DNA from: Streptomyces sp. P3
Lineage (GTDB): Bacteria; Actinomycetota; Actinomycetes; Streptomycetales; Streptomycetaceae
Assembly (NCBI RefSeq): GCF_003032475.1
Contig: NZ_CP028369.1
Span: 3,782,001-3,846,000 of the forward strand
Reading direction: 5' to 3'
DNA length: 64,000 nucleotides
The notes beneath the pieces are model-generated. The model had not been told where the DNA came from. It did no database searches and worked only from the letters and a program-made list of their open reading frames with translations. This document shows, in pieces, positions 1 to 64,000 of this stretch (within the stretch, counting starts at the first letter, position 1; each line of letters starts with the position of its first letter). Position numbers and translations under genes: made by a program.

Positions 1-831
1 CAGCGGGTCCGGCTGGCGGCGACCGGCGGCACGAACTCCGGCGGGCGGGCGCGCGCGGAGACGCACGGACAGCAGATCCTCGACATCGAGCGGTTCCTGC
101 ACCTCGACGTGGAGCGCGCGGTCAACCACTGGGTGACCGGCGTCGGTTGGCTGCGGGACTTCTTCGACTTCTACTACACGTCCTTCCACTTCGTCGTCCC
201 GCTGACCCTCCTCGCGGTGCTGTACGTGCGCCGCCCGGCCGACTACCGCTGGGCCCGCGCGTCCCTCGGCTTCGCGACCCTGCTGGCCCTCGTCGGCTTC
301 TGGCTCTACCCGCTGGCCCCGCCCCGCCTGATGCCCGGCCTGGGCGTCATCGACACGGTGCACGGCGTCCAGGACTTCTCCAAGCCGGACTACGGCACCC
401 TCACCGCGCTCACCAACCAGTACGCGGCGATGCCGTCCCTGCACTTCGGCTGGTCCCTGTGGTGCGGGCTGGTCATCGCGATCGTCGCCCGGAGACGGTG
501 GGTGAAGGCCCTCGGCCTGCTGCACCCGCTCCTCACCGTCTCGTCCATCGTGACCACCGGCAACCACTGGGTGCTGGACGCGGCCGGCGGCGCCACGGTG
601 GTGCTGGCCGGCTTCGCCCTGTCCTACCTCCTGATGGGCCCCCGGGCGCAGGCCGCCACGGCGGCGACGGCGGCGGCGACGGCGAGGACGGCGATGACGG
701 GCTCGGCGGCGGAGGCCGAAGTCGGGTCGGAGGCCGAAGTCGGGTCGGAGGTCGAGGCGGAGGCGGCGGCGAGGGGGAGGAGGGCGGCCGAGCCGGTGCG
801 GGTGTCCCGGAAGGACCCGGCGCCGAGGTGA
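1..831 (+). CDS. PAP2-family membrane phosphatase, 5' end outside the window
   Basis: The reading frame is open at the left edge, so the true start lies upstream. The protein has several hydrophobic segments and the PAP2 signature: SLHFG about 330 bases before the stop region and NHWVLDAAGG further on, supplying the two catalytic histidines. This family (Aur1/inositolphosphotransferase-like branch) removes or transfers phosphate from lipid phosphates at the membrane. The last 60 or so residues are Ala/Glu-rich low complexity with an 18-base near-perfect duplication around 712-747. No partner genes are visible. The family call is firm; the substrate is unknown. Confidence 0.85.
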   Translation, partial: QRVRLAATGGTNSGGRARAETHGQQILDIERFLHLDVERAVNHWVTGVGWLRDFFDFYYTSFHFVVPLTLLAVLYVRRPADYRWARASLGFATLLALVGFWLYPLAPPRLMPGLGVIDTVHGVQDFSKPDYGTLTALTNQYAAMPSLHFGWSLWCGLVIAIVARRRWVKALGLLHPLLTVSSIVTTGNHWVLDAAGGATVVLAGFALSYLLMGPRAQAATAATAAATARTAMTGSAAEAEVGSEAEVGSEVEAEAAARGRRAAEPVRVSRKDPAPR

Positions 832-2964
832 TCACCCCGCCGTGTCCCGCTCCCCTCGGGCCAGCCGTTCCTGGAGACGGGCGTGGCGGAACTGGTAGAC
901 GGGGCCCGTCGCCCGCAGCAGGTTGCGGCGGCGGGCGTCCTCCAGGAAGTGCACCAGTCGTAGCGGAGTGCCCTCCTCGTAGTGGAGCTGCACGGCCGTC
1001 AGGGCGGTGGCGACGGCGAGGTTGCCGGCGAGGCCCGAGGTGGCGCCGGTCCACACCAGGGCCGTCACCCCGAACATCACCCCCAGCAGGGGGGACTGGG
1101 ACCAGGCCACGATCGGGCCGACGTACAGCGCGAGGGCGAGGCCGGTGAGCAGCCCCAGGAACAGGCGCAGCCCGAGGTGGTGGCGCCACACGTCGCGCGG
1201 TCCCACCGACCGGGTGTCGAGCACCGAGGGCCGAGAGTAGTGCTCGCGCACCGGATCGTAGTGACGGCCCGTTCCCAGGGAGAGGAACGGGGCGCCGGAG
1301 ACGATCTCGTATCCGCGGCCGGTGACCAGCACCTCGCTGAAGCCGAGCGGCAGCGTGACCAGATACCACAGCCACCACGGCGGAGTGTCGTCGATCAGCG
1401 GTACGACGGGTATGACAAGGCAGAGCAGGGTGCCCACGAACAGCCATTGTGTGATGCCGGAGCCGACCGTCCTCCGGGTGAAGATGTCGCGCCATCCCGC
1501 GCTCGACAGCGGCTGCGGGACGCTGAACCGGGCGAGACGCCGGGCGATCTCGTGCCCGCCGGCGATCGCCCCGAGAGGGACGACGACGGCCGTCAGGAGG
1601 GTCGGGCTGAGGCTCCAGGCCATGATCGCGCCGGGCGTGCCGCACACCACCGCGGCGACGATCCACACGGCGATCGTCCGGGGCCGCCGGCCCGTCCAGC
1701 CGGGGACATGCCACCAGCGCAGATCGCGCGTGCCCTCCGCGGTGAGGCGGGCGGCGATGTGGCGGAGCGTGCGCTCGGCGGTCCTGGCGGAGTAGCGGGG
1801 ACGTGGGTGCCCGGGACGCCGTGTGTAGGCAGCGGCCACCGCATGGTCGAGGAGATGGTTCTCCACGGCGCGAGCGGTGGGGAAGCGGGCGGTGTCGAGG
1901 AGTTCGTCGACGGGGTCGTCGTCGCCGTACACGTCACGCAGCAGGGCGATGGCGAGCGGCCCGGAGAGCGCGGCGGCGAGCGGGTCGGCGAGGGGGCCCG
2001 CAGAGGCGGGACCGGGGCCGGTCTCCGACAGGAGCCGCCCGGTGAGCGCCCGCCAGGCGGGCGAGGGCGCGGCGGGCAGCCGGTCGAGCAGGTACTCGGC
2101 GGCGTCGGCCGGCCGCACGGGCTGGATCTCCAGCGCGAGCGCGCCGCCCAGCCGCGCCTTTTTCGCGGTGAGCACCGCCTCCTTCGCCCGGGACACCAGC
2201 ACCAGCCGGAAGGGCGCTGTCTCCAGCGCGCTGACCATGGCCCCGCGCAGTCTGCCGGTGACCTCGTCGAGACCGTCCAGGAAGAGGGCGACCCGTCCCT
2301 GTTCGAGGAGCCGCCGGGCGCGGGCGCGGCCGCCCCGCCCGTGGAAGAGGGTGTACTGACGGCTGAGCCGGTCCGCGGCCCAGTCGGTGGCGCTCTCCTC
2401 GGCGGGGTCCCATCCGTCGAGGGACAGCAGAACGGGCACGGGGACGCGGGCGCGGTCGGCGGCCGAGGGCCGCGCCGCCCGGTGCGCGAGGGCGTCCAGC
2501 AGCAGAAGGACGGCGGTGGCGGACTTGCCGGCGGCGGGCGGCCCGACGAGCAGCAGCCGTCCCGAGGCCAGGCCGCCGTAGACGGCGTGCAGTTCGGCGA
2601 GCCCGCCGCCGGCGCGGACCCCGGCGCGGGTGGTCGGCCCGATGCCGGGCAGGGGACCGAACCGCGCCCGGGCCGCCCCCTCTCCGGTGGCCGCCACGAC
2701 CCGTCCCGCGGCCTTGCGCTCACTCACCCGCCACCGCACGGGCAGCGGCGCGGGATCCGTCAACCGCCGCAGCGCGGCCTCCTCCTGCCACTGCGCGCCG
2801 ACCACACGAGCGAGTTCGTCGGCGGCGGTGTCGAGGACGTCCCCGGCGGTGAGGACGGCGTGATGATGGACGACCTGGACGTTGTGGTCGCCTGCCTGGA
2901 GGGCGGCGGGCCCGTGGAAGACGTTGCCGGAGACCTCGGGACCACTGCCGTCGGGTTCGGTCAT
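832..2964 (-). CDS. NLR-type (NACHT-like) ATPase with N-terminal amyloid-like motif and C-terminal membrane segments
   Basis: A 710-residue protein starting at the ATG that overlaps the upstream stop (ATGA), implying translational coupling. Residues 13-28 read GNVFHGPAALQAGDHN, a G-x-x-x-Q-x-G-D-x-N motif of the RHIM/BASS amyloid type. A STAND/NACHT-type ATPase follows: Walker A GPPAAGKS near residues 141-148 and Walker B VALFLDGLDE near 205-214. The last third (from about residue 440) contains several hydrophobic helices. The partner gene upstream ends in nearly the same motif. In bacterial NLRs such shared motifs are proposed to pass an oligomerisation signal from receptor to effector. NACHT-like ATPase is firm; an immune role is inference. 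Confidence 0.82.
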   Translation of the reverse strand: MTEPDGSGPEVSGNVFHGPAALQAGDHNVQVVHHHAVLTAGDVLDTAADELARVVGAQWQEEAALRRLTDPAPLPVRWRVSERKAAGRVVAATGEGAARARFGPLPGIGPTTRAGVRAGGGLAELHAVYGGLASGRLLLVGPPAAGKSATAVLLLLDALAHRAARPSAADRARVPVPVLLSLDGWDPAEESATDWAADRLSRQYTLFHGRGGRARARRLLEQGRVALFLDGLDEVTGRLRGAMVSALETAPFRLVLVSRAKEAVLTAKKARLGGALALEIQPVRPADAAEYLLDRLPAAPSPAWRALTGRLLSETGPGPASAGPLADPLAAALSGPLAIALLRDVYGDDDPVDELLDTARFPTARAVENHLLDHAVAAAYTRRPGHPRPRYSARTAERTLRHIAARLTAEGTRDLRWWHVPGWTGRRPRTIAVWIVAAVVCGTPGAIMAWSLSPTLLTAVVVPLGAIAGGHEIARRLARFSVPQPLSSAGWRDIFTRRTVGSGITQWLFVGTLLCLVIPVVPLIDDTPPWWLWYLVTLPLGFSEVLVTGRGYEIVSGAPFLSLGTGRHYDPVREHYSRPSVLDTRSVGPRDVWRHHLGLRLFLGLLTGLALALYVGPIVAWSQSPLLGVMFGVTALVWTGATSGLAGNLAVATALTAVQLHYEEGTPLRLVHFLEDARRRNLLRATGPVYQFRHARLQERLARGERDTAG

Positions 2965-3401
2965 CTCCCCGGCCCGAAGTGGTTCTCCTGCCGGTTGTGA
3001 TCGCCGGTCTGCACGGCGGTGGGCCCGTGGAAGGTGTTCCCGGTGACGACGCCGCGTGAAATGTCGTCGGTCGCCGTGACATCCGCGGTGAGCCGGGCGA
3101 GTTGATCGAGGAGCCGTTCGCGTTCCGCCTCGCCGAGCGCTTCGAGCAGCGACGCGAACTCGCCCTGCCACAGCACGGCGTGCACCGCCCGCACGCGTGC
3201 CCGTTCCCTCTCGTCGGCGGCGTCCAGGACGGCTGCGGTCCGGTCGAGCCGCTCGAGCGCCTCGCGTTCGGCGTCGCCGTCCCCCCGCCCGACGAGCCGG
3301 GCACACCGGGCCCGGAACCAGGCCCAGCTGTCCGATCCGGCCGCCTGCACCACGGCCATCCCCCCACCGGCCGCAGCCGCGGTCAACGCCTCGCCGAGCA
3401 T
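2961..3401 (-). CDS. Small partner of the NLR with C-terminal amyloid-like motif
   Basis: A 146-residue protein preceded by GGGAGGG and ending in a 4-base overlap with the NLR gene. The N-terminal 110 residues are mostly charged helix with a hydrophobic start (AAAAGGGMAVVQAAG), a form common in uncharacterised Streptomyces proteins. The C-terminus carries GNTFHGPTAVQTGDHN, closely matching residues 13-28 of the NLR. In the known BASS arrangement the effector (often a Bell-domain, membrane-active protein) has the motif at its C-terminus and the NLR at its N-terminus, exactly the layout here. I did not recognise the N-terminal domain with certainty. Confidence 0.75.
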   Translation of the reverse strand: MLGEALTAAAAGGGMAVVQAAGSDSWAWFRARCARLVGRGDGDAEREALERLDRTAAVLDAADERERARVRAVHAVLWQGEFASLLEALGEAERERLLDQLARLTADVTATDDISRGVVTGNTFHGPTAVQTGDHNRQENHFGPGR

Positions 3402-3581
3402 TCCCGGTCCCTCCCCTGGTCCGTGTGAAACGGCATGCTACAGAGCTGAGTTGGAGAGGGCGCCGACTTCGGACGGAGCCCGGACGCCCGCCGGGACCGC
3501 CGCCCGCCGGACGCCGCCCACCCCTGTACCCTCGCCCGGGTGAGTGCGGGGAGGGCGGGGGGAGTTCGAGGGGGCGGCGGT

Positions 3582-4013
3582 ATGAGCGACGGCGAGACCG
3601 CCGGGTGCGCCGCAGGTGTCCCCGACCGCATCCCTGCCACCGCCGCTGCCGTCGGTGCGCGACTCGGCCGCCATCACCCTGTCCTGTGGTTCCTGCTCTC
3701 GGCACTGTCCGGCGCCGTGACGTTCTTCGTCTGGCTGTGCGGAATCTTCTCCGGCGGCCTGGACGTGGGAGAGACGTGTGCCCTGCGGGGACAGACCTAC
3801 GACGACGCCTACCGCAGCGAACACTGGCGCGAGCCGAGCCGGTTCTTCCCCCTGCACGACAAGTGCAACGCGTCCTACGACCTGGTCCCGGTCTGGGTCA
3901 ACCCGGCGCTCGTCCTCTTCTCCCTCGTCGCCGTGGGCAGCCTCCTTGCGGCCTGCTGGACGACGTTCGTCCGGGTCCGGCGGTTCTGGCGGACGCGGCG
4001 GACTGCCCGCTGA
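3582..4013 (+). CDS. Small two-helix membrane protein, unknown function
   Basis: A 143-residue protein. The ATG at 3582 was preferred over a GTG at 3540 because GAGGGGG sits about seven bases before it. Two hydrophobic helices (about WFLLSALSGAVTFFVWLCG and PALVLFSLVAVGSLLAAC) enclose a hydrophilic loop of about 60 residues with three cysteines (C..C..C), suggesting an extracytoplasmic, possibly disulfide-bonded loop. It converges with the acyltransferase gene six bases away. I do not recognise the family. Confidence 0.7.
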   Translation: MSDGETAGCAAGVPDRIPATAAAVGARLGRHHPVLWFLLSALSGAVTFFVWLCGIFSGGLDVGETCALRGQTYDDAYRSEHWREPSRFFPLHDKCNASYDLVPVWVNPALVLFSLVAVGSLLAACWTTFVRVRRFWRTRRTAR

Positions 4014-4019
4014 CGTCGC

Positions 4020-5156
4020 TCAGCGGGCGGCGGTCCCCGCCACGTCCGAGGACGGGCGGGCGGGTGCGGAGGGCCGGCCCCCCACGAGACGCCGAAGCCG
4101 GCGTTCCGCGGGGTGCTCGACGCAGTGGTAGGCCACGGCGGCCAGGGCCAGGCTGGTGACCAGGACACCGGCCCAGAACACGAGCGTGTCGCCGCCGGGA
4201 GCGGGCTTGCCCCAGCGGAAGACGGCCAGGCGGAGCACGATCTCGTGGAGGAGGTACCAGGCGAACGACCAGTGCCCGAGCCTGATCATCCAGGTCCCGC
4301 CCAGCCCCGTGCGCCGGCCGTCCAGGTCGGCACGGGCGGCGGCGCAGATCAGGACCGCGAAGACGGGCGCGGAGAGCAACTGGGAGGCGGAGTAGGGGCT
4401 GTACCAGAGGGCGTCCGGCACCGCCCTCGACCAGGGGAGCAGGACGAGGTGCCAGGCGACGACGAGTCCGGCGGCCACCGGCAGCGACACGGGAGGCCGC
4501 CAGCCGCGCTTGAGCGCCAGCCCGGCCACCACGCCCAGCACGAACTGCAGGAAACGGGTCAGCGGCAGGTAGTCGAGCGCCCAGCTCCGGGTGGCGGGCG
4601 GCAGACCGGACAGGACCGGCCACAGCACGAGGGCCGCGCAGGTGACGCCGACCGCGGTCCAGACCCACACCCGGGCACGCCGGCCCGCGAGGAGGGTCAG
4701 CAGAACGGGGAAGGCCAGGTAGAAGAAGGCCTCGTCGCTGAGTGACCAGGCCGCCGGGTTGCCGCCCGCGTTGATGACCCGCTGCGGGAACCACGCGTGC
4801 ACCAGCAGCAGGTTCGCGACCACGGCCTTGGCCGACACGGCGCGGTCCATGTACAGGTACGCGGCCACGGACGCCGCGACGCCTACCACGAGCAGCGGCC
4901 AGATCCGGGCGAAGCGCCGCCAGAAGAAGACCCGGGCGGGCACGTTCGCGCCGTCGTACGTCCAGGCGAGGACGACACCCGACAGCACGAAGAAGAACGT
5001 GACGCCGCTGCGCCCGTACCAGACGGCGTCGCTCACCCCCGGCACCTTCCCCGCCTGCCGGGACAGGTGGTAGAGCACGACGAGCAGAGCCGCCCAGAAA
5101 CGCAGCCCCGTGAGCGAGGGCAGCCGATCGCGACCGGCTCCCGGTATGGAGATCAA
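4020..5156 (-). CDS. Acyltransferase 3 family integral membrane protein
   Basis: A 378-residue polytopic protein. It opens with RLPSLTGLRFWAALLVVLYH, the typical N-terminus of acyltransferase 3 (OafA/YrhL type), including the conserved Arg and His, and about ten hydrophobic segments follow. I chose the TTG start at 5156 because GAAGGA lies six bases upstream; no better ATG/GTG fits the domain. Family members acylate sugars, glycolipids or secondary metabolites at the inner membrane. No biosynthetic neighbour identifies the substrate. Confidence 0.85.
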   Translation of the reverse strand: MISIPGAGRDRLPSLTGLRFWAALLVVLYHLSRQAGKVPGVSDAVWYGRSGVTFFFVLSGVVLAWTYDGANVPARVFFWRRFARIWPLLVVGVAASVAAYLYMDRAVSAKAVVANLLLVHAWFPQRVINAGGNPAAWSLSDEAFFYLAFPVLLTLLAGRRARVWVWTAVGVTCAALVLWPVLSGLPPATRSWALDYLPLTRFLQFVLGVVAGLALKRGWRPPVSLPVAAGLVVAWHLVLLPWSRAVPDALWYSPYSASQLLSAPVFAVLICAAARADLDGRRTGLGGTWMIRLGHWSFAWYLLHEIVLRLAVFRWGKPAPGGDTLVFWAGVLVTSLALAAVAYHCVEHPAERRLRRLVGGRPSAPARPSSDVAGTAAR

Positions 5157-5673
5157 CGGCGGTCCTTCGTCGACGGGTTGGCGGCACAGGCGCGAGGCAC
5201 CTACTCGGACGACACCCCCCACCCCGACACAAGGAGCCCCGACACAAAGGGCTGAGGCTAACACCGGCACTGAGTAGAACCCGCCGCCGACGCCCGCAGC
5301 CCACTCAGCGCACTTTCGGCCAACGGGCCGCCGTCAGACAGTGCCTGTGCTCGAACTTGTCCGCTTTTTTCGACGCGAATTCCAGTCGGGTGGAGTACCA
5401 GGGAGTGATCGTGCGGTCGTGTCCCCTGACATGGTGCAGGCGATCAATCTCGGTGGTGTTGGGGAGTGCGGGGGCGCTTTCACCGGCTGGGTGGGGTAGA
5501 TCTGATCCATGTTGCCTTCGGGTGGGTAGCGGCGGGGAAAGGCGATCCACTCGTCGTGCATCTCGAGGAGCACGGCGGTCACTGGTGCTGTGACCGCGAA
5601 GGTTCACCGGCACAGACGCAGACGATCACCGACTACACTCCGTGCGATTCGCTGTTCGAGCGCGGGGAGTGTC
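5157..5673. other. Intergenic region of about 520 bases, probably holding a transposase scar
   Basis: No intact gene is visible. The middle section is less GC-rich than its flanks. A decayed transposase-like C-terminus may lie at 5484-5582. A possible -10 element (TACACT, 5634-5639) precedes the lipoprotein gene. Confidence 0.45.
5484..5582 (-). pseudogene. Possible C-terminal remnant of a mutator-type (IS256-like) transposase
   Basis: The minus strand encodes EMHDEWIAFPRRYPPEGNMD before degenerating. This resembles the C-terminal end of IS256-family transposases of actinobacteria (MHDEW...RRYLPEGSM). Nothing else of the element remains. The resemblance is from memory and the stretch is short, so it is only a suggestion. 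Confidence 0.35.
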
Positions 5674-6453
5674 ATGTCGTCCAACCGGGGCAGTCGCTCC
5701 CGCATTGCCGCTGCCGTCGGTGCTGTGCTCACTCTTGTCGGCGGCTGCGCTTCAGGAGGGGACGACACGGCTGACGAGTCCGCGTCGTCGACTCCTGCCC
5801 TGTCGCCGAGGCCGTCGGCGACGGTGGGGCGGCCCCTCACCGCTGCGGAGTTGGCGGCGGCGCTTCCCGAAGAAGGCGCTCTGCCGGGCTACAGCGTCAT
5901 CAGCACTCCTGAGACGAAAACCGGCGGCGAGAAGTCCGATCACAGCGTGCGGCCTGCGGCATGCCAACTGCTTGAGGACGCCAGGTCTGGCGTCTTTGCC
6001 GACTCAGTGGCCAGTGCCTGGGTCAACATATCCGCCCCGGGGTTTGCTCCGTCGACCGAGAGGCTTACCTTCACCAGCTATCGCTCCCGAGGCGCTGGCG
6101 CGTACCTTGCCTCCTTGGACACGGCGCTCGACGCATGTCCGTCGCTGTCCTTGCTGGACCGCGACGGCGACCGCGTGAATGCAGGCGTCGAACGAGTCAA
6201 GGACCAGGTATCGGTGGGTGACGCCTCGGTGAGCTTCCGGATGCACTGGGCTTTGAATATCGGCGGGTTCAAGTCAGAGACGTATTCCCTGGTCACAACT
6301 GTCCGCTCAGGAGAAGCGACCATCACTGTCGTAACGGACAGCAGTTTCGGTAGCCAACTCTCTGACGCGAAGAAACGCGCGTTCCTTCCGAAGCTGGACC
6401 AGCAGCTATTGAAACGTCAAGCCGACGCCCTCGGTGAAGCACAGCACAGCTGA
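5674..6453 (+). CDS. Secreted lipoprotein, unknown function
   Basis: A 259-residue protein starting at the ATG after GGGGAG. It has a basic N-terminus, a hydrophobic core and a lipobox LVGGC with the lipidated cysteine at residue 25, followed by a Ser/Thr/Pro-rich linker. The mature domain (about residues 60-255) is mixed alpha/beta and resembles the sensor-like lipoproteins common in Streptomyces. GC is somewhat lower than in neighbouring genes. A second start 84 bases upstream would bury the signal peptide and is unlikely. Confidence 0.8.
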   Translation: MSSNRGSRSRIAAAVGAVLTLVGGCASGGDDTADESASSTPALSPRPSATVGRPLTAAELAAALPEEGALPGYSVISTPETKTGGEKSDHSVRPAACQLLEDARSGVFADSVASAWVNISAPGFAPSTERLTFTSYRSRGAGAYLASLDTALDACPSLSLLDRDGDRVNAGVERVKDQVSVGDASVSFRMHWALNIGGFKSETYSLVTTVRSGEATITVVTDSSFGSQLSDAKKRAFLPKLDQQLLKRQADALGEAQHS

Positions 6454-6484
6454 GTTCCCGGCACGTTCACCCGACCGTCGCGTC

Positions 6485-6646
6485 GTGCGGCTCACCGTGT
6501 TCCGCAGGACCAGGACGCGCGAGCAGGCCGAAGTGGACCGCGCGCACGCCGCTCGACGGCTGTGCGAAGCCAGGCACCAGGCAGCCGCCGAACACGTCCT
6601 CTACAGCCGCGCCTTCAAGGAGAGCTGTCCTACTCGGTCGGCATGA
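6485..6646 (+). CDS. Possible small protein of 53 residues
   Basis: A short frame with strong G/C at codon third positions, rich in Arg, Ala and Glu and probably all-helical (REQAEVDRAHAARRLCEARH). A GTG start at 6485 avoids overlap with the lipoprotein; there is no clear ribosome binding site. It may equally be the relic of a longer gene. Confidence 0.3.
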   Translation: MRLTVFRRTRTREQAEVDRAHAARRLCEARHQAAAEHVLYSRAFKESCPTRSA

Positions 6647-6648
6647 AG

Positions 6649-6689
6649 AATCCGGCGGGCCCGATCCTCGCGGCTGAGCCCGCCGGGTT
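6649..6689 (-). terminator. Hairpin downstream of the thiolase gene
   Basis: AATCCGGCGGGC (6649-6660) pairs with GCCCGCCGGGTT (6678-6689) with one G-T wobble. It lies 20 bases beyond the stop of the leftward thiolase gene. Confidence 0.6.
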
Positions 6690-6709
6690 CTCGGTGTTTC
6701 TGGGGTGGG

Positions 6710-9311
<2,602 letters not shown>

Positions 9312-9396
9312 CCCGGCGGCGCCGTCCCCGCACGTCGGGACGGCGTTCGGCCGTCGCTCGTGGTCGGTGCCGCTTGCCGTCGGTCCTCGCCCGCGG

Positions 9397-10158
9397 TCAG
9401 TCCTCGCCGGACACCGTGCAGGCCAGGGCCGCCGACGTCACGGAGGCCAGTAGCAGCGGAATCGCCAGGTCGGTGTGGAGCACCAGTGCCGCGCCGAGCA
9501 CCGCGCCCGAGAACATCGCGGTCACGGCCGCGGCGCGGCGGGGCGATCCCCCGCCTGAGCCGTCTCCTGCCCAGGAGTCGGCGGCCAGGCCGGTGAGGGT
9601 CATCGTCACGACGGTGGTCGTGGTGATGCCGGGCACCGACAGTTTGCGGACCGTCGCGTTGCGCAGGCCCATCGCGAACGCGGTCAACGTGATGACCGCG
9701 TAGACGGTGACCGGGGCGTGGTCCGAGGTGGCGGACGCCACGGTCGCCGCGACCGCGAGGAGGAGCGCCTCGGTGGCCAGCATCGCGCGCGCCGGCGCGC
9801 GGCGCGAGCCTTCGCCGAGCCGCCGGGCGATCCGGCCGCCGGTCGCGGCGCCCGCCAGGAAGAAGACGAGCGACGTCGCCGTGTGCGGGACCGAGAAGCC
9901 CGGGGCGCCGGCTGCGGCGAAACCCAGCACCACGACGTTGCCGGTCATGTTGGCGGTGAAGACATGCCCCAGACCGAGATAGGTGACCGCGTCGATCAGG
10001 CCGCTCATGGCAGTCAGGACGAGGAGGACGGGGACCAGACGGACGCCGCCGCGTCCTTCGGGAACCTGCGGCGCGGGCTGGGCCGGCTCCGAGGGCAGTG
10101 CCGCCCCCGGGGGCTGCAAGGGCTCCGGGGGGTCGGTCGGGGGCTCGGTGCCGGTCAT
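9397..10158 (-). CDS. DUF1275 (YoaK-like) membrane protein
   Basis: A 253-residue protein starting at ATG 10158. After a Pro-rich 45-residue N-terminus come six hydrophobic segments with LVLTAMSGLIDAVTYLGLG, HVFTANMTGNVVVLG and GLRNATVRKL, all typical of DUF1275/YoaK proteins. The function of this family is not established; members are often proposed to be small permeases. Confidence 0.85.
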   Translation of the reverse strand: MTGTEPPTDPPEPLQPPGAALPSEPAQPAPQVPEGRGGVRLVPVLLVLTAMSGLIDAVTYLGLGHVFTANMTGNVVVLGFAAAGAPGFSVPHTATSLVFFLAGAATGGRIARRLGEGSRRAPARAMLATEALLLAVAATVASATSDHAPVTVYAVITLTAFAMGLRNATVRKLSVPGITTTTVVTMTLTGLAADSWAGDGSGGGSPRRAAAVTAMFSGAVLGAALVLHTDLAIPLLLASVTSAALACTVSGED

Positions 10159-10189
10159 TCGCTCAGTGGAGCACGGCGAGGTGAGAAAA

Positions 10190-10235
10190 CGCCGAAGGCG
10201 GCGGCCCGGGGGATCGGGGGCCGCCGCCTTCGGCG
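10190..10235 (-). terminator. Strong hairpin terminator
   Basis: An 18-base perfect stem (10190-10207 with 10218-10235) around a 10-base loop. It lies 84 bases after the stop of the leftward transglycosylase gene and before the next leftward gene. Confidence 0.8.
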
Positions 10236-10318
10236 CGTATCGGGGCGCGCGAAGCGCGGTCACGCAGTGAGGCTCAAGCGGTTGGTGCAGGCGGTTCGAG
10301 CGGTGCGGTCGGCGTGGC

Positions 10319-10741
10319 TCAGTACCAGCCGTTGGCCTGCCAGAAGGTCCAGGCGCCGACCGGGCTGCCGTAGCGGGAGTTCATGTAGTCCAGGCCCCAC
10401 TTGATCTGGGTCTTGGCGTTGGTCTTCCAGTCGGAACCGGCCGAGGCCATCTTGGAGCCGGGCAGGGCCTGGACGAGGCCGTAGGCGCCGGAGGAGGCGT
10501 TGGTGGCGTCGACGTCCCAGCCGCTCTCGTGCTTGACGATGTTGGAGAAGGCCTCGTACTGCGCGGCGTCCGGGATCATCTTGTGCGCGATCGCCTGGGC
10601 CTTGGAGGCGGAGGACGCCGACGTCGTCGCGGCGTGGGCCGGGGCGGCGGACAGTGCCAGACCCGCGGCGGCGGCGGCCACGGCGACGCCGGTGAGGGCC
10701 TTCTTCGGGGAAGCGATGCGACGGATGACGGAGACGGACAC
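10319..10741 (-). CDS. Secreted transglycosylase-like SLT-domain protein
   Basis: A 140-residue protein with GTG start after AAAGG. A twin-positive N-terminus and alanine-rich hydrophobic stretch end in AHA, giving a Sec signal peptide of about 37 residues. The mature domain has FSNIVKHESGWDV (catalytic Glu), NASSGAYGLVQALPG and WGLDYMNSRYG, the small SLT/lysozyme-like fold common in Streptomyces secreted wall hydrolases. It probably cuts peptidoglycan glycan strands outside the cell. Its long structured leader and strong terminator suggest a separately controlled single gene. Confidence 0.87.
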   Translation of the reverse strand: MSVSVIRRIASPKKALTGVAVAAAAAGLALSAAPAHAATTSASSASKAQAIAHKMIPDAAQYEAFSNIVKHESGWDVDATNASSGAYGLVQALPGSKMASAGSDWKTNAKTQIKWGLDYMNSRYGSPVGAWTFWQANGWY

Positions 10742-11077
10742 GAAGAACCTTTTCTTTCGGGAACGGTGGCGGTCGCCTGCATGCCGGAGTCACGCGGTGC
10801 GTGGCCGCACCGCGTGGTGTGCGGTGAGTGGCTGCATGCCGCGGCGCCGAGGCCCGTGGGCTCGTCGGCGCCGTGCGACGTCATCCAGAGAAACAGGATC
10901 GGCCGCTGCCCGCAAAGACCCCTTTTGCTAGTGGACGTCGTATGTCGGATGCGGGCCGCCGGTGTGGCGTGGCTCTCAATGCGCAGGTCAGGAGCCTAAA
11001 TGGCATGCACATGGCATCCATTTTGCTCGACTAGTCAGGTTAGTAGGTGATGTGGGTCATGTGGGGTGGTTCACCGG
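10742..11077 (-). other. Structured leader and intergenic region upstream of the transglycosylase gene
   Basis: No gene found. On the minus strand there is a perfect 11-base stem with a 4-base loop (10791-10801 with 10806-10816), flanked by two copies of CTGCATGCCG (10777-10786 and 10832-10841). A second hairpin, GGCGCCGA...TCGGCGCC, lies at about 10844-10872. Cell-wall hydrolase genes of Streptomyces often have riboswitch leaders, but I could not match this to the ydaO/c-di-AMP consensus. Confidence 0.5.
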
Positions 11078-12013
11078 TCAACGGTGCTCGGGGGCCGTCC
11101 GAGGGGCCTCGAATGTGACCGCGGTCTCGAAGGCGGCCCGGCGGGTGGCTCTGCGCAGTGCCTTCAGCACCGCCGGACCGAGCGTGCACGTCAGCAGTAC
11201 CGTGACCAGCGCCCGCCCCAGGTCCCAGCCCAGGGACGTCGCCACGCAGTACGCCACGAAGCGGGCCAGGTTCACCGGGACCGTCCCGTCCGGATCGAAG
11301 GCGACGCCCGAGGCCAGCGTGCCCATGAAGGGCCAGCCGGCCAGGTTCATCGCCGTGCCGTAGGCGAAGGCGGCCAGGAAGCCGTACACCGCCAGCAGGA
11401 GCAGTTCGGCACGGCCGCGCAGGCGGTCGCCGCCCGGCAGCAGGCCCGCGCCCATGGTGAACCAGCCCATCGCCAGCATCTGGAACGGCATCCACGGGCC
11501 CACCCCGCCGGTGAGCAGCGCGGACGCGAACATGGTCACCGAGCCGAGGACGAAGCCGAAACCCGGACCGAGAACCCGCCCGCTCAGCACCATCAGGAAG
11601 AACATCGGCTCGATGCCCGCCGTCCCCGCGCCGAGCGGACGCAGCGCCGCGCCCGTCGCCGCCAGCACGCCCAGCATCGCCACCGCCTTCGCGCCCAGCC
11701 CGGACTCCGAGATCGTCGCCGCCACCACCGCCACCAGCAGCACCAGCAGGCCCGCGAAGAGCCAGGGGGCGTCCTGGGCGTGGGCGTTCAGTGCGGAGGC
11801 GGGCGGGGCCAGGAAGGGCCATCCGAAGGCGACCACGCCCACCGCGCCGACCAGCGTCAGCGCGGCGAGGGAGCGCGGGCCCAGCCGGACGGGACGGGGC
11901 CGCCGCCCGGCCCGGGGAGTCTGTCCGGGCCGGGTAGGCCGTTCGGGTCCGGGGCACCGTCCCGTCCGGGGACGCCGTCCGGGACGGGGGCGCCGTCCGG
12001 GTGGGGCCGTCAT
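11078..12013 (-). CDS. ECF transporter substrate-binding S component, predicted for cobalamin
   Basis: A 311-residue membrane protein starting at the ATG that overlaps the preceding stop (ATGA). The first 45 residues are an unusual Pro/Arg/Gly-rich repeat (GRRPRPGRRPRTG). Then follow about six hydrophobic helices including PMFFLMVLSGRVLGPGFGF, as in actinobacterial ECF S components. It is the last gene of an operon led by a cobalamin riboswitch, encoding also EcfT, fused EcfA and two surface proteins. Comparative genomics has named such an actinobacterial B12 transporter CbrTUV; I infer that this is its T (specificity) subunit. Confidence 0.8.
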   Translation of the reverse strand: MTAPPGRRPRPGRRPRTGRCPGPERPTRPGQTPRAGRRPRPVRLGPRSLAALTLVGAVGVVAFGWPFLAPPASALNAHAQDAPWLFAGLLVLLVAVVAATISESGLGAKAVAMLGVLAATGAALRPLGAGTAGIEPMFFLMVLSGRVLGPGFGFVLGSVTMFASALLTGGVGPWMPFQMLAMGWFTMGAGLLPGGDRLRGRAELLLLAVYGFLAAFAYGTAMNLAGWPFMGTLASGVAFDPDGTVPVNLARFVAYCVATSLGWDLGRALVTVLLTCTLGPAVLKALRRATRRAAFETAVTFEAPRTAPEHR

Positions 12014-13785
12014 CGCAGCGCCTCCCTCACCTGCGTGACCGTGAGCCACCGCTGCGGGGCCAGGATCTTCGTCACCTGGGGGGCGAAGGACGGCGAGGAG
12101 ACCACGACCTCGGCCGTCGGGCCGTCCGCGATGATCTCTCCCTCGGCGAGCAGCACCACCCGGTGGGCCAGTTCCGCGGCCAGTTCCACGTCGTGCGTGG
12201 CCAGCACGATCGCGTGACCGGCCGCCGCCAGCCCGCGCAGGACGGCGACCAGGCGGGCCTTCGCCGCGTAGTCCAGACCGCGGGTCGGCTCGTCGAGGAG
12301 GAGGAGCGGCGGGCGGGCGGTGAGGACGATCGCCAGCGCGAGGGTGAGGCGCTGGCCCTCCGAGAGGTCGCGGGGGTGGACGCCGTCCGCGATGCCGGGC
12401 AGCAGCTCCGAGACCAGGGCGCGGCAGGAGCCGGGCTCGGCCCGCGCGTCCCGGTCGGCGGCCGCGCACTCGGCGGCGACCGTGTCGGCGTACAGCAGGT
12501 CGCGCGGCTCCTGCGGGACCAGCCCGACGTGGCGGACCAGGTCGCGGGGCGAGGCGCGGTGCGGGACGGTCCCCGACACGCGGACCGTCCCGGAGGACGG
12601 CTCGACCAGGCCCACGAACGTGTTGAGCAGCGTCGACTTGCCGGCCCCGTTGCGGCCCATGAGGGCGACGGTCTCGCCGGGCGCGACGGTGAGGTCGACG
12701 TCGCGCAGGGCTTGGACGCCGGCCAGGCGGACGCCCACGGAACGGGCCTCGGCGGGGGGCGCGGGAGGAGCGGTGGGCGCCTCGGGGGACGCGGAAAGAG
12801 CGCGGCGCAGGAGGCGGTGGGCCGGGCGGCGGGCCCAGAGCCTCGCGGACGGCGTCTGAGCCGGGGACTCCACGCCCGGGGCAAGCGCGATCGCATGTTT
12901 CGCGGTCGCTGCCGCAGACCCGGTGTGAGCGTCGCCCGGCGCGTTGCCGGTGTTTCGGGGTGTTCCTCGTTCGGTGAGGCGTTCCCGCAGGTCGGCGGCC
13001 CTTCGGCGGGCGTCGCGCACCGTCAGCGGCAGCGGCGACCAGTCCGCCAGTCGGCCCAGGGCCACGACCGGCGGGAACACCGGGGAGACTGCCATGACCT
13101 CCGCCGGCGCGCCGAGCACCGGGGCCGCGCCGGGGGCGGGCAGCAGGGCGACCTGGTCGGCGTACTGCAGGACGCGCTCCAGCCGGTGCTCCGCCAGCAG
13201 CACCGTCGTCCCCAGGTCGTGGACCAGCCGGAGCAGGACGGCGAGGACCTCCTCGGCGGCGGCCGGGTCGAGCGCGGACGTCGGCTCGTCCAGGATCAGT
13301 ACCCGGGGGTGCGGGGTGAGGACCGAGCCGATCGCGACGCGCTGCTGCTGGCCGCCGGAGAGGGTGGCGATGGGGCGGTCGCGCAGGCCGGCCAGGCCGA
13401 GCAGGTCGAGGGTCTCCTCGACGCGGCGGCGCATCACCTCCGGCGACAGGCCCAACGACTCCATGCCGTAGGCGAGTTCCTCTTCGACCGTGTCCGTCAC
13501 GAAGTGCGAGAGCGGGTCCTGGCCCACCGTGCCGACGACGTCGGCGAGTTCACGCGGTCTGTGGGTGCGGGTGTCGCGGCCGGCGACCGTGATCCTGCCC
13601 CGCAGGGTGCCGCCGGTGAAGTGCGGGACGAGGCCGCCGACCGTGCCCAGGAGCGTCGACTTGCCCACCCCCGACGGGCCCGCCAGCAGCACGAGTTCGC
13701 CCTCGGGGATCTCGAAGTCGACGCCGGTGACTGCGGGTTCGGCGACGCCGTCGTACGTCACGGAGACGTTCTCGAAACGGATCAC
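12010..13785 (-). CDS. ECF transporter ATPase, two fused ABC domains
   Basis: A 591-residue protein, GTG start overlapping the EcfT stop (GTGA). Two complete ABC cassettes are visible: Walker A GPSGVGKS, signature LSGGQQQR and Walker B VLILDEPTSALD in the first; GRNGAGKS, LSEGQRLT and LLLLDEPTRGLD in the second. A linker of about 100 residues separates them. It energises the S component through the T subunit. The second signature is LSEGQ rather than LSGGQ, common in asymmetric ECF ATPases. Predicted function: cobalamin uptake, from the riboswitch context. Confidence 0.9.
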   Translation of the reverse strand: MIRFENVSVTYDGVAEPAVTGVDFEIPEGELVLLAGPSGVGKSTLLGTVGGLVPHFTGGTLRGRITVAGRDTRTHRPRELADVVGTVGQDPLSHFVTDTVEEELAYGMESLGLSPEVMRRRVEETLDLLGLAGLRDRPIATLSGGQQQRVAIGSVLTPHPRVLILDEPTSALDPAAAEEVLAVLLRLVHDLGTTVLLAEHRLERVLQYADQVALLPAPGAAPVLGAPAEVMAVSPVFPPVVALGRLADWSPLPLTVRDARRRAADLRERLTERGTPRNTGNAPGDAHTGSAAATAKHAIALAPGVESPAQTPSARLWARRPAHRLLRRALSASPEAPTAPPAPPAEARSVGVRLAGVQALRDVDLTVAPGETVALMGRNGAGKSTLLNTFVGLVEPSSGTVRVSGTVPHRASPRDLVRHVGLVPQEPRDLLYADTVAAECAAADRDARAEPGSCRALVSELLPGIADGVHPRDLSEGQRLTLALAIVLTARPPLLLLDEPTRGLDYAAKARLVAVLRGLAAAGHAIVLATHDVELAAELAHRVVLLAEGEIIADGPTAEVVVSSPSFAPQVTKILAPQRWLTVTQVREALR

Positions 13786-14855
13786 GACGGCTCCTCGGAG
13801 ACGAACGCGGGCAGCAGGCCGACCAGGACGGCCGCCGCCGGCCAGAGCGGAAGGGCGGGCGCGGTCAGCGGCACCACCCCGGGACGCAGGGCTTCCGGAT
13901 CGGCGGACGCGACGACGACGAGGAGAGCCGCGACGGTGACGCCGGAGGCGGCGACCAGACAGGCACGGGGCGTCCAGCGGTCCGGACGGTACCGGGTGCG
14001 CGGGGAACGGCGGCCCCCCAGGCGCAGCCCGGCGAGGGCGGCGACGACCCCGGCCAGCAGCACCGGCAGGCCGTATGTGCCGCCGGCCGCGGTGAGCAGG
14101 CCGTACGTTCCCGCGCAGACGCCGAGCAGGCCGCCCAGCGTGAGGGCGGCGGTCGTCCGGCGGACGGAGGCGGCGACGTCGGCGGTACGGCCGTAACCGC
14201 GGGCGTCCATCGAGGCGGCCAGGGCCACCGAGCGTTCCAGCGCGCCCTCCAGGACCGGCAGGCCCACCTGGAGCAGGCCGCGCAGACCCCGGTCCGGGCG
14301 GCCACGCAGCCGGCGGGCTGCCCGCAGCCGGTGCACGTCCGCGACCAGGTTCGGGGCGAACGTCATGGCCACCACCACCGCGACCCCCGTCTCGTAGAGC
14401 GCGCCCGGCAGGGTCTTCAGCAGGCGGGAGGGGCTGGCCAGGGCGTTGGCCGCGCCCACGCACACCAGCAGGGTGGCCAGGCGCAGGGCGTCGTAGAGCG
14501 CGAAGAGCAGGCCCTCGGCCGTGACCGCGCCGCCCAGCCGGATGCCCTGCGCCCAGTGCGGAAGCGGGACTTCGGGGAGCGTGACGAGGACGTGGGTGCC
14601 CGGGATCGGGGAGCCCAGCACGACGACGAAGAAGATCCGGATGACCAGCACGGCGAGGGCGAGTTTGAGGAACGCCGCGTAGGAGCGGGCCCGGGGAGTG
14701 TCCGGGCGGCACACGGCGACGACATAGGCGGACACGGCGAGGAGCAGGCCGAGGAGGAGCGGGTTGGAGGTGCGGGTGGCGGCGGTGCCCAGACCGAGGG
14801 CCCAGAGCCACCAGGCGGCGGGGTGGAGGTGCGGGCGGGAGCGGCGGTCAGCCAT
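13782..14855 (-). CDS. ECF transporter transmembrane T component (CbiQ/EcfT family)
   Basis: A 357-residue polytopic protein with the EcfT coupling motif ASMDARGYGR (A-R-G type, contacts the ATPase) about two-thirds along. It overlaps the surface-protein gene upstream by eight bases and the ATPase downstream by four, so it is translated as part of one transcript. The C-terminal 100 residues add further hydrophobic segments. It holds the scaffold between the ATPase and the S component. Confidence 0.88.
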   Translation of the reverse strand: MADRRSRPHLHPAAWWLWALGLGTAATRTSNPLLLGLLLAVSAYVVAVCRPDTPRARSYAAFLKLALAVLVIRIFFVVVLGSPIPGTHVLVTLPEVPLPHWAQGIRLGGAVTAEGLLFALYDALRLATLLVCVGAANALASPSRLLKTLPGALYETGVAVVVAMTFAPNLVADVHRLRAARRLRGRPDRGLRGLLQVGLPVLEGALERSVALAASMDARGYGRTADVAASVRRTTAALTLGGLLGVCAGTYGLLTAAGGTYGLPVLLAGVVAALAGLRLGGRRSPRTRYRPDRWTPRACLVAASGVTVAALLVVVASADPEALRPGVVPLTAPALPLWPAAAVLVGLLPAFVSEEPS

Positions 14856-15588
14856 TCCGGCGCGAACCCCGCCGCCGTGCCTGCCACACCGCTGCCGCGG
14901 CGAGCACGGCCACGGCCGCCGCGCCGCCGTAGACGCCGAGCGACGGGCCGCCGCCGCTGTCGTCGTCGGCCCCCCTGGCCTGCGCCGCGGGTTGCTTCGT
15001 CCCGTCCGTCGGCTGCGTCGGCTTTGTCGCCCCGTCGGCCGAGGCGTCTGCCGACCGGTCCGTCGACACCTGCTCCCCGCAGCCCTTCTCCGGGTAGCCG
15101 GCGATCGCGCACAACAGGGCGTTCGCGTCGTAGCGCAGGGGCTTGGCGACGGCGGCGAGGGCCTCGGCCGTCGTCGCGTCGGGGGAGACCCGGGCGCACG
15201 CCGTGCGCGGCGAGGGCGACGGCGGGGTCTCGCCGCCCGGGGCGTCCGCCGCCGTGCCGAAGTCGAGAACCAGGGCCACGCGCTTGGTGCCGTCCTGCGC
15301 GGGCGTCCTGGTGCAGATCGCCGCGAAAGAGGCCGCGCCGCGCGGCTGCGACGCGTCCTGGGAGTCCGCGCTCACGGCGAACCGGAAGCCCTGCACGTCG
15401 CCGTCGGCCGGGCGGGCGGTGGACGGCCCCTGTGTCGCGTACGTCCATCGGTCGCCGACGCGGTCCCAGAATGACCAGTAGCGATAGCCCGCCGCCCGGG
15501 CCGGGCCGGCCGAGCCGACCACGCCGATCGCGCCGGTGAGGACGAGTGACAGCGCGGCGAGGACGAGGACGACGCGACGGCGAGTCAC
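14848..15588 (-). CDS. SCO2322-family surface protein, possible beta domain of a split cobalamin binder
   Basis: A 246-residue protein with signal peptide (RVVLVLAALSLVLTGAIG, cleavage near ARA), an exported domain of about 150 residues, a Ser/Thr/Gln linker and a C-terminal transmembrane helix with a basic tail. It resembles the SCO2322 family. The exported domain begins GYRYWSFWDRVGDRWTYA and contains DATTAEALAAVAK and CAIAGYP, loosely like DUF4430, the beta domain of intrinsic factor/transcobalamin. Its start overlaps the stop of the barrel protein by four bases. A role in capturing cobalamin at the cell surface is my inference from the operon. Confidence 0.78.
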   Translation of the reverse strand: MTRRRVVLVLAALSLVLTGAIGVVGSAGPARAAGYRYWSFWDRVGDRWTYATQGPSTARPADGDVQGFRFAVSADSQDASQPRGAASFAAICTRTPAQDGTKRVALVLDFGTAADAPGGETPPSPSPRTACARVSPDATTAEALAAVAKPLRYDANALLCAIAGYPEKGCGEQVSTDRSADASADGATKPTQPTDGTKQPAAQARGADDDSGGGPSLGVYGGAAAVAVLAAAAVWQARRRGSRRNG

Positions 15589-16820
15589 GGCTGCCGCTTC
15601 CGGCCGCGGGCGCTGATCAGCAACCCGATGCCGATGCCGGCGACGAGGAAGACGCCGACGATCAACCAGACGCTGTAGCCGGAATCCGAGTCGCTCTTCT
15701 TGTCGGCGTCGGCGCCGGCCTTCGCGTCGGCCTTCGCGCCGGCCTGCGGGGTCGGTCCCGTCGCGTTGAGCTGTGCGACCAGGTCCGTGCCGCCGAAGGC
15801 GCGTGGGTCGGTGCCCGTGGCGTGGGCGGCGAAGACCAGCTGGGCGTAGGCGGCCGGGCCGCTCTGCTTCGCCCAGGCCGCCGCGTTCTGCCGCAGCCAG
15901 GCGAGGGGCTTCTTCGCCTGCTCGGCCGAGCCCTGGGCGGCGAGCGCGACGACCGCGTCGGCGGTGTTGCCGTAGTCGGGCTGGTCCTCGGCGCCGGGCA
16001 GGGCCGACGTGAGGTGGCCGGTGGCGGCGACCGCCTGGGTGAGGTGGGCCGCGCCGTTGCGGGCGAGGTCGGCCGGGGCGAGCGTGCCGGGCGTACCGCC
16101 GCACACGGGCGCCGCGGAGGTCTTTCCGGCCGTCGCCGCGAAGCCCTCGCCGAGGGCGCCGAGCACGCCCGCCGCCGTCGCGTCCGCGTTGGCCGCGAGG
16201 GCACCCTTCTTGTCCGGCTGGTAGGCGAACGCGCCGCCGCCGTCCCCGCCGCACGGGAGGGAGAGCTTCCCGAGCGCGTCGAGCGGCGACTTCCCGGCCT
16301 TGCGCACCTGCGCGGGCTGCTGCCCGGCCGCCGCCAGCGCCCCCGCCACGACGGACGTCGAGTTCGCGTCGCTCGCCCCGCCCGCCGCGTAGCCCCAGCC
16401 ACCGTCGGCGTTCTGGACGGACTTCAGCCAGCCGACCGCCTTCTCCACCGAGGCCCGGTGACCGCCGAGGGCGGCCAGCGCCTGGACGGCCGCGGCCGTG
16501 CTGTTGGTGTCGGTCATCAGCTTCGCGTCGCACGGTTCTACGGGATCGGCGCGGAAGGCGGCGAAGGCGCCGTTCGCGCACTGCTGCCCGGCCAGCCACG
16601 CCACGGCCGCGTCGGCGGGGGTTACGCCCACGGTGTGCTGCGCGAGCAGGGCCAGCGACTGACGCCAGACACCGTCGTACGTCGGGTCGGACGTCCCGTA
16701 CAGCCCGGTGGGCCTCGCCGTCGACGGGGCGGGGGACGGCGTGGCGGCCACGGCGGGGACGGCAGCGCCCAGCACGACGGTGGCGGCGGCGATAGCCGCG
16801 GCGCTACGGCGGACGTTCAT
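15585..16820 (-). CDS. Surface-anchored prenyltransferase-repeat (alpha/alpha barrel) protein, predicted cobalamin binder
   Basis: A 411-residue protein, first gene after the cobalamin riboswitch. Signal peptide (ending AVAA near residue 25), several QxxDGGWGY-like repeats (SVQNADGGWGYAAGG, TNSTAAAVQALAAL, NTADAVVALAAQG) forming a squalene-cyclase-like barrel, then a charged linker and a C-terminal transmembrane helix with basic end. Human intrinsic factor and transcobalamin bind B12 with this barrel plus a DUF4430 domain. Here the two parts would be separate adjacent genes. Annotation pipelines may call it a prenyltransferase, but secretion and context argue for ligand binding. Confidence 0.8.
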   Translation of the reverse strand: MNVRRSAAAIAAATVVLGAAVPAVAATPSPAPSTARPTGLYGTSDPTYDGVWRQSLALLAQHTVGVTPADAAVAWLAGQQCANGAFAAFRADPVEPCDAKLMTDTNSTAAAVQALAALGGHRASVEKAVGWLKSVQNADGGWGYAAGGASDANSTSVVAGALAAAGQQPAQVRKAGKSPLDALGKLSLPCGGDGGGAFAYQPDKKGALAANADATAAGVLGALGEGFAATAGKTSAAPVCGGTPGTLAPADLARNGAAHLTQAVAATGHLTSALPGAEDQPDYGNTADAVVALAAQGSAEQAKKPLAWLRQNAAAWAKQSGPAAYAQLVFAAHATGTDPRAFGGTDLVAQLNATGPTPQAGAKADAKAGADADKKSDSDSGYSVWLIVGVFLVAGIGIGLLISARGRKRQP

Positions 16821-16849
16821 GATCGGCGGGTGCCTCTCCCGGTCGGGGA

Positions 16850-17046
16850 GCCGGGCAGCACGGGACACCCCGGCGGCTCGGCTCCGTATGCCTCGACGGT
16901 GCCGTGCGACGGCGGGCCTGCCGACGCACGCGAGCCGGTCACGCCCCGTACCGGGCGATCCGGCTTTCACGGTTGCGGGTCAGCGCCGGAATTACACCGG
17001 CTTCCCCCTGTACGGGCGTGGACGACGCGGCCACTCTACCGGCAGG
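16850..17046 (-). promoter_or_regulatory. Cobalamin riboswitch (AdoCbl/B12 element)
   Basis: On the minus strand the conserved core reads GGGGGAAGCCGGTG, then TAATTCCGGCGCTGACCCGC and AACCGTGA (17007 down to about 16964), the diagnostic cobalamin aptamer core. A B12-box-like stretch (GGAGCCGAGCCGCCGGGG) follows near 16875. A hairpin CCCGG...CCGGG then overlaps the ribosome binding region GGGAGAGG of the barrel-protein gene, which suits translational control. Outer boundaries are approximate. Confidence 0.92.
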
Positions 17047-17086
17047 TAGGAACCGGCCCGAGGGGGTCCCCGGGGAGCGTAAATTC

Positions 17087-17752
17087 ATGCTCATGCCAAT
17101 GGTGGGGAGACTGCTCGGCTCGGGCCGCACGGCCGACGTGTACGAGATCGACGAGGCCTGGGTGCTGCGCCGGGACCGCGAAGGCTGGGGCGACGCGGTC
17201 GCCGAGGCGGCGGTGATGGCGCATGTGCGGGCGCACGGCTACCCGGCGCCCGCCGTCCGGCCTCCCGTCTCGCGCGCCGACCTGGTGATGGAACGGCTGC
17301 ACGGGCCGACGATGCTCCAGGCGTTCACGGCGGGCGCGCTGGACGCGGGAGAGGCGGGCAGGATGCTCGCCCGGTTGCTGCGCGCCCTGCACGCGGTACC
17401 GGGGCGGGTCTCGGAAGGCACCCGCGTCCTGCACCTCGACCTGCACCCCGACAACGTGGTCCTCGTCCCCGACGGCCCGAGGGTCATCGACTGGACGAAC
17501 GCGGAGGAGGGCGACCCCGGGCTCGACTGGGGGACGTCGGCGGTGATCCTCGCCCAGGCCGCCGTATCCGCCGAGCCGGTCGCGGAGCCGGCCCGCGCGA
17601 TGCTGACGGCGCTCCTCGCCGACCCGTCCGACCTCACCGAGGAGGGGCTGGCGCAGGCGCTGCGGCGACGGGCCGCCAACCCGACGATGAGCCCGCAGGA
17701 GACGGAACTCCTCGCGCCGGCCGCTGAGTTGATCAGGTCCCTGACGGTGTAG
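17087..17752 (+). CDS. Aminoglycoside phosphotransferase/kinase-like protein
   Basis: A 221-residue protein; ATG 17087 chosen because GGGGAG lies nine bases upstream. It has a small kinase fold of the APH type: GRLLGSGRTADVYEID (glycine loop), VLHLDLHPDNVVL (Brenner motif with catalytic Asp) and VIDWTNAEEGDP (metal-binding Asp). It may phosphorylate a small molecule; no resistance role is evident. The end overlaps the convergent SnoaL-like gene by 20 bases. Confidence 0.85.
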   Translation: MLMPMVGRLLGSGRTADVYEIDEAWVLRRDREGWGDAVAEAAVMAHVRAHGYPAPAVRPPVSRADLVMERLHGPTMLQAFTAGALDAGEAGRMLARLLRALHAVPGRVSEGTRVLHLDLHPDNVVLVPDGPRVIDWTNAEEGDPGLDWGTSAVILAQAAVSAEPVAEPARAMLTALLADPSDLTEEGLAQALRRRAANPTMSPQETELLAPAAELIRSLTV

Positions 17753-18191
17753 CGGCGCGCGGCGTCGGTCCTCCGAACGGGAGGAACAGGACCCGTCGCT
17801 CCAGCAGCCACTCGCCGTCGACCCGCCGGAACGCGTCCTGGTAGTGGCCGACCTGGACCGGCGGGCCGGCGGGGACGACGCCGCCCCCGTAGCCGTCGAC
17901 CCGGTACGTCGAGAAGTACGAGACCGCGTGCGCGGTGTCCGGCCCGGTCACCGTGACCAGGATGTTCGCCATCAGGCGGCGGGACAGCCGGTCTGGGGGA
18001 CGCGAGCCGAAGTACTCCCGCAGGGCCGCGCACCCCACGACCAGCCGCTTCCCGGCCGGCCACTCCCAGCGGCCGTCGTCGGTGAACAGCCCGGCCACGT
18101 CGGCGGGTTCGCCGAGGTCGAGACGGTGGACGAAGTCGACGACGAGGCGCTCGCAGGCGCGTTCGGCGAGGAGGCGCTCCAGAGGATCCAT
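17733..18191 (-). CDS. SnoaL/NTF2-like protein
   Basis: A 152-residue NTF2-fold protein: LLAERACERLVVDFVHRLD, GLFTDDGRWEWP, then beta strands ending GEWLLERRVLFLP. This fold includes ketosteroid isomerases, dehydratases and cyclases. Adjacent to a KstR-box-bearing MBL gene, so a role in steroid-type catabolism is possible but not shown. No strong ribosome binding site is visible before the ATG; GCCTGT-CTA-ACAGGC begins immediately upstream of it. Confidence 0.8.
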   Translation of the reverse strand: MDPLERLLAERACERLVVDFVHRLDLGEPADVAGLFTDDGRWEWPAGKRLVVGCAALREYFGSRPPDRLSRRLMANILVTVTGPDTAHAVSYFSTYRVDGYGGGVVPAGPPVQVGHYQDAFRRVDGEWLLERRVLFLPFGGPTPRAATPSGT

Positions 18192-18193
18192 AT

Positions 18194-18208
18194 GCCTGTC
18201 TAACAGGC
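18194..18208. promoter_or_regulatory. 15-base palindrome abutting a start codon
   Basis: GCCTGTCTAACAGGC, perfect 6-3-6 inverted repeat, lies three bases before the ATG of the SnoaL-like gene. It could be an operator or a start-region hairpin. No other copy was seen in the window. Confidence 0.4.
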
Positions 18209-18271
18209 GCGACCGTGAGACGGCGATGGCATTACCGGCGTCACACCGTCGGCGGCGATCGGCTTTACGAG

Positions 18272-19333
18272 TCACACCGCCACGTACGTCACCGGATCGC
18301 TCCCCGTCACCGCTTCCGCCCGGCCCTGTTTCACGAGTCGGCGCAGATGCGCCTCCGCCTCCGAGACCGCGATGTTGCGGGAGCCGTAGGGGATCTGGTC
18401 CCAGGGTCGGTTCCACTCCATGCGTTCGGCGACCTGCCAGGCGGTGAGGGGGGTGGAGAGCAGGGCCAGGAGGCCGGTGAGACGGTCCTCGTGGTGGACG
18501 AGCAACTCCCCTACGCGGGCGGGGGCGTCGGTGAAGGCGTACTGGTGGGCCGGCAGGATCTCGGCCGGGCCGAGGCGGCCGACGCGTTCGAGTGAGTCCA
18601 GGTAGTCGCCGAGGGGGTCGGTGACGGTGTCGTCGTCCGGGTCCTCGTAGAGGCCGATGTGCGGGGTGATCTCCGGGAGCAGATGGTCGCCGGAGAACAG
18701 GCGGCCGTGGCCGCCGAGCCGGGCGGGGTGTTCCTCCTCCAGGTGCAGGCAGACATGGCCCGGCGTGTGGCCGGGGGTCCAGATCGCGCGCAGCCGGCGG
18801 CCGGGCAGGTCGAGGAACTCGCCCGGGACGATCTCCCGGTCGGGGAGGGCCGGCGCCAGGCCGGGCAGGGTGCGGCGGCGGACCGTGGGCGTGCGCAGGG
18901 GCGCGATGTGCTCCTCGGGGGCGCCGGCGGCCGTCAGTTTGTCCGCCATGTACGTGTACCAGCGCTCGGGCCGCGTCCCCCGGGTGCGCCGCACGATCGC
19001 GGCGTCCGCCGCGTGCATCGCCACCCACGCCCCGGAGGCCTCCCGCACCTTCCCGGACAGACCGTGGTGGTCGGGGTGGTGGTGGGTGACGACCACCCCG
19101 TGCAGGGCCTCGACGGACGTGCCGCAGGCGGTCAGCCCCGAGGTCAGTGCCTCCCAGGCGGACGGGTCGTCCCAGCCGGTGTCGATCAGCACCGGCCCGC
19201 GGTCGGTGTCGACGACGTACACCAGGGTGTGGCCGAGGGGGTTGTCGGGGATCGGCACCCGCAACGAGCGGACACCACCGCCATGGTCGAACGTGCCGGG
19301 TCCGTCGGCGGGTCCGTCCTGACTGCGCTTCAT
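18272..19333 (-). CDS. Metallo-beta-lactamase-fold hydrolase
   Basis: A 353-residue protein with GGAGGG before its ATG. It has the metal site HHHPDHHG (HxHxDH motif), downstream metal ligands in TPGHTPGHVCLH and FSGDHLL, and a C-terminal winged-helix-like region (LTAWQVAERMEW...AEAHLRRLVKQGRAEA), as in LACTB2-like/SoxH-type hydrolases. The substrate is probably a thioester or ester. An exact KstR-type palindrome lies 36-49 bases upstream, so it probably belongs to the steroid regulon, where it could act as an acyl-CoA thioesterase; that last point is inference. Confidence 0.87.
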   Translation of the reverse strand: MKRSQDGPADGPGTFDHGGGVRSLRVPIPDNPLGHTLVYVVDTDRGPVLIDTGWDDPSAWEALTSGLTACGTSVEALHGVVVTHHHPDHHGLSGKVREASGAWVAMHAADAAIVRRTRGTRPERWYTYMADKLTAAGAPEEHIAPLRTPTVRRRTLPGLAPALPDREIVPGEFLDLPGRRLRAIWTPGHTPGHVCLHLEEEHPARLGGHGRLFSGDHLLPEITPHIGLYEDPDDDTVTDPLGDYLDSLERVGRLGPAEILPAHQYAFTDAPARVGELLVHHEDRLTGLLALLSTPLTAWQVAERMEWNRPWDQIPYGSRNIAVSEAEAHLRRLVKQGRAEAVTGSDPVTYVAV

Positions 19334-19368
19334 CTGCCCTCCGTCGCCCGGCCATCGCCCACTATAAC

Positions 19369-19382
19369 TAGAACTCGTTCCA
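19369..19382. promoter_or_regulatory. KstR-type operator before the MBL gene
   Basis: TAGAACTCGTTCCA fits TnnAACnnGTTnnA exactly, 36 bases before the start. Confidence 0.75.
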
Positions 19383-19543
19383 AAGGATGCCCAAGTCGAC
19401 TGATGTCGTGGGGCGTTGGGCTGACCTGCGCTGGTGCAGCACGCGCAACCCGTCGCCGACTGCGGGACATGCCCCCAGGAGGCAGGGGCCGCACCCGCGC
19501 CGGCGCCGTCCGGAGGTGAGAACCCGTGCCGGCGCGTTCAGCC

Positions 19544-19936
19544 TCAGGAGGAGGGGGAGGGTGGCGTGGCGACAGGTGCGTTGTTGAGGCCGTTTCGCAC
19601 CAGGGCCAGGAACTCCTGGTCGGTGAGGCCGAGCTCGCGCGCCTGGGTGACGAGTCGGTGCACGGCCTCGGTGAGGCGGGCCTGATGCGCGGCGCCGGGT
19701 GCTGCGGTGATCGCTGCGCCCCGACCACGGCGCAGCTCGATCAGGCCCTCGTCACGCAACCGCTGGTATCCGCGGAGAACCGTGTGCACGTTGACGCCCA
19801 GCGATTCAGCGACCTCGCGGGCGGGCGGTAGTCGCTCGCCCGGTGACGCCGTGCCGTTGGCGATCGCCCCCCGTACACAGGCGGCGATCTGCTCGCCCAG
19901 CGGCACAGGCGAGCCGGGAAGCACCCGGAACAACAT
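19544..19936 (-). CDS. GntR-family regulator, YtrA type
   Basis: A 130-residue protein with an N-terminal winged helix (PLGEQIAACVRGAIANGTASPGERL, PPAREVAESLGVNVHTVLRGYQRL) and only a short C-terminal helical extension, as in YtrA-like GntR repressors. It starts two bases after the stop of the DUF1648 membrane protein, and the two genes appear cotranscribed. An ATTGTT...AACAAT repeat upstream of the pair may be its own operator. Confidence 0.88.
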   Translation of the reverse strand: MLFRVLPGSPVPLGEQIAACVRGAIANGTASPGERLPPAREVAESLGVNVHTVLRGYQRLRDEGLIELRRGRGAAITAAPGAAHQARLTEAVHRLVTQARELGLTDQEFLALVRNGLNNAPVATPPSPSS

Positions 19937-19938
19937 TG

Positions 19939-20886
19939 CTAGTCGCGCTCCCTCGCATGACGGTCCACCAGGCCATTGAGCAGCGCGGCCGCGGTGGTCG
20001 AGTCGTCGACGGTGACCACGTACTCGCGTCCGCCCGCCGTGCGGGCCGACAGCGCCTCTCCGGAACGCAGCACCATGCCTCGTCGGTCCGGGCGTATTCG
20101 ATAGCCCCAACCACCGAAGTCACCCACGGCGTTCACCTCGACGCTGTCGGCTCCGACGATATTGCCGAGCGGCACGGACAGTCGCGGCCTGGGCAGTACC
20201 GTCGAGGCAACCGTGAGTCCGCGCCGGTCGACGGTGACCCGGATACTGGCGAACGCGCAGCAGGCCAGGCTGAAGACGAGAGGCAGCAAACCCGTCCACC
20301 AGGGGCCGGTTGCCAGAGCGAACAGCCCGCAGACCGCGAGGGCGCCGGAGGCGAACAGCAGCGTGCGGGAGAAGACGGCTCGGCTCCAGGTCGCCGCCTC
20401 GCCCTCCGCCAGCGGCAGTGAGGGGGTCGGGGGCACGGGGGCCGGGCGCGGCCCTGCGCCGATCAGCCACCAGGACAGGGCGCCGGCGGCCACCCCCGCG
20501 AGGAGAAGCACGGCCATGTGCCACATCGGCAGCTGCACCTCGGCCGGGTCCTGGACGTCCGTGTTGACAAGAACGGTGACGACCAGCGGATACCCGAGCG
20601 TGACGGCCGTGCCGACGCCGGCCGCGGCAGTCAGCCTTGAACCCGCACCGTCCTTGCTGTGCACGGTCAGCACCGTGAAAAGTAACCCGAGGCCGACGAG
20701 CAGGCCCCCGCCGAACCACAGCGCGGCGGCCCGGCTCACGAAGTCGTCAGCCTTGCCGTCCGCCGAGAAGTGGGTGGCGATCCGCCCGGGCAGCCGGTCG
20801 TAGCGCGTGAGAAAGAGTCCGACGTAGACGGCGGCGGCGACGCTGAACGGCACGGCCGTCAAGGTGCCCCTACGGATGGCGTTCAT
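19939..20886 (-). CDS. DUF1648-domain membrane protein
   Basis: A 315-residue polytopic protein. Near the N-terminus it has RYDRLPGRIATHFSADGKADDF, the DUF1648 signature (LPxxIxxHFxxxG), followed by about five hydrophobic helices and a C-terminal PH-like region (VPLGNIVGADSVEVNAVGD). First gene of a pair with a YtrA-type GntR regulator, an arrangement common in Gram-positive bacteria. The function is unknown; relatives include the SdpI immunity protein. Confidence 0.85.
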   Translation of the reverse strand: MNAIRRGTLTAVPFSVAAAVYVGLFLTRYDRLPGRIATHFSADGKADDFVSRAAALWFGGGLLVGLGLLFTVLTVHSKDGAGSRLTAAAGVGTAVTLGYPLVVTVLVNTDVQDPAEVQLPMWHMAVLLLAGVAAGALSWWLIGAGPRPAPVPPTPSLPLAEGEAATWSRAVFSRTLLFASGALAVCGLFALATGPWWTGLLPLVFSLACCAFASIRVTVDRRGLTVASTVLPRPRLSVPLGNIVGADSVEVNAVGDFGGWGYRIRPDRRGMVLRSGEALSARTAGGREYVVTVDDSTTAAALLNGLVDRHARERD

Positions 20887-20903
20887 CTGACTCCCCAGCC
20901 CCG

Positions 20904-20928
20904 ATTGTTTGCGTTGAAATAGAACAAT
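20904..20928. promoter_or_regulatory. Possible GntR operator
   Basis: ATTGTT and AACAAT form an inverted repeat with a 13-base AT-rich centre, 18 bases upstream of the DUF1648 start. Self-regulation by the YtrA-type regulator is likely by analogy. Confidence 0.45.
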
Positions 20929-21179
20929 GGAAGAATACTCGGGCCCGCCCGCCTGCAAGGCCCTCCATCCGGACGGTGTCCGAAGAGGGTTCCCGGGCGT
21001 CGGTTCCGCGGATCGCCGCACCGAAGGGGCTGCTGGTGCGACTGGACGGGCTGATGGCGCGGGATGGACCGGGATGGACCGTGATGGCGCGACGGGCGGC
21101 CGGCCGGTAGGAAGAAGCCGCTGGTGAGGGCGGGTTCGGTGGCGGCCCTGGCTTAGTGTGACGAGAACTGGTATCAGTT
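20929..21179. other. Intergenic stretch between divergent genes
   Basis: No credible gene is visible. Near the right end AACTGGTATCAGTT (21167-21180) is a perfect palindrome adjoining the TCTGA palindrome. It also contains a weak KstR-like match with two mismatches. Confidence 0.4.
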
Positions 21180-21196
21180 TCTGAAATACCGTCAGA
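21180..21196. promoter_or_regulatory. TCTGA-N7-TCAGA palindrome before the aldehyde dehydrogenase
   Basis: TCTGAAATACCGTCAGA, ending 16 bases before the ATG and extended to TTTCTGA...TCAGAAA. Same motif as at 8007, 28820 and 39307. Confidence 0.65.
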
Positions 21197-21212
21197 AACG
21201 AAGGCAGTGGCC

Positions 21213-22670
21213 ATGGCCGAACTCGTGGAACACGGACAGCTGTTCATCGGCGGCGCGTTGACGGACCCCCTGGGCGATGCCGTCATCGAGGTGATCTCGC
21301 CGCACACCGAGGAGGTCATCGGACGGGTGCCGCATGCCTCGCGGGCCGATGTCGACCGTGCCGTCGCGGTCGCCCGGCGGGCCTTCGACGAGGGGCCCTG
21401 GCCGCGGCTGCCGCTCGACGAACGGATCGCGGTCGTCACCCGGATCAAGGACGGCATCCTCGCGAGTCACGAGGAGCTGGCCCGGGTGATCTCCGCCGAG
21501 AACGGCTCGCCGTACTCCTGGAGCGTCCTCGCGCAGGCCCTCGGCGCGATGATGGTGTGGGACTCGGCGATCAAGGTCGCCGGCGACTTCACCTACGAGG
21601 AGCGGCGTGACGGCGTGCTCGGCAGGATCCTCGTGCGGCGCGAGCCGGTCGGCGTGGTCGCGGCCGTCGTCCCCTGGAACGTCCCGCAGTTCGTCGCCGC
21701 CGCCAAACTCGCGCCCGCGCTGCTCACCGGCTGCACCGTGATCCTCAAGCCGTCGCCGGAGACGCCGCTGGACGCGTACGTCCTCGCGGACATCGCGCGC
21801 GAGGCGGGGCTGCCGGAGGGCGTGCTGTCGATCCTTCCCGCGGACCGCGAGGTGAGCGAGTACCTGGTCGGGCATCCCGGCGTCGACAAGGTCTCCTTCA
21901 CGGGTTCCGTCGCGGCCGGCAAGCGGGTCATGGAGGTGGCGTCCCGCAACCTCACCCGGGTCACCCTCGAACTGGGCGGGAAGTCGGCGGCCGTCGTCCT
22001 GCCGGACGCGGACATCGCCACCGCCGTGCCGGGGATCGTCTCGGCCGCCTGGATGAACAACGGCCAGGCCTGTGTCGCCCAGACCCGCATCCTGCTGCCG
22101 CGCTCGCGCTACGACGAGTTCGCCGACGCCTTCGCCGCCGCGGCGGCCGCGCTGGTCGTCGGCGACCCGCTGGACCCGGCGACCCAGGTCGGTCCGCTGG
22201 TGGCCGAGCGTCAGCAGCGCCGCAACCTCGACTACATCCGCATCGGCCAGGAGGAGGGCGCGAAGATCCTCACGGGCGGAGGGCGTCCGCCGGGCCTGGA
22301 ACGCGGCTGGTACGTCGAGCCGACCCTCTTCGGCGACGTGGACAACTCGATGCGGATCGCCCGCGAGGAGATCTTCGGCCCGGTGATCTGTCTGCTGCCC
22401 TACGGCGACGAGTCCGAGGCCCTCAAGATCGCCAACGACTCCGACTACGGGCTCAGCGGCAGCGTGTGGACGGCCGACGTCGAGCACGGCATAGAGATCG
22501 CCCGCCAGGTCCGCACCGGGACGTACTCCGTGAACACCTTCAGCCTCGACATGCTCGGCCCGTTCGGCGGTTACAAGAACTCCGGCCTGGGCCGGGAGTT
22601 CGGGCCGGAGGGGTTCGGCGAGTACCTGGAGCACAAGATGATCCATCTGCCGGCGGGCTGGGAGGGCTGA
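21213..22670 (+). CDS. Aldehyde dehydrogenase of the steroid regulon (Rv0223c-like)
   Basis: A 485-residue NAD(P)-dependent aldehyde dehydrogenase. ATG 21213 preferred over GTG 21207 because AAGG is nine bases before it. Motifs: VVPWNVPQF, KPSPETPL, FTGSVAAGKRV (coenzyme loop), ELGGKSAAVV (general base Glu) and NNGQACVAQTR (catalytic Cys), with EEIFGPV later. Six bases downstream begins a ferredoxin, and the kstR orthologue follows. It resembles the KstR-controlled aldehyde dehydrogenase of mycobacteria and may oxidise the side-chain aldehyde intermediate; the substrate is inferred. Confidence 0.88.
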   Translation: MAELVEHGQLFIGGALTDPLGDAVIEVISPHTEEVIGRVPHASRADVDRAVAVARRAFDEGPWPRLPLDERIAVVTRIKDGILASHEELARVISAENGSPYSWSVLAQALGAMMVWDSAIKVAGDFTYEERRDGVLGRILVRREPVGVVAAVVPWNVPQFVAAAKLAPALLTGCTVILKPSPETPLDAYVLADIAREAGLPEGVLSILPADREVSEYLVGHPGVDKVSFTGSVAAGKRVMEVASRNLTRVTLELGGKSAAVVLPDADIATAVPGIVSAAWMNNGQACVAQTRILLPRSRYDEFADAFAAAAAALVVGDPLDPATQVGPLVAERQQRRNLDYIRIGQEEGAKILTGGGRPPGLERGWYVEPTLFGDVDNSMRIAREEIFGPVICLLPYGDESEALKIANDSDYGLSGSVWTADVEHGIEIARQVRTGTYSVNTFSLDMLGPFGGYKNSGLGREFGPEGFGEYLEHKMIHLPAGWEG

Positions 22671-22676
22671 GCCGCC

Positions 22677-22910
22677 ATGGGCGACCGCTGGCACGTCGAG
22701 GTGGACCGCTCCCTGTGCATCGGCTCCGCCCAGTGCGTCCACCACGCACCCGGCGGCTTTCGGCTGGACACCGCACGGCAGTCCCATCCGGTCGATCCGG
22801 ACATGGACGCCAACGAGCGGGTGCTGGCCGCTGCGGAGAGCTGTCCGGTGGAGGCGATCATGATAACGCTGGTGGGGAACGGCGAGGCGGTCTTTCCTCC
22901 CGACGAGTGA
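22677..22910 (+). CDS. 3Fe-4S ferredoxin
   Basis: A 77-residue ferredoxin with CIGSAQC (first two ligands, residues 14 and 20) and ESCPVEAI (third ligand). The position usually held by a fourth cysteine is alanine, which indicates a 3Fe-4S cluster of the P450-partner type. It follows the aldehyde dehydrogenase by six bases. The likely client is a P450 such as CYP125 at 8,073; this pairing is inferred. Confidence 0.9.
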   Translation: MGDRWHVEVDRSLCIGSAQCVHHAPGGFRLDTARQSHPVDPDMDANERVLAAAESCPVEAIMITLVGNGEAVFPPDE

Positions 22911-23239
22911 GAAATGTTTGATTTGGGGGTTTCATTCTGGTTCAGGTGTTCTATGCTGGTAGAGGCCTACGAGGCGAGTGAGGGAGTTCGACCGGAGTAG
23001 CCGACTCGGGCGTGACGCCGTATGACAGGGCATCCGCCGGGGCCGACGTCGACGGACGGACTGAGGGACCGGAAGGCCGCAGGCCAGGGCCTGACGGAGA
23101 ACCCCGGTCGTCTCGTAGGTCTTCTCGTGCGTGCGTACGCGGGCCGCCGCTCCCGCACGCCTCGGCTCCTGGAGGAGTTCCTCCCGGAGGAGTTCCCCCG
23201 CTTCCTGGACGCTGACGCGCTCTACGGGTGCGTCCCGCC
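22911..23239. other. Intergenic region of 329 bases with an AT-rich promoter-like stretch
   Basis: 22913-22960 is strikingly AT-rich for this genome (AAATGTTTGATTTGG..., TTCTATGCTGG) and looks like a promoter, but no convincing gene follows it. 23165-23200 contains a GGAGGAGTTCC duplication; CTACGGGTGCGTCC is repeated at about 23222 and 23240. No gene is called. Confidence 0.4.
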
Positions 23240-23869
23240 CTACGGGTGCGTCCGGGGGGCCTTCGGGTCGGTCACGTCGATCAGCCGGCACACCGTCTCG
23301 ATGTCGATGCGCACCTGCGCGATGGACGCGCGACCGGACAGCCAGGTGATCAGCGCCGAGTGCCAGGTGTGCTCGATGACGCGGACCGCGGAGAGCTGCT
23401 CGGGCGTGGGGTCGGTCAGCCCCATCGAGTCCAGGATGATCGCCGTCGTCTGCCGGGACACCTGGTCCACCTCCGGCGACACGCTGCGGTCGGCGAAGGT
23501 CAGCGCGCGCACCATCGCGTCCGCCAGGTGCGGCTCGCGCTGCAGGGCGCGGAAGGCGCGCATCAGCGTCTCCGCGACGCGCTCCGCGGCGCCTTCGCCG
23601 GTCGGGGGCTTCTTGCGCAGCGTGCCGTGCATGTGCTCCAGCTGGTCCTGCATCGTGGCGACCAGCAGATGCACCTTGGAGGGGAAGTAGCGGTAGAGCG
23701 TGCCGAGGGCGACCTGCGAGGACTCGGCGACCTCCCGCATCTGCACCGCGTCGAAGCCGCCCCGGCTGGCCAACTGCGCGCTCGCGTGCAGGATGCGGCG
23801 ACGGCGCGCCTCCTGACGCTCGGTGAGAGGCGAGTGCGCCGGGCGCTGTGGGGTGGCATCGGCAGACAT
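23240..23869 (-). CDS. kstR: TetR-family repressor, KstR orthologue
   Basis: A 209-residue TetR regulator. The DNA-binding region (RRRRILHASAQLASRGG, FDAVQMREVAE, VALGTLYRYFPSKVHLLV) matches remembered mycobacterial KstR almost residue for residue, including the AVQMR and GTLYRYFPSKVHLLV stretches. Agreement continues in the ligand domain (EVDQV, TWHSALITWLSGRAS). KstR represses cholesterol side-chain catabolism and is released by steroid-CoA thioesters. Four sites of the KstR consensus occur in the window, three of them exact. It is divergent from the glycosyltransferase operon with one site between them. Confidence 0.88.
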   Translation of the reverse strand: MSADATPQRPAHSPLTERQEARRRRILHASAQLASRGGFDAVQMREVAESSQVALGTLYRYFPSKVHLLVATMQDQLEHMHGTLRKKPPTGEGAAERVAETLMRAFRALQREPHLADAMVRALTFADRSVSPEVDQVSRQTTAIILDSMGLTDPTPEQLSAVRVIEHTWHSALITWLSGRASIAQVRIDIETVCRLIDVTDPKAPRTHP

Positions 23870-23892
23870 GGTCCCGCTCCGGTCCGTTCCGT

Positions 23893-23911
23893 GACGGTCG
23901 TGGTGACCGTC
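23893..23911. promoter_or_regulatory. Inverted repeat just upstream of kstR
   Basis: GACGGTC-N5-GACCGTC, 24-42 bases before the kstR start. Could be an operator or a leader hairpin; unlike the KstR boxes. Confidence 0.4.
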
Positions 23912-24042
23912 GGTGAGGGGGCGGTGATCATGCGGCTCGGCAGAGCGGCCGGCCCGTGCCGGTCGTGGCGTGAATCACCTGATCCACTGCTCTCAGCGCT
24001 CCTACCTGCCGGTAGATTCAGAGCCTCCCGAACGATCAAGTT

Positions 24043-24056
24043 TGAAACTTGTTCTA
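24043..24056. promoter_or_regulatory. KstR-type operator between kstR and the glycosyltransferase operon
   Basis: TGAAACTTGTTCTA fits TnnAACnnGTTnnA exactly. It overlaps a perfect palindrome CAAGTTTGAAACTTG (24038-24052). Position: 54 bases before the GTG of the glycosyltransferase and 174 bases before kstR. Confidence 0.75.
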
Positions 24057-24110
24057 GATTAGCGTCCCGTCGTAGTGTCGCGGGACAATGCAGGCAGAAG
24101 GGGGCCCGGA

Positions 24111-25586
24111 GTGACCGCTGAGGCCAGTCAGGCGGGGTCCCGGAGTGACCGTGCTTCCGACGGCGAGCGACCGCTCAAGATCGCACTCCTCACCTATAAG
24201 GGGAACCCGTTCTGCGGGGGCCAGGGCGTCTACGTACGGCATCTGTCGAGGGAGCTCGCCCGCCTCGGGCACAGCGTCGAGGTGATCGGCTCCCAGCCCT
24301 ACCCCGTGCTCGACCCGGGGCTCGAGGACCGCCTCACCCTCACCGAGCTGCCCAGCCTCGACCTCTACCGCCAGCCGGACCCCTTCCGCACGCCCGGACG
24401 GGACGAGTACCGGGACTGGATCGACGCCCTGGAAGTGGCGACGATGTGGACCGGCGGGTTCCCCGAGCCGCTGACGTTCTCCCTGCGCGCCCGCCGCCAT
24501 CTGCGCGCCCGCCGCGGGGAGTTCGACGTCGTGCACGACAACCAGACCCTGGGCTACGGCCTGCTGGGCGACGTCGGCGCACCGCTGGTCACCACCATCC
24601 ACCACCCCATCACCGTCGACCGGCAGTTGGAGCTGGACGCCGCCGAGGGACGACGGCGCCGCCTCTCGGTGCGCCGCTGGTACGCGTTCACCCGGATGCA
24701 GAAGCGCGTGGCGCGCCGACTGCCGTCCGTGCTCACCGTCTCCGGCACCTCCCGGCAGGAGATCGCCGACCACCTCGGCGTCCGCGACGACCGTATCCAC
24801 GTCGTCCACATCGGCGCCGACACCGACCTGTTCTCGCCGGACCCGTCCGTGGCCGTCGTGCCGGGCCGGATCGTGACGACGTCCAGCGCGGACGTCCCGC
24901 TCAAGGGCCTGGTCTTCCTCGTCGAGGCGCTGGCCAAGGTGCGCACGGAGCACTCCGGGGCCCACCTCGTCGTCGTCGGCAAGCGCCCGCAGGAGGGGCC
25001 GGTCGCCCAGGCGATCGAGCGGTACGGCCTCGAAGGCGCCGTCGAGTTCGTCAAGGGCATCTCCGACGCCGAACTCGTCGACCTGGTGCGCTCGGCGGAG
25101 GTCGCCTGCGTGCCGTCGCTGTACGAGGGCTTCTCCCTGCCGGCCGCCGAGGCCATGGCCACCGGCACGCCGCTGCTCGCCACGACCGGCGGGGCGATCC
25201 CCGAGGTCGCCGGGCGCGACGGCGACACCTGCCTGGCCGTGCCGCCGGGCGACGCGGGCGCACTCGCCGCGGGCCTGAGCCGCCTGCTGGGCGACCCCGC
25301 CCTGCGGGCCCGGCTCGGCACGGCCGGACGGCAACGCGTGCTGGAGCGGTTCACCTGGGCGCGAGCCGCCGAGGGGACCGTCGCCCGCTACCGAGAGGCG
25401 ATAGCCGACGGCGGCCGCGCACGGGTCGCCCCGGCCATCGACGCCCACGGCACCACCGAAACCCCCGACGCCTCCCCGGCCCCGCTCGCCGCCGAAAGCC
25501 CCGAGGCCGCGGAGAGCGTCGAGGCCGTGGCGACGGCCGACGTCGTATCCGAAGCATCCGATCGCGAAAGCAGGGCCACGTGCTGA
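24111..25586 (+). CDS. GT4-family glycosyltransferase
   Basis: A 491-residue GT-B glycosyltransferase. The GTG at 24111 was chosen over GTG 24075 because GAAGGGGG lies before it. The N-domain starts KIALLTYKGNPFCGGQGVYV, with the glycine-rich acceptor loop. The C-domain has SLYEGFSLPAAEAMATGTP, the GT4 EX7E motif that binds the sugar nucleotide. The last 50 residues are Ala/Glu-rich low complexity. It overlaps the methyltransferase gene by seven bases. Together with the upstream aldehyde dehydrogenase the order resembles mycobacterial Rv0223c-Rv0225. The sugar and acceptor are unknown. Confidence 0.87.
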   Translation: MTAEASQAGSRSDRASDGERPLKIALLTYKGNPFCGGQGVYVRHLSRELARLGHSVEVIGSQPYPVLDPGLEDRLTLTELPSLDLYRQPDPFRTPGRDEYRDWIDALEVATMWTGGFPEPLTFSLRARRHLRARRGEFDVVHDNQTLGYGLLGDVGAPLVTTIHHPITVDRQLELDAAEGRRRRLSVRRWYAFTRMQKRVARRLPSVLTVSGTSRQEIADHLGVRDDRIHVVHIGADTDLFSPDPSVAVVPGRIVTTSSADVPLKGLVFLVEALAKVRTEHSGAHLVVVGKRPQEGPVAQAIERYGLEGAVEFVKGISDAELVDLVRSAEVACVPSLYEGFSLPAAEAMATGTPLLATTGGAIPEVAGRDGDTCLAVPPGDAGALAAGLSRLLGDPALRARLGTAGRQRVLERFTWARAAEGTVARYREAIADGGRARVAPAIDAHGTTETPDASPAPLAAESPEAAESVEAVATADVVSEASDRESRATC

Positions 25587-26314
25587 CCGTCGACTTCTCC
25601 CGGTTCCCGCTCGCCCCGGGCGACCGAGTCCTGGACCTCGGCTGCGGGGCCGGGCGGCACGCCTTCGAGTGCTACCGGCGCGGCGCGCAGGTCGTGGCCC
25701 TCGACCAGAACGCCGAGGAGATCCGCGAGGTCGCCAAGTGGTTCGCGGCGATGAAGGAGGCCGGCGAGGCCCCCGAGGGCGCCACCGCCACCGCCATGGA
25801 GGGCGACGCGCTCGCGCTGCCCTTCCCCGACGACTCCTTCGACGTCGTGATCATCTCCGAGGTCATGGAGCACATCCCGGACGACAAGGGAGTCCTCGCC
25901 GAGATGGTGCGGGTGCTCAAGCCCGGCGGCCGCATCGCGATCACCGTCCCGCGCTACGGGCCCGAGAAGGTCTGCTGGACCCTCTCCGACGCCTACCACG
26001 AGGTCGAGGGCGGCCACATCCGCATCTACCGGGCGGACGAACTCCTCGAGAAGATCCGCGAGGCCGGCCTCAAGCCCTACGGCACCCACCACGCCCACGC
26101 GCTGCACTCGCCGTACTGGTGGCTGAAGTGCGCGTTCGGCGTCGACAACGACAAGGCGCTGCCGGTGCGGGCGTACCACAAGCTGCTGGTCTGGGACATC
26201 ATGAAGAAGCCGCTGGCCACCCGGGTCGCCGAGCAGGCCCTCAACCCCCTGATCGGCAAGAGCTTCGTGGCCTACGCGACCAAGCCGCACCTGCCCGCGG
26301 TGGACGCGCGGTGA
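25580..26314 (+). CDS. Class I SAM-dependent methyltransferase
   Basis: A 244-residue methyltransferase, GTG start inside the end of the glycosyltransferase gene. Motif I is VLDLGCGAGRHAFE, motif II VVALDQN, and DDSFDVVIISEVMEHIPD supplies the motif IV region. The C-terminal half carries conserved aromatic stretches (HALHSPYWWLKCAFG). It is translationally coupled on both sides. It probably methylates a product of the glycosyltransferase, or a lipid linked to it; no direct evidence. Confidence 0.87.
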   Translation: MLTVDFSRFPLAPGDRVLDLGCGAGRHAFECYRRGAQVVALDQNAEEIREVAKWFAAMKEAGEAPEGATATAMEGDALALPFPDDSFDVVIISEVMEHIPDDKGVLAEMVRVLKPGGRIAITVPRYGPEKVCWTLSDAYHEVEGGHIRIYRADELLEKIREAGLKPYGTHHAHALHSPYWWLKCAFGVDNDKALPVRAYHKLLVWDIMKKPLATRVAEQALNPLIGKSFVAYATKPHLPAVDAR

Positions 26315-27381
26315 CCACTCCCCGGACAGAACACCTGGTCCTGCCCGGGGTCCTCACCGCAGGGCAGGCCGCCGCGACCGTCGCCGGCATCCTCGCCGTG
26401 CAGCGGGAGGACGGCGCCATCCCGTGGTTCAGGGGCCACCACCTCGACCCCTGGGACCACACCGAGGCCGCCATGGCCCTGGACGCCGCGGGCGAGCACG
26501 AGGCCGCCGACCGCGCCTACGCGTGGCTGGCCCGGCACCAGAACGACGACGGCTCCTGGTACGCCGCCTATGCCGACGGCGCCCACGACGACGTCACCGA
26601 CCGGGGCCGCGAGACGAACTTCGTCGCCTACATAGCGGTCGGCGTCTGGCACCACTACCTCTCCACCGGCGACGACACCTTCCTCGACCGGATGTGGCCG
26701 AGCGTGTACGCGGCGATCGAGTACGTGCTGCGGCTCCAGCAGCCCGGCGGCCAGATCGGCTGGCGGCGCGACGACGACGGAACGCCCACGGCCGACGCGC
26801 TGCTCACCGGCTCCTCCTCGATCCACCAGGCGCTGCGCTGTGCGCTCGCCATCGCCGAGCAGCGCGAAGAGGCACAGCCCGACTGGGAGTTGGCGGCCGG
26901 AACGCTGCGGCACGCGATACGACGGCACCCCGAGCGGTTCCTCGACAAGGACCGCTACTCGATGGACTGGTACTACCCGGTGCTGGGCGGCGCGTTGACC
27001 GGCACGGAGGCCAAGTCCCGCATCGAGGCCGACTGGGAGCGGTTCGTGGTGCCGGGCCTCGGCGTGCGGTGCGTCGTGCCCAACCCGTGGGTGACGGGCG
27101 GAGAGTCGGCCGAACTCGCCCTCGCCCTGTGGGTGATGGGCGAGTCCGACCGGGCACTGGAGATCCTGCAGTCCATCCAGCACCTGCGGGACGCCGACTC
27201 CGGGCTGTACTGGACCGGGTTCGTCTTCGGCGACGAGGAGATCTGGCCCCGCGAACTCACCACCTGGACCGCGGGGTCGTTGCTGCTCGCGGTCGCGGCC
27301 CTCGGCGGCCACGAGGCCACCTGCGCCGTGTTCGGCGGCGAGCAGCTTCCCACAGGACTCGAAGCGGACTGCTGCGCCTGA
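26311..27381 (+). CDS. Prenyltransferase/glucoamylase-like alpha-barrel protein
   Basis: A 356-residue protein whose GTG overlaps the methyltransferase stop (GTGA). It is built of helical hairpin repeats with barrel signatures (WDHTEAAMALDAAGEHEAADRAYAWLARHQNDDGSW split over two repeats, SGLYWTGFVFGDEEIW). There is no signal peptide or membrane segment. Automated pipelines usually call it a prenyltransferase, but six-hairpin glycosidases share the pattern. Working with the preceding glycosyltransferase and methyltransferase it could act on a glycan. Function unproven. Confidence 0.75.
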   Translation: MTTPRTEHLVLPGVLTAGQAAATVAGILAVQREDGAIPWFRGHHLDPWDHTEAAMALDAAGEHEAADRAYAWLARHQNDDGSWYAAYADGAHDDVTDRGRETNFVAYIAVGVWHHYLSTGDDTFLDRMWPSVYAAIEYVLRLQQPGGQIGWRRDDDGTPTADALLTGSSSIHQALRCALAIAEQREEAQPDWELAAGTLRHAIRRHPERFLDKDRYSMDWYYPVLGGALTGTEAKSRIEADWERFVVPGLGVRCVVPNPWVTGGESAELALALWVMGESDRALEILQSIQHLRDADSGLYWTGFVFGDEEIWPRELTTWTAGSLLLAVAALGGHEATCAVFGGEQLPTGLEADCCA

Positions 27382-27445
27382 GAGGGCGGAGTACCGCACC
27401 TCGGGTTCGGGATGCCGCACCCGGGGGAGAGGGCGCTCGGGGACG

Positions 27446-27736
27446 TCAGTGGCGGTGGACGCGGTTCGCGATGGCGTGGCCGACGAACAGGTACACCACC
27501 GCCGCCAGACCGTAGCCGGCCACGACCCTCGCCCACGCCTCGTCGAACGTGAAGAGGTCACGGGACCAGCCGGCCAGCCAGTTGGCGGCGTGATGGACGA
27601 ACTGGACGAGGTCGTTGCCCCGGTTGGCGTCCAGCAGGTACATCAGGATCCACAGGCCGAGGATGACGGCCATGACGTCCGCTACCACCGCGATGACCGT
27701 TCCGGCGGAGTTGGAACCACTGCGATATCGAGACAT
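27446..27736 (-). CDS. Small two-helix membrane protein
   Basis: A 96-residue protein with two hydrophobic helices (VIAVVADVMAVILGLWILMYLL and AGYGLAAVVYLFVGHAI) and an amphipathic region between them. Common in Streptomyces without known function. It converges with the operon on its left. Confidence 0.75.
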   Translation of the reverse strand: MSRYRSGSNSAGTVIAVVADVMAVILGLWILMYLLDANRGNDLVQFVHHAANWLAGWSRDLFTFDEAWARVVAGYGLAAVVYLFVGHAIANRVHRH

Positions 27737-27800
27737 GTTCTCCGGATTGCCGTTCGACTCCGGATGAAACCTCGGCCCGTTCGGCGCGGAAGTGGCCGCG

Positions 27801-28811
27801 TCAGGTGTTGAGTTCCGCCAGCACCCGCAGCGTCACCGGGTCCGGTGCGACCGCCAGCAGATCCGTCACCGGGCCCTTGCGCCACGCCTCCAGCCGCTCG
27901 GCGATGCGTTCGCGCGGGCCGACGAGGGAGATCTCGTCGGCGAAGGCGTCCGGCACGGCGAGCACGGCCTCCTCGCGGCGGCCGGCCAGGAACAGGTCCT
28001 GCACGCGCCGGGCCTCCTCCTCGTAGCCCATGCGCGCCATCAGGTCGGCGTGGAAGTTGCGGGTGGCGTGGCCCATGCCGCCGATGTAGAAGCCGAGCAT
28101 GGCCTTCACGCCCAACAGGCCCTCGCCGACGTCGTCGCAGACCTTGACCCGGGCCAGCGGGGCCACCCGGAAGCCCTCCGGCAGCTCCGCCACCGCCGGC
28201 CCGTACGCGTCCGGACGGTTCGGCGACCAGTACAGGGGCAGCCAGCCGTCGGCGATGCGGATCGTCTGGGCGACGTTCCTCGGCCCCTCGGCGCCCAGCA
28301 GCACCGGCAGGTCGGCGCGGAGGGGATGGGTGATGGACTTCAACGGCCGCCCGAGGCCCGTCGCGTCGGCGCCGCGGTAGGGGTGCGTGTGGAAGCGGCC
28401 GTCGAGTTCCACCGGCGCCTGCCGTCGCAGCACCTGCCGCACGACGTCCACGTACTCCCGGGTCGCCGTCAGGGGCGACTTCGGGAACGGCCGGCCGTAC
28501 CAGCCCTCGACGACCTGCGGGCCGGACAGCCCCAGCCCGAGCATCACCCGGCCGCCTGACAGGTGGTCCAGGGTCAGTGCGTGCATCGCGGTCGTGGTGG
28601 GGGAGCGGGCCGCCATCTGCGCTACGGCGGTGCCCAGCCTGATCGTCGACGTCCGGGCGGCGATCCAGGTGAGGGGGGTGAAGACGTCCGAGCCCCACGA
28701 CTCCGCCGTCCACACGGAGTCGTAACCGAGCCGTTCCGCCTCGCGGGCCAGCTCCACGTGGTCGGGGGAGGGGCCGCGCCCCCAGTAGCCGAGCGCCAGA
28801 CCGAGCCGCAT
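27801..28811 (-). CDS. LLM-class F420-dependent oxidoreductase (Rv3520c-like)
   Basis: A 336-residue luciferase-like monooxygenase-fold protein; ATG 28811 chosen for the strong GGAGGT site. It opens MRLGLALGYWGRGPSPDHVE and contains SVWTAESWGSD, TPLTWIAART, TLDHLSGGRVMLGLGLSGPQ, VVEGWYG and ITHPLRADLPVLLGAEGPRN, all shared with remembered mycobacterial Rv3520c, a KstR-regulon member predicted to use F420. It may reduce or oxidise a steroid-derived intermediate. A TCTGA-type palindrome overlaps the region just upstream of its ribosome binding site. Confidence 0.87.
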   Translation of the reverse strand: MRLGLALGYWGRGPSPDHVELAREAERLGYDSVWTAESWGSDVFTPLTWIAARTSTIRLGTAVAQMAARSPTTTAMHALTLDHLSGGRVMLGLGLSGPQVVEGWYGRPFPKSPLTATREYVDVVRQVLRRQAPVELDGRFHTHPYRGADATGLGRPLKSITHPLRADLPVLLGAEGPRNVAQTIRIADGWLPLYWSPNRPDAYGPAVAELPEGFRVAPLARVKVCDDVGEGLLGVKAMLGFYIGGMGHATRNFHADLMARMGYEEEARRVQDLFLAGRREEAVLAVPDAFADEISLVGPRERIAERLEAWRKGPVTDLLAVAPDPVTLRVLAELNT

Positions 28812-28819
28812 GCCCACCT

Positions 28820-28836
28820 CCTGACGGTGTGTCAGA
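28820..28836 (-). promoter_or_regulatory. TCTGA-N6-GTCAG palindrome before the F420 oxidoreductase
   Basis: On the minus strand TCTGACACACCGTCAGG, ending nine bases before the ATG and abutting the ribosome binding site. Fourth member of the motif set. Confidence 0.65.
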
Positions 28837-28913
28837 CAGAGAGGGCGACTGTACGGCAACGGCCCCCCGCCCGGAAGGGCGAGGGGCCGTGCACACGTGG
28901 TGCGGAGCGGGGC

Positions 28914-29759
28914 TCAGCCGCGCTGGATGCCGGAGGAGTCCCGCAGGACGCCGCGCCGGCCGTCCTGCGTCTGGGCGACGAGACCCTGGGCGCCCTGCTC
29001 GACGGCCAGGTACCAGGTGCCGGGGGCGAGTTCGGCGATCGGCGTCGGCGCGCCGTCCTCCGCGTACAGCGGACGCGGCACCGGCACGGCGAACCAGAAC
29101 GGCGAGAAGTCCCCGCCGGACGGCTGCGCCACAGCCGGCTGACCGCCGCCGAACGACTGCGGACCCGGCTGGCCCGGCTGGCCCGGCTGGCCGGGCTGCC
29201 CCTGCGGCTGACCGCCGAACGCCGACGGCTGCTGCGCGCCCGGGTAGCCGTAACCGGCGGGCGGCTGCGCCCCGTACGGCTGCGGGGCCTGCGGCCTGGG
29301 CGCCGGGACGAGAGCGGCCTGCAGGGCCGGGACGAGCGGGGTGGCGACGGCGACGGCGGCGAGGAGCAGAGTGGCGACGAGGGCCAGGATCAGACCGGCG
29401 CCGGCGTCGGGGCTGTTCGAGCTGTCGCCGACGTTGTCGTAACCGCCGGACGGGTCGAAGATGTTGCCGAGCGCACTCCAGGCGGCGAAGACCGTGAAGG
29501 CCACGCCGAACTGGCCGAGTTCCAGACCGGCGACCTTCGGCGGCTGCGGAAGCGCCCGGCTGACGACCACGAGTGCGGCGCCGATCAGTCCCGCCAGGAC
29601 GACGCTGAACAGGACCGGCCCGCTGCCCCAGAGGTTCGGCAGATCGTAGCTGTCGGGGATCCCGTCGATCGAGTAGTTGTCCAGGAACGACGCGATGAAC
29701 AGCAATACCGCTGCTCCGATCACCACGCCGTCGCCTCGAGTGAGGGAGCGGATATTCAC
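28914..29759 (-). CDS. DUF5336-domain membrane protein
   Basis: A 281-residue protein with GTG start six bases after GAAGGA. Four hydrophobic helices occupy the first 150 residues, then a Gln/Pro/Gly-rich linker with the repeat GQPGQPGQPGQPG, then a C-terminal soluble domain ending FWFAVPVPRPLY...GTWYLAVEQGAQGLVAQTQDGR. This arrangement fits DUF5336 proteins of actinobacteria. Function unknown. Confidence 0.8.
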   Translation of the reverse strand: MNIRSLTRGDGVVIGAAVLLFIASFLDNYSIDGIPDSYDLPNLWGSGPVLFSVVLAGLIGAALVVVSRALPQPPKVAGLELGQFGVAFTVFAAWSALGNIFDPSGGYDNVGDSSNSPDAGAGLILALVATLLLAAVAVATPLVPALQAALVPAPRPQAPQPYGAQPPAGYGYPGAQQPSAFGGQPQGQPGQPGQPGQPGPQSFGGGQPAVAQPSGGDFSPFWFAVPVPRPLYAEDGAPTPIAELAPGTWYLAVEQGAQGLVAQTQDGRRGVLRDSSGIQRG

Positions 29760-29937
29760 TTCAGGTCCTTCGTCAGTCGTCTCGTCGTCGGTACACGCAA
29801 ACACATAGCGGTAGAGGCGTCGCTGTCACCATGTCGCCGTCAGGCCCCGGTGTGAAGCGCGGGGGTGGCCCCTCATCGTAGGGGCGACATTATCGTCCGC
29901 ACGATCGCACTGTCCGCCGGGATCAGCGCCCTGATCA

Positions 29938-30912
29938 CTACCCGCGCAGGAAACTCACGATTCCCTCAGACATCCCCTGCGCCGCCTTCTGCCGCCAGGC
30001 ACCGCTGGTCAGCAGTGCCGCGTCCTTGGTATCGCGCATGTTGCCGCACTCGATGAACACCTTGGGAACCGTTGACAGATTGAGACCGCCCAGGTCCTCA
30101 CGCGTGACGAGACCGGTGCCGTCGCCGACGTAGTTGGACGGCGACGTGCCCGTGGAGCGGGCGAAGTCGCCCGCGATCAGCTTTCCGAGCTCCTTCGACG
30201 GGGCGACGACGGCCCGGTTGTCCGCCCGCCCCTGGTGCACCGCGCCGGGCAGGATGACGTGGAAGCCGCGCTGCCCGGCCCCGGCGCCGTCCGCGTGGAT
30301 GGAGACGACCGCGTCGGCGTGCGCCGCGTTGCCGATCCGGGCTCGCTCGTCGACGCAGGGGCCGAACGGCCGGTCCGCGTCCTGCGTCAGCTTCACCGTG
30401 GCGCCCTGCTCCTGGAGCAGCGTGCGCAGCCGGTGCGCCACGTCCAGCGTGAACTTCGCCTCGCTGTAACCGGCGTTCGTGGACGTGCCCGTGGTGTCGC
30501 ACTCCTTCCGGTTGGTGCCGATGTCCACCTTGCGGTTGATCTCGGAGGTGTGCTCGACGTTGGCGGGGTTGTGCCCGGGGTCGATGACGACGACCTTGCC
30601 CTCGAGGGGAGCGGCGGCCCGGCTCGGCGACGCGGCGAGCGTGTCCGGCTTGGCATCCCCGCCGCCCGGGACCGTGGCGCCGGTGCTCGAGGAGGCGCCG
30701 GCCCCGGCCGCCCCGTCTCCCGCGCTCCCCGGGGCGCCCAGCGCCTCGTACGCCAGCCAGCCCAGCAGCGCCCCTGGCACCAGCAACGCCAGCGCCACCG
30801 TCAGCGGACGCCGCAGGCGGGGACGGCGGGGCTGTGGGGAGCCGAAGGAGCCGGACGGCCCGAAGGGGTCGGCGGGGTCGGAGGGGTCGTGGTGCGGGCC
30901 TGGGTACGACAC
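29938..30912 (-). CDS. N-acetylmuramoyl-L-alanine amidase (amidase_3), membrane anchored
   Basis: A 324-residue protein. The GTG at 30912 gives a short Pro-rich cytoplasmic region followed by one transmembrane helix (LTVALALLVPGALLGWLAY) and a Ser/Gly linker. The amidase_3 domain has KVVVIDPGHN (zinc His), a TSEIN region, SIHADGAG (zinc His) and FIECGNMRD (catalytic Glu). It cleaves the amide bond between muramic acid and the peptide in the wall. Relatives act in cell separation and spore germination. Confidence 0.9.
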   Translation of the reverse strand: MSYPGPHHDPSDPADPFGPSGSFGSPQPRRPRLRRPLTVALALLVPGALLGWLAYEALGAPGSAGDGAAGAGASSSTGATVPGGGDAKPDTLAASPSRAAAPLEGKVVVIDPGHNPANVEHTSEINRKVDIGTNRKECDTTGTSTNAGYSEAKFTLDVAHRLRTLLQEQGATVKLTQDADRPFGPCVDERARIGNAAHADAVVSIHADGAGAGQRGFHVILPGAVHQGRADNRAVVAPSKELGKLIAGDFARSTGTSPSNYVGDGTGLVTREDLGGLNLSTVPKVFIECGNMRDTKDAALLTSGAWRQKAAQGMSEGIVSFLRG

Positions 30913-30999
30913 GCCCGCCACCCTAGCGGCCCCCTCCGGGGCGTGTTCCGAAAGTCCCGTCCGCCCTTCGGGCAGACGGCGCTGCCTTCGGGGCACGCC

Positions 31000-31827
31000 C
31001 TACCGTGTCACCTCCGCCGAGGCGTACTCGGTGCCCTGGGGGGCCAGGCAGACGAACCAGTTGTACGGGGAGTCGTCGATCGTGCGGACGGCCGGGGCGT
31101 CGGCACGCACGCCGGTGGTCGCGGGGACCCTGTCGACCTCGGTCTTCGTGCCGTTCTTCCAGGTGCACGTCACCTGTCGGGCGGTCTTGGCCACCTGGCC
31201 GATCACCAGCCGGGCGGGACCCCGGCCGTAAGGGGTGAGCTGGTCCGCGAGGGCGTAGATCCTCCTGCCGGTGAGGGAGTCGCCCGGGCCCGTCAGACCG
31301 TGCAGGGTCATCACCTGCACGGCGGTCGCCTCCTCACCGACGCTGCGGTGCACGAAGTAGGCGCTCTTGCCGACCAGGTCGACGGGCGTGCGCACACCCG
31401 CGGGAAACTGGGCGTACTCCGCCATCGCGTTCATCGTGGCCCTGGCGTCCTGAACGTCGATCGGCGCCGGCCAGACGTCGAGGGTGACCCGCCACTCCCG
31501 GCCCCCGTCCGTGCCGCTCGCGAGGGTGACCCGGTTGTGCGGCTGGAACGGCGTCGGCGACTCCGTGACCCGCTGCGTCGCCGCGGGCGTCGCCCGGTCC
31601 CCGTCACCGCCCGGCAGCCCGGTGACCGCCAGCGCCCCCGTCGAGCCGACGACCACCACGGCGGTGGCCGCCGCGACCGCCCAGCGGCGGGCTCTGCGAC
31701 GGCGGCCGCCGCGGATCAGGGCCTGGGTGGGGGCTATGCCGATCTCCACCTCGCCCGCGGCGTCGGCCAGCAGGAAGGCGATGTCGTGTGCCGCCATGTC
31801 GTGGTTCGTCTCCCGGTCCGCGCCCAT
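31000..31827 (-). CDS. Membrane protein cotranscribed with an ECF sigma factor, probable anti-sigma or sensor
   Basis: A 275-residue protein: about 45 cytoplasmic residues, one transmembrane helix (WAVAAATAVVVVGSTGALAV) and a 200-residue extracytoplasmic domain. Its start region overlaps the sigma-factor stop; ATG 31827 fits the GGAGGG site best, GTG 31830 is the alternative. Position and topology suggest control of the sigma factor, but no zinc anti-sigma motif (HxxxCxxC) is present, so it is not a classical ZAS protein. Confidence 0.72.
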   Translation of the reverse strand: MGADRETNHDMAAHDIAFLLADAAGEVEIGIAPTQALIRGGRRRRARRWAVAAATAVVVVGSTGALAVTGLPGGDGDRATPAATQRVTESPTPFQPHNRVTLASGTDGGREWRVTLDVWPAPIDVQDARATMNAMAEYAQFPAGVRTPVDLVGKSAYFVHRSVGEEATAVQVMTLHGLTGPGDSLTGRRIYALADQLTPYGRGPARLVIGQVAKTARQVTCTWKNGTKTEVDRVPATTGVRADAPAVRTIDDSPYNWFVCLAPQGTEYASAEVTR

Positions 31828-32369
31828 CACTTCCGCCCTCCGTGCATCACGCCGTCCGCCAGTTCCGGTATGGCGCGGAGCTTCGCGATCCCCTTGGCCG
31901 CGTTGCTCTTCACCGTGCCCACGGAACAGCCCATCGCCTCGGCCGTCTGCGTCTCCGTCAGGTCCTCCCAGTAGCGCAGCACCACCGCCGCACGCTGCCG
32001 TGGCGGCAGCGCGGCCAGCGCCCGCAGAAGGGTCTGCCGGTCGTCGGCCCGCGCGATCAGGTCGCCGGGGGCCGGCGTCTCGTGGGCGAGGCCCGGCCCG
32101 TCGTCCCTGGGGGCGAGCAGTTCGCGGAGCTTCCTGCGGTGCCTGCGGGCGTGAGCGTTGATCATCACTCGCCGTACGTACGCCTCCGGCTCGTCCGCCG
32201 CGCGCACCCTGCGCCAGGCGACGTAGACCTGTTCCAGCGTCGACTGGACCAGGTCCTCAGCGGCGTGCTGCTCCCCCGTGAGGAGAAACGCCGTGCGCAT
32301 CAGCCGCGGCCAGCGGCCGACGACGAAAGCCTGGAACTCCGTGTCCCCGTCCTGTTCCCGATCCCCCAT
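31827..32369 (-). CDS. SigE-family (SigE/ECF) RNA polymerase sigma factor
   Basis: A 180-residue sigma factor. ATG 32369 follows AGGAGG by five bases. Region 2 reads LMRTAFLLTGEQHAAEDLVQ and region 4 has LPPRQRAAVVLRYWEDLTETQTAEAMGCSVGTVKSNAAKG, split by a linker of about 40 residues. This subfamily (often called SigE family or ECF41-adjacent) is abundant in Streptomyces, usually paired with a membrane protein as here. Target promoters unknown. Confidence 0.92.
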   Translation of the reverse strand: MGDREQDGDTEFQAFVVGRWPRLMRTAFLLTGEQHAAEDLVQSTLEQVYVAWRRVRAADEPEAYVRRVMINAHARRHRRKLRELLAPRDDGPGLAHETPAPGDLIARADDRQTLLRALAALPPRQRAAVVLRYWEDLTETQTAEAMGCSVGTVKSNAAKGIAKLRAIPELADGVMHGGRK

Positions 32370-32623
32370 GGGCACCTCCTAGATGTTCAAAGGAGGCCAC
32401 GAGAGGCCCGGATCGTTGCCTCGGCGGGCCGGGATTCTCCGGTCGGGAGCGGACGCGGGGCGGAGTCGACAGCGGGCACGGCTCGGAGTCGAGAGCGGAT
32501 GCCGGTCGGAGTCAAGAGAAGACAAAGAAATCGTTAGTACGCCGAAGCATCGGAATAGTTGCCCGTGCATACAGGTTCAGCTCCCATGTAATCGCCGAAC
32601 CACCCGCCCGGAGGCACCCCCTC

Positions 32624-34366
32624 ATGACGCACACGACGACCGACCGGCCCACCCGTGAAACGAGCGGAGCCGTGGTCCCGGTCCTCGCCTTCGCGGGCAT
32701 CGTGGTCGCGGTGATGCAGACCCTGCTCGTCCCGGTCATCAAGGACCTGCCCCAGCTGCTGGGCACCTCGCCCAGCAACGCCACCTGGGTCCTGACCTCG
32801 ACCCTGCTCTCCGGCGCCGTGGCCACCCCGATCATGGGCCGTCTCGGCGACCTGTACGGCAAGCGCCGCCTGCTCATCGCCAGCCTCGCCGTCATGGTCG
32901 TCGGAGCCCTGGTCAGCGCGCTCACCAGCGACCTGATCACGATGATCGCCGGCCGCACCCTCCAGGGCTTCGCCATGGGCGCGATCCCGCTCGGCATCGG
33001 CCTGATGCGGGACATGCTGCCGCGCGAGAAGCTCGGCTCGGCCATGGCCCTGATGAGCTCCTCGATCGGCGTCGGCGGCGGCCTCGCCCTGCCCCTCGCG
33101 GCCCTGGTCGCCCAGCACGCCGACTGGCACGCCCTCTTCTACGGCGCCGCCGGCCTCGGCGCGCTCGCCATCGTCCTCACCCTCCTCGTCGTCCCCGAGT
33201 CCCCGGCGCGCGCGGAGGGCACCTTCGACGTCCTCGGCGCGATCGGCCTCTCCGCCGGCCTCGTCCTGTTCCTGCTCCCCATCACCAAGGGCAGCGACTG
33301 GGGCTGGACCTCCGGCACCACCCTCGGTCTGTTCGCCGCCGCGGCCGTCGTCCTCGTCCTGTGGGGCGTCATGGAGCTGCGGGTGAAGGCGCCACTGGTG
33401 GACTTGCGCACCACGGCCCGCCCGGCCGTCCTCTTCACCAACCTGGCCTCGATCATGGTCGGCGTCTCGTTCTACGTCGTCTCCCTGGTCCTGCCGCAGC
33501 TGCTCCAGCTGCCGAAGGCCACCGGCTACGGCCTCGGCCAGTCGATGGTCGTCGCCGGCCTGCTCGTCGCACCGCTCGGCCTGACGATGATGGTCACCGC
33601 GCCGCTCTACGCCCGGCTGTCCGCCAAGTACGGCCCCAAGGCCACCCTGATCCTCGGCATGCTGATCATCGCGATCGGCTACGGCGCCGGCCTCGGCCTG
33701 ATGAGCGCCGCCTGGCAGAGCCTCGTCATCGCCGTCGTCCTCGGCGCGGGCATCGGCCTCGCCTACTCCTCACTGCCCGCGCTGATCGTCGGCGCGGTCC
33801 CGGCCTCCGAGACCGGCGCGGCCAACGGCCTCAACACCCTCATGCGGTCCATCGGGACGTCGGTGTCGAGCGCCGTCATCGGCATGGTGCTGGCCAACAC
33901 CGCGAACGACGTCGGCGGCGTCGCCGTGCCGACCATGCACGGCTTCCGCGTCTCCTTCCTGATCGCCACCGCCGCCGTCGCGATCGGCCTGGTCCTCGCA
34001 CTGTTCCTGCCCCGGCAGCAGCGCCCCTCGGACGCGCCGCAGCTGCGCGCCAGCAGCGAGGAGGACGCCGCACTGCAGCGCGCCGAGGAGGCACTGCGGG
34101 GCTTCCGCGGCCGGGTGCTGGACGCCCACGGCGTCCCGGTCGCCCGCGCCAGGGTCACCCTCATCGACCGCCGCGGCCGTCAGGCGGGCGCGACCCTCTC
34201 GGAGCCGGACGGCAGCTACGCCCTCGCCGTCCCGGCCCAGGGGCCCTACGTCCTCGCCGCGAAGGCCGTGGGCCACGGCCCCCTGGCGAGCTCCGCAACC
34301 CACGCGGGCGACGCCCGCCCGGTGGACCTGGACCTGGCCCTCCCGGGCGAGACCGTCACGGCCTGA
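32624..34366 (+). CDS. DHA2-type MFS efflux transporter with C-terminal carboxypeptidase-regulatory-like domain
   Basis: A 580-residue protein with GGAGG before its ATG. The first 480 residues form a 14-helix EmrB/QacA-type pump (GRLGDLYGKRRLL is motif A). After a charged helix comes a beta-sandwich of about 85 residues, FRGRVLDAHGVPVARARVTL...EPDGSYALAVPAQGPYVL, the CarboxypepD_reg pattern. Such a soluble tail on a pump is unusual and would face the cytoplasm if the helix count is 14. Substrates are likely drugs or metabolites. No regulator is adjacent. Confidence 0.9.
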   Translation: MTHTTTDRPTRETSGAVVPVLAFAGIVVAVMQTLLVPVIKDLPQLLGTSPSNATWVLTSTLLSGAVATPIMGRLGDLYGKRRLLIASLAVMVVGALVSALTSDLITMIAGRTLQGFAMGAIPLGIGLMRDMLPREKLGSAMALMSSSIGVGGGLALPLAALVAQHADWHALFYGAAGLGALAIVLTLLVVPESPARAEGTFDVLGAIGLSAGLVLFLLPITKGSDWGWTSGTTLGLFAAAAVVLVLWGVMELRVKAPLVDLRTTARPAVLFTNLASIMVGVSFYVVSLVLPQLLQLPKATGYGLGQSMVVAGLLVAPLGLTMMVTAPLYARLSAKYGPKATLILGMLIIAIGYGAGLGLMSAAWQSLVIAVVLGAGIGLAYSSLPALIVGAVPASETGAANGLNTLMRSIGTSVSSAVIGMVLANTANDVGGVAVPTMHGFRVSFLIATAAVAIGLVLALFLPRQQRPSDAPQLRASSEEDAALQRAEEALRGFRGRVLDAHGVPVARARVTLIDRRGRQAGATLSEPDGSYALAVPAQGPYVLAAKAVGHGPLASSATHAGDARPVDLDLALPGETVTA

Positions 34367-34578
34367 CCGCTCCGCCCCCGCGCGCCGGCACCTCGGCGCG
34401 CACTTTCCGCACCCCCTGTCGCCGACCGGCAGGGGGTGCGGCCGTGGAGCCCTGCCGCGTGCCCGGAAGACGCGGCCGTGGAAGCGGTTCCCGGCTTTTC
34501 CGCACCCCTGTCGTCGGCGCCGCCCGTGGGTGGGGCAGCATGGGCGGGCTCGTTCGTACGTCCGTCGGAAGGACCCCC

Positions 34579-35229
34579 ATGCCCGCGGTGCCCCAGCCCG
34601 AGATCCTGGCCGCGTTCGAGGCGGCGAAGGGGTTCATGCCGGTCGACGAGGGGCTCGCGCTGTACGCCGCCGCCGTCGAGGCCGGGGCGCTCGGGATGCC
34701 GCTGCTGGAGATCGGCACCTACTGCGGACGCTCCGCGATCCTGCTCGCGGACGCGGCCCGCCGGACCGGGGTGAGCGCCCTCACCCTCGACCACCACCGG
34801 GGCAGCGAGGAGCAGCAGCCCGGCTGGGAGTACCACGACCCGGAGACGGTCGACCCCGAGATCGGCCTCATGGACACGCTGCCCGCCTTCCGCCGCACCC
34901 TGCACCGAGCGGGTCTGGAGGAGCACGTCGTCGCGCTCGTCGGACGGTCGCCGCAGATCGCCGCGTTCTGGAACACGCCCCTCGGCCTGGTCTTCGTCGA
35001 CGGCGGTCACACCGACGAGCACGCCGGCTCCGACTACGAGGGCTGGGCGCCGCACGTCGTGGAGGGCGGGCTCCTCGTCATCCACGACGTCTTCCCCGAC
35101 CCGGTCGACGAGTTCACCGGCCAGGCTCCCTACCGCGTCTACCTGCGCGCCCTGGCGTCCGGGGCCTTCACGGAGGTCTCGGACACCGGCTCGCTGCGGG
35201 TGCTGCGACGGACCGGCGCGGGGATCTGA
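34579..35229 (+). CDS. Class I SAM-dependent methyltransferase (methyltransferase_24 type)
   Basis: A 216-residue protein; ATG follows GGAAGGA by five bases. Motif I is LLEIGTYCGRSAILLA, with LTLDHHRGSEEQQPG after it and a metal/active-site region LVFVDGGHTDEHAGSDYEGW, as in O-methyltransferase-like enzymes of the cephalosporin hydroxylase/Mtf24 group. Conserved in Streptomyces. Substrate unknown. Confidence 0.85.
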   Translation: MPAVPQPEILAAFEAAKGFMPVDEGLALYAAAVEAGALGMPLLEIGTYCGRSAILLADAARRTGVSALTLDHHRGSEEQQPGWEYHDPETVDPEIGLMDTLPAFRRTLHRAGLEEHVVALVGRSPQIAAFWNTPLGLVFVDGGHTDEHAGSDYEGWAPHVVEGGLLVIHDVFPDPVDEFTGQAPYRVYLRALASGAFTEVSDTGSLRVLRRTGAGI

Positions 35230-35234
35230 GGACC

Positions 35235-35301
35235 CGGCGCGGGAAGCCAGGCTTCGGCGTGGGAAGTCAGGCCCCGGCGCGGGAAGTCAGGCCCCCGGCG
35301 T
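35235..35301. repeat. Short tandem repeat between convergent genes
   Basis: Three copies of a 20-21-base unit (CGGCGYGGGAAGYCAGGC core) lie between the methyltransferase and the surface-protein gene. Confidence 0.7.
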
Positions 35302-35341
35302 GGGTGAGCGGGGCGCACGCGCGGGGGTGCGGTAACCGTGT

Positions 35342-36898
35342 TCAGGAGGACGCGGCCCGTCGGCGGCGGCGGAGGTGCACGGCGGCCAGGAGGACGACGG
35401 CCAGGGCGCCCGCGGCCCAGGTCCAGGCGTACCGGTACGGCGGGGCGGGCGAGGCGTCGAGCGGGATGACGGCGACGTCGTTGCCCGGGGTGCGGTCGTA
35501 CGGGTTGACCGTGCGGATGGTGCCCCGCGCGCCCGCGACCTGCCGGTCGATACGGATGTGGAAGTCGATGGCGGTCGTGCCCCCCTCGTGCCGCACCTCG
35601 TAGAACTGGTCGCGGCCGATCTCGCAGACGAACGCCCCACCGGGCTTCTCCGGCCGGACACAGGCCCATTTCCCGCCGTCCTCCTCGAAGCGGTACGGCA
35701 CGGAGGTGACCGTGGTCCCCTCGGGTGGGACCACCTCGAAGCGGCCCGGATCCTCGTCGCCCGTCATCCGGCCGGGGCCGAGGTCCTCCAGCCCGAGCCG
35801 TACGTGCACCGTGTCGCCGACGCGGCCCCGGACGGTCTCGGTGACCGGGCGGTAGTCGACCTGGACGGTGGTGGTCACGGCCACCCTGCCCCTGCCCTCG
35901 CCGATCCCCCGGGCGGGAGCACGGACCAGGCCGAGCGGGGGGCCGACGCCCCGCACCGTGTGGCCGGCGGGTCGGGACGGGGCCGACGACCAGGTGTAGG
36001 TCACCTCGCCGGTCAGTGTCCTGGGCCCGGTGACCGTGTAGACCAGCGGGGCGTCGGCTGCGTAGGCGGCACCCGGCGCGGCTTTCGTCGGGAACGCGCA
36101 CCATGCGGAGGTGGGCGCGGACCCCGCGTAGAAACAGTTGCTGTGCAGCGCGGTGAGCGTCAGTCCCTCCGACGCGTCGACCCGGAGGGCGACGCCCTGG
36201 TTCGCCGGGAAACGGGTGTTGTTGGCCAGACGCGCCGTCAGGGCCGCGGACTTCCCCGGAGCCAGCCCGCTCACGTTCTCCTCCTGCCCGGGCGCGGAAA
36301 GGCTCGGACCGCCGACGGTCATCCGGGTGGTGCCGGTGACGGCGGGCGCGTTGTCGGCGGTCGCGGTGTACGTCACCGTCCCGCTGTCGCCCGGCTCGAC
36401 GCCGTCCACGCCACGGAGGGAGAGGGGGGAGTAGCTCTCGCCGTCGCCGTTCTGCAGGTCGCCGTACACGCACGTGAAGACCGGACCCTCGGCCTCGCAC
36501 GTGTGCGTGTCACCCAACCGGGCGACGCCCGCCAGCCCCGACGCGTCGACGACGACCCTGACGTTGCGGGCCGGTTCGCCGCCTTCGCTCGGCAGGACGT
36601 AGACCGGGACGACGAAGTCGTCGTTCGAGGCCCCGGCCCCTTCGTCGGCGCTGTACATGACGTAGGTCTGCACGGTCTCGAACCGCATCGCGACCCGGCC
36701 GGACCCCTCGGCGGAGACCGCCGCCGACGCGACCGCCGGTACGACGGTCGGCGCGAGCGCGGGAGCTCCGGCGGCCGCGACCGGGGGCGCGACCGAGGCG
36801 GTCGACACCGCGGTGATGAACACCGTCGTGGTGAACATCGCCGTGACCACCGCCGTCAGTACGGCCGCACGCCTGGCCATCCGTATCGGTAAGGACAT
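35342..36898 (-). CDS. Secreted surface protein with C-terminal membrane anchor
   Basis: A 518-residue protein with a signal peptide (AVLTAVVTAMFTTTVFITA), a long beta-rich extracellular part with several immunoglobulin-like or DUF11-like modules (NVRVVVDASGLAGVARL, GTVTYTATADNAPAVTG, VGDTVHVRLGLEDLGPG), a cysteine-bearing loop and a C-terminal helix (WTWAAGALAVVLLAAVHL) followed by RRRRR. Probably displayed at the cell surface. No enzymatic motif. It lies 30 bases beyond the response-regulator stop and may be part of the same leftward transcript reading the other way round is excluded by orientation: its start is downstream of that stop. Confidence 0.75.
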   Translation of the reverse strand: MSLPIRMARRAAVLTAVVTAMFTTTVFITAVSTASVAPPVAAAGAPALAPTVVPAVASAAVSAEGSGRVAMRFETVQTYVMYSADEGAGASNDDFVVPVYVLPSEGGEPARNVRVVVDASGLAGVARLGDTHTCEAEGPVFTCVYGDLQNGDGESYSPLSLRGVDGVEPGDSGTVTYTATADNAPAVTGTTRMTVGGPSLSAPGQEENVSGLAPGKSAALTARLANNTRFPANQGVALRVDASEGLTLTALHSNCFYAGSAPTSAWCAFPTKAAPGAAYAADAPLVYTVTGPRTLTGEVTYTWSSAPSRPAGHTVRGVGPPLGLVRAPARGIGEGRGRVAVTTTVQVDYRPVTETVRGRVGDTVHVRLGLEDLGPGRMTGDEDPGRFEVVPPEGTTVTSVPYRFEEDGGKWACVRPEKPGGAFVCEIGRDQFYEVRHEGGTTAIDFHIRIDRQVAGARGTIRTVNPYDRTPGNDVAVIPLDASPAPPYRYAWTWAAGALAVVLLAAVHLRRRRRAASS

Positions 36899-36928
36899 GC
36901 GGGCACTATGCCAGCGGCGGCCCGGACC

Positions 36929-37594
36929 CTACAGCCAGCCCTGTTGGCGGGCCTCGCGCATGGCCTCCATACGGTTGCGGGCGCCCGTCTTGCCGATGGC
37001 GGAGGAGAGGTAGTTGCGGACCGTGGACTCCGAGAGGTGCAGCCGGGCCGCGATGTCGGCGACCGTCGCACCGTCGACGGAGGCGTTCAGGACGTCGCGC
37101 TCGCGGGCGGTGAGCGGGTTCGGGCCGGCGCCCAGCGCGGCCGCGGCGAGCGCCGGGTCCACGACCGTCTCACCCGCCAGCACCCGCCGGATCGCCTCCG
37201 CCAGCTCCTCCACCGGGCCGTCCTTGACCAGGAACCCGGCGGCCCCGGCCTCCATGGCGCGGCGCAGGTATCCGGGTCGGCCGAACGTGGTCAGGATCAG
37301 CACCCGGCAGTCGGGCGACTGCTCGCGCAGCTCGGCGGCGGCGTCCAGGCCGCTGATGCCGGGCAACTCGATGTCGAGGAGGGCGACGTCCGGGCGGTGG
37401 AGCAGCGCCGCCTCCACGATCCGGTCGCCCGCGCCGACCTGCGCGACCACCTCGATGTCGGCCTCCAGGCCCAGCAGCAGTGCCAGCGCCCCGCGCATCA
37501 TGCCCTGGTCCTCGGCCAGCAGCACCCGGATGCACTTGGCGGGGCGTCGGTCTCGGGGCATCTCGTTCACGGGCCCACCCGGCGTCTCGGTCAC
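36929..37594 (-). CDS. NarL/LuxR-family response regulator
   Basis: A 221-residue regulator. The receiver domain has IRVLLAEDQGMMRGAL (acidic pocket), DVALLDIELPG (phospho-acceptor Asp) and a conserved Lys in FLVKDG. The C-terminus is a LuxR HTH: LTARERDVLNASVDGATVADIAARLHL. Its GTG overlaps the histidine-kinase stop (GTGA), making a coupled two-component system. An internal ATG at 37561 is a possible alternative start. Confidence 0.92.
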   Translation of the reverse strand: MTETPGGPVNEMPRDRRPAKCIRVLLAEDQGMMRGALALLLGLEADIEVVAQVGAGDRIVEAALLHRPDVALLDIELPGISGLDAAAELREQSPDCRVLILTTFGRPGYLRRAMEAGAAGFLVKDGPVEELAEAIRRVLAGETVVDPALAAAALGAGPNPLTARERDVLNASVDGATVADIAARLHLSESTVRNYLSSAIGKTGARNRMEAMREARQQGWL

Positions 37595-39093
37595 GGCCCA
37601 AGATTAGGCCCGCCGGCCACGGACCGCGCCCCGTGCGGGGCTTCCGGAGTCACGGAGGACCGGACGTCGTCCCGGCCTCGCGTGCCGTCGCCGGCCCTGG
37701 CCCCCGCCGCGCCCCGGTCGCCGTGCTCGGCCGCCCGCCTGTCCGCGCCTCCGTCGGCGTCCTCGTCCGTCCGGCCGTCCTCGCCCACCCTGGTGTCAGC
37801 CTTCACCCTGGTGTCGGCCCCCACCCTGGCGTCCGCCGGCAGCTCCGCTGTGATCCGGAAGCCGCCGCGCGGTCCCCGGTCCGCCGTCAGCGAGCCGCCC
37901 GCCGCCGCCAGACGCTCGCGCAGCCCGGTCAGTCCGGTGCCGCCGCGTGCGCAGCAGTCCTCGACGTCCTCGCCCTCGCCGAGGCCGACCCCGTCGTCCG
38001 TCACCGTCAGCCGGACCCGGTCCGGGGCGCCGGACACCGTGATCGCACACCGGGTGGCCCCGCTGTGCCGCACGACGTTGGTGACCGCCTCGCGTACCAC
38101 CCAGCCCAGCAGTGCCGCGGTCTGCGACTCCAGCGGAGGCCCGGAACGGGTCACCGTCGGTACGACGCCCGCCGCCGTCAGAGCCGAGCGGGCCCGCTCC
38201 AGCTCGGTGGCCAGGCTGCCCTCGCGGTAGCCGGTGACCGCCTCACGGATCTCGGTCAGCGCCTGACGGCCGACCGCCTCGATGTCCGTGACCTGGGAGA
38301 GCGCCGCGTCCATGTCGCGCGGCGCCAGCCGTCTGGCCGCCTCCGACTTCACCACGATCACGGAGAGCGTGTGGCCGAGCAGATCGTGCAGGTCACGGGA
38401 GAAGCGCAGCCGTTCCTCCTCCACCGCGCGCAGGGCCAGCTCCTCGCGGGCCGCGCGCAGCTCCCGCACCGCCTCGGAGAGGGAGAGGATCGCGGCTGTG
38501 ACCATCGTCGAGATCCAGGTGGCGTAGGCGATGGTGAGTGCGCCCCAGCCGTCGTGGACGGAGGAGACCACACCCGCCAGGACGGCCACGGCGATGCCGA
38601 GACCGCGCAGCCGGGGCCCGCGCAGGACCGCGCCCGTCGCGAGGCCCAGCAGCGGGAAGAAGAGGAGCCAGTTGCCGCCGTAGCCGAGGGCGAGCGCGCA
38701 GGTCACGAGGCCCAGCAGGACCAGCGCCACCCGCGTGGACACCGCGTCGCGGGTCTCCTTCACGAAGGCGCGGAAGGCGACGTAGATGTAGAGGGAGTTG
38801 AACGTCAGCAGCCCGACGCCGCCGATCCACGGGTTGGGCGTCTCGCCCTGGAAGAGGTGGGAGAGCGCGCCCATCCCCATCAGCAGCCAGGGCAGCAGGG
38901 AGAAGCCGTTGGGCGGCGGACCGGGGTCCTCGGGGATCTGCCCGGCCTCGCGGGCGGCCTTCTGCTCGGCCCGGCGGCGGTTCTCGTCCTCCTTCCGGTA
39001 CTGCTGCCGCTCGCTTCCCGTCCGCGGCGCCGAGCGCCGGACGGCCGTCCGGCAGGCGATCGCGCGCCGCCACTGCGCCGGTGATCTCGTCAT
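37591..39093 (-). CDS. NarL-type sensor histidine kinase
   Basis: A 500-residue kinase. After a basic cytoplasmic N-terminus come about five hydrophobic helices, then HisKA_3 with RLRFSRDLHDLLGHTLSVI (phospho-His) and an HATPase with VVREAVTNVVRHSGATR and DDGVGL...GTGLTGLRERLAAAGG. The last 80 residues are a charged, repetitive extension (DARVGADTRVKADTRVGEDG) absent from most relatives. Resembles DesK-type sensors of the membrane state. It works with the overlapping response regulator. Confidence 0.9.
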   Translation of the reverse strand: MTRSPAQWRRAIACRTAVRRSAPRTGSERQQYRKEDENRRRAEQKAAREAGQIPEDPGPPPNGFSLLPWLLMGMGALSHLFQGETPNPWIGGVGLLTFNSLYIYVAFRAFVKETRDAVSTRVALVLLGLVTCALALGYGGNWLLFFPLLGLATGAVLRGPRLRGLGIAVAVLAGVVSSVHDGWGALTIAYATWISTMVTAAILSLSEAVRELRAAREELALRAVEEERLRFSRDLHDLLGHTLSVIVVKSEAARRLAPRDMDAALSQVTDIEAVGRQALTEIREAVTGYREGSLATELERARSALTAAGVVPTVTRSGPPLESQTAALLGWVVREAVTNVVRHSGATRCAITVSGAPDRVRLTVTDDGVGLGEGEDVEDCCARGGTGLTGLRERLAAAGGSLTADRGPRGGFRITAELPADARVGADTRVKADTRVGEDGRTDEDADGGADRRAAEHGDRGAAGARAGDGTRGRDDVRSSVTPEAPHGARSVAGGPNLGP

Positions 39094-39306
39094 GATGGTG
39101 TCCCCCGGTCCGCTGGTTTCGTGGTCCGGCCCGCTCCACCGGGGCGGGCCTGTCGTCGTCGACGCTACGTTTCCGGGGCCGCCGGCGGCAGAGCCGGATG
39201 TACGGACCCGGGCGGGACAAATGTCATCGGTCGCGGTGCCCGAGACGCCGTGCCCGAGACGCCGACGGCCTGCGCCCGGCGGCTCGACCGTCGCACCGCC
39301 ATCACA

Positions 39307-39323
39307 TCTGACATACCGTCAGT
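39307..39323. promoter_or_regulatory. TCTGA-N6-GTCAG palindrome before the maoC operon
   Basis: TCTGACATACCGTCAGT, 48 bases before the KstR-type box and 270 bases before the maoC start. Confidence 0.62.
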
Positions 39324-39370
39324 TGTCTTCACAACTCCGGAGGCCTGGGCTATACAGGGGGTCGCCGCGC

Positions 39371-39384
39371 TGGAACGCGTTCTA
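39371..39384. promoter_or_regulatory. KstR-type operator before the maoC operon
   Basis: TGGAACGCGTTCTA fits TnnAACnnGTTnnA exactly; 209 bases before the maoC start. Confidence 0.72.
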
Positions 39385-39471
39385 GATCTGCTCGCTCGGG
39401 CGGGTTCCGCGGCCCCGTGACGACCTCGGTGCGGCCGATCGGTGCGGACGGCCGTGCCGAGGTCTCCGAAC

Positions 39472-39525
39472 GACGCGATCGAACCGGCCAGACGCGATCG
39501 AACCGGCCAGACTCGATCGATCAGG
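39472..39525. repeat. 19-base tandem repeat
   Basis: GACGCGATCGAACCGGCCA occurs twice in tandem (39472-39490, 39491-39509), then a degenerate partial copy. It lies in the leader of the maoC operon. Confidence 0.8.
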
Positions 39526-39593
39526 ACCGATCCGACGCGACCCGATGCGATGCGATCCGGTGATCACGACGGATCCGAACGATCAGGAGTTTC

Positions 39594-40451
39594 ATGCCCA
39601 TCGACGCAGCCAAGGCGCTCGCCGCCGAACCCCGGACCGGCGAGATCACCTGGGACCGCCGGGACGTCCAGCTGTACCACCTCGGCATCGGCGCGGGCGT
39701 CCCGGCCACCGACCCCGACGAACTGCGCTACACGCTGGAATCCCGGCTGCACGTCCTGCCGAGTTTCGCCACCGTCGCCGGCTCCGGCTCGCCCGGAGTG
39801 ATCAGCTCGCTGTCCATGCCCGGCGTCGAGGTCGACCTCGCGCGGGTCCTGCACGGCGGCCAGCGCCTGGAGATCCACCGTCCCATCCCCGCCGAGGGCC
39901 GGGCCACCGCCACCGGACGCATCGCCGGCGTCTACGACAAGGGCAGCGCCGCCGTCCTCGTCATGCGCACCGAGGTCGCCGACGAGGACGGGCCCCTGTG
40001 GACGAACGACGCCCAGATCTTCGTCCGCGGCGGGGGTGGCTGGGGCGGGGACCGCGGCCCGTCCGCCCGGCTCGAACCGCCCGCCGGAGAACCCGACAGG
40101 ACGCTCGAGCGGCGCCTGCGCGAGGACCAGGCGCTCCTCTACCGCCTCTCCGGCGACTACAACCCCCTGCACGCCGATCCCGAGTTCGCGAAGCTCGCCG
40201 GGTTCGACCGGCCCATCCTGCACGGCCTGTGCACCTACGGCGTCACCCTGAAGGCGGTCGTCGACATCCTGCTCGACGGCGACGTCGGCCGGGTCCGCTC
40301 CTACGCCACGCGGTTCGCCGGAGTGGTGTACCCCGGGGAGACCCTGCGCATCCGGATGTGGCGCGGGGCGGGCGAGGTGCGCGCGGCCGTGAGCGCGGTG
40401 GAGCGGGACGACGCGCCGGTCCTCGCCGACACCGTCGTCCAGCACTCATAG
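39594..40451 (+). CDS. MaoC-like 2-enoyl-CoA hydratase (Rv3538-like)
   Basis: A 285-residue double-hotdog hydratase preceded by CAGGAG. The N-terminal half begins MPIDAAKALA and ITWDRRDVQLYHLGIGAG; the C-terminal half has the hydratase motif YRLSGDYNPLHADPEFAKLAG (catalytic Asp and His) and RPILHGLCTYG. Sequence and layout agree with the mycobacterial KstR-regulated hydratase Rv3538. It would hydrate the enoyl-CoA of a steroid or fatty side chain. First gene of an operon with an alcohol dehydrogenase and an SDR, with a KstR box upstream. Confidence 0.87.
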   Translation: MPIDAAKALAAEPRTGEITWDRRDVQLYHLGIGAGVPATDPDELRYTLESRLHVLPSFATVAGSGSPGVISSLSMPGVEVDLARVLHGGQRLEIHRPIPAEGRATATGRIAGVYDKGSAAVLVMRTEVADEDGPLWTNDAQIFVRGGGGWGGDRGPSARLEPPAGEPDRTLERRLREDQALLYRLSGDYNPLHADPEFAKLAGFDRPILHGLCTYGVTLKAVVDILLDGDVGRVRSYATRFAGVVYPGETLRIRMWRGAGEVRAAVSAVERDDAPVLADTVVQHS

Positions 40452-40494
40452 CACTCATAGCACTCCCAGCGCTCATAGCACTCCCAGCGCTCGC
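40441..40494. repeat. 9-base tandem repeat overlapping the maoC stop
   Basis: Six units of AGCRCTCNN (AGCACTCAT, AGCACTCAT, AGCACTCCC, AGCGCTCAT, AGCACTCCC, AGCGCTCGC). The first unit contains the stop codon. GC-rich imperfect repeats continue to about 40615. Confidence 0.75.
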
Positions 40495-40633
40495 CCGGCA
40501 GGGGACCGTCCGTCGCGCAGGAGAGCACCCGCCCACCACGCAGCAGAGCACCCGCCCGTCGCACATCAGGGGAACCGCCCGTCAGCACACCGCCTGTCAC
40601 ACCGCCCGTCAGGGGTCCGAGGGGAGCCGCACC

Positions 40634-41710
40634 ATGCGCGCAGCCGTACTGCACGAGATCGGCCAGGACAAGCTGGAGGTCCACGACGACGTCGAGGCGG
40701 TGGGCTTCGGCCCCGGACGGGTCAGGATCCGGGTACGGGCCACCGGGCTGTGCCACTCGGACCTGTCCGCGATGGGCGGGGTGCTGCCCCAGCCCGCGCC
40801 CTTCGTGCCCGGCCACGAGGGTGCGGGCGAAGTGCTGGAGGTCGGCGAGGGCGTCACCCGGGTGAAGCCGGGCGACCGGGTCGTGGTCTGCTGGCTGCCG
40901 GCCTGCGGCGCCTGCCCCGCCTGCAAGCGCGGCCAGACCGAGCTGTGCCTGGCCGGCTTCATGAACGCCGGCACCCCCAACTTCCGCCGCCCGGGCGGCG
41001 ACGTGTTCGGGTTCGCCGGCACCGGGACCTTCGCCGAGGAGGTCGTGGTCGACGCCGGCTGCGCGGTCCCGATCCCCGACGACGTCCCCTTCGACATCGC
41101 CGCCCTCATCGGCTGCGGGGTGACCACGGGACTGGGCGCCGCCCTCAACACGGCGGACGTGGAAGCGGGTTCGTCGGTCGCCGTCATCGGCTGCGGAGGC
41201 GTCGGCGTCTCCGCGATCCAGGGCGCGCGGCTCAAGGGCGCCGCCGAGATCGTCGCCGTCGACCCGGTCGCCTCGCGCCGGGAGGCCGCCCTGCGGTTCG
41301 GCGCCACGAAGGCCGTCTCGCCGGACGAGCTGCCCGGGACGAAGCAACTGGTCACCGGTGGGGAGGGGTTCGACTACGTCTTCGAGGTCGTCGGCCGCTC
41401 CGCCACCGCCCGCACCGCCTACGAGAACACCCGGCGCGGTGGCACCCTCGTCGTCGTCGGAGCGGGCGCCCTGGACGACTTCCTCCAGCTCAACATGTTC
41501 GAGCTGTTCTTCGACGAGAAGCGGATCCTGCCCTCGATGTACGGCGGCGGAGACGTCCTGCGCTCCTACGAGCGGACGATCGCCCTGTGGCGGGCCGGCC
41601 GCATCGACCTCGAGGGCCTGATCACCCACCGGGTGGCGCTCACCGAGATCAACGAGGCACTGGACCAGATGCGCACCGGTGCGGCACTCCGTACGTGCAT
41701 AGAGATCTGA
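40634..41710 (+). CDS. Zinc-dependent alcohol dehydrogenase (MDR family)
   Basis: A 358-residue medium-chain dehydrogenase. Catalytic zinc ligands sit in GLCHSD and GHEGAG; the structural zinc lobe is CGACPACKRGQTELC. The coenzyme loop is VIGCGGVGVSAIQGARLKGA with VAVDP after it, indicating NAD. It belongs to the class III-like/AdhE2 branch used in actinobacterial steroid and alcohol catabolism. In the operon it could oxidise a hydroxyl produced during side-chain breakdown; the exact step is inferred. Confidence 0.87.
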   Translation: MRAAVLHEIGQDKLEVHDDVEAVGFGPGRVRIRVRATGLCHSDLSAMGGVLPQPAPFVPGHEGAGEVLEVGEGVTRVKPGDRVVVCWLPACGACPACKRGQTELCLAGFMNAGTPNFRRPGGDVFGFAGTGTFAEEVVVDAGCAVPIPDDVPFDIAALIGCGVTTGLGAALNTADVEAGSSVAVIGCGGVGVSAIQGARLKGAAEIVAVDPVASRREAALRFGATKAVSPDELPGTKQLVTGGEGFDYVFEVVGRSATARTAYENTRRGGTLVVVGAGALDDFLQLNMFELFFDEKRILPSMYGGGDVLRSYERTIALWRAGRIDLEGLITHRVALTEINEALDQMRTGAALRTCIEI

Positions 41711-41725
41711 GGGGCGGTCGTCCGG

Positions 41726-42691
41726 ATGTCACTGTCATCGCCGTCATCGCCACTGCCACCGCCACTCGAGGGACTGACCGCCATCGTCACGGGCGCCGGG
41801 CGCGGGCTCGGGCGGGCCGAGGCGCTGGAACTGGCCCGGCTCGGCGCGGCCGTCGTCGTCAACGACTACGGACAGCCCGGCCGTGACGGCTCCGGCGAGG
41901 CGTCGGCGGGGCCGGCTCAGGAGGTCGCGGCGGAGATCCGGGCCGCGGGTGGCGCCGCGCTCGCCCACACCGGGGACGTGTCCGACTTCCGGCAGGCCCG
42001 CGAACTCGTCCAGGCGGCGATCGGCGAGTTCGGCACGCTGGACGTCGTCGTCAACAACGCGGGCATCCTGCGCGACCGCATGGTCTTCTCCATGGCGGAG
42101 GAGGAGTGGGACTCGGTGATCCGGGTCCACCTCAAAGGCCACTTCAACACCACCCGCTTCGCCGCCGCGCACTGGCGTGAGCGTTCCAAGGCGGCCGGCG
42201 CCCCGGTGTACGGGCGGATCGTGAACACCTCGTCGGAGGCGTTCCTGGCCGGCTCCGCGGGGCAGCCCAACTACGCGGCGGCGAAGGGCGGGATCGTCGG
42301 CCTGACGACTTCCACGGCCCTCGCGCTCGCCAAGTACGGCGTGACGGCCAACGCGATCTGCCCGCGTGCCCGCACCCGGATGACGGCGGACGTCTTCGCC
42401 GGGTTCGAGCAGCCGGCCGACGGGCTCGACCCCCTCGCCCCCGAGCATGTCGCGCCACTCGTCGGCTACTTGGCGTCACCGGCCGCCGCGCGGATCAACG
42501 GACAGCTGCTCGTCGTGCACGGGGGCGTCGTTGCGGTCGTCGAACGGCCCCGGGTGGCGGCGAAGTTCGACAGCAAGCAGGACGCCTTCAGCTTCGACGA
42601 GCTGGACGCCGTCCTCGGCGGGTACTACGCGGACCGGCCGGACGGCGAGACGTTCGCGGCGGCCGAGGTGCTGGGCCTGCGACGCGGTTAG
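41726..42691 (+). CDS. Short-chain dehydrogenase/reductase, probable 3-hydroxyacyl-CoA dehydrogenase
   Basis: A 321-residue SDR. TGAGRGLGRAEAL binds the coenzyme, VVNNAGILRDRM is the NNAG motif, and the catalytic Ser-Tyr-Lys lies in NTSSEAFLAGSAGQPNYAAAK. A C-terminal extension of about 60 residues after VVHGGVVAVVERP matches the long SDRs of the multifunctional-enzyme/Hsd4 group. Downstream of the MaoC hydratase it would carry out the next beta-oxidation step on steroid-CoA. It starts 15 bases after the alcohol dehydrogenase stop. Confidence 0.86.
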   Translation: MSLSSPSSPLPPPLEGLTAIVTGAGRGLGRAEALELARLGAAVVVNDYGQPGRDGSGEASAGPAQEVAAEIRAAGGAALAHTGDVSDFRQARELVQAAIGEFGTLDVVVNNAGILRDRMVFSMAEEEWDSVIRVHLKGHFNTTRFAAAHWRERSKAAGAPVYGRIVNTSSEAFLAGSAGQPNYAAAKGGIVGLTTSTALALAKYGVTANAICPRARTRMTADVFAGFEQPADGLDPLAPEHVAPLVGYLASPAAARINGQLLVVHGGVVAVVERPRVAAKFDSKQDAFSFDELDAVLGGYYADRPDGETFAAAEVLGLRRG

Positions 42692-42795
42692 CCGGCCACG
42701 TCGAGAAGCGGTGCGCACGACGCCCGGGCATGCCCGCGGATGCCTGCATCCCCGCGCCGGCCGGTGCGGGGGCGGGCCTGAACGCCCACGACATG

Positions 42796-42835
42796 CGTGG
42801 GGGCCCCGCCGTCCATGGACGGCGGGGCCCCCACG
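42796..42835. terminator. 40-base perfect palindrome, likely bidirectional terminator
   Basis: Two 20-base arms meet at CCATGG with no spacer (42796-42815 and 42816-42835). It lies between the rightward SDR and the leftward 55-residue gene, suited to ending both transcripts. Confidence 0.75.
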
Positions 42836-42843
42836 GCGTACTG

Positions 42844-43011
42844 TCAGGCAGCCGCTTCGGTGTCGTCGGCCCTGTTGTCGGCCGGCCTGCGATGCCTGCC
42901 GTGAGGGGCCGAATCGGCCTCGTGGGCCGAGACCGGGCCCCGGTGGCGGCCGTGTCCGGCCGTCTCCTGGAAATCGGCGGTCGGCGCCTGCATGGTGCTT
43001 GTGTCGCTCAT
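42844..43011 (-). CDS. Small conserved His/Arg-rich protein of 55 residues
   Basis: Reads MSDTSTMQAPTADFQETAGH at the start and contains GRHRGP and HGRHRRP motifs, ending TEAAA. The frame is closed by TGA nine bases before the palindrome. The upstream region is AT-rich for this genome and contains TTGACG. I recall similar HGRHRRP-type small proteins widely in Streptomyces, without known function. The His/Arg clusters suggest metal or nucleic-acid binding, or a peptide precursor; this is speculation. Confidence 0.65.
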   Translation of the reverse strand: MSDTSTMQAPTADFQETAGHGRHRGPVSAHEADSAPHGRHRRPADNRADDTEAAA

Positions 43012-43108
43012 CGGAAGAATTCACCCCGTCAACATGATCTTTCTTTACAGCCGGGCGATTTTATCCGGCACACCGCGGGGCGAATCCAGGCAGCCACGCC
43101 AACCGCCG

Positions 43109-44971
43109 CTACTTCGTTACAAGTCGGCTGAGCGGGGCCTGCTGCAGGGGTACGGGACGGGCGGCGACGGCCTCCGGCTCCGGCGGGAGCCCGCCGGACG
43201 CGACCCCGCCGGACGCCTCCGCCTCGTACGACGACGCCCAGTACGGCGGAATCGCGTCAGGCGGTGTCCTGTCAGGCGGTGTCCTGTCAGGCGGTGCCGT
43301 GCTGTGCAGTGCCGTGCTGTGCGGTGTCGCCCCGTAAAGCATCGCCCCGTACGGCGTCGCCACACCGGGGTGTCGGGGGGACCCGGGTGCGGCGTCCTCG
43401 GCGGTCATGGGTGTGGGTGTGGGTGTGGGTGTGGGTGTGGCCGGAGCCGCCAGGGGAGCCACCCCGCAGGGTTCCGCCGCCGTGGTGTACGGCAGCCGCA
43501 GCACGCCGTCCGGCGTCCACAGTCCACTGCCCGCCAGCCAGCCTTCAGGCGCGGCCAGTTGGTGCAGTCGGCGTTCCGTGGGACGCCAGACGCCCACCCA
43601 GGCGCCGAAGGGGCCGTCGATGCGCAGCGCCACCGCGCACGCCTCCGGCACGAGGACCTGACCCGGCTGGATCGCGAAGGGCGTCAGCGCGAAGCCGGGC
43701 AGCCGCAGGGACTCCGGGAAGCGGACCGGCAGCATGCTGCCCACGACCCCCCAGCCCAGCCGGGCCTCTCCCGGCGAAGCGGCGTCCGAGCTGATCAGCA
43801 GCAGTCCGCTGTCCGGGTCGGCGAGCAGCAGACGGTCGTCGCTGTCGGCGGAGATCTGCAGCAGCGGCGACACCTCACCGCCCCGCTCCAGGTCCACCGC
43901 GACGGTCTTGGTCCGTCCGTCGGCCTCGCGGTCCAGCGCGAGCATGCGGCCGGTGCGGTCCAGCCACACGCCGCCGGAGCACCGGCCCGGGATGTCGGCC
44001 ACGTGCTCGGGGCCGAAGGCGCCACCCGCGACCAGCCACACGGCCGTCGTCCAGCGGCCGACGGCGATGGCGTACGCGCGCTCGCCGCAGGGTGCCGGCG
44101 GCAGCAGGCGCAGCTCGACTCCGTCGTCCGGGCACTCGACGGCGCCCAGCGGCAGCTCCCCGGTGCCGGGTCCGGTCGGGTACAGCAGGGAGAAGGCGTG
44201 CCGTCCGTCGGTCGGCCGCCGGATCAGGACCCGGCCGTCGGCCATCGGCTGGACCTCCGTGCCGGGCTCCTCCGGCTGGTTGCCGGGCAGCGGCACGGCG
44301 TACGGCTCGGGGCCGTCCAGGGTCCAGCGCTCGGGGAACAGCGAGTCACCGTCCCCGGCGAGGCGTGCGGCGTAGGCGCCGTTCGCGGTCAGCACACAGG
44401 GCGCGGGGGGTGTGGCGCCGTAACCGTCGGCCGGTGCCGCCGCCGGGTGCTGCGTGCGCTGCGTGTGCCGGGCGGGCTGGGCGTGTCGGGCGGGCTGGGC
44501 GTGCCGCAGGGACTGGGTCTGCCGCGCGGGCTGGGCCTGTCGCGTGGGCAGGAGGGGCGTCGTCCCGGCGGTCATCGCCGTGATCACGCGCGCCCCGGAC
44601 GCCGTCACGCGCCCCGCCACGGCGTTCGCGGGCGGCGCCACGTGTCGCACGGGTGTCGCCGATGCGACGTCCGAGGACGCCGTCACGCGCCCCGCGGGCT
44701 CGGCCGGTCCCGCGGCATACAGCGTCCGGTCGGCGGCACGCTCATCCGGAGCGTCCGGGAACTCCGGACCCTGCAACGGCTCCGTGGGCCCCAACGCCTC
44801 CGGAGGCTCCATCGGCTCCGGGAGCTGCAACGGCTCCGAAGCCCTCAGGGACTCCGGGCTCTCCCCGTCCGCGGGGCCCTCCCCGCCCTTCGGGTCAGCC
44901 TCTTCTTCCGGGTCCTCCCGGTCCTCCCCGTCCGCCGCGGTGGGCTCGATCACACAGGCCGGCATCGTCAT
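43109..44971 (-). CDS. Large uncharacterised protein with repetitive ends and possible beta-propeller core
   Basis: A 620-residue protein; ATG 44971 has GGAGG eight bases upstream. The N-terminal 190 residues are acidic and Pro/Gln-rich low complexity with RHAQPARHAQPARHTQ. The central 330 residues have repeated beta-blade-like strands (ADGRVLIRRPTDGRHAFSLL, GGVWLDRTGRMLALDREADG, LWTPDGVLRLPY). The C-terminus is again repetitive (TPTPTPTPTP, DRTPPDRTPPD). No signal peptide. Not recognised beyond being Streptomyces-like; possibly a cytoplasmic propeller scaffold. Confidence 0.65.
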   Translation of the reverse strand: MTMPACVIEPTAADGEDREDPEEEADPKGGEGPADGESPESLRASEPLQLPEPMEPPEALGPTEPLQGPEFPDAPDERAADRTLYAAGPAEPAGRVTASSDVASATPVRHVAPPANAVAGRVTASGARVITAMTAGTTPLLPTRQAQPARQTQSLRHAQPARHAQPARHTQRTQHPAAAPADGYGATPPAPCVLTANGAYAARLAGDGDSLFPERWTLDGPEPYAVPLPGNQPEEPGTEVQPMADGRVLIRRPTDGRHAFSLLYPTGPGTGELPLGAVECPDDGVELRLLPPAPCGERAYAIAVGRWTTAVWLVAGGAFGPEHVADIPGRCSGGVWLDRTGRMLALDREADGRTKTVAVDLERGGEVSPLLQISADSDDRLLLADPDSGLLLISSDAASPGEARLGWGVVGSMLPVRFPESLRLPGFALTPFAIQPGQVLVPEACAVALRIDGPFGAWVGVWRPTERRLHQLAAPEGWLAGSGLWTPDGVLRLPYTTAAEPCGVAPLAAPATPTPTPTPTPMTAEDAAPGSPRHPGVATPYGAMLYGATPHSTALHSTAPPDRTPPDRTPPDAIPPYWASSYEAEASGGVASGGLPPEPEAVAARPVPLQQAPLSRLVTK

Positions 44972-45147
44972 AGTTCCGCCACCTCCGGCGACGAAGCTAG
45001 TTTTCGCACGCACAGGCGTGGGACCCACGGGCGGTCTTCTTCCCTCGTAAGAGTGGTGCAGAAGCGATTCTCCTGAGGGTCACGGAAGGCGTGTGCATGC
45101 CGAGGCGGCGGTACCTCCCCGCAGAACGGCCAGGTAGCCTTTCGTTC

Positions 45148-46005
45148 GTGCCCCGTCTGTCTGAAGTCATTGCCGCGCTGGACGATCTGTGGCCCTCCGA
45201 GCGGGCCGAGTCCTGGGACGCGGTCGGCACCGTCGTGGGCGATCCCGACCAGGAGGTCTCCCGGGTCCTCTTCGCCGTCGATCCCGTCCAGGAGATCGTC
45301 GAGGAGGCCGTGAAGCTCGACGCGGGCCTGCTCGTCACCCACCACCCGCTGTATCTGCGCGGAACGACGACCGTCGCGGCCTCCACGTTCAAGGGCCGCG
45401 TCGTGCACACCCTCATCAAGAACGACATCGCCCTGCACGTCGCGCACACCAACGCCGACAGCGCCGATCCCGGGGTGAGCGACGCCCTCGCCGGCGCGCT
45501 CGGACTGCGGGTCACAGGGCCCCTCGTACCCGATCCCGGCGACCCCGCGGGGCGGCGCGGTCTCGGCCGCGTCTGCGAGCTCGACCACCCGCTCACCGTC
45601 CGCGAACTCGCCGCCCGGGCCGCGGAACGGCTCCCCGCCACCGCGCAGGGCATCCGGGTGGCGGGCGATCCGGAGGCGCTCGTGCGGACCGTCGCCGTCA
45701 GCGGCGGCTCCGGGGACAGCCTTTTCGAGCAGGTCCGGGCCGCCGGCGTCGACGCCTTCCTCACCGCGGACCTGCGCCACCACCCCGTCTCCGAGGCCCG
45801 CGCCCACAGTCCTCTCGCGCTGCTCGACGCGGCGCACTGGGCCACCGAGTGGCCCTGGTGCGAGCTGGCCGCCGCCCAGCTCGACGAGATCTCCGACCGG
45901 AAGGGATGGGACCTGCGGGTCCACGTCTCCCGCACGGTCACCGACCCCTGGACCGCCCACGCGGCGTCCACCGCCACCTCTAGCTCAATGGGAGCCCCCA
46001 ACTGA
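45148..46005 (+). CDS. Nif3-like dinuclear metal centre hexameric protein
   Basis: A 285-residue member of the Nif3/YqfO (GTP cyclohydrolase I type 2-like) family. Starts MPRLSEVIAALDDLWP at a GTG. Metal ligands appear in LLVTHHPLYLRG (two His), the region VAHTNADSADPG (His and Asp) and the C-terminal DLRHHPVSEA. The in vivo reaction is unsettled. Its stop overlaps the zinc-ribbon gene start, an order conserved in actinobacteria together with the RNase H gene that follows. Confidence 0.88.
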   Translation: MPRLSEVIAALDDLWPSERAESWDAVGTVVGDPDQEVSRVLFAVDPVQEIVEEAVKLDAGLLVTHHPLYLRGTTTVAASTFKGRVVHTLIKNDIALHVAHTNADSADPGVSDALAGALGLRVTGPLVPDPGDPAGRRGLGRVCELDHPLTVRELAARAAERLPATAQGIRVAGDPEALVRTVAVSGGSGDSLFEQVRAAGVDAFLTADLRHHPVSEARAHSPLALLDAAHWATEWPWCELAAAQLDEISDRKGWDLRVHVSRTVTDPWTAHAASTATSSSMGAPN

Positions 46006-46745
46006 ACGCCGCGCCCGCCGACCAGATCCGACTCCTCGACGTCCAGGGTCTCGACGTCCGTCTGCAGCAACTCGCGCACAAGCGCAGGTCTCTTCCCGAG
46101 CACGCCGAGATCGAGTCGCTGACCAAGGACCTCACCCAGCTGCGCGACCTCCTCGTGGCCGCCCAGACCGAGGAGAGCGACACCGCCCGCGAGCAGACCA
46201 AGGCCGAGCAGGACGTCGACCAGGTGCGCCAGCGCGCCACCCGTGACCAGCAGCGACTGGACTCCGGCGCCATCACCTCCCCGAAGGACCTCGAGAACCT
46301 GCAGCGGGAGATCGTCTCGCTCGCCAAGCGCCAGGGCGACCTCGAGGACGTCGTCCTGGAGGTCATGGAGCGCCGCGAGAGCGCCCAGGAGCGGGTCGCC
46401 GAGCTGACCGAGCGGGTCGGCTCCGTGCAGGGGAAGATCGACGACGCCACCGCGCGCCGGAACGCCTCCTTCGAGGAACTCGACGGCGAGGCCGCCACCG
46501 TCACCAAGGAGCGCGAGGTCGTCGCCGCCTCCCTGCCGGCCGATCTGCTCAAGCTCTACGACAAGCTGCGGGAGCAGCAGGGCGGCATCGGCGCGGCAAG
46601 ACTCCACCAGCGCACCTGCCAGGGCTGCCGTCAGGAGCTGGCCATCACCGACATCAACGAGATCCGCTCGGCCGCGCCCGACACGGTCGTACGGTGCGAG
46701 AACTGCCGCCGCATCCTCGTGCGCACGTCCGAGTCGGGGCTGTAA
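46002..46745 (+). CDS. C4-type zinc-ribbon coiled-coil protein with CTG start
   Basis: A 247-residue protein: a long coiled coil (about residues 15-180) followed by a zinc ribbon with CQGC and CENC. The frame contains no ATG or GTG before 46155, which would delete a third of the coiled coil, while a stop at 45981 limits extension. CTG at 46002 has GGGAG seven bases upstream and overlaps the Nif3 stop, so I take it as the start. Family members (DUF164, CT398-like) are conserved in bacteria with unclear function. Confidence 0.85.
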   Translation: MNAAPADQIRLLDVQGLDVRLQQLAHKRRSLPEHAEIESLTKDLTQLRDLLVAAQTEESDTAREQTKAEQDVDQVRQRATRDQQRLDSGAITSPKDLENLQREIVSLAKRQGDLEDVVLEVMERRESAQERVAELTERVGSVQGKIDDATARRNASFEELDGEAATVTKEREVVAASLPADLLKLYDKLREQQGGIGAARLHQRTCQGCRQELAITDINEIRSAAPDTVVRCENCRRILVRTSESGL

Positions 46746-46764
46746 CCGGTAAGGGGCCTGCATC

Positions 46765-48444
46765 GTGCGGGAGTTCATCGTCGAGGCAGACGGGGGGTCC
46801 CGGGGCAACCCGGGGCCCGCGGGCTACGGCAGCGTGGTGATCGACGCGACGACGGGGGAGACGCTCGTCGAGCGGGCCGAGTTCATCGGCGTCGCCACCA
46901 ACAACGTGGCCGAGTACCGGGGGCTGCTGGCCGGACTGCGCGCCGCCCGCGAACTCGACCCTTCGGCGAGGGTGCGCGTCCGCATGGACTCCAAGCTGGT
47001 CGTCGAGCAGATGTCGGGCCGCTGGAAGATCAAGCATCCCGACATGAAGCCGCTCGCGGCGGAGGCGGCCCGGGTGCTGCCGTCCGGGCAGGTCGCCTAC
47101 GAGTGGATCCCGCGCGAGCAGAACAAGCACGCCGACCGCCTCGCGAACGAGGCGATGGACGCGGGCAGGCGGGGCGAACAGTGGAACGAGGGCGCGTCAC
47201 GAGCCGCGCTCGACGCCCGGTCCGCCGTCGCCCCGGCCGTCCCGGTGCCGTCCGGGCCCCCCGGCGACGCCGTCGCGGGCGCGGCGAAGGCCCGCGAGGC
47301 CCTGAGCCGGGCGGCGGCGGAAAGAATTTCGGAAGGTGCTGCGGACGCGTCGCCGGGCAGCGAAGCGGAAACGGTTCCGGAAGGCGCTGCGCAAAGCGGC
47401 GCGAGTGCGGCCGCGGGAAGCCGCGTGGAAGCGGTTGCGGAAGGTCGTTCCGCAGGCTGCGGGGAAACGGGTTCGGAAGCGGTTGCGGGAGGCGGTTTCG
47501 GAGCCGTCCGGGAAACGGGTTCGGAAGCGGTTGCGGGAGGCGGTTCTGGAGCCGTCCGGGAAACGGGTTCGAAAGCGGTTGCCCGAGGCCGCGAGGGCAC
47601 CGCGCCGGGAATGCGTGTGGAAGCCGTTGCTGAAGATGTGCGGAGAACCGTTGTGGAAGCCGTTGCCAAGCCTGGCCCCAAGACCGGCGACGACGTGCGC
47701 GCCGCCCGCGCGGTCGCTCGGTCCACCGCAGCCGCAGCCGTACCCGCAGCTGCAACCTCCGCCCCCGTCGGCCCCGCCGCTGCCCCGACCGTCGGCTGGG
47801 GTGCCGCTCCCGATCTCGGGGCACCGGCGACCTTCGTGCTGTTGCGGCACGGTGAGACGCCCCTGACTCCGCAGAAGCGGTTCTCCGGCAGCGGCGGTAC
47901 CGATCCCTCGCTCTCGGACGTCGGCAGGGGACAGGCCGAGCGGGTCGCCGCCGCGCTCGCCCGGCGCGGCACGGTCCAGCACGTCCTCGCCTCCCCGCTG
48001 GCCCGTACCCGTGAGACGGCCGGCATCGTGGCCGCCCGCCTAGGCCTGGACGTCACCGTCGAGGGCGGGCTGATCGAGACGGACTTCGGCGCCTGGGAGG
48101 GGCTGACCTTCGGCGAGGTCCGCGAACGCCACCCGGACGACCTGACCGCCTGGCTCGCAGACCCTGAGGCCGAGCCGACCGGTGGCGGCGAGAGCTTCGC
48201 GGCCACCGCCGTCAGGATCGCCGCGGCCCGCGACCGGCTGGTCGCCGCGTACGCCGGCCGCACGGTCCTCATGGTCACCCATGTGACCCCGATCAAGACC
48301 CTCGTGCGGCTCGCCCTCGGCGCACCGCCGGAGTCCCTGTTCCGCATGGAACTGTCGGCGGCCTCGTTGTCGGCCGTGGCCTACTACGCGGACGGGAACG
48401 CGAGCGTCCGGCTCTTCAACGACACGTCCCACCTGCGGTCCTGA
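46765..48444 (+). CDS. Bifunctional RNase H / histidine phosphatase (Rv2228c-like) with expanded linker
   Basis: A 559-residue fusion. Residues 1-135 form RNase HI with the acidic catalytic set in VEADGGSRGNPG, NNVAEYRGL, RMDSKLV and NKHADRLANEA. Residues from about 355 form a CobC-like phosphatase with LLRHGETPLTPQKRF and VTHVTPIK. The mycobacterial homologue is much shorter. The difference is a linker of about 215 residues, rich in Ala/Glu/Gly/Val, that includes a 48-base tandem repeat. It degrades RNA in RNA/DNA hybrids and probably removes phosphate from alpha-ribazole phosphate. Confidence 0.9.
   Translation: MREFIVEADGGSRGNPGPAGYGSVVIDATTGETLVERAEFIGVATNNVAEYRGLLAGLRAARELDPSARVRVRMDSKLVVEQMSGRWKIKHPDMKPLAAEAARVLPSGQVAYEWIPREQNKHADRLANEAMDAGRRGEQWNEGASRAALDARSAVAPAVPVPSGPPGDAVAGAAKAREALSRAAAERISEGAADASPGSEAETVPEGAAQSGASAAAGSRVEAVAEGRSAGCGETGSEAVAGGGFGAVRETGSEAVAGGGSGAVRETGSKAVARGREGTAPGMRVEAVAEDVRRTVVEAVAKPGPKTGDDVRAARAVARSTAAAAVPAAATSAPVGPAAAPTVGWGAAPDLGAPATFVLLRHGETPLTPQKRFSGSGGTDPSLSDVGRGQAERVAAALARRGTVQHVLASPLARTRETAGIVAARLGLDVTVEGGLIETDFGAWEGLTFGEVRERHPDDLTAWLADPEAEPTGGGESFAATAVRIAAARDRLVAAYAGRTVLMVTHVTPIKTLVRLALGAPPESLFRMELSAASLSAVAYYADGNASVRLFNDTSHLRS
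47464..47595. repeat. 48-base coding minisatellite in the RNase H/phosphatase linker
   Basis: Copies begin at 47464, 47512 and 47560 (last partial), encoding ETGSEAVAGGGxGAVR. Length is a multiple of three, so copy number can vary without frameshift. Confidence 0.85.
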
Positions 48445-48483
48445 GGCGGGCGCGGTCCTCGGCGCGGACGAGGTACCGAGGGC

Positions 48484-49218
48484 TCACGACGACCTGAGGG
48501 CTGACGAGGACCTGGGGGCTGACGCGGTCCTGAAGGCTGACGAGGACCGGGGGGCTGACGAGGTCCTGAAGGCTGACGCGGTGCGGGCGAGCCCCTCGAT
48601 CCGCGGCCAGTCCCGGTCCGCGACCGCGTCCGCCGGAACCATCCAACTCCCTCCCACACAGCCGACGTTGGGCAGCGCGAGGTATTCGGCCGCGTTCTTC
48701 GGGTCGATGCCGCCCGTCGGGCAGAAACGGGCCTGGGGGAGCGGTCCGGCGAGCGAACGCAGATATGCCGTGCCGCCCGCCGCCTGTGCCGGGAAGAACT
48801 TCATCTCCCGCACGCCCCGTTCCAGCAGCGCCACGACCTCCGACGTCGTCGACACCCCGGGCAGGAAGGGCAGCCCGGACGCGAGCAACGCCGTCAGCAG
48901 GACGTCCGTCCAGCCGGGGCTCACCAGGAACCGGGCCCCGGCCGTCCCGCACGCCGTCACCTGTTCCGGCGTGATCACCGTGCCCGCCCCGACGACGGCC
49001 TCAGGCACCGCCCCGGAGATCTCCCTGATCGCGTCGAGCGCGGCCGGCGTCCGCAAGGTGACCTCGATGGCGGGCAGCCCGCCGGCCACCAGCGCCCGGG
49101 CCAGCGGCACCGCGTCGGCGGCGTCCTCGACCACCACGACGGGCACGACGGGGGCCGGGGTCAGATCCAGTACCGAGGCAGCCACAGCGGGGGGCGCAGG
49201 CGAGGTCACGCGCCTCAT
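48484..49218 (-). CDS. eda: Bifunctional KDPG/KHG aldolase
   Basis: A 244-residue class I aldolase: PVVVVEDAADAVPLARAL, LPAIEVTLRTPAALDAI (Glu and Arg), VVGAGTVITPEQV, FLVSPGWTD, REMKFFPAQAAGG (Schiff-base lysine) and FCPTGGIDPKNAAEYL. It cleaves 2-keto-3-deoxy-6-phosphogluconate or 4-hydroxy-2-ketoglutarate. The normal family end is near residue 213. A C-terminal tail of about 30 residues is encoded by an 18-base tandem repeat. Confidence 0.9.
   Translation of the reverse strand: MRRVTSPAPPAVAASVLDLTPAPVVPVVVVEDAADAVPLARALVAGGLPAIEVTLRTPAALDAIREISGAVPEAVVGAGTVITPEQVTACGTAGARFLVSPGWTDVLLTALLASGLPFLPGVSTTSEVVALLERGVREMKFFPAQAAGGTAYLRSLAGPLPQARFCPTGGIDPKNAAEYLALPNVGCVGGSWMVPADAVADRDWPRIEGLARTASAFRTSSAPRSSSAFRTASAPRSSSALRSS
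48485..48583. repeat. 18-base tandem repeat encoding the aldolase tail
   Basis: Five units (GACGMGGNCCKGRRGGCT type) and a partial sixth. They supply the Ser/Arg-rich C-terminal tail and include the stop codon. Confidence 0.85.
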
Positions 49219-49421
49219 CCTGCTCCCGGCATGCAGCACGCGCAAAGGTCGTTGCGCATACCGCAATACATCGAAGTGCGGTCCGTGGGCTGAGGGCTGA
49301 GGGCTGCGGTCCGTGGGCTGCGGGCCGCGGTCTGCTGGCCGCGGGTGGACGGCGATGGGTGGACGAGTGCGCCGTGCCGCGCGCTGCCGTGCTCTCGGCA
49401 CACGGCTGCCGCGGCCCTCGG

Positions 49422-50204
49422 TCAGTGCACCTCGTCCACCAGGACGTCCAGCGTCCGGGCCGTGCCCGTCCGGGCGGGGGCCTGCTCCTCCACCACGTAC
49501 CCGAGGTCCCGCAGGGCCTCCACCAGCTCCGCCGGACCCTTCGGGGCGATCCCCGCCGTCAGCAGGCTCCGTACGATCCGCCCCTTCGTCGCCTTGTTGA
49601 AGTGGCTGACGACCTTCCGCGTCGGCGCGTGCAACACCCGCACGCTCGCCGTCCGCGCCGCGACCTCGCCCCTCGGCTTCCACGCCGCCGCGTACGCCGC
49701 CGATCGCAGGTCCAGCACCAGTCCGCCCGCGGCGGCCTCCGTCAGCGCGGACTCCATCGGGGTGCGCCAGTGCGCGCCCAGCGGACCGAGCCCGGGCAGC
49801 CGCACGCCCATCGAGCAGCGGTAGGACGGGATCCGGTCCGTCACGCGGACGGCGCCCCACAGCCCGGAGAAGACGAGGATCGACCTGGCCGCGCGCCGCT
49901 TCGCCGCCGCGTCGAGGGAGGCCAGCCCGAGGGAGTCGTACAGGACACCGGTGTAGATCTCCCCGGCGGGGCGCGCCCCCGCCGTCCGCAGTCGCGTGTT
50001 CTTCGCGATCTCGCCGCGCAGCCCCTCGCTCAGTCCGAGCACCTCGCGCGCCTTCTCCTCGTCGGCCGCGCACAACTCGACCAACTCGTCGAGGACTGCC
50101 TCACGGGCCGCGCCCAGCCCCGGCAGTGACAGGGCCTCCGGCTTGAGCGGGGCACCGCGTCCGGAGGACGCCTTGCCTTCGGATGGCGGCAGCAGGACCA
50201 GCAC
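49422..50204 (-). CDS. yaaA: YaaA-family peroxide stress protein
   Basis: A 260-residue protein with GTG start seven bases after GGAG. It opens VLVLLPPSEGKA (the YaaA PPSE-K signature) and contains YTGVLYDSLGL, ILVFSGLWGAVRVTDRIPSYR, and SHFNKATKGRIVR near the C-terminus. In E. coli YaaA lowers free iron and protects DNA from Fenton damage. No regulatory site is visible apart from a strong inverted repeat about 100 bases upstream. Confidence 0.9.
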   Translation of the reverse strand: MLVLLPPSEGKASSGRGAPLKPEALSLPGLGAAREAVLDELVELCAADEEKAREVLGLSEGLRGEIAKNTRLRTAGARPAGEIYTGVLYDSLGLASLDAAAKRRAARSILVFSGLWGAVRVTDRIPSYRCSMGVRLPGLGPLGAHWRTPMESALTEAAAGGLVLDLRSAAYAAAWKPRGEVAARTASVRVLHAPTRKVVSHFNKATKGRIVRSLLTAGIAPKGPAELVEALRDLGYVVEEQAPARTGTARTLDVLVDEVH

Positions 50205-50300
50205 GGGACATCTCCTTCGGTAGAGCTCTGCTGCGCCAGCGTACGGCGTGCCGCACACCGGCCTTCGCCCCGCTTCGACGCCCGCATCGCCGTCGCAGTC

Positions 50301-50367
50301 GCAGTCGGGTGGGCGACGACGGCTCCCCGAGGTGCTGTCCCGCGGGGAGCCGTCGTCGCCCGACTGC
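50301..50367. repeat. Long imperfect inverted repeat (24-base arms)
   Basis: Perfect 18-base arms 50311-50328 and 50344-50361 around a 15-base loop. The arms extend to GCAGTCGG and CGACTGC if a 4-base bulge is allowed in the left arm. It is upstream of yaaA and not placed to end any gene. Confidence 0.8.
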
Positions 50368-50460
50368 TGCCCCCTCTCCCCGCACCACCCGCCGACACCA
50401 TCGCCCGCGCTCGCCAGCCCCGGCTGCGGGCTGAAGGGGGTGTCGACGAGGAGATATCGG

Positions 50461-50580
50461 TGGTGGAGTCGCCTGTCGCCTGTCGCCTGTCGCCTGACGC
50501 CTGACGCCCACCACCCACCGCCTGACGCCCACCGCCTGACGCCCACCGCCCACCGCCCGACGCCCACCGCCCGACGGCCA
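50461..50580. repeat. GC-rich minisatellite (GTCGCCT / GACGCCCACC units)
   Basis: Four GTCGCCT-type heptamers run into degenerate 10-base GACGCCCACC units up to about 50580. Non-coding. Confidence 0.75.
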
Positions 50581-50658
50581 TCGGGTGCGGACCAGTGCCG
50601 CGTTCGAGGTATGTGGGGGCGTCCCGGCATCTCCGGGGGCCACTCGCCGCGCTCACCC

Positions 50659-50718
50659 TTGACGGCTAACGGCGTTAGCCGTATGGTCGTGACATCGAGT
50701 CGGCTAACATCGTTAGCC
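50659..50718 (+). promoter_or_regulatory. Promoter with two identical-arm operator palindromes for the DUF4260-TetR operon
   Basis: TTGACG (50659-50664) and TATGGT (50682-50687) make a -35/-10 pair with a 17-base spacer. The spacer is filled by the palindrome GGCTAAC-GGC-GTTAGCC (50664-50680). A second copy, GGCTAAC-ATC-GTTAGCC, lies at 50702-50718, 38 bases on. A TetR repressor is encoded in the operon. Confidence 0.85.
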
Positions 50719-50767
50719 CGATGGTTCGCACCACCGAGATTCAGTGGACGACGTCCAGGGGGCAGAC

Positions 50768-51223
50768 ATGAGCACGGCCACCACCAGCACGCGTATCAGT
50801 TCGCGCACCGGCTCGCGCAGCAACTTGCGCACCGGCTCCGGCTTCCGCAGCGTCCGACGCGCGGCCTGGCTGGCGAACGCCGTGTTCTGGTCGGCGTTCG
50901 CGGTACTGGAGTCCGTGAACCACGGCTGGCTCGCGGGCGGTCTCGCCCTCGTCTTCCTGATCCTGCCGGACCTCATGTTCCTGATCGGCCTCGGCGACGC
51001 GCCCCGCATGGCGAAAGGGCAGCTCCCGCCTCGGGCGGTGCCGTACTACAACACGATGCACCGCGCCGTGGTCCCGCTCGCTCTCATGGTCCTCTACACA
51101 TTCGGGCCGTTCGTCGCCTGGCCCCCGCTGTTCGCGGCCCTGTGCGGCTGGCTCGCCCACATCTCGTACGACCGCGCGTTCGGCTACGGACTGCGCACCA
51201 AGGAGGGCTTCCAGGGTGACTGA
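50768..51223 (+). CDS. DUF4260-like small membrane protein
   Basis: A 151-residue protein with a Ser/Thr/Arg-rich N-terminus of about 45 residues and four hydrophobic helices. ILPDLMFLIGLGDAPRMA, VPYYNTMHRAVVPLAL and WLAHISYDRAFGYGLRTKEGF fit DUF4260. Function unknown. It precedes and overlaps the TetR gene by eight bases and should be controlled by it. Confidence 0.82.
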   Translation: MSTATTSTRISSRTGSRSNLRTGSGFRSVRRAAWLANAVFWSAFAVLESVNHGWLAGGLALVFLILPDLMFLIGLGDAPRMAKGQLPPRAVPYYNTMHRAVVPLALMVLYTFGPFVAWPPLFAALCGWLAHISYDRAFGYGLRTKEGFQGD

Positions 51224-51737
51224 GCGGCTCACGCCCCGCGCCCGCGAGATCGCGGCGGCCGCCCGGACCCTCCTGGAGGACTCCGGGCCCGCCGCGCTCA
51301 CGATGCGCGCGCTCGCCGACCACCTCGGCATCAAGGCACCCTCTCTCTACAAGCACTTCCCCGACAAGCACGCCGTAGAGGTCGAACTGGTCGCGCAGAT
51401 GCTGCAGGAGTCGGCGGCGGCGCTGGAGGCGGCCCAGACGCGCGAGCCGGGCTCCCTGCCCGCACTGGCACAGGCGTACCGCGCCTACGCCCTCGCCCAC
51501 CCCCACCTCTACTGCCTGGCCACGGAACGCCCGCTGCCGCGCGCGGCCCTGCCCACCGGCCTGGAGGACCGGGCCGCGATGCCCCTGCTGCTGGCCTGTG
51601 ACGGCGACCTGGACCTGGCGCGTGCGATCTGGGCCTTCGCCCACGGCATGGTGGTCCTGGAGATCCACGGCCGGTTTCCGGACGACGCCGACCTCCCGGC
51701 GGCATGGACACGCGGCCTGAAGGCGTTGCAGCGTTAG
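51216..51737 (+). CDS. TetR-family regulator of the DUF4260 operon
   Basis: A 173-residue TetR protein. HTH: TPRAREIAAAARTLLEDSGP, LTMRALADHLGIKAPSLYKHFPDK. The C-terminal ligand domain has FAHGMVVLEIHGRFP, close to the TetR_C WHG pattern. It starts within the end of the DUF4260 gene. The twin GGCTAAC palindromes upstream of the operon are the obvious binding sites. Confidence 0.9.
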   Translation: MTERLTPRAREIAAAARTLLEDSGPAALTMRALADHLGIKAPSLYKHFPDKHAVEVELVAQMLQESAAALEAAQTREPGSLPALAQAYRAYALAHPHLYCLATERPLPRAALPTGLEDRAAMPLLLACDGDLDLARAIWAFAHGMVVLEIHGRFPDDADLPAAWTRGLKALQR

Positions 51738-51915
51738 GTGCCTGGGTGCCTGGGTGCCTGGGTGCCTGGGTGCCTGGGTGGCCCGGAAGCCCAGGTGCCA
51801 GGAAGCCCAGGTGCCAGGAAGTCCAGGTGCCGGGGAGCCGGGAAAACCAGGTGCCAGGGAGAGCCGGCAGCCCAGGAGTCCTGGAGTCCAGGAGCCCAGG
51901 AGTCCCGGTACCCAA
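51736..51915. repeat. GGTGCCTG minisatellite and degenerate derivatives
   Basis: Five tandem GGTGCCTG units start at the TetR stop, followed by CCAGGTGCCAGGAAG-type units, roughly the reverse complement of the first block, so the array can fold on itself. Confidence 0.8.
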
Positions 51916-51967
51916 GAGGTACGAGGTCGCGAAGGCGCGGGCCGCGAGAGTACGCAGGGGGTGTCGG

Positions 51968-52789
51968 ATGGGCCGTGAACAGGCGTCGTGGACCAGGGCG
52001 CGGCTGGGCCGTCACGGGCCGCCCCTCGACCTGCTCACCGCCCGCTTCGAGCGGCACGTCTACGCCCCGCACGCCCACGAGGAGTTCACCGTCGGCGTCT
52101 GCGTGGGCGGCTCGGAGATCATCGACTACCGCGGCGGCCACATCCGGACCGGTCCCGGCTCCGTCGTCGTCCTGGCCCCGGGCGAGACGCACACCGGCGG
52201 CCCGGGCGACGCCGTCGGCGGTTACGCCTACCGCGCGTTGTACGCAGGCCCCGCCCTCCTCACCGAGGGAACCCTCGGCGGTGTGCCGCACTTCCGTGAG
52301 CCTCTCCTCGACGACCCCGAACTGGCCACCGCTCTGCGCCGGGCGCACACGGACCTGTCCGCCTGCCCCGACCCGCTGGAGGCCGAGTCGCGCCTCCCGT
52401 GGCTGCTGACGGCCCTCGCCCGCCGTCACTCCACGGCCCGTCCGGTGTGCGACGCGATCCCCGGCGCCGAGCACATAGCCCGCGCCGTGCGGGCCCGCCT
52501 CGCCGACGAACTCCTCGCCCCGCCCTCACTGGCCGACCTGGCGACGGACCTGGGCCTGTCCCGCTACCAGCTCCTGCGCGCCTTCCGTACGACGACCGGC
52601 ATGCCGCCGTACGCCTGGCTCGCCCAGCACCGGGTCGCCCGGGCCCGTGGCCTGCTGGAGTCGGGGCTGCGCCCCGCGGAGGTCGCCGGCCTGGTCGGCT
52701 TCGCGGACCAGGCACACCTCACCCGCTGGTTCCGTCGCGTCCTAGGCGTCACCCCGGCGGCGTACCGCAACAGCGTTCAAGACACCTGA
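51968..52789 (+). CDS. AraC-family regulator with cupin sensing domain
   Basis: A 273-residue regulator. N-terminal AraC-binding cupin: ERHVYAPHAHEEFTVGVCVGG, GSVVVLAPGETHTGGPG. C-terminal double HTH: LADLATDLGLSRYQLLRAFRTTTG, AEVAGLVGFADQAHLTRWFRRVLGVTPAAYR. It sits 25 bases before an EamA transporter gene and probably regulates it; this pairing is frequent in Streptomyces. Confidence 0.9.
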   Translation: MGREQASWTRARLGRHGPPLDLLTARFERHVYAPHAHEEFTVGVCVGGSEIIDYRGGHIRTGPGSVVVLAPGETHTGGPGDAVGGYAYRALYAGPALLTEGTLGGVPHFREPLLDDPELATALRRAHTDLSACPDPLEAESRLPWLLTALARRHSTARPVCDAIPGAEHIARAVRARLADELLAPPSLADLATDLGLSRYQLLRAFRTTTGMPPYAWLAQHRVARARGLLESGLRPAEVAGLVGFADQAHLTRWFRRVLGVTPAAYRNSVQDT

Positions 52790-52814
52790 CCCGGGCCGCG
52801 TCGACACTGCGGGC

Positions 52815-53870
52815 ATGACTGCACGCGGCTGGTTCCTGTTCTCCCTGATGGGAGTGATCTGGGGCATCCCCTATCTGTTGATCAAGGTTGCGGTGGAGGA
52901 CCTCTCCCCGTCCATGGTGGTGTTCGTGCGCTGTGCGCTCGGCGCCCTCCTCCTGCTCCCGTTCGCACTCCGCCAGGGCGGCCTGATCAGCACCGTGCGG
53001 ACGCACTGGGCGCCCATGCTGGCCTTCGCGTGCATCGAGATCATCGGCCCGTGGTTCACCCTCACGGACGCCGAACGGCACCTGTCGAGCTCCACCGCCG
53101 GCCTGCTGATCGCGGGCGTCCCGATCGTCGGAGTGCTGGCCGCCCGCTTCCTCGGCGACGCGGAGGTGCTGGGCGTACGCCGTGTCGCGGGCCTCGCCCT
53201 GGGCCTGGCCGGCGTCGGGGTCCTCACGGTCCCGCACCTGACGGGAGGGGACGCCCGCTCACTCGGTGAGGTCCTGCTGACGGTGCTGGGCTACGCCACG
53301 GCCCCCCTGATCGCGGCCCGCCGGCTGAAGGACGTCCCCACCCTCCAGCTCATCGTCCCCTGCCTGACCCTGGCGGCACTCGTCTACGCCCCGGCGGCGG
53401 CAGCCACCCGGCCCGCCGAACTCCCTGCCCCGTCGGTGCTGGCGGCGCTCGCGGGTCTCGGCGTCCTCTGCACGGCGGTGGCCTTCGTCGGCTTCCTGGA
53501 ACTGATCAGGGAGATAGGCCCCACCCGCTCGACGGTCATCACCTACGTGAATCCGGCGGTCGCGGTGGCGGCAGGAGCCCTTTTCCTGAACGAGCGCCTG
53601 ACGGCCGGCATCCTCGCCGCGTTCGCGCTGATCCTGGCGGGCTCCGTCCTGGCGACGGCGTCGAGCCCGAAGCGCGACGCGGCCCCGGGGCCGAGGCCGA
53701 GGCCAGAGGTGGCCTCGGGCGAGGTGCGCGACGCGGTCTCGGGCCCGAAGCGCGGCCGTCGCCCGGTACCATGGTCGACACGGCAGACGAGCCGGGCGGG
53801 CGGCCGCGTGGAGTCCCTCACGGGACTTCCCGAGGAACGTCCGGGCTCCACAGGGCAGGGTGATGGCTAA
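52815..53870 (+). CDS. EamA/DMT-family transporter whose end runs into rnpB
   Basis: A 351-residue protein with two EamA repeats and about ten hydrophobic helices (LFSLMGVIWGIPYLLIKVAVE; later TRSTVITYVNPAVAVAAGALFL). The membrane part ends near residue 282. The hydrophilic tail has no stop until TAA at 53868-53870, which is inside the RNase P RNA gene, so about 29 codons come from rnpB sequence. Export of small metabolites is typical. Confidence 0.88.
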   Translation: MTARGWFLFSLMGVIWGIPYLLIKVAVEDLSPSMVVFVRCALGALLLLPFALRQGGLISTVRTHWAPMLAFACIEIIGPWFTLTDAERHLSSSTAGLLIAGVPIVGVLAARFLGDAEVLGVRRVAGLALGLAGVGVLTVPHLTGGDARSLGEVLLTVLGYATAPLIAARRLKDVPTLQLIVPCLTLAALVYAPAAAATRPAELPAPSVLAALAGLGVLCTAVAFVGFLELIREIGPTRSTVITYVNPAVAVAAGALFLNERLTAGILAAFALILAGSVLATASSPKRDAAPGPRPRPEVASGEVRDAVSGPKRGRRPVPWSTRQTSRAGGRVESLTGLPEERPGSTGQGDG

Positions 53871-54188
53871 CGGCCACCCGGGGTGACCCGCGGGACAGTG
53901 CCACAGAAAACAGACCGCCGGGGACCTCGGTCCCCGGTAAGGGTGAAACGGTGGTGTAAGAGACCACCAGTGCCCAGGGCGACCTGGGCAGCTAGGTAAA
54001 CCCCACCCGGAGCAAGGTCAAAAGGAAGCACCCCGGTGTTTCTGCGCGGACGTTCGAGGGCTGCCCGCCCGAGTCTGCGGGTAGACCGCACGAGGCCGGC
54101 GGCAACGCCGGCCCTAGATGGATGGCCGTCACCGAGGCCCTCGCGAGAGACCTCGGCACAGAACCCGGCGTACAGCCCGACTCGTCTG
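53784..54188 (+). ncRNA. rnpB: RNase P RNA (type A)
   Basis: The catalytic RNA that matures tRNA 5' ends. Recognised by GAGGAACGTCCGGGCTCCAC (P4 5' strand region), ACAGAAAACAGACCGCC, GGTAAGGGTGAAACGGTGG, GTAAGAGACCACC and AGATGGATGGCCGTC, ending ACAGAACCCGGCGTACAGCC. The ends CAGACGAGCCGGGC and GCCCGACTCGTCTG pair as P1. A plausible -10 (TACCAT, 53767-53772) lies just upstream, inside the EamA reading frame. Confidence 0.97.
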
Positions 54189-54212
54189 TCGCTACCTGGG
54201 GCTTTGCCTTGG

Positions 54213-54244
54213 AAAGGGCCTCTGATCTGCGACGGAGGCCCTTT
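54213..54244 (+). terminator. Terminator after rnpB
   Basis: AAAGGGCCTC (54213-54222) pairs with GAGGCCCTTT (54235-54244), followed by TCTGATCTTT. Confidence 0.8.
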
Positions 54245-54281
54245 CTGATCTTTCAGGAGCTTGCCGCGTTAGGCGGCAAAA

Positions 54282-54331
54282 AGTCCCTCGGAAGTCCCTC
54301 AGACAGAGCTGAAAGTCCCTGAAAAGTCCCT
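54282..54331 (+). repeat. Four phased AGTCCCT repeats, candidate integrase arm sites
   Basis: AGTCCCT at 54282, 54293, 54314 and 54325, spaced 11, 21 and 11 bases (one or two helical turns), each preceded by A or AA. They lie about 135 bases from the tRNA fragment, as arm-type sites do next to an attachment core. Confidence 0.55.
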
Positions 54332-54464
54332 GGAGCGGAGGGGTGGATGACGCCTCTGAGCTGGTTCGGGTCGATGGGACGTCACGCTGTCGCTCTACCC
54401 CGCAGTTTGCAACTGCCGTGAGGTAGGAGGTGGTCTGCGGTGGAGTGTTCGTGGTCTGGGGCCT

Positions 54465-54513
54465 GTGCACTCGTAATGCGTAGGTCTCGGGTTCGAATCC
54501 CGAAGGCGGCTCA
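54465..54513 (+). other. 3' half of tRNA-Thr(CGT), probable att site scar
   Basis: From the anticodon arm (loop CTCGTAA, anticodon CGT at 54472-54474) through the variable loop, T arm (TCTCGGGTTCGAATCCCGA) and acceptor 3' strand AGGCGGC. There is no D arm or 5' acceptor strand (GCCGCCT) upstream, so this is not a functional tRNA. Such 3' fragments are left by integrases that target tRNA genes. Confidence 0.75.
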
Positions 54514-54542
54514 CCCTGGGACTCAATCGCCGTGACCTGGGG

Positions 54543-54960
54543 TTATGCGCTGACCTTGCGAGGCCGGAATGCGATGATCTTCACGCCCTCCTGTGAGCCC
54601 GAAGTGAGCCCAGGAGTCGGGGCGGGGGCCCGCGGGACCGCGGCGGTGTGCACGGTCCGGCCGAGAGTACTCGCGGTGGTGGCGCCGCGGGTGTGCCGGC
54701 CGCTGCGCCGAACAACGCCGGGTCTTGCAACGGCTCGACGATGTTCCGCTCGATCGTTTGCAGTGACCGCCCGGCAATCAGGACCAGCCCGGACGCCGGC
54801 GCGGGGCGGACCGCAAGAAGGAACGCCAGCAGTGAGGCGATGGTCTTCGGGACCGTACGGAGTCGTGCCCCAGGTTGATGCGGGCGGTTGCCTGCCGGAT
54901 GAGTCGAGTTGCTTGGTGGACAGCGGGGCGGCACGGACACGGTCAGCCCTCCCCGCTGTC
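54543..54960 (-). pseudogene. Truncated, multiply frameshifted phage terminase large subunit
   Basis: Reading across three frames gives APLSTKQLDS, then INLGHDSVRSRKTIASLL, then FLLAVRPAPASGLVLIAGRS and LQTIERNIVEPLQDPALFG, then HTRGATTASTLGRTVH. This is the N-terminal ATPase part of a PBSX-type terminase large subunit (Walker A normally GSVRSGKT, here DSVRSRKT). The rest of the gene is missing, cut off near the tRNA fragment. It follows the small-subunit-like pseudogene on the same strand, the usual phage order. Confidence 0.7.
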
Positions 54961-55363
54961 ACCTCCGGCCGGTCCGAGCAGGGCGTCGGCGAGGCTGTCG
55001 AGCATCGATCCGCCCGCGCTGGCGTGGCCGCTGCCGCGCGACAACTCGGTGACCCGGGCGAGCACTTCGGTGAGTGCGCGTGCGGCGGTGGAATGGTCCC
55101 GCGCGGTCTCAGCGCCAGCTGCGCGGGCGACCTGGCCGAGGGCGCCGTCGAGTGCCTCGTCGGCGAGCAGTTCGCGCCGCTCGGCGGACGTTGGCTGCGA
55201 CAACTCGGGCGCCGCCGAAGAACGTCAGCCTCAATTCGATGGCGATCTTCGAAGCCGTCGACCCGCTGCGTCCGAGCGCGTTGGCCATGGCATTACGGCT
55301 GTGGCCGGCAGCATGCAACTCTCTTAATCTGACCAGCTCTTGATGGGTAATCGGATTTTTTAT
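54943..55363 (-). pseudogene. Decayed helix-turn-helix protein, terminase small subunit-like
   Basis: After GGAGGTG and five bases the frame opens with ATA instead of ATG, then reads KNPITHQELVRLRELHAAGH, SRNAMANALGRSGSTASKIA, a HTH of the type that begins phage terminase small subunits. Near 55190 the frame shifts and continues as ERRELLADEALDGALGQVAR to the stop at 54943. The lost start and frameshift indicate a pseudogene. It is immediately followed by the terminase large-subunit remnant. Confidence 0.65.
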
Positions 55364-55464
55364 GAGGCACCTCCAAGCGGTCGGCTATGGTCACGCGTTT
55401 CTCTCCGGTGGCACAGGGGGGCACTCTGAGTGAGACTGGAACTGTCGGACCGTGAGGAGAGAAG

Positions 55465-55893
55465 ATGTTGACTTGCAGCCGAACGGCCACCACACTGGAT
55501 GCAAAAATGCTCGCTGGATTGATCGTTCCCGACTGGATCTCGGACGAAAAGCTGCGAGAAATATCCGGTCAAGATGTGGCCAATGAAATCGGCGGCAGGT
55601 GTCTGCTGCGGTACCTTCGCCCTGAGCAGATGGGGTCATTTTTTGCTGGCACCAGTAGAAAACAGTATGTGACACCTACCGCGTACACGCCGGATGAGGC
55701 GTCGAGGTGGCTTGCACTTGTCTTCCCTTGGATTTTGAGGAGACACGTCCTGCTTATCGATCCCAAAAAAATCGACAGACCTGTTCGAGGACCTCGGGCC
55801 ATCGCGGGCGGTTTCGGGATCGAGTACGTTCTGCCGGAAGGATTTTCGGCTGAGGCAATTGCGAACCCAGGGTTCGATCTGGAGGTAACGTGA
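55465..55893 (+). CDS. Unrecognised protein, possible ADP-ribosyltransferase-like toxin domain
   Basis: A 142-residue protein of visibly lower GC than its surroundings, with AGGAG before the ATG. It has CLLRYLRPEQMGSFF, QYVTPTAYTPDEASRWLAL, VLLIDPKKI and GGFGIEYVLPEGF. The spaced Arg, Thr-rich strand and IEY-LP-G elements are reminiscent of the R-S/T-E layout of ART-fold polymorphic toxin C-termini (YVTPTxYxxxxEAxxxLAL...GGIEYxLPEG). There is no export domain. It overlaps the next gene by four bases. Toxin identity is a hypothesis. Confidence 0.6.
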   Translation: MLTCSRTATTLDAKMLAGLIVPDWISDEKLREISGQDVANEIGGRCLLRYLRPEQMGSFFAGTSRKQYVTPTAYTPDEASRWLALVFPWILRRHVLLIDPKKIDRPVRGPRAIAGGFGIEYVLPEGFSAEAIANPGFDLEVT

Positions 55894-56324
55894 CCGGCAG
55901 CACCGCGGATCTCGAAGAGCGTGTCGCGGAAACGGTAAAGACCGTGCACAACGCTATTCCTCGTGACATGCTTAAGAAGCACGAGTACGAGCTAACGAGT
56001 GAAGCGGCTGAGCGTCATGGCGCCACGCAATGGACTTGGCATCGCGAGAATGACGCGGACGAGAGCGCTGGATTTCATAGGCATGTCTCGTTGGCCTTGC
56101 TGGTGAAAGTCGACGGCTCGATCGACTCGGCCGAATTTTGGATCGGTGCGAGCATGGGTAAGCGGATTGTGCGCCGATGTGTTTTCTCGCGACCGCTTGA
56201 GCTCTATCGCGTGGATAGTGAGCTTGAGGAGCTCCTGGATCCCACGATCGCCGCCGCGAATGCACTCACTCCCGATGACCTCCAAGAAACGCGCCCCTTC
56301 GAGGTTAGTGACGAGGTTCGCTGA
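55890..56324 (+). CDS. Unrecognised partner protein, possible immunity or antitoxin
   Basis: A 144-residue acidic protein (many Glu/Asp), lower GC, GTG start overlapping the stop of the upstream gene (GTGA). Sequence such as ERVAETVKTVHNAIPRDMLK and VSLALLVKVDGSIDSAEFWI looks like a compact alpha/beta protein. The coupled two-gene layout, small size and acidity resemble toxin-immunity pairs. I do not recognise the family. Confidence 0.6.
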   Translation: MTGSTADLEERVAETVKTVHNAIPRDMLKKHEYELTSEAAERHGATQWTWHRENDADESAGFHRHVSLALLVKVDGSIDSAEFWIGASMGKRIVRRCVFSRPLELYRVDSELEELLDPTIAAANALTPDDLQETRPFEVSDEVR

Positions 56325-56382
56325 ATCGGGCGATGTGCGGAGTCAGTAGAAGTGCCTGCGCACGCCGGAAGCGCCTCCAACG

Positions 56383-56597
56383 TTAGATCACGGAACGGTA
56401 ACGGCGCAAGCCTGTTCGCTGATCAGCCGCTCCGCCGAGCGTGAGCTGCTGGCCGCCCTCGCTCCACAGCCACTCGGCCGCCTGCCAGGTGTTGGACTCG
56501 GTGGGGACTGGGTCGGCGGTGAGCGTGGCGTTCTCGTCCGCGCGGGCCGTGTTGAGCCGCTCGGCGCGCTCGCACAGGCGGCACACCCGCGCGTGAG
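56383..56597 (-). pseudogene. C-terminal remnant of an unknown gene cut by an IS3 element
   Basis: The minus strand reads ARVCRLCERAERLNTARADE, NATLTADPVPTESNTWQAAE, WLWSEGGQQLTLGG, ending RRYRSVI. Upstream its frame is interrupted exactly where the IS3 left end begins. Family not recognised; the CxxC suggests a zinc knuckle. Confidence 0.35.
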
Positions 56598-56883
56598 CTG
56601 CACCCTGTTTCGTAGAGTCCCTGATGCCAGGGTTACGATCCTGGCGAGGAGAACCACGTCGCCAGCACCGCGGAAGTACCCCGACGAGCTGCGTGAGCGC
56701 GCGATCCGCGAGGTCCGCGCCACTGGTCGTCTCGTCGCGCACGTCGCGAAGGACCTCGGCGTCCACAAGGAGGGCCTGCGACAGTGGATCCGCCAGGCCG
56801 AGGCGGACGCCGGGGAACGGGACGACCGGCTGAGCACGGCGGAACTCGAAGAACTCAAGCAACTTCGCAAAGAGAACGCCGAG
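56598..56883 (+). mobile_element. IS3-family remnant: left end and N-terminal orfA
   Basis: Begins with TGAGCTGCACCCTGTTTCG, like the TGAACTGCCCC left end of Streptomyces IS3 elements. A transposase OrfA segment follows: PRKYPDELRERAIREVRATG, LVAHVAKDLGVHKEGLRQWI and ELKQLRKENAE, where it stops abruptly. OrfB and the right end are missing. Confidence 0.75.
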
Positions 56884-57104
56884 TCTGGTCGAGGAGGAGG
56901 CCGACGATCCGGTCGTAGGACTCCAGCGCGATCTGTTTGAGCCGGGCGAAGATGCCGAGCGCAGGAGCTGCAGCACTTGTCCATGACGATCTGGTCACTG
57001 ATGCGTGGGCGGTGGCAGCCCAGGGGATACTCCGGCCGCTGGGGCAGCAGGGCTGCGAATTGGCCCCAGAGTGGTTCGGTCAGCCATGATGGCAGTACAG
57101 GCAC
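56884..57104 (-). mobile_element. IS5-type transposase remnant with internal deletion
   Basis: Minus strand: VLPSWLTEPLWGQFAALLPQ, RPEYPLGCHRPRISDQIVMD from the N-terminus, then, after a deletion and frame change, GIFARLKQIALESYDRIVGL. This is the N-terminal third of an IS5-family transposase of the Streptomyces type. It is truncated where the IS3 fragment starts, so one insertion or deletion joined the two. Confidence 0.72.
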
Positions 57105-57163
57105 AGGTCTCCCCGTTGATCACAGAGCGTCGCAACTCCATGATCGCCAAGACCTGTGCCTGT
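57097..57163. repeat. 14-base inverted repeat at the IS5 remnant edge
   Basis: ACAGGCACAGGTCT (57097-57110) and AGACCTGTGCCTGT (57150-57163) with a 39-base spacer, next to the transposase N-terminus. Possibly IS end sequence. Confidence 0.6.
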
Positions 57164-57179
57164 CTTGCAGCCGGGGTGG

Positions 57180-57324
57180 CACCTCCAGCTCTATCTGCGC
57201 GGCCTTTTTGTAGAAGTCGACCCGCGTACCACAACTCGCTGAAGCGTCGAGGCGTCTTGCCGGACGTGCCTGCGGACGGACTGTCCTCACGCGGCTCTTG
57301 TCGCGTGGAAGGCTTCTTTCCACT
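57180..57324 (+). pseudogene. Possible C-terminal remnant of a zinc-finger-like protein
   Basis: Reads QLYLRGLFVEVDPRTTTR, an in-frame TGA, then SVEASCRTCLRTDCPHAALV and a final stop. The C-x2-C-x4-C-x-H arrangement looks like a real zinc site. No start is present, because the IS remnants lie upstream. Low confidence. Confidence 0.3.
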
Positions 57325-57353
57325 GAGGCCGCTACCGAGGTGAGGTTGTCGTC

Positions 57354-57920
57354 ATGGCGCGTCGCAATCCCGAACGTCCGGTGTACGGATTCACGGTTGC
57401 GGCTGCTGTCGGCGCTGTCCCGGCTGCACGTCGCCAAGTTGTCTTGCTGGCACAGGACTTGGGTCTTCCGTTGTCGGACCAGATCCTGGAGACCGTCGAG
57501 TTGCTGGCTGGCGAGGTGATCGCCAATGCCGTCCTGTACACGGAGGCTCCATGTGAGGTCTCTGTGACCTCGGCCGGTGAGCGGCTTCGTGTCGAGGTCA
57601 CGGACACGGACGCATCGTTGCCGCGCGTAGTTGAGGCTGGACCGAATGACGAAAGCGGTCGGGGCCTTCAGCTTGTGAAGGCATTGTCAGACGCCTGGGG
57701 GACGCGACCGGAACCGCCGGGCAAGACGACATGGTTCGAGATCATGCTGGAGCCGTCGACCGACGGCTTGGGCGACAACTCCGTCGATGCACCGCCCTCG
57801 CCTCGTGCGGATGAAGCCGCCGTGCGACGAACTGAGTGCCAGGCTCGTATGACGTCGCCGACCAGCTCGGGGTCGTCGTTCGTCCCAGCAGCCCCTGGGA
57901 AGCGGCGCCAAGCTGCCTGA
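57354..57920 (+). CDS. ATP-binding (HATPase_c_2) protein, anti-sigma/SpoIIAB-like
   Basis: A 188-residue protein with GAGGTGAGG upstream of its ATG. N box ELLAGEVIANAV, G1 VEVTDTDASLP and G2 ESGRGLQLVKAL define the Bergerat ATP-binding fold of RsbW/SpoIIAB-type kinases, of which Streptomyces has dozens. The family domain ends near residue 130. The remaining 55 residues are low complexity and may be an extended read-out. It lies between the IS scars and the convergent peptide operon; its partners are unknown. Confidence 0.82.
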   Translation: MARRNPERPVYGFTVAAAVGAVPAARRQVVLLAQDLGLPLSDQILETVELLAGEVIANAVLYTEAPCEVSVTSAGERLRVEVTDTDASLPRVVEAGPNDESGRGLQLVKALSDAWGTRPEPPGKTTWFEIMLEPSTDGLGDNSVDAPPSPRADEAAVRRTECQARMTSPTSSGSSFVPAAPGKRRQAA

Positions 57921-58064
57921 GGCCGTGGTCCGAAACGGGCGAACCCTGCGGTCCGGTCGCCATCGCCGAAGGCTGGGCGCGCATCGCCGCCACTGAGCGG
58001 CCTCCGTGTGTGGGGAGGTGCGCCATCATCCACTACGACGGGGCCTGACCTCTGAACGACGAAG

Positions 58065-59426
58065 TCAGTCCGGGCACCGCTCGTAGTGCAGCCCGGGGGC
58101 GCGGTCGAGGTTGAGGATGAAACTGTCAATCAATGCCCCGGAGTCGCCCCTCGGTTTGATTGGCAGTGCAAGTGTGTAGCCGTCCGCCGTGTACGTCGTG
58201 GAGCTGGTGCGGGCCAGACGGTCGCGGGTGCCGCGCCGCCAAAGGTAGAGGGATCCTCCGCTGCTGGTCAGGCGCACGGTGCCAGGTACCTCCCCGCAGG
58301 CGTATGTGCCGACCGGTGTATGCGGCGCATCCTGCTCAGCCTTGCGGTCATCCGCCGCAGTAATTTTCGGCGTCGACTGGGCGCGAAGGACACGGGACAG
58401 GAGTTGGCTCGGGGCGGTCCTGGGGTGGCGGGTGAGGTCGGCCATGGCGGTGGCAGTGACGTGGTCGGCTGCGACGCCGGAGTGGTTGGACAGGCAGACG
58501 ATGCGGAGCCCGGTGCTGGTGAGGCGGGCGGCAGCGGAGAAGCCCTGCTCGTGACCGTAGTGGAAGACGGCGGTGCGGCCGGGGCGCCCATCGGCGTAAA
58601 GGCCGGCTCCGTACGTGAACGGGGCGTGGTCGCTGGGCCGGTAGCTGAGGTGTTGCCCGAACGGGAGCGTGCTTTCCGGTGTCGTCTGCCATTCGTGCCA
58701 GAGGTGGCCGAGCCAGCGGTCCAGGTCAGTGGCGGTGCACCACAGCGAGCCTGGGCCGGGCAGAGTGACCGGGCGCTGCTGGTGGACCCAACCGGTGGCG
58801 GTGCGTCGGTAGCTGGACGCGGCGCCGGGGATGACCTCACGCGGATCACTCTTGAAGCGGGCGGAGGACATACCGAGCGGGGCGAAGACCTGTTGCTTGG
58901 CGATCTCCTGCAGCGAGGCGCCGTGAACGTGCCTCAGGACCTCCGCCACTAGGAGGTAACCCGTGTTGCTGTAGAGGAACCGGCCCGGTTCCACGGCCCG
59001 GTCGCGCTGGCGGTAGGCCAGTTGCAGCAGGTCGTCGGCGGTGTAGTGGTCGAGGTCACGGAAGCCGGCGAGGGAGAGCAGGGATTCGGCGTCGCGGACG
59101 CCGCCGTGGTGCTGGATGAGTTCGGCGACGGTCACGCCGGGGACGCGGAAGCGGGGCAGGACGCTGTCCACGGCGCGGTCGAGCTGGAGGAGCCCGTCAC
59201 GGGCGGCGCGCACACACAGGTACGCGGTGATCTGCTTGGCGACAGAGCCGACGTTGAAGGCGGCTTTCTCTGCGATGGGCGTGTCCAGTTCGAGACTGGC
59301 TGCCCCAGCGTGCGCCTGCATCGCCGGTTCGTCGGCTGGGTGGATGCGCAGGACGAGACCAGGTTCCGACGTTCCGTCTGCGGGCTTGATGGCTGTGGAG
59401 GCTGTAAGGGAGGGGGAGTTGTTCAC
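58065..59426 (-). CDS. Cytoplasmic serine hydrolase of the beta-lactamase/DD-peptidase fold
   Basis: A 453-residue protein; GTG overlaps the stop of the HExxH gene (GTGA). Active-site SxxK is S61-V-A-K64 in FNVGSVAKQITAYL, and YSN is at 152-154 (FLYSNTGYLLVAE). A C-terminal beta domain of about 110 residues follows, as in class C-related peptidases. It lacks any signal peptide, unlike wall-active relatives, so it may act on a peptide in the cytoplasm, such as the product of this operon. Last gene of the leftward run. Confidence 0.85.
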   Translation of the reverse strand: MNNSPSLTASTAIKPADGTSEPGLVLRIHPADEPAMQAHAGAASLELDTPIAEKAAFNVGSVAKQITAYLCVRAARDGLLQLDRAVDSVLPRFRVPGVTVAELIQHHGGVRDAESLLSLAGFRDLDHYTADDLLQLAYRQRDRAVEPGRFLYSNTGYLLVAEVLRHVHGASLQEIAKQQVFAPLGMSSARFKSDPREVIPGAASSYRRTATGWVHQQRPVTLPGPGSLWCTATDLDRWLGHLWHEWQTTPESTLPFGQHLSYRPSDHAPFTYGAGLYADGRPGRTAVFHYGHEQGFSAAARLTSTGLRIVCLSNHSGVAADHVTATAMADLTRHPRTAPSQLLSRVLRAQSTPKITAADDRKAEQDAPHTPVGTYACGEVPGTVRLTSSGGSLYLWRRGTRDRLARTSSTTYTADGYTLALPIKPRGDSGALIDSFILNLDRAPGLHYERCPD

Positions 59427-60343
59427 AGGCCGAGGGCCTCTTGGTGTACGGCGTATAGACGCTGCCGCAGGCCGGGGTCCGAGACGAGGGAGAGCGCGTC
59501 GGCGTGGTCGTTGGCGGTCGTGGAAAGGAGTCCGCGTTGCTGGTTCAGATAGGCGGCCAAGAAACGGTGTACGTCCCCGGTGGTCTCCTCCAGGACACGG
59601 GCGGTGTAGATCATGGTCAGGGGGAAGGCCCAGCAGGCGTGTAGGAAGCCGAAGGCGGGGCGCATCGTTTTCTTCCACGGGGAGTGGAACCGCGCCTCGT
59701 CGCTGATCTTGCAGGCGGTCGCGGCCAGGGCGTCGTTGAGCCAGTTGTGGCCTGCCTCGTGGATGAGATCGCGGGCAAGGACGACGGGGTCGCCGACGTG
59801 GTCGCAGAAGATGGTGCCGGGAAGACGGGTAATGGTCCAACTGTCGAGAGTGTCGCCGATCCTCTTGCGGCGCAGCAGACAGACGACGACGGCGTGGTCT
59901 GCCAGCAGGGAAGCGAATCCGCTCCGGGAGCCGGCGGCGCACGCGGCGGTGACCAGTTCCCGTAGGGCCGGCGGGGCAGCGGTGGTGTCGGGGCCCAGCA
60001 CGTAGTACGGGGTCTCGGAGACCCCCGAGCGAGGCAAGCGGTCCAGGTCGGGAGCGACCACGACGCGCGGGCCGACGACCGTGTGCGTGGACAGTGCCTG
60101 GGTGTCCGCGTCCGGGCGGGTGCCGTACCAGTCGAAGACGGCGACGTCGCGCGCTCGGGCGGCGGCCTCGGCACCCTCAAGGACGTGGTGGGCCAGGCAG
60201 TAGTCGACGGCGACCGCCGACGGCACCTCTGTCTCGGCCGGATGCTGAGCGGCGGACTGCATGAGGGTGCGGATCTGGCGGGTGCGGTCGCGGTGCAGGG
60301 TCCGGATCGGCGCGAACGAGAAGTCGATGGTGGATGCGTCCAC
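59423..60343 (-). CDS. HExxH-motif putative peptide beta-hydroxylase
   Basis: A 306-residue protein; GTG 60343 has GGAAGGA eight bases upstream. The metal site is H195-E-A-G-H199 in ARDLIHEAGHNWLND, with a further candidate ligand H235 in PAFGFLHACWAF. It fits the HEXXH motif proteins now annotated as aKG-HExxH-type peptide beta-hydroxylases in RiPP clusters. These are 2-oxoglutarate/iron enzymes rather than proteases. The gene lies 105 bases after a 49-residue candidate precursor peptide. Confidence 0.82.
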   Translation of the reverse strand: MDASTIDFSFAPIRTLHRDRTRQIRTLMQSAAQHPAETEVPSAVAVDYCLAHHVLEGAEAAARARDVAVFDWYGTRPDADTQALSTHTVVGPRVVVAPDLDRLPRSGVSETPYYVLGPDTTAAPPALRELVTAACAAGSRSGFASLLADHAVVVCLLRRKRIGDTLDSWTITRLPGTIFCDHVGDPVVLARDLIHEAGHNWLNDALAATACKISDEARFHSPWKKTMRPAFGFLHACWAFPLTMIYTARVLEETTGDVHRFLAAYLNQQRGLLSTTANDHADALSLVSDPGLRQRLYAVHQEALGL

Positions 60344-60447
60344 GGGGCGGGTCCTTCCGACGGGGCTGGGCCTGGGGCCGGACCAAGTGGTGGCCCGGCC
60401 CCAGATGGTGCTCACCTGTGCTCTGCTGCCGGTGTGGTGCGTGGAGC

Positions 60448-60597
60448 TCAGGCCGCGTCGGAGACCGCGGAGGCCTCGGTGGTCGGCCATCCCTCGGCGG
60501 AGACGCTGGAGGTGTGAGCGGTGGTGCGGACGGTCTCGTCCTCGCCGCGCAGGTCGTCCACGGCGGCGAGGAAGGCGCTGATCTGGTCGTTGTCCAT
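60448..60597 (-). CDS. Candidate RiPP precursor peptide, 49 residues
   Basis: Begins MDNDQISAFLAAVDDLRGED, an acidic leader-like helix, followed by a Ser/Thr-rich stretch with TVRTTAHTSSVSAEGWPTTE and ASAVSDAA. There are no cysteines. It lies between a protein kinase gene and the HExxH putative peptide hydroxylase, the expected place for a substrate. A likely core is the last 25 residues, with eleven Ser/Thr, one His and one Trp as modification targets. The ribosome binding site (AAAGGA) is rather distant. Confidence 0.68.
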   Translation of the reverse strand: MDNDQISAFLAAVDDLRGEDETVRTTAHTSSVSAEGWPTTEASAVSDAA

Positions 60598-60709
60598 GAG
60601 GGTGCTTGTCCTTTCCAGACGGAGATGTTGGGACCGTGCACTGGGTGGCACCGCGTGGTGCGGCGGCGAGCGGGCGGTGGGCACTGCGCTCTCCTTCCTG
60701 CAGAGTGGG

Positions 60710-61606
60710 TCAGTGACCGCGCTGGGCAAGCGCGGTGGCTGGGGTGGCTGTTCGCCGGAGGGCATCGCGCAGATCGCTCATCGTCGGCCGGTCCTCCGGC
60801 GCGTGGGCGAGGGCTGCGGAGATCACCGATCGGAGGGTGGCGGGGGCGGCGTCGAGCTGCGAGTGGCCGTGGCGGGGGATGTCAGCGCATACGAAGCGGT
60901 AGACCAGAACCCCGAGGCTGAAGACGTCGGCGGCGGGGGTGGCGCGGTCGTAGGAGGTCGAGTACTCCGGCGGCCAGTGGACCTCCGGGCCCCGCCTGGC
61001 CGGCCCGCGCGGAGTGTCGACTCGGCGAGCGGCTCCGAGATCGGTGATCAGTCCGTGGCCGGCGCGGACGAGTACGTTCTCCTGGTAAACGTCGCGGTGC
61101 ACGATCCCGCGTTCGTGAAGGGTCCGCAGCCCTTCGGCGACGTCGGCCAGGACGCACAGGCCGAAGGCCACGTTCTCGCCGAGGCCAGCGGTGGCGGCGG
61201 CGAGTCTGGGCTGGAAGTTGCCGTCGGCGCAGTAGGGCATCGTGTACCAGTCGAACCGATCGGCGCTGCCCTCCTCCAGCAGTGGCACGACGTGGTCGGC
61301 GTTCGTGGCGGCCCGGGCGACGTCGATCTCGTGGCGGAAGTCCTCCCGGGTCAGAGCCCGTTCGGCCTCGGTCATCGCCGCGTACCAGTAGAACCCATAG
61401 GCAGCTCTGCGGTCCTCCTCGTCGAGTTCGGCCAGGACGTGATTGCCGCCGAAGCCGGCCTTGAGGACCACCGGAGCCGCACTGCCGTGGCTGACGAGCA
61501 CCAAGGTGCTGGCCCGGGTGAACGAGAGCAGGTCGTGCACCTCCCACCCGGCGGAACGGATCTGGTCGAGAACCCAGGAAGCGGGATGCAGCGGATGAAG
61601 TCGCAT
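60710..61606 (-). CDS. Eukaryotic-type protein kinase without membrane anchor
   Basis: A 298-residue kinase. VVLKAG carries the ATP-binding lysine (K49); HRD is H170-R171-D172 in GIVHRDVYQENVLV with N177; the DFG position reads DLG (189-191); PPEY is the APE-like motif; DVFSLGVLVYRF follows. There is no sensor or transmembrane part. In class III-V lanthipeptide systems a kinase phosphorylates Ser/Thr before elimination, so this enzyme could act on the neighbouring peptide. No lyase is visible in the window. Confidence 0.85.
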   Translation of the reverse strand: MRLHPLHPASWVLDQIRSAGWEVHDLLSFTRASTLVLVSHGSAAPVVLKAGFGGNHVLAELDEEDRRAAYGFYWYAAMTEAERALTREDFRHEIDVARAATNADHVVPLLEEGSADRFDWYTMPYCADGNFQPRLAAATAGLGENVAFGLCVLADVAEGLRTLHERGIVHRDVYQENVLVRAGHGLITDLGAARRVDTPRGPARRGPEVHWPPEYSTSYDRATPAADVFSLGVLVYRFVCADIPRHGHSQLDAAPATLRSVISAALAHAPEDRPTMSDLRDALRRTATPATALAQRGH

Positions 61607-61617
61607 GGTGCGGCTCC

Positions 61618-62262
61618 TCACGTTCGGGCCGCTCGCGGGACGGCTGCACGCAGCCGGTCCACGCAGGCGGCAACCAGCAGGTCGAGGTCTGACTCGGTGG
61701 CGCACGAATGCCGCAGCACGGGCAGACCTGTCGCTTCGGACCACGGGGTGGCGGCCGCCTCGTACAGCTCGGTGAGCCGGGCCGCGGTCGGCAGGTCCTC
61801 GCCGAAGCGGCGCGGCGTGGACCGGCGGGACAGCCGTATGCGGCAGAGCTCGGGTGGGGTGGTCAGCAGCACGGTCAGCTCGGCCCGGGCTGCCGTCACA
61901 CCGGCCAACTCCCGTACGTAGTCGGCAACAGGACGATCATGCAGGAGGGCGAGCAGGCACGCCGTCGACAGGGTGAGTCTGTCGGCGATCAGTGGCCCGA
62001 CGGACCTGGCGGGGACGAGATTGTGGCGGGCATGGAGCTCAAGATCTCGGCGGACGGCGGCCACCGCCTGGTCGCTGTCCTGTGCCGGTCGGCCGGAACG
62101 CAGCCCGATGATGGTCCGGGTCGCGTCCAAGGACAGCCACGAGAACTGGCCGATATGGCCGACGTGGATGCCCTCGGCCGCGGTCGAGCGCAGGAGTCGG
62201 TCACGTAACGTGCTCTTTCCCGCTCCTGCGATGCCCTCCAGGGCGAGTAACACGAGGCTCAC
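61618..62262 (-). CDS. P-loop kinase of the thymidylate-kinase-like family
   Basis: A 214-residue protein with Walker A EGIAGAGKST (residues 9-18), a DRLTLS region (DR motif as in dTMP kinases) and an Arg-rich lid CRIRLSRRSTPRRFGED. Its GTG overlaps the stop of the upstream oxygenase gene. dTMP-kinase-like proteins in biosynthetic operons may phosphorylate small substrates. The role here is unknown. Confidence 0.8.
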   Translation of the reverse strand: MSLVLLALEGIAGAGKSTLRDRLLRSTAAEGIHVGHIGQFSWLSLDATRTIIGLRSGRPAQDSDQAVAAVRRDLELHARHNLVPARSVGPLIADRLTLSTACLLALLHDRPVADYVRELAGVTAARAELTVLLTTPPELCRIRLSRRSTPRRFGEDLPTAARLTELYEAAATPWSEATGLPVLRHSCATESDLDLLVAACVDRLRAAVPRAART

Positions 62263-62987
62263 TCCCCGGGCTTCTCGGCGATCAGCCAGCTGATGAACTT
62301 CGAGACCCGGCCATGGGTCACCGGCGCCGTGCCGTGGGTGAGCTGGGAGCCGTAGAGAAGCGCGGTGCCCGGCGCGGGGCTCACGTTCCACCGGGTGCGA
62401 GGCATCGCCGTGAACCAGTCGGCGGAGTGGTCCGCTCCGTCGTGGGCCAGCCACATGCCATCCGCGTAGCCGTCTCTCCCGTATTCCAGGCGGGTGTTCC
62501 ACAGATGGTCGCTGGAGCAACTCTCGACGTAGAACGTGCCACCGGCCTCCGCCTCGCTGATCACGACGCTGATTCCGGCGATCTGCCGCGGCCAAGCCAG
62601 CGGGTCGGGGGCGATGCCGTCGACGTGGCCGGTGATGTGCTGGCCAGGACCGTATTCGACGTACGTCCAAGGGCGGCAGGTGGTGATCGACGGCATGACA
62701 CGAGACAGGGCCGGGCGGGCGCGGTCGAAGGCGTGCTGCAGCAGCTTCTCGGCCTCGCCGGGTACCTGTGGGACTTCCACCCGCCCGGCTGGCTCGTACA
62801 CGGCCATCGCCTGCTCGTGGGAGTGGCCGGGGATCTCGTGGATGGAGGTCGTCCGCCCCGTGTCGAAGTGGGCAGGCCCCTTGTCTGCGAGGAAGCCGCT
62901 CATCACGGTGGCGAGTCGGGCTCGCTCGTCGTCGTTGAGGAACCCCTCGACGCTGCCGACCGTGACGGTCTCGGCTATGTGGATCAC
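62259..62987 (-). CDS. 2-oxoglutarate/Fe(II) oxygenase
   Basis: A 242-residue protein; GTG 62987 has AGGAGG eight bases upstream, the strongest site in the operon. The metal triad is H121-x-D123 in HITGHVDGIAPD and H218 in SQLTHGTAP, with R227 (HGRVSKF) likely binding 2-oxoglutarate. The strand pattern VEYGPGQHITGHVD...GGTFYVE is that of prolyl-4-hydroxylase-like enzymes. It probably hydroxylates a peptide or amino acid made by this operon. Confidence 0.85.
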   Translation of the reverse strand: MIHIAETVTVGSVEGFLNDDERARLATVMSGFLADKGPAHFDTGRTTSIHEIPGHSHEQAMAVYEPAGRVEVPQVPGEAEKLLQHAFDRARPALSRVMPSITTCRPWTYVEYGPGQHITGHVDGIAPDPLAWPRQIAGISVVISEAEAGGTFYVESCSSDHLWNTRLEYGRDGYADGMWLAHDGADHSADWFTAMPRTRWNVSPAPGTALLYGSQLTHGTAPVTHGRVSKFISWLIAEKPGE

Positions 62988-63625
62988 GTGCCGGTCCTCC
63001 TCGTGTCGAGCGCACGGCGGACGTCGTCCAGGCCGGTGCAGTGATTGAGCCAACTGGCCACGGGCTGGCGGGTGGTCACGGTCGGGTCGGCCCACAGGGC
63101 CAGGAGCTCGCCGGTCAGCGGCAGCTGCTCCGGGCCGGGCAGTGCCTCCCGCATGGCCAGGACCTCGTCGAACCCGTTCAGGGTGGGGCATGGGGTCTCG
63201 TGCTGGACGGCGAAGACCCGCCCGAGTCTGACGGCCGCCGCATTCCCACAGACGCGCAGGAGCGTTTCCGTGGCATCTTTGCGCCGGTATCCGCGGCACT
63301 CGGCCTGAGCCCATCCGGCTGCCACGGCCGCGGACGCCGAGGCGATGTAGCAGGTGGCGCAGCATGCCCCGGTGGCGCTGGGACAAGGCCGATGGTGATC
63401 CGGGAGCGTGGCGGCGACGTCACCGAGGGCGGCCCAGGCGGAGTCGGGCAGCAGCTCGTCGACAGCGCGGCGGAGCCCGTGGGCCGCGCTGCCGTGGTTG
63501 CAGCACGCCGGACCTGGCTCCGGCCGCGGACCCGGCTGGAGCGCGGGCTCGATGAACAGGGCGTGGAAGTACACGATCCGCCCCAGTAACTGGTGAACGG
63601 TCTGCGTGTCCGCGGCGCTGATCAC
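62984..63625 (-). CDS. Unrecognised cysteine-rich protein of the peptide operon
   Basis: A 213-residue mostly helical protein, GTG overlapping the preceding stop (GTGA). Cysteines cluster in PACCNHGS and CPSATGACCATCYI, with another in ECRGYRR, suggesting metal binding. Other features: TVHQLLGRIVYFHALFIEPA at the N-terminus. No family recognised. The tight overlaps on both sides show it is part of the same pathway. Confidence 0.75.
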   Translation of the reverse strand: MISAADTQTVHQLLGRIVYFHALFIEPALQPGPRPEPGPACCNHGSAAHGLRRAVDELLPDSAWAALGDVAATLPDHHRPCPSATGACCATCYIASASAAVAAGWAQAECRGYRRKDATETLLRVCGNAAAVRLGRVFAVQHETPCPTLNGFDEVLAMREALPGPEQLPLTGELLALWADPTVTTRQPVASWLNHCTGLDDVRRALDTRRTGT

Positions 63626-64000
63626 GCCAGCACTCCCTCGACAGGGCCTGCGGCGGCCTGCGGCACCGGGCAGGAGCATCCGCCCTGTGCCGTGGGCTGC
63701 TTGCTGCGCAAGGCCTCCGCGATGACCGCGGTGGCCGCGTCCACGGTGTCGAAGTACACCGACCAGTCGTGGCCGGGGGCCGGCAGCAGAGTCAGGTCCA
63801 ACACGGGCGTTGTCCGGCTCGTTGTCTCGCACGTCAGTTCGGCGCGCCCGATGGTCACTCGCACCGCCGGTGGTAGGGAAGTGGCGGCCACGGTGACGGC
63901 CCTGCACATAGCGGCGGCGGTCGCGGCGTACTCGGCCGGGGTGCGAGGGAGAACGCCGATCCGACGCTCGGTGGGCCGTAGTTCCAGGTCGGCGTAGGAG
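63622..64000 (-). CDS. Unrecognised protein, 5' end outside the window
   Basis: The frame is open at the right edge and ends in a GTGA overlap with the next gene. 125 residues are visible, from SYADLELRPTERRIG to the C-terminus; they contain PAEYAATAAAMCRAVTVAAT, GHDWSVYFDTVDAATAVIAE and a terminal GGCSCPVP. It could be a small regulatory or carrier-like alpha/beta protein. No motif identifies it. It continues the leftward peptide operon beyond the window. Confidence 0.7.
   Translation of the reverse strand, partial: SYADLELRPTERRIGVLPRTPAEYAATAAAMCRAVTVAATSLPPAVRVTIGRAELTCETTSRTTPVLDLTLLPAPGHDWSVYFDTVDAATAVIAEALRSKQPTAQGGCSCPVPQAAAGPVEGVLA

Follow-up and report, generated by a model that had tools for sequence, protein, structure and literature searches.

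The operon that runs into the right edge of the window (the whole 64,000-nucleotide stretch of Streptomyces sp. P3 DNA analyzed here) is best read as a member of a new, triceptide-like RiPP family. In this family an unfused pair of ChlB- and ChlH-type enzymes would be combined with exchangeable modules that handle phosphate or phosphonate. We give the proposal as a whole (a radical SAM cyclophane, hydroxylations, phosphorylation, phosphate or nucleotide chemistry, and release by a serine hydrolase, SerH) a probability of roughly 0.7. Its parts differ in strength. The genes almost certainly form a RiPP cassette with the 49-residue peptide as substrate. A cyclophane at [H/F]-x-S is probable, judging from the sequences, and the HExxH enzyme likely acts on the peptide. 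For the protein kinase, the chances that the peptide is its substrate appear even. No published description of the cassette was found in the literature searched, nor was a named RiPP class with this set of genes, as the earlier note on this DNA had supposed.

A conserved nine-gene cassette

The operon order is Nudix hydrolase, radical SAM/SPASM maturase (rSAM), Cys-rich helical protein, 2OG oxygenase, P-loop kinase, protein kinase, 49-residue peptide, aKG-HExxH hydroxylase and serine hydrolase (Table 1). The leftward frames described in the earlier note are all present in the window. It counted eight genes; the frames are real, but the eighth is only the C-terminal end of the rSAM gene, which the window's right edge cuts. 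Most junctions were said to overlap, and this holds narrowly: four of the seven in-window junctions are 4-nt overlaps (rSAM/Cys-rich gene, Cys-rich gene/2OG, 2OG/P-loop and HExxH/SerH) and the other three are gaps of 11, 112 and 104 nt. The lyase, transporter and protease genes hoped for to the right did not appear; rSAM and Nudix genes are there instead.

Table 1. Features of the cassette (positions in the window; strand as read)
Feature	Position	Strand	Details
Nudix gene	window-equivalent 65547-66041, outside window		upstream of rSAM gene
rSAM/SPASM maturase, C-terminal part	63622..64000	-	full gene 629 aa, window-equivalent 63622-65511
213-aa Cys-rich protein, no known family	62984..63625	-	conserved GRxxYFH, CCxH, CxnCCxxC
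2OG-Fe(II) oxygenase	62259..62987	-	H121xD123...H218, R227 invariant
P-loop kinase, thymidylate-kinase/AAA_33 type	61618..62262	-	GxxGxGK
Stand-alone eukaryotic-type protein kinase	60710..61606	-	K49, HRD 170-172, N177, DLG 189-191 invariant
Ribosome-binding site of precursor gene, GGAAAGGA	60609..60616	-	read from sequence
49-aa precursor peptide	60448..60597	-	ATG at 60597
Near-fixed precursor core block R24-TTAHTSSVSAEG-W37	60487..60528	-
H28-T29-S30, proposed cyclophane motif (omega1-X2-X3)	60508..60516	-	putative cross-link
aKG-HExxH-type peptide beta-hydroxylase	59423..60343	-	TIGR04267; HEAGH
Serine hydrolase (SerH), beta-lactamase/DD-peptidase fold	58065..59426	-	S61xxK64, Y152SN, H289xGH invariant

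We compared 60 named actinobacterial loci. These were selected by their HExxH gene, so that any locus having the peptide but no HExxH gene escapes the comparison. L124 is a repeat of L108, L113 and L073 come from one strain, and several of the loci L034-L059 may repeat loci among L060-L119. All nine genes occur in identical order in 19 of the 60 HExxH-selected loci; beyond these, the SerH match alone is missing in three and the Nudix match alone in two. This recurring order, together with purifying selection on the peptide core, puts the cassette beyond chance. Distances of the cassette genes correlate with those of the rSAM (r 0.80-0.96), which is joint inheritance, not function. In the genus, the protein kinase is found (E≤1e-45) in 8 of 392 genomes and the HExxH gene in 27 of 392, all 8 included.

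Compared with 13 diverse type I loci, the cassette is bordered by Nudix and SerH. Only a neighboring HATPase gene was matched among the flanking frames, in 2 of the 13. In the flanking DNA covered by the comparison, roughly 3-5 kb ahead of the cassette and as much as about 9 kb behind it, no exporter, immunity gene or dedicated leader protease is conserved, and the cassette conserved among type I loci holds no lyase or cyclase.

The claim of a RiPP-like cassette with a real precursor is borne out by the co-conservation of the peptide, recovered in 57 of the 60 loci, with the gene set. Other genomes do carry the peptide, the kinase and the HExxH gene together, with an uninterrupted peptide frame except in decayed copies such as L051 and L099, where the HExxH gene lies in pieces and the peptide start is replaced by CTG.

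A short precursor with a nearly fixed core

The precursor has no Cys. Its core, RxTAHTS[S/N]x5W, is nearly fixed while leader and tail vary, the reverse of the conserved leader and variable core that had been expected. The core is under strong purifying selection (pN 0.017 and pS 0.221 across 15 type I sequences). Phe9 of the leader does not vary among the 16 diverse peptides aligned. Antibiotic-like RiPPs do not usually have so fixed a core.

As our peptide scan, which 55 of the 60 loci passed, demanded both a Trp and TAHT[S/T], the "invariance" of the core is partly built in. BLAST recovered the TRHTS peptides of L062 and L064; pattern scan and BLAST found no peptide in L111, L116 and L119. 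A profile search (E≤0.01) gave 186 homologue clusters, and in the best 120 of these HTS and a Trp at +9 are present throughout (120/120). Where product names are given among these best 120 of 186, they read hypothetical or uncharacterized. Clusters matching the L059 peptide, which directly precedes its rSAM and HExxH genes, read TAFTSSV...W in 16 of 16 cases (one is probably the L059 gene itself). Those matching the L057 peptide, about 6.5 kb ahead of its rSAM and HExxH genes, read TAHSSAV...W in 4 of 4. All 140 clusters read (120 + 16 + 4; 186 + 16 + 4 were found) carry [H/F]-[T/S]-S, a triceptide-type omega1-X2-X3 motif. Because the sister subfamily has TAFTSSV...W, [H/F]-x-S matches known radical SAM cyclophane motifs.

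Triceptides offer a close parallel for such a motif. According to the available part of PMC11002830, published triceptide motifs include Phe-x-Ser and His-containing ones: MscB joins Phe C4 to Ser C-beta, HaaB His C2 to Ala C-beta and YhhB His C2 to Arg C-beta, and the bonds made by XncB, OscB and MscB run from residue i to i+2. His-x-Ser was not found among the triceptide motifs in that part. With the triceptides of these 3-CyFEs (XncB, OscB, MscB, HaaB, YhhB), as described there, our system shares a SPASM rSAM, a short precursor and an aromatic-x-residue motif. It differs in an rSAM that stays below the cut-offs of the named families and in a core that is nearly invariant across genera.

Membership in the FxSxx-COOH system was rejected. 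The FTS of the L059 subfamily does resemble the FxS of FxsA/FxsB, and the FxsB model scores 88.6 bits with the rSAM. However, FxsA carries its FxSxx motif at the C-terminus, whereas the motif here is internal (12-27 residues from the C-terminus in 16 aligned peptides), and the FxsB cut-off of 370 is not reached. Six peptides gave no FxsA-type NCBIfam match at E≤10, although NCBIfam may hold no FxsA model.

The maturase is related to ChlB

The rSAM combines a CX3CX2C cluster motif (C38, C42 and C45, invariant in 27 aligned sequences) with a SPASM domain, the two features expected of a triceptide maturase, and a conserved extra C-terminal domain ending in CxC. Matches to PF04055 (43.4 bits) and to SPASM TIGR04085 (36.9 bits, cut-off 27) are both above cut-off. 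For every cyclophane-forming or other whole-maturase NCBIfam model listed, the rSAM stays below the cut-off. YhhB is the best cyclophane-type model (102.2 bits, cut-off 445), AmcB (90.9/425), FxsB (88.6/370), GrrM/OscB (67/310) and XyeB (51.5/450) score lower, and a sulfatase maturase model outscores any cyclophane family with 132 bits.

Since the window contains only the rSAM end, structure work was done on a relative from L060 (90% identical). The best PDB sequence match of this relative is the rSAM domain of the cyclophane synthase ChlB (E 1.2e-12). Its model (pLDDT 82.8) matches the sulfatase maturase 4k36 best, then the ChlB:ChlA complex 9gmc. The C-terminal domain (about residues 440-605) has no match of its own in Pfam or among the Foldseek matches listed. 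In a tree of 54 family rSAMs and three outgroups, type I and L078-L080 form one clade (0.99). Type II falls outside this clade without forming one of its own, and the deep node is weakly supported (0.10).

The HExxH protein belongs to TIGR04267 (61.3 bits, cut-off 40), and its H195, E196 and H199 are invariant in 11 aligned sequences. Its best PDB profile match is ChlH (8s5f), a weak one (E 0.0038) that covers the active-site stretch only. The rSAM is thus related to ChlB, and the HExxH protein weakly to ChlH. In the ChlA/ChlB/ChlH system, rSAM and aKG-HExxH are fused (Morishita et al. 2024; Ruel et al. 2025; via PDB titles and the available part of PMC12636437), and the ChlH-type enzyme hydroxylates a cyclophane-bearing peptide (PMC12636437, same part); this enzyme is reported to depend on the cross-link. 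Here, in contrast, rSAM and HExxH are two genes, and wherever both are seen, in 55 of 60 loci, their matches are separate and apart. Further differences are the extra C-terminal rSAM domain of about 200 aa, the single HTS motif, and the additional 2OG, protein kinase, P-loop kinase, Nudix, SerH and Cys-rich genes.

The remaining enzymes

The enzyme families named in the earlier note hold up, for the protein kinase by PF00069 (69.9 bits), for SerH by the beta-lactamase family PF00144 (114.9 bits) and for the HExxH protein by TIGR04267. The 2OG oxygenase (2OG-FeII_Oxy_3, 22.3 bits) and the P-loop protein (AAA_33, 25.9 bits) fall below their cut-offs of 27, and both keep their catalytic motifs in relatives.

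SerH has no obvious signal peptide by eye and is the only candidate protease of the cassette. It lacks a match in 4 of 25 kinase-bearing loci, one being the decayed L099. We considered the Nudix gene as a stray housekeeping neighbor and dropped this idea; it is the sole match in the genome at E≤1e-10, and 22 of the 25 kinase-bearing loci have it. Its high identity there (69-97%) leaves an older general role possible. The Cys-rich protein is helical in a low-confidence model (pLDDT 60.2). Its N-terminus matches a 295-aa protein of the L123 cassette (E 8.4e-05, 21 columns, probability 60%). Homology to the 248-aa product of the sister cassette's first gene was unsupported by profile comparison.

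The pathway could run as follows; the cross-link, the residues hydroxylated and phosphorylated, the sequence of the steps and what the P-loop, Nudix, Cys-rich and SerH proteins do are all inferred. The short leader, with its Phe9, would be the handle by which the precursor is bound. The rSAM would join His28 to the beta-carbon of Ser30 in H-T-S, giving a three-residue cyclophane. Next, the aKG-HExxH enzyme and the 2OG oxygenase would hydroxylate residues in or beside the core, and the protein kinase would add phosphate to a Ser/Thr or to a hydroxyl just introduced. Further phosphate or nucleotide chemistry may fall to the Nudix hydrolase and to the P-loop protein, which resembles thymidylate kinases. 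SerH would then cut or release the product.

A sister cassette with the same core

A second kind of cassette, in 28 of the 60 loci, has no protein kinase. Instead, it carries a PEP-mutase-like enzyme, a 2-hydroxyacid dehydrogenase, a TylF-type methyltransferase and a nucleotidyltransferase. These four and the Nudix are present in all 28 distinct sister loci (29 rows, one contig twice). As the protein kinase is absent from this other main kind, it is not needed for the core chemistry.

Like enzymes of PEP-mutase phosphonate pathways, the PEP-mutase-like protein matches PF13714 (136.3 bits), has the PEP phosphomutase 5unc as its nearest solved relative and keeps PKxNS in 29 of 29 rows. True PEP mutases, 5unc among them, carry EDK. 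The sister protein reads EDS in all 29 rows, and that of L105 scores 189 bits with TIGR02320, under the cut-off of 319.55; the sister cassette thus departs from a phosphonate pathway in both respects, and the window's cassette lacks the enzyme. These motifs were read from the alignment; a pattern search had caught the motif in only 11 of the 29 rows.

Alternative explanations

The phosphorylation or dehydration hinted at earlier as the core chemistry gives way to the rSAM/SPASM maturase. Because this class-defining enzyme is related to ChlB, a C-C cyclophane is more likely than Ser/Thr dehydration. A lanthipeptide-like route, in which the kinase phosphorylates Ser/Thr and elimination follows, would fit the Ser/Thr-rich core, the eukaryotic-type kinase in a peptide cassette (as in class III/IV LanKC/LanL) and its weak matches to LanL (42.8 bits) and LanKC (24 bits). 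Yet these scores are far under the cut-offs of 650 and 575, the kinase is a separate protein that PEP-mutase cassettes sharing the core motif do without, there is no conserved lyase or cyclase, and the peptide has no Cys. We rejected this route as very improbable. The rSAM could also make another core change: a long-range His/Trp or Ser/Trp link, a darobactin-like ether or an epimerization. In three peptide subfamilies the distance from His/Phe to Trp37 is constant (+9), and the L060 model also matches CteB (5wgg) and SuiB (5v1s), which make bonds other than cyclophanes. However, a site that swaps H and F, followed by an unchanging Ser at +2, is the pattern of a three-residue cyclophane, thioethers would need a Cys, and the L123 peptide keeps TAHTS but has no Trp. 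Such another change is unlikely.

Two further alternatives concern the product rather than the bond. The peptide could be mainly a scaffold, its HTS...W core cross-linked, oxidized, phosphorylated or loaded and then mostly cut away to leave a small cofactor-, signal- or toxin-like product. A near-invariant core between variable ends, flanks without a conserved exporter or immunity gene, and the small-molecule enzymes in all 28 distinct sister loci speak for this. But the window's cassette has no clear small-molecule enzyme except the P-loop kinase and Nudix, and SerH, the sole candidate protease, is not matched in every kinase-bearing locus. We regard the scaffold as somewhat unlikely. Alternatively, the kinase and its counterparts might mask an active product in the cell, with SerH or Nudix unmasking it. 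Different cassettes do use alternative hydroxyl-modifying transferases: a protein kinase (type I, L123), an APH-like protein (L057) or an NTP_transf_2 protein (type II, L078, L123). Self-protection is nevertheless improbable. The final stretch of the L123 nucleotidyltransferase is PqqD-like (19.7 bits, under the cut-off of 23.4), which would suggest that the enzyme reads the precursor, and no export gene is conserved.

Discussion

The triceptide-like family proposed here offers genome mining a defined, testable target with a short, fixed-motif precursor. Cyclophane formation and hydroxylation can be studied separately in its unfused ChlB/ChlH-type pair, and its stand-alone protein kinase comes with a likely substrate, the peptide encoded next door. 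A combination of RiPP and phosphonate was not found in the literature searched. Should the sister cassette turn the same core into a phosphonate or nucleotide adduct, RiPPs and phosphonates would be joined.

Taken further, and only tentatively, the cassettes may belong to a RiPP superfamily in which several actinobacterial genera share a near-invariant cyclophane peptide and join it to interchangeable phosphorus modules: the protein kinase in the window's cassette, and the PEP-mutase-like, dehydrogenase, methyltransferase and nucleotidyltransferase set in the sister. The products might be phospho-, nucleotidyl- or phosphono-peptides; they could include the first hybrids of RiPP and phosphonate and might serve as a signal, cofactor or narrow inhibitor, not as a diversified antibiotic. 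With its near-fixed core, this tailored peptide is conserved as a cofactor would be, and one may ask why.

Genes of the operon

The source genome consists of one 9.85-Mb contig, of which the window spans bases 3782001-3846000. The window boundary cuts through the operon, as frames read past the edge in the retrieved right flank. The incomplete frame at 63622-64000 encodes the C-terminal end of a radical SAM/SPASM protein (rSAM), and a Nudix hydrolase gene lies upstream of it. Genes overlap by 4 bases at four of the seven junctions inside the window. About 1.1 kb off the downstream end lies a transposase remnant, with a HATPase_c_2 gene between the two; the remnant is consistent with horizontal spread of the unit.

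Genes of the operon and its downstream neighbours (positions of the first two are window-equivalent)
Feature	Position	Direction	Profile match
Nudix hydrolase	66041-65547	leftward	PF00293 67.6 bits
rSAM, 629 aa	65511-63622	leftward	PF04055 43.4 bits, TIGR04085 36.9 bits
Cys-rich 213-aa protein	63625-62984	leftward	
2OG oxygenase (2OG)	62987-62259	leftward	
P-loop kinase	62262-61618	leftward	
Protein kinase	61606-60710	leftward	
49-aa peptide	60597-60448	leftward	
aKG-HExxH protein (HExxH)	60343-59423	leftward	TIGR04267 61.3 bits, cut-off 40
Serine hydrolase (SerH)	59426-58065	leftward	PF00144 114.9 bits
HATPase_c_2 gene	57354-57920		
Transposase remnant	56593-56940	(+)	HTH_Tnp_1 61.9 bits

Occurrence of the cassette

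The HExxH gene occurs in 27 of 392 genomes of the genus (E<=1e-10), and all eight genomes of the 392 that carry this protein kinase (E<=1e-45) are among those 27. In the class, the rSAM profile matches 3 of 394 genomes (E<=1e-60), hence the family is rare. Genome contigs scanned with the HExxH alignment yielded 60 loci (L-numbers below) in Streptomyces, Kitasatospora, Micromonospora, Nocardiopsis, Nocardia, Actinomadura, Salinispora and unclassified actinobacteria, including one MAG.

The full set of nine genes, ordered as in the window, is present at 19 loci; SerH is the sole match missing at three loci and Nudix at two. Another 26 show the order rSAM-2OG-HExxH, counted irrespective of whether the peptide gave a BLAST-level match. 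The others carry rSAM-peptide-HExxH-SerH (two), rSAM-peptide-HExxH (one), rSAM-HExxH (two), kinase-peptide-HExxH (one) or HExxH without other enzymes in order (four). When 13 loci with the kinase (type I) are compared with the window's region, the conserved block runs from Nudix through SerH and then ends; outside it, the sole match is the neighbouring HATPase gene (2 of 13). No conserved exporter, lyase or other protease was found in the flanks compared at these 13 loci (about 3-5 kb before, up to 9 kb after).

Two Micromonospora cassettes (L062, L064) have HExxH proteins 72% identical to the window's, closer than many Streptomyces copies (60-67%), which suggests transfer between genera. Some copies are decaying: HExxH is in pieces and the peptide start lost (L051/L099), rSAM is split by about 1.7 kb (L049), or HExxH is partial and rSAM absent (L054, L116).

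Precursor peptide

BLAST and pattern searches detect the precursor at 57 of the 60 loci. Its 14-residue block [R]xTAHTS[S/N]xxxxxW is nearly invariant, and its tail varies in length and sequence. In the core block of 15 type I sequences, pN and pS are 0.017 and 0.221, compared with 0.156 and 0.207 in the leader. A profile search with the peptide gave 186 clusters (E<=0.01); all of the best 120 of these contain T[A/R]HTS with Trp at +9 from His. One cluster among the matches listed is tagged 391037.Sare_1949, which we take to be Salinispora arenicola.

The strongest clue to the chemistry comes from two distant subfamilies. The L059 peptide and 16 matching clusters read TAFTSSV...W; the L057 peptide and four matching clusters read TAHSSAV...W; these clusters were compared as peptide sequences. 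Genes for rSAM and HExxH directly follow the L059 peptide; at L057 the peptide lies about 6.5 kb ahead of them, a looser link. The L123 peptide keeps TAHTS, with Met at the Trp position. Thus the retained feature is an aromatic residue (His or Phe) with Ser at +2. At the proposed cross-link position, Phe naturally replaces His (L059:9698-9886 (-); clusters P0121-P0136, TAFTSS...W), also in Streptomyces silvensis and Nocardia abscessus. PMC11002830 describes links from Phe C4 to Ser C-beta (MscB), His C2 to Ala C-beta (HaaB) and His C2 to Arg C-beta (YhhB).

Enzymes

For comparisons of rSAM with solved structures we used the L060 relative (90% identical). Among solved structures, its closest relative in sequence is the rSAM domain of ChlB (E 1.2e-12). 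The predicted model (mean pLDDT 82.8, pTM 0.86) best matches a sulfatase maturase (4k36, E 6.2e-16), with the ChlB:ChlA complex (9gmc, E 2.5e-15) a close second. Against the named cyclophane family models every score of the window's own rSAM is under cut-off, and the top-scoring model is sulfatase maturase (132 bits). The L060 enzyme bears an additional conserved C-terminal domain with a terminal CxC, whose C612 and C614 are invariant in 27 sequences. This domain (L060 residues ~440-629, with GNIN and SCxGH) is present in the 27 aligned rSAMs and drew no separate match in Pfam or among the Foldseek matches listed; for the L057, L059 and L123 rSAMs the match is confined to residues ~22-403.

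The best solved match of the HExxH profile is ChlH (8s5f, E 0.0038), in an alignment spanning HExxH, SPWR and LHA. The kinase (25 loci), 2OG (50), the P-loop protein (24) and SerH (23) show no variation at their catalytic residues.

The cassette would work like a triceptide pathway whose ChlB/ChlH-type pair is unfused, and it falls outside strict membership of the named cyclophane families. Our search (enzyme combination, phosphonate-RiPP hybrids, ChlB relatives, Salinispora locus tags) found no published description in mostly non-subscription literature, so a prior mention is possible. Phan and Morinaka 2022, reportedly on actinobacterial triceptide maturases, could hold one.

Proposed pathway

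Homology and the H/F-x-S pattern make it most likely that rSAM forms a cyclophane between His28 and Ser30. Going by enzyme family, HExxH and 2OG would hydroxylate, the kinase would phosphorylate a hydroxyl, nucleotide or phosphate groups would be adjusted by the P-loop and Nudix proteins, and SerH would release the product. Beside the hydroxylases, the cassettes repeatedly carry an enzyme that transfers phosphoryl or nucleotidyl groups (protein kinase, APH-like or NTP_transf_2), which suggests that a newly made hydroxyl may be the acceptor. Alternatively, the peptide could be a scaffold that is cut down to a small molecule; the fixed core and the missing exporter are also compatible with such a role, which we consider less likely.

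A sister cassette and mixed loci

Of the 60 loci, 28 have a sister cassette (29 rows, as one contig is repeated). In 29/29 rows seven extra genes lie upstream of rSAM-2OG-peptide-HExxH. They encode (bits from one representative each) a 248-aa protein with no family assigned, a thymidylate-kinase-like P-loop protein (PF02223, 41.4), a PEP-mutase-like protein (PF13714, 136.3), a Nudix protein (47.2), a TylF-type methyltransferase (100.4), a 2-hydroxyacid dehydrogenase (68.2) and a nucleotidyltransferase (PF01909, 25.9). Among solved structures, the PEP-mutase-like protein comes closest to 5unc, a PEP phosphomutase (E 3.9e-47), and to 2dua, a phosphonopyruvate hydrolase, but has EDS..PKxNS in 29/29 rows where both have EDK.

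L123, in a genome of another family, mixes parts of both cassette kinds: a TAHTS peptide, 2OG, TylF, P-loop, rSAM, HExxH, methyltransferase, Nudix and protein kinase. Its nucleotidyltransferase gene is on the opposite strand, with a PqqD-like C-terminal end (19.7 bits, below the cut-off of 23.4). In L123 (G401:C75, 393-2579 and 10375-11469) a C39-peptidase ABC exporter lies beside this cassette, and the PqqD-like end of the nucleotidyltransferase would be a RiPP recognition stretch. Around L059 we found an ATP-grasp ligase, a TylF-type methyltransferase, 2OG, a P-loop protein and a frame resembling a PLP decarboxylase. At L057 and L058, a TAHSS-type peptide and rSAM/HExxH sit amid frames that by eye resemble nucleotide-sugar dehydrogenases, epimerases and glycosyltransferases, together with an APH-family gene; a glycosylated variant is a possible product.

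In the rSAM tree a clade with support 0.99 unites the window's kind with L078-L080 and excludes the PEP-mutase kind; the deep node is weak (support 0.10). From this topology, the kinase module may have taken the place of the PEP-mutase module.
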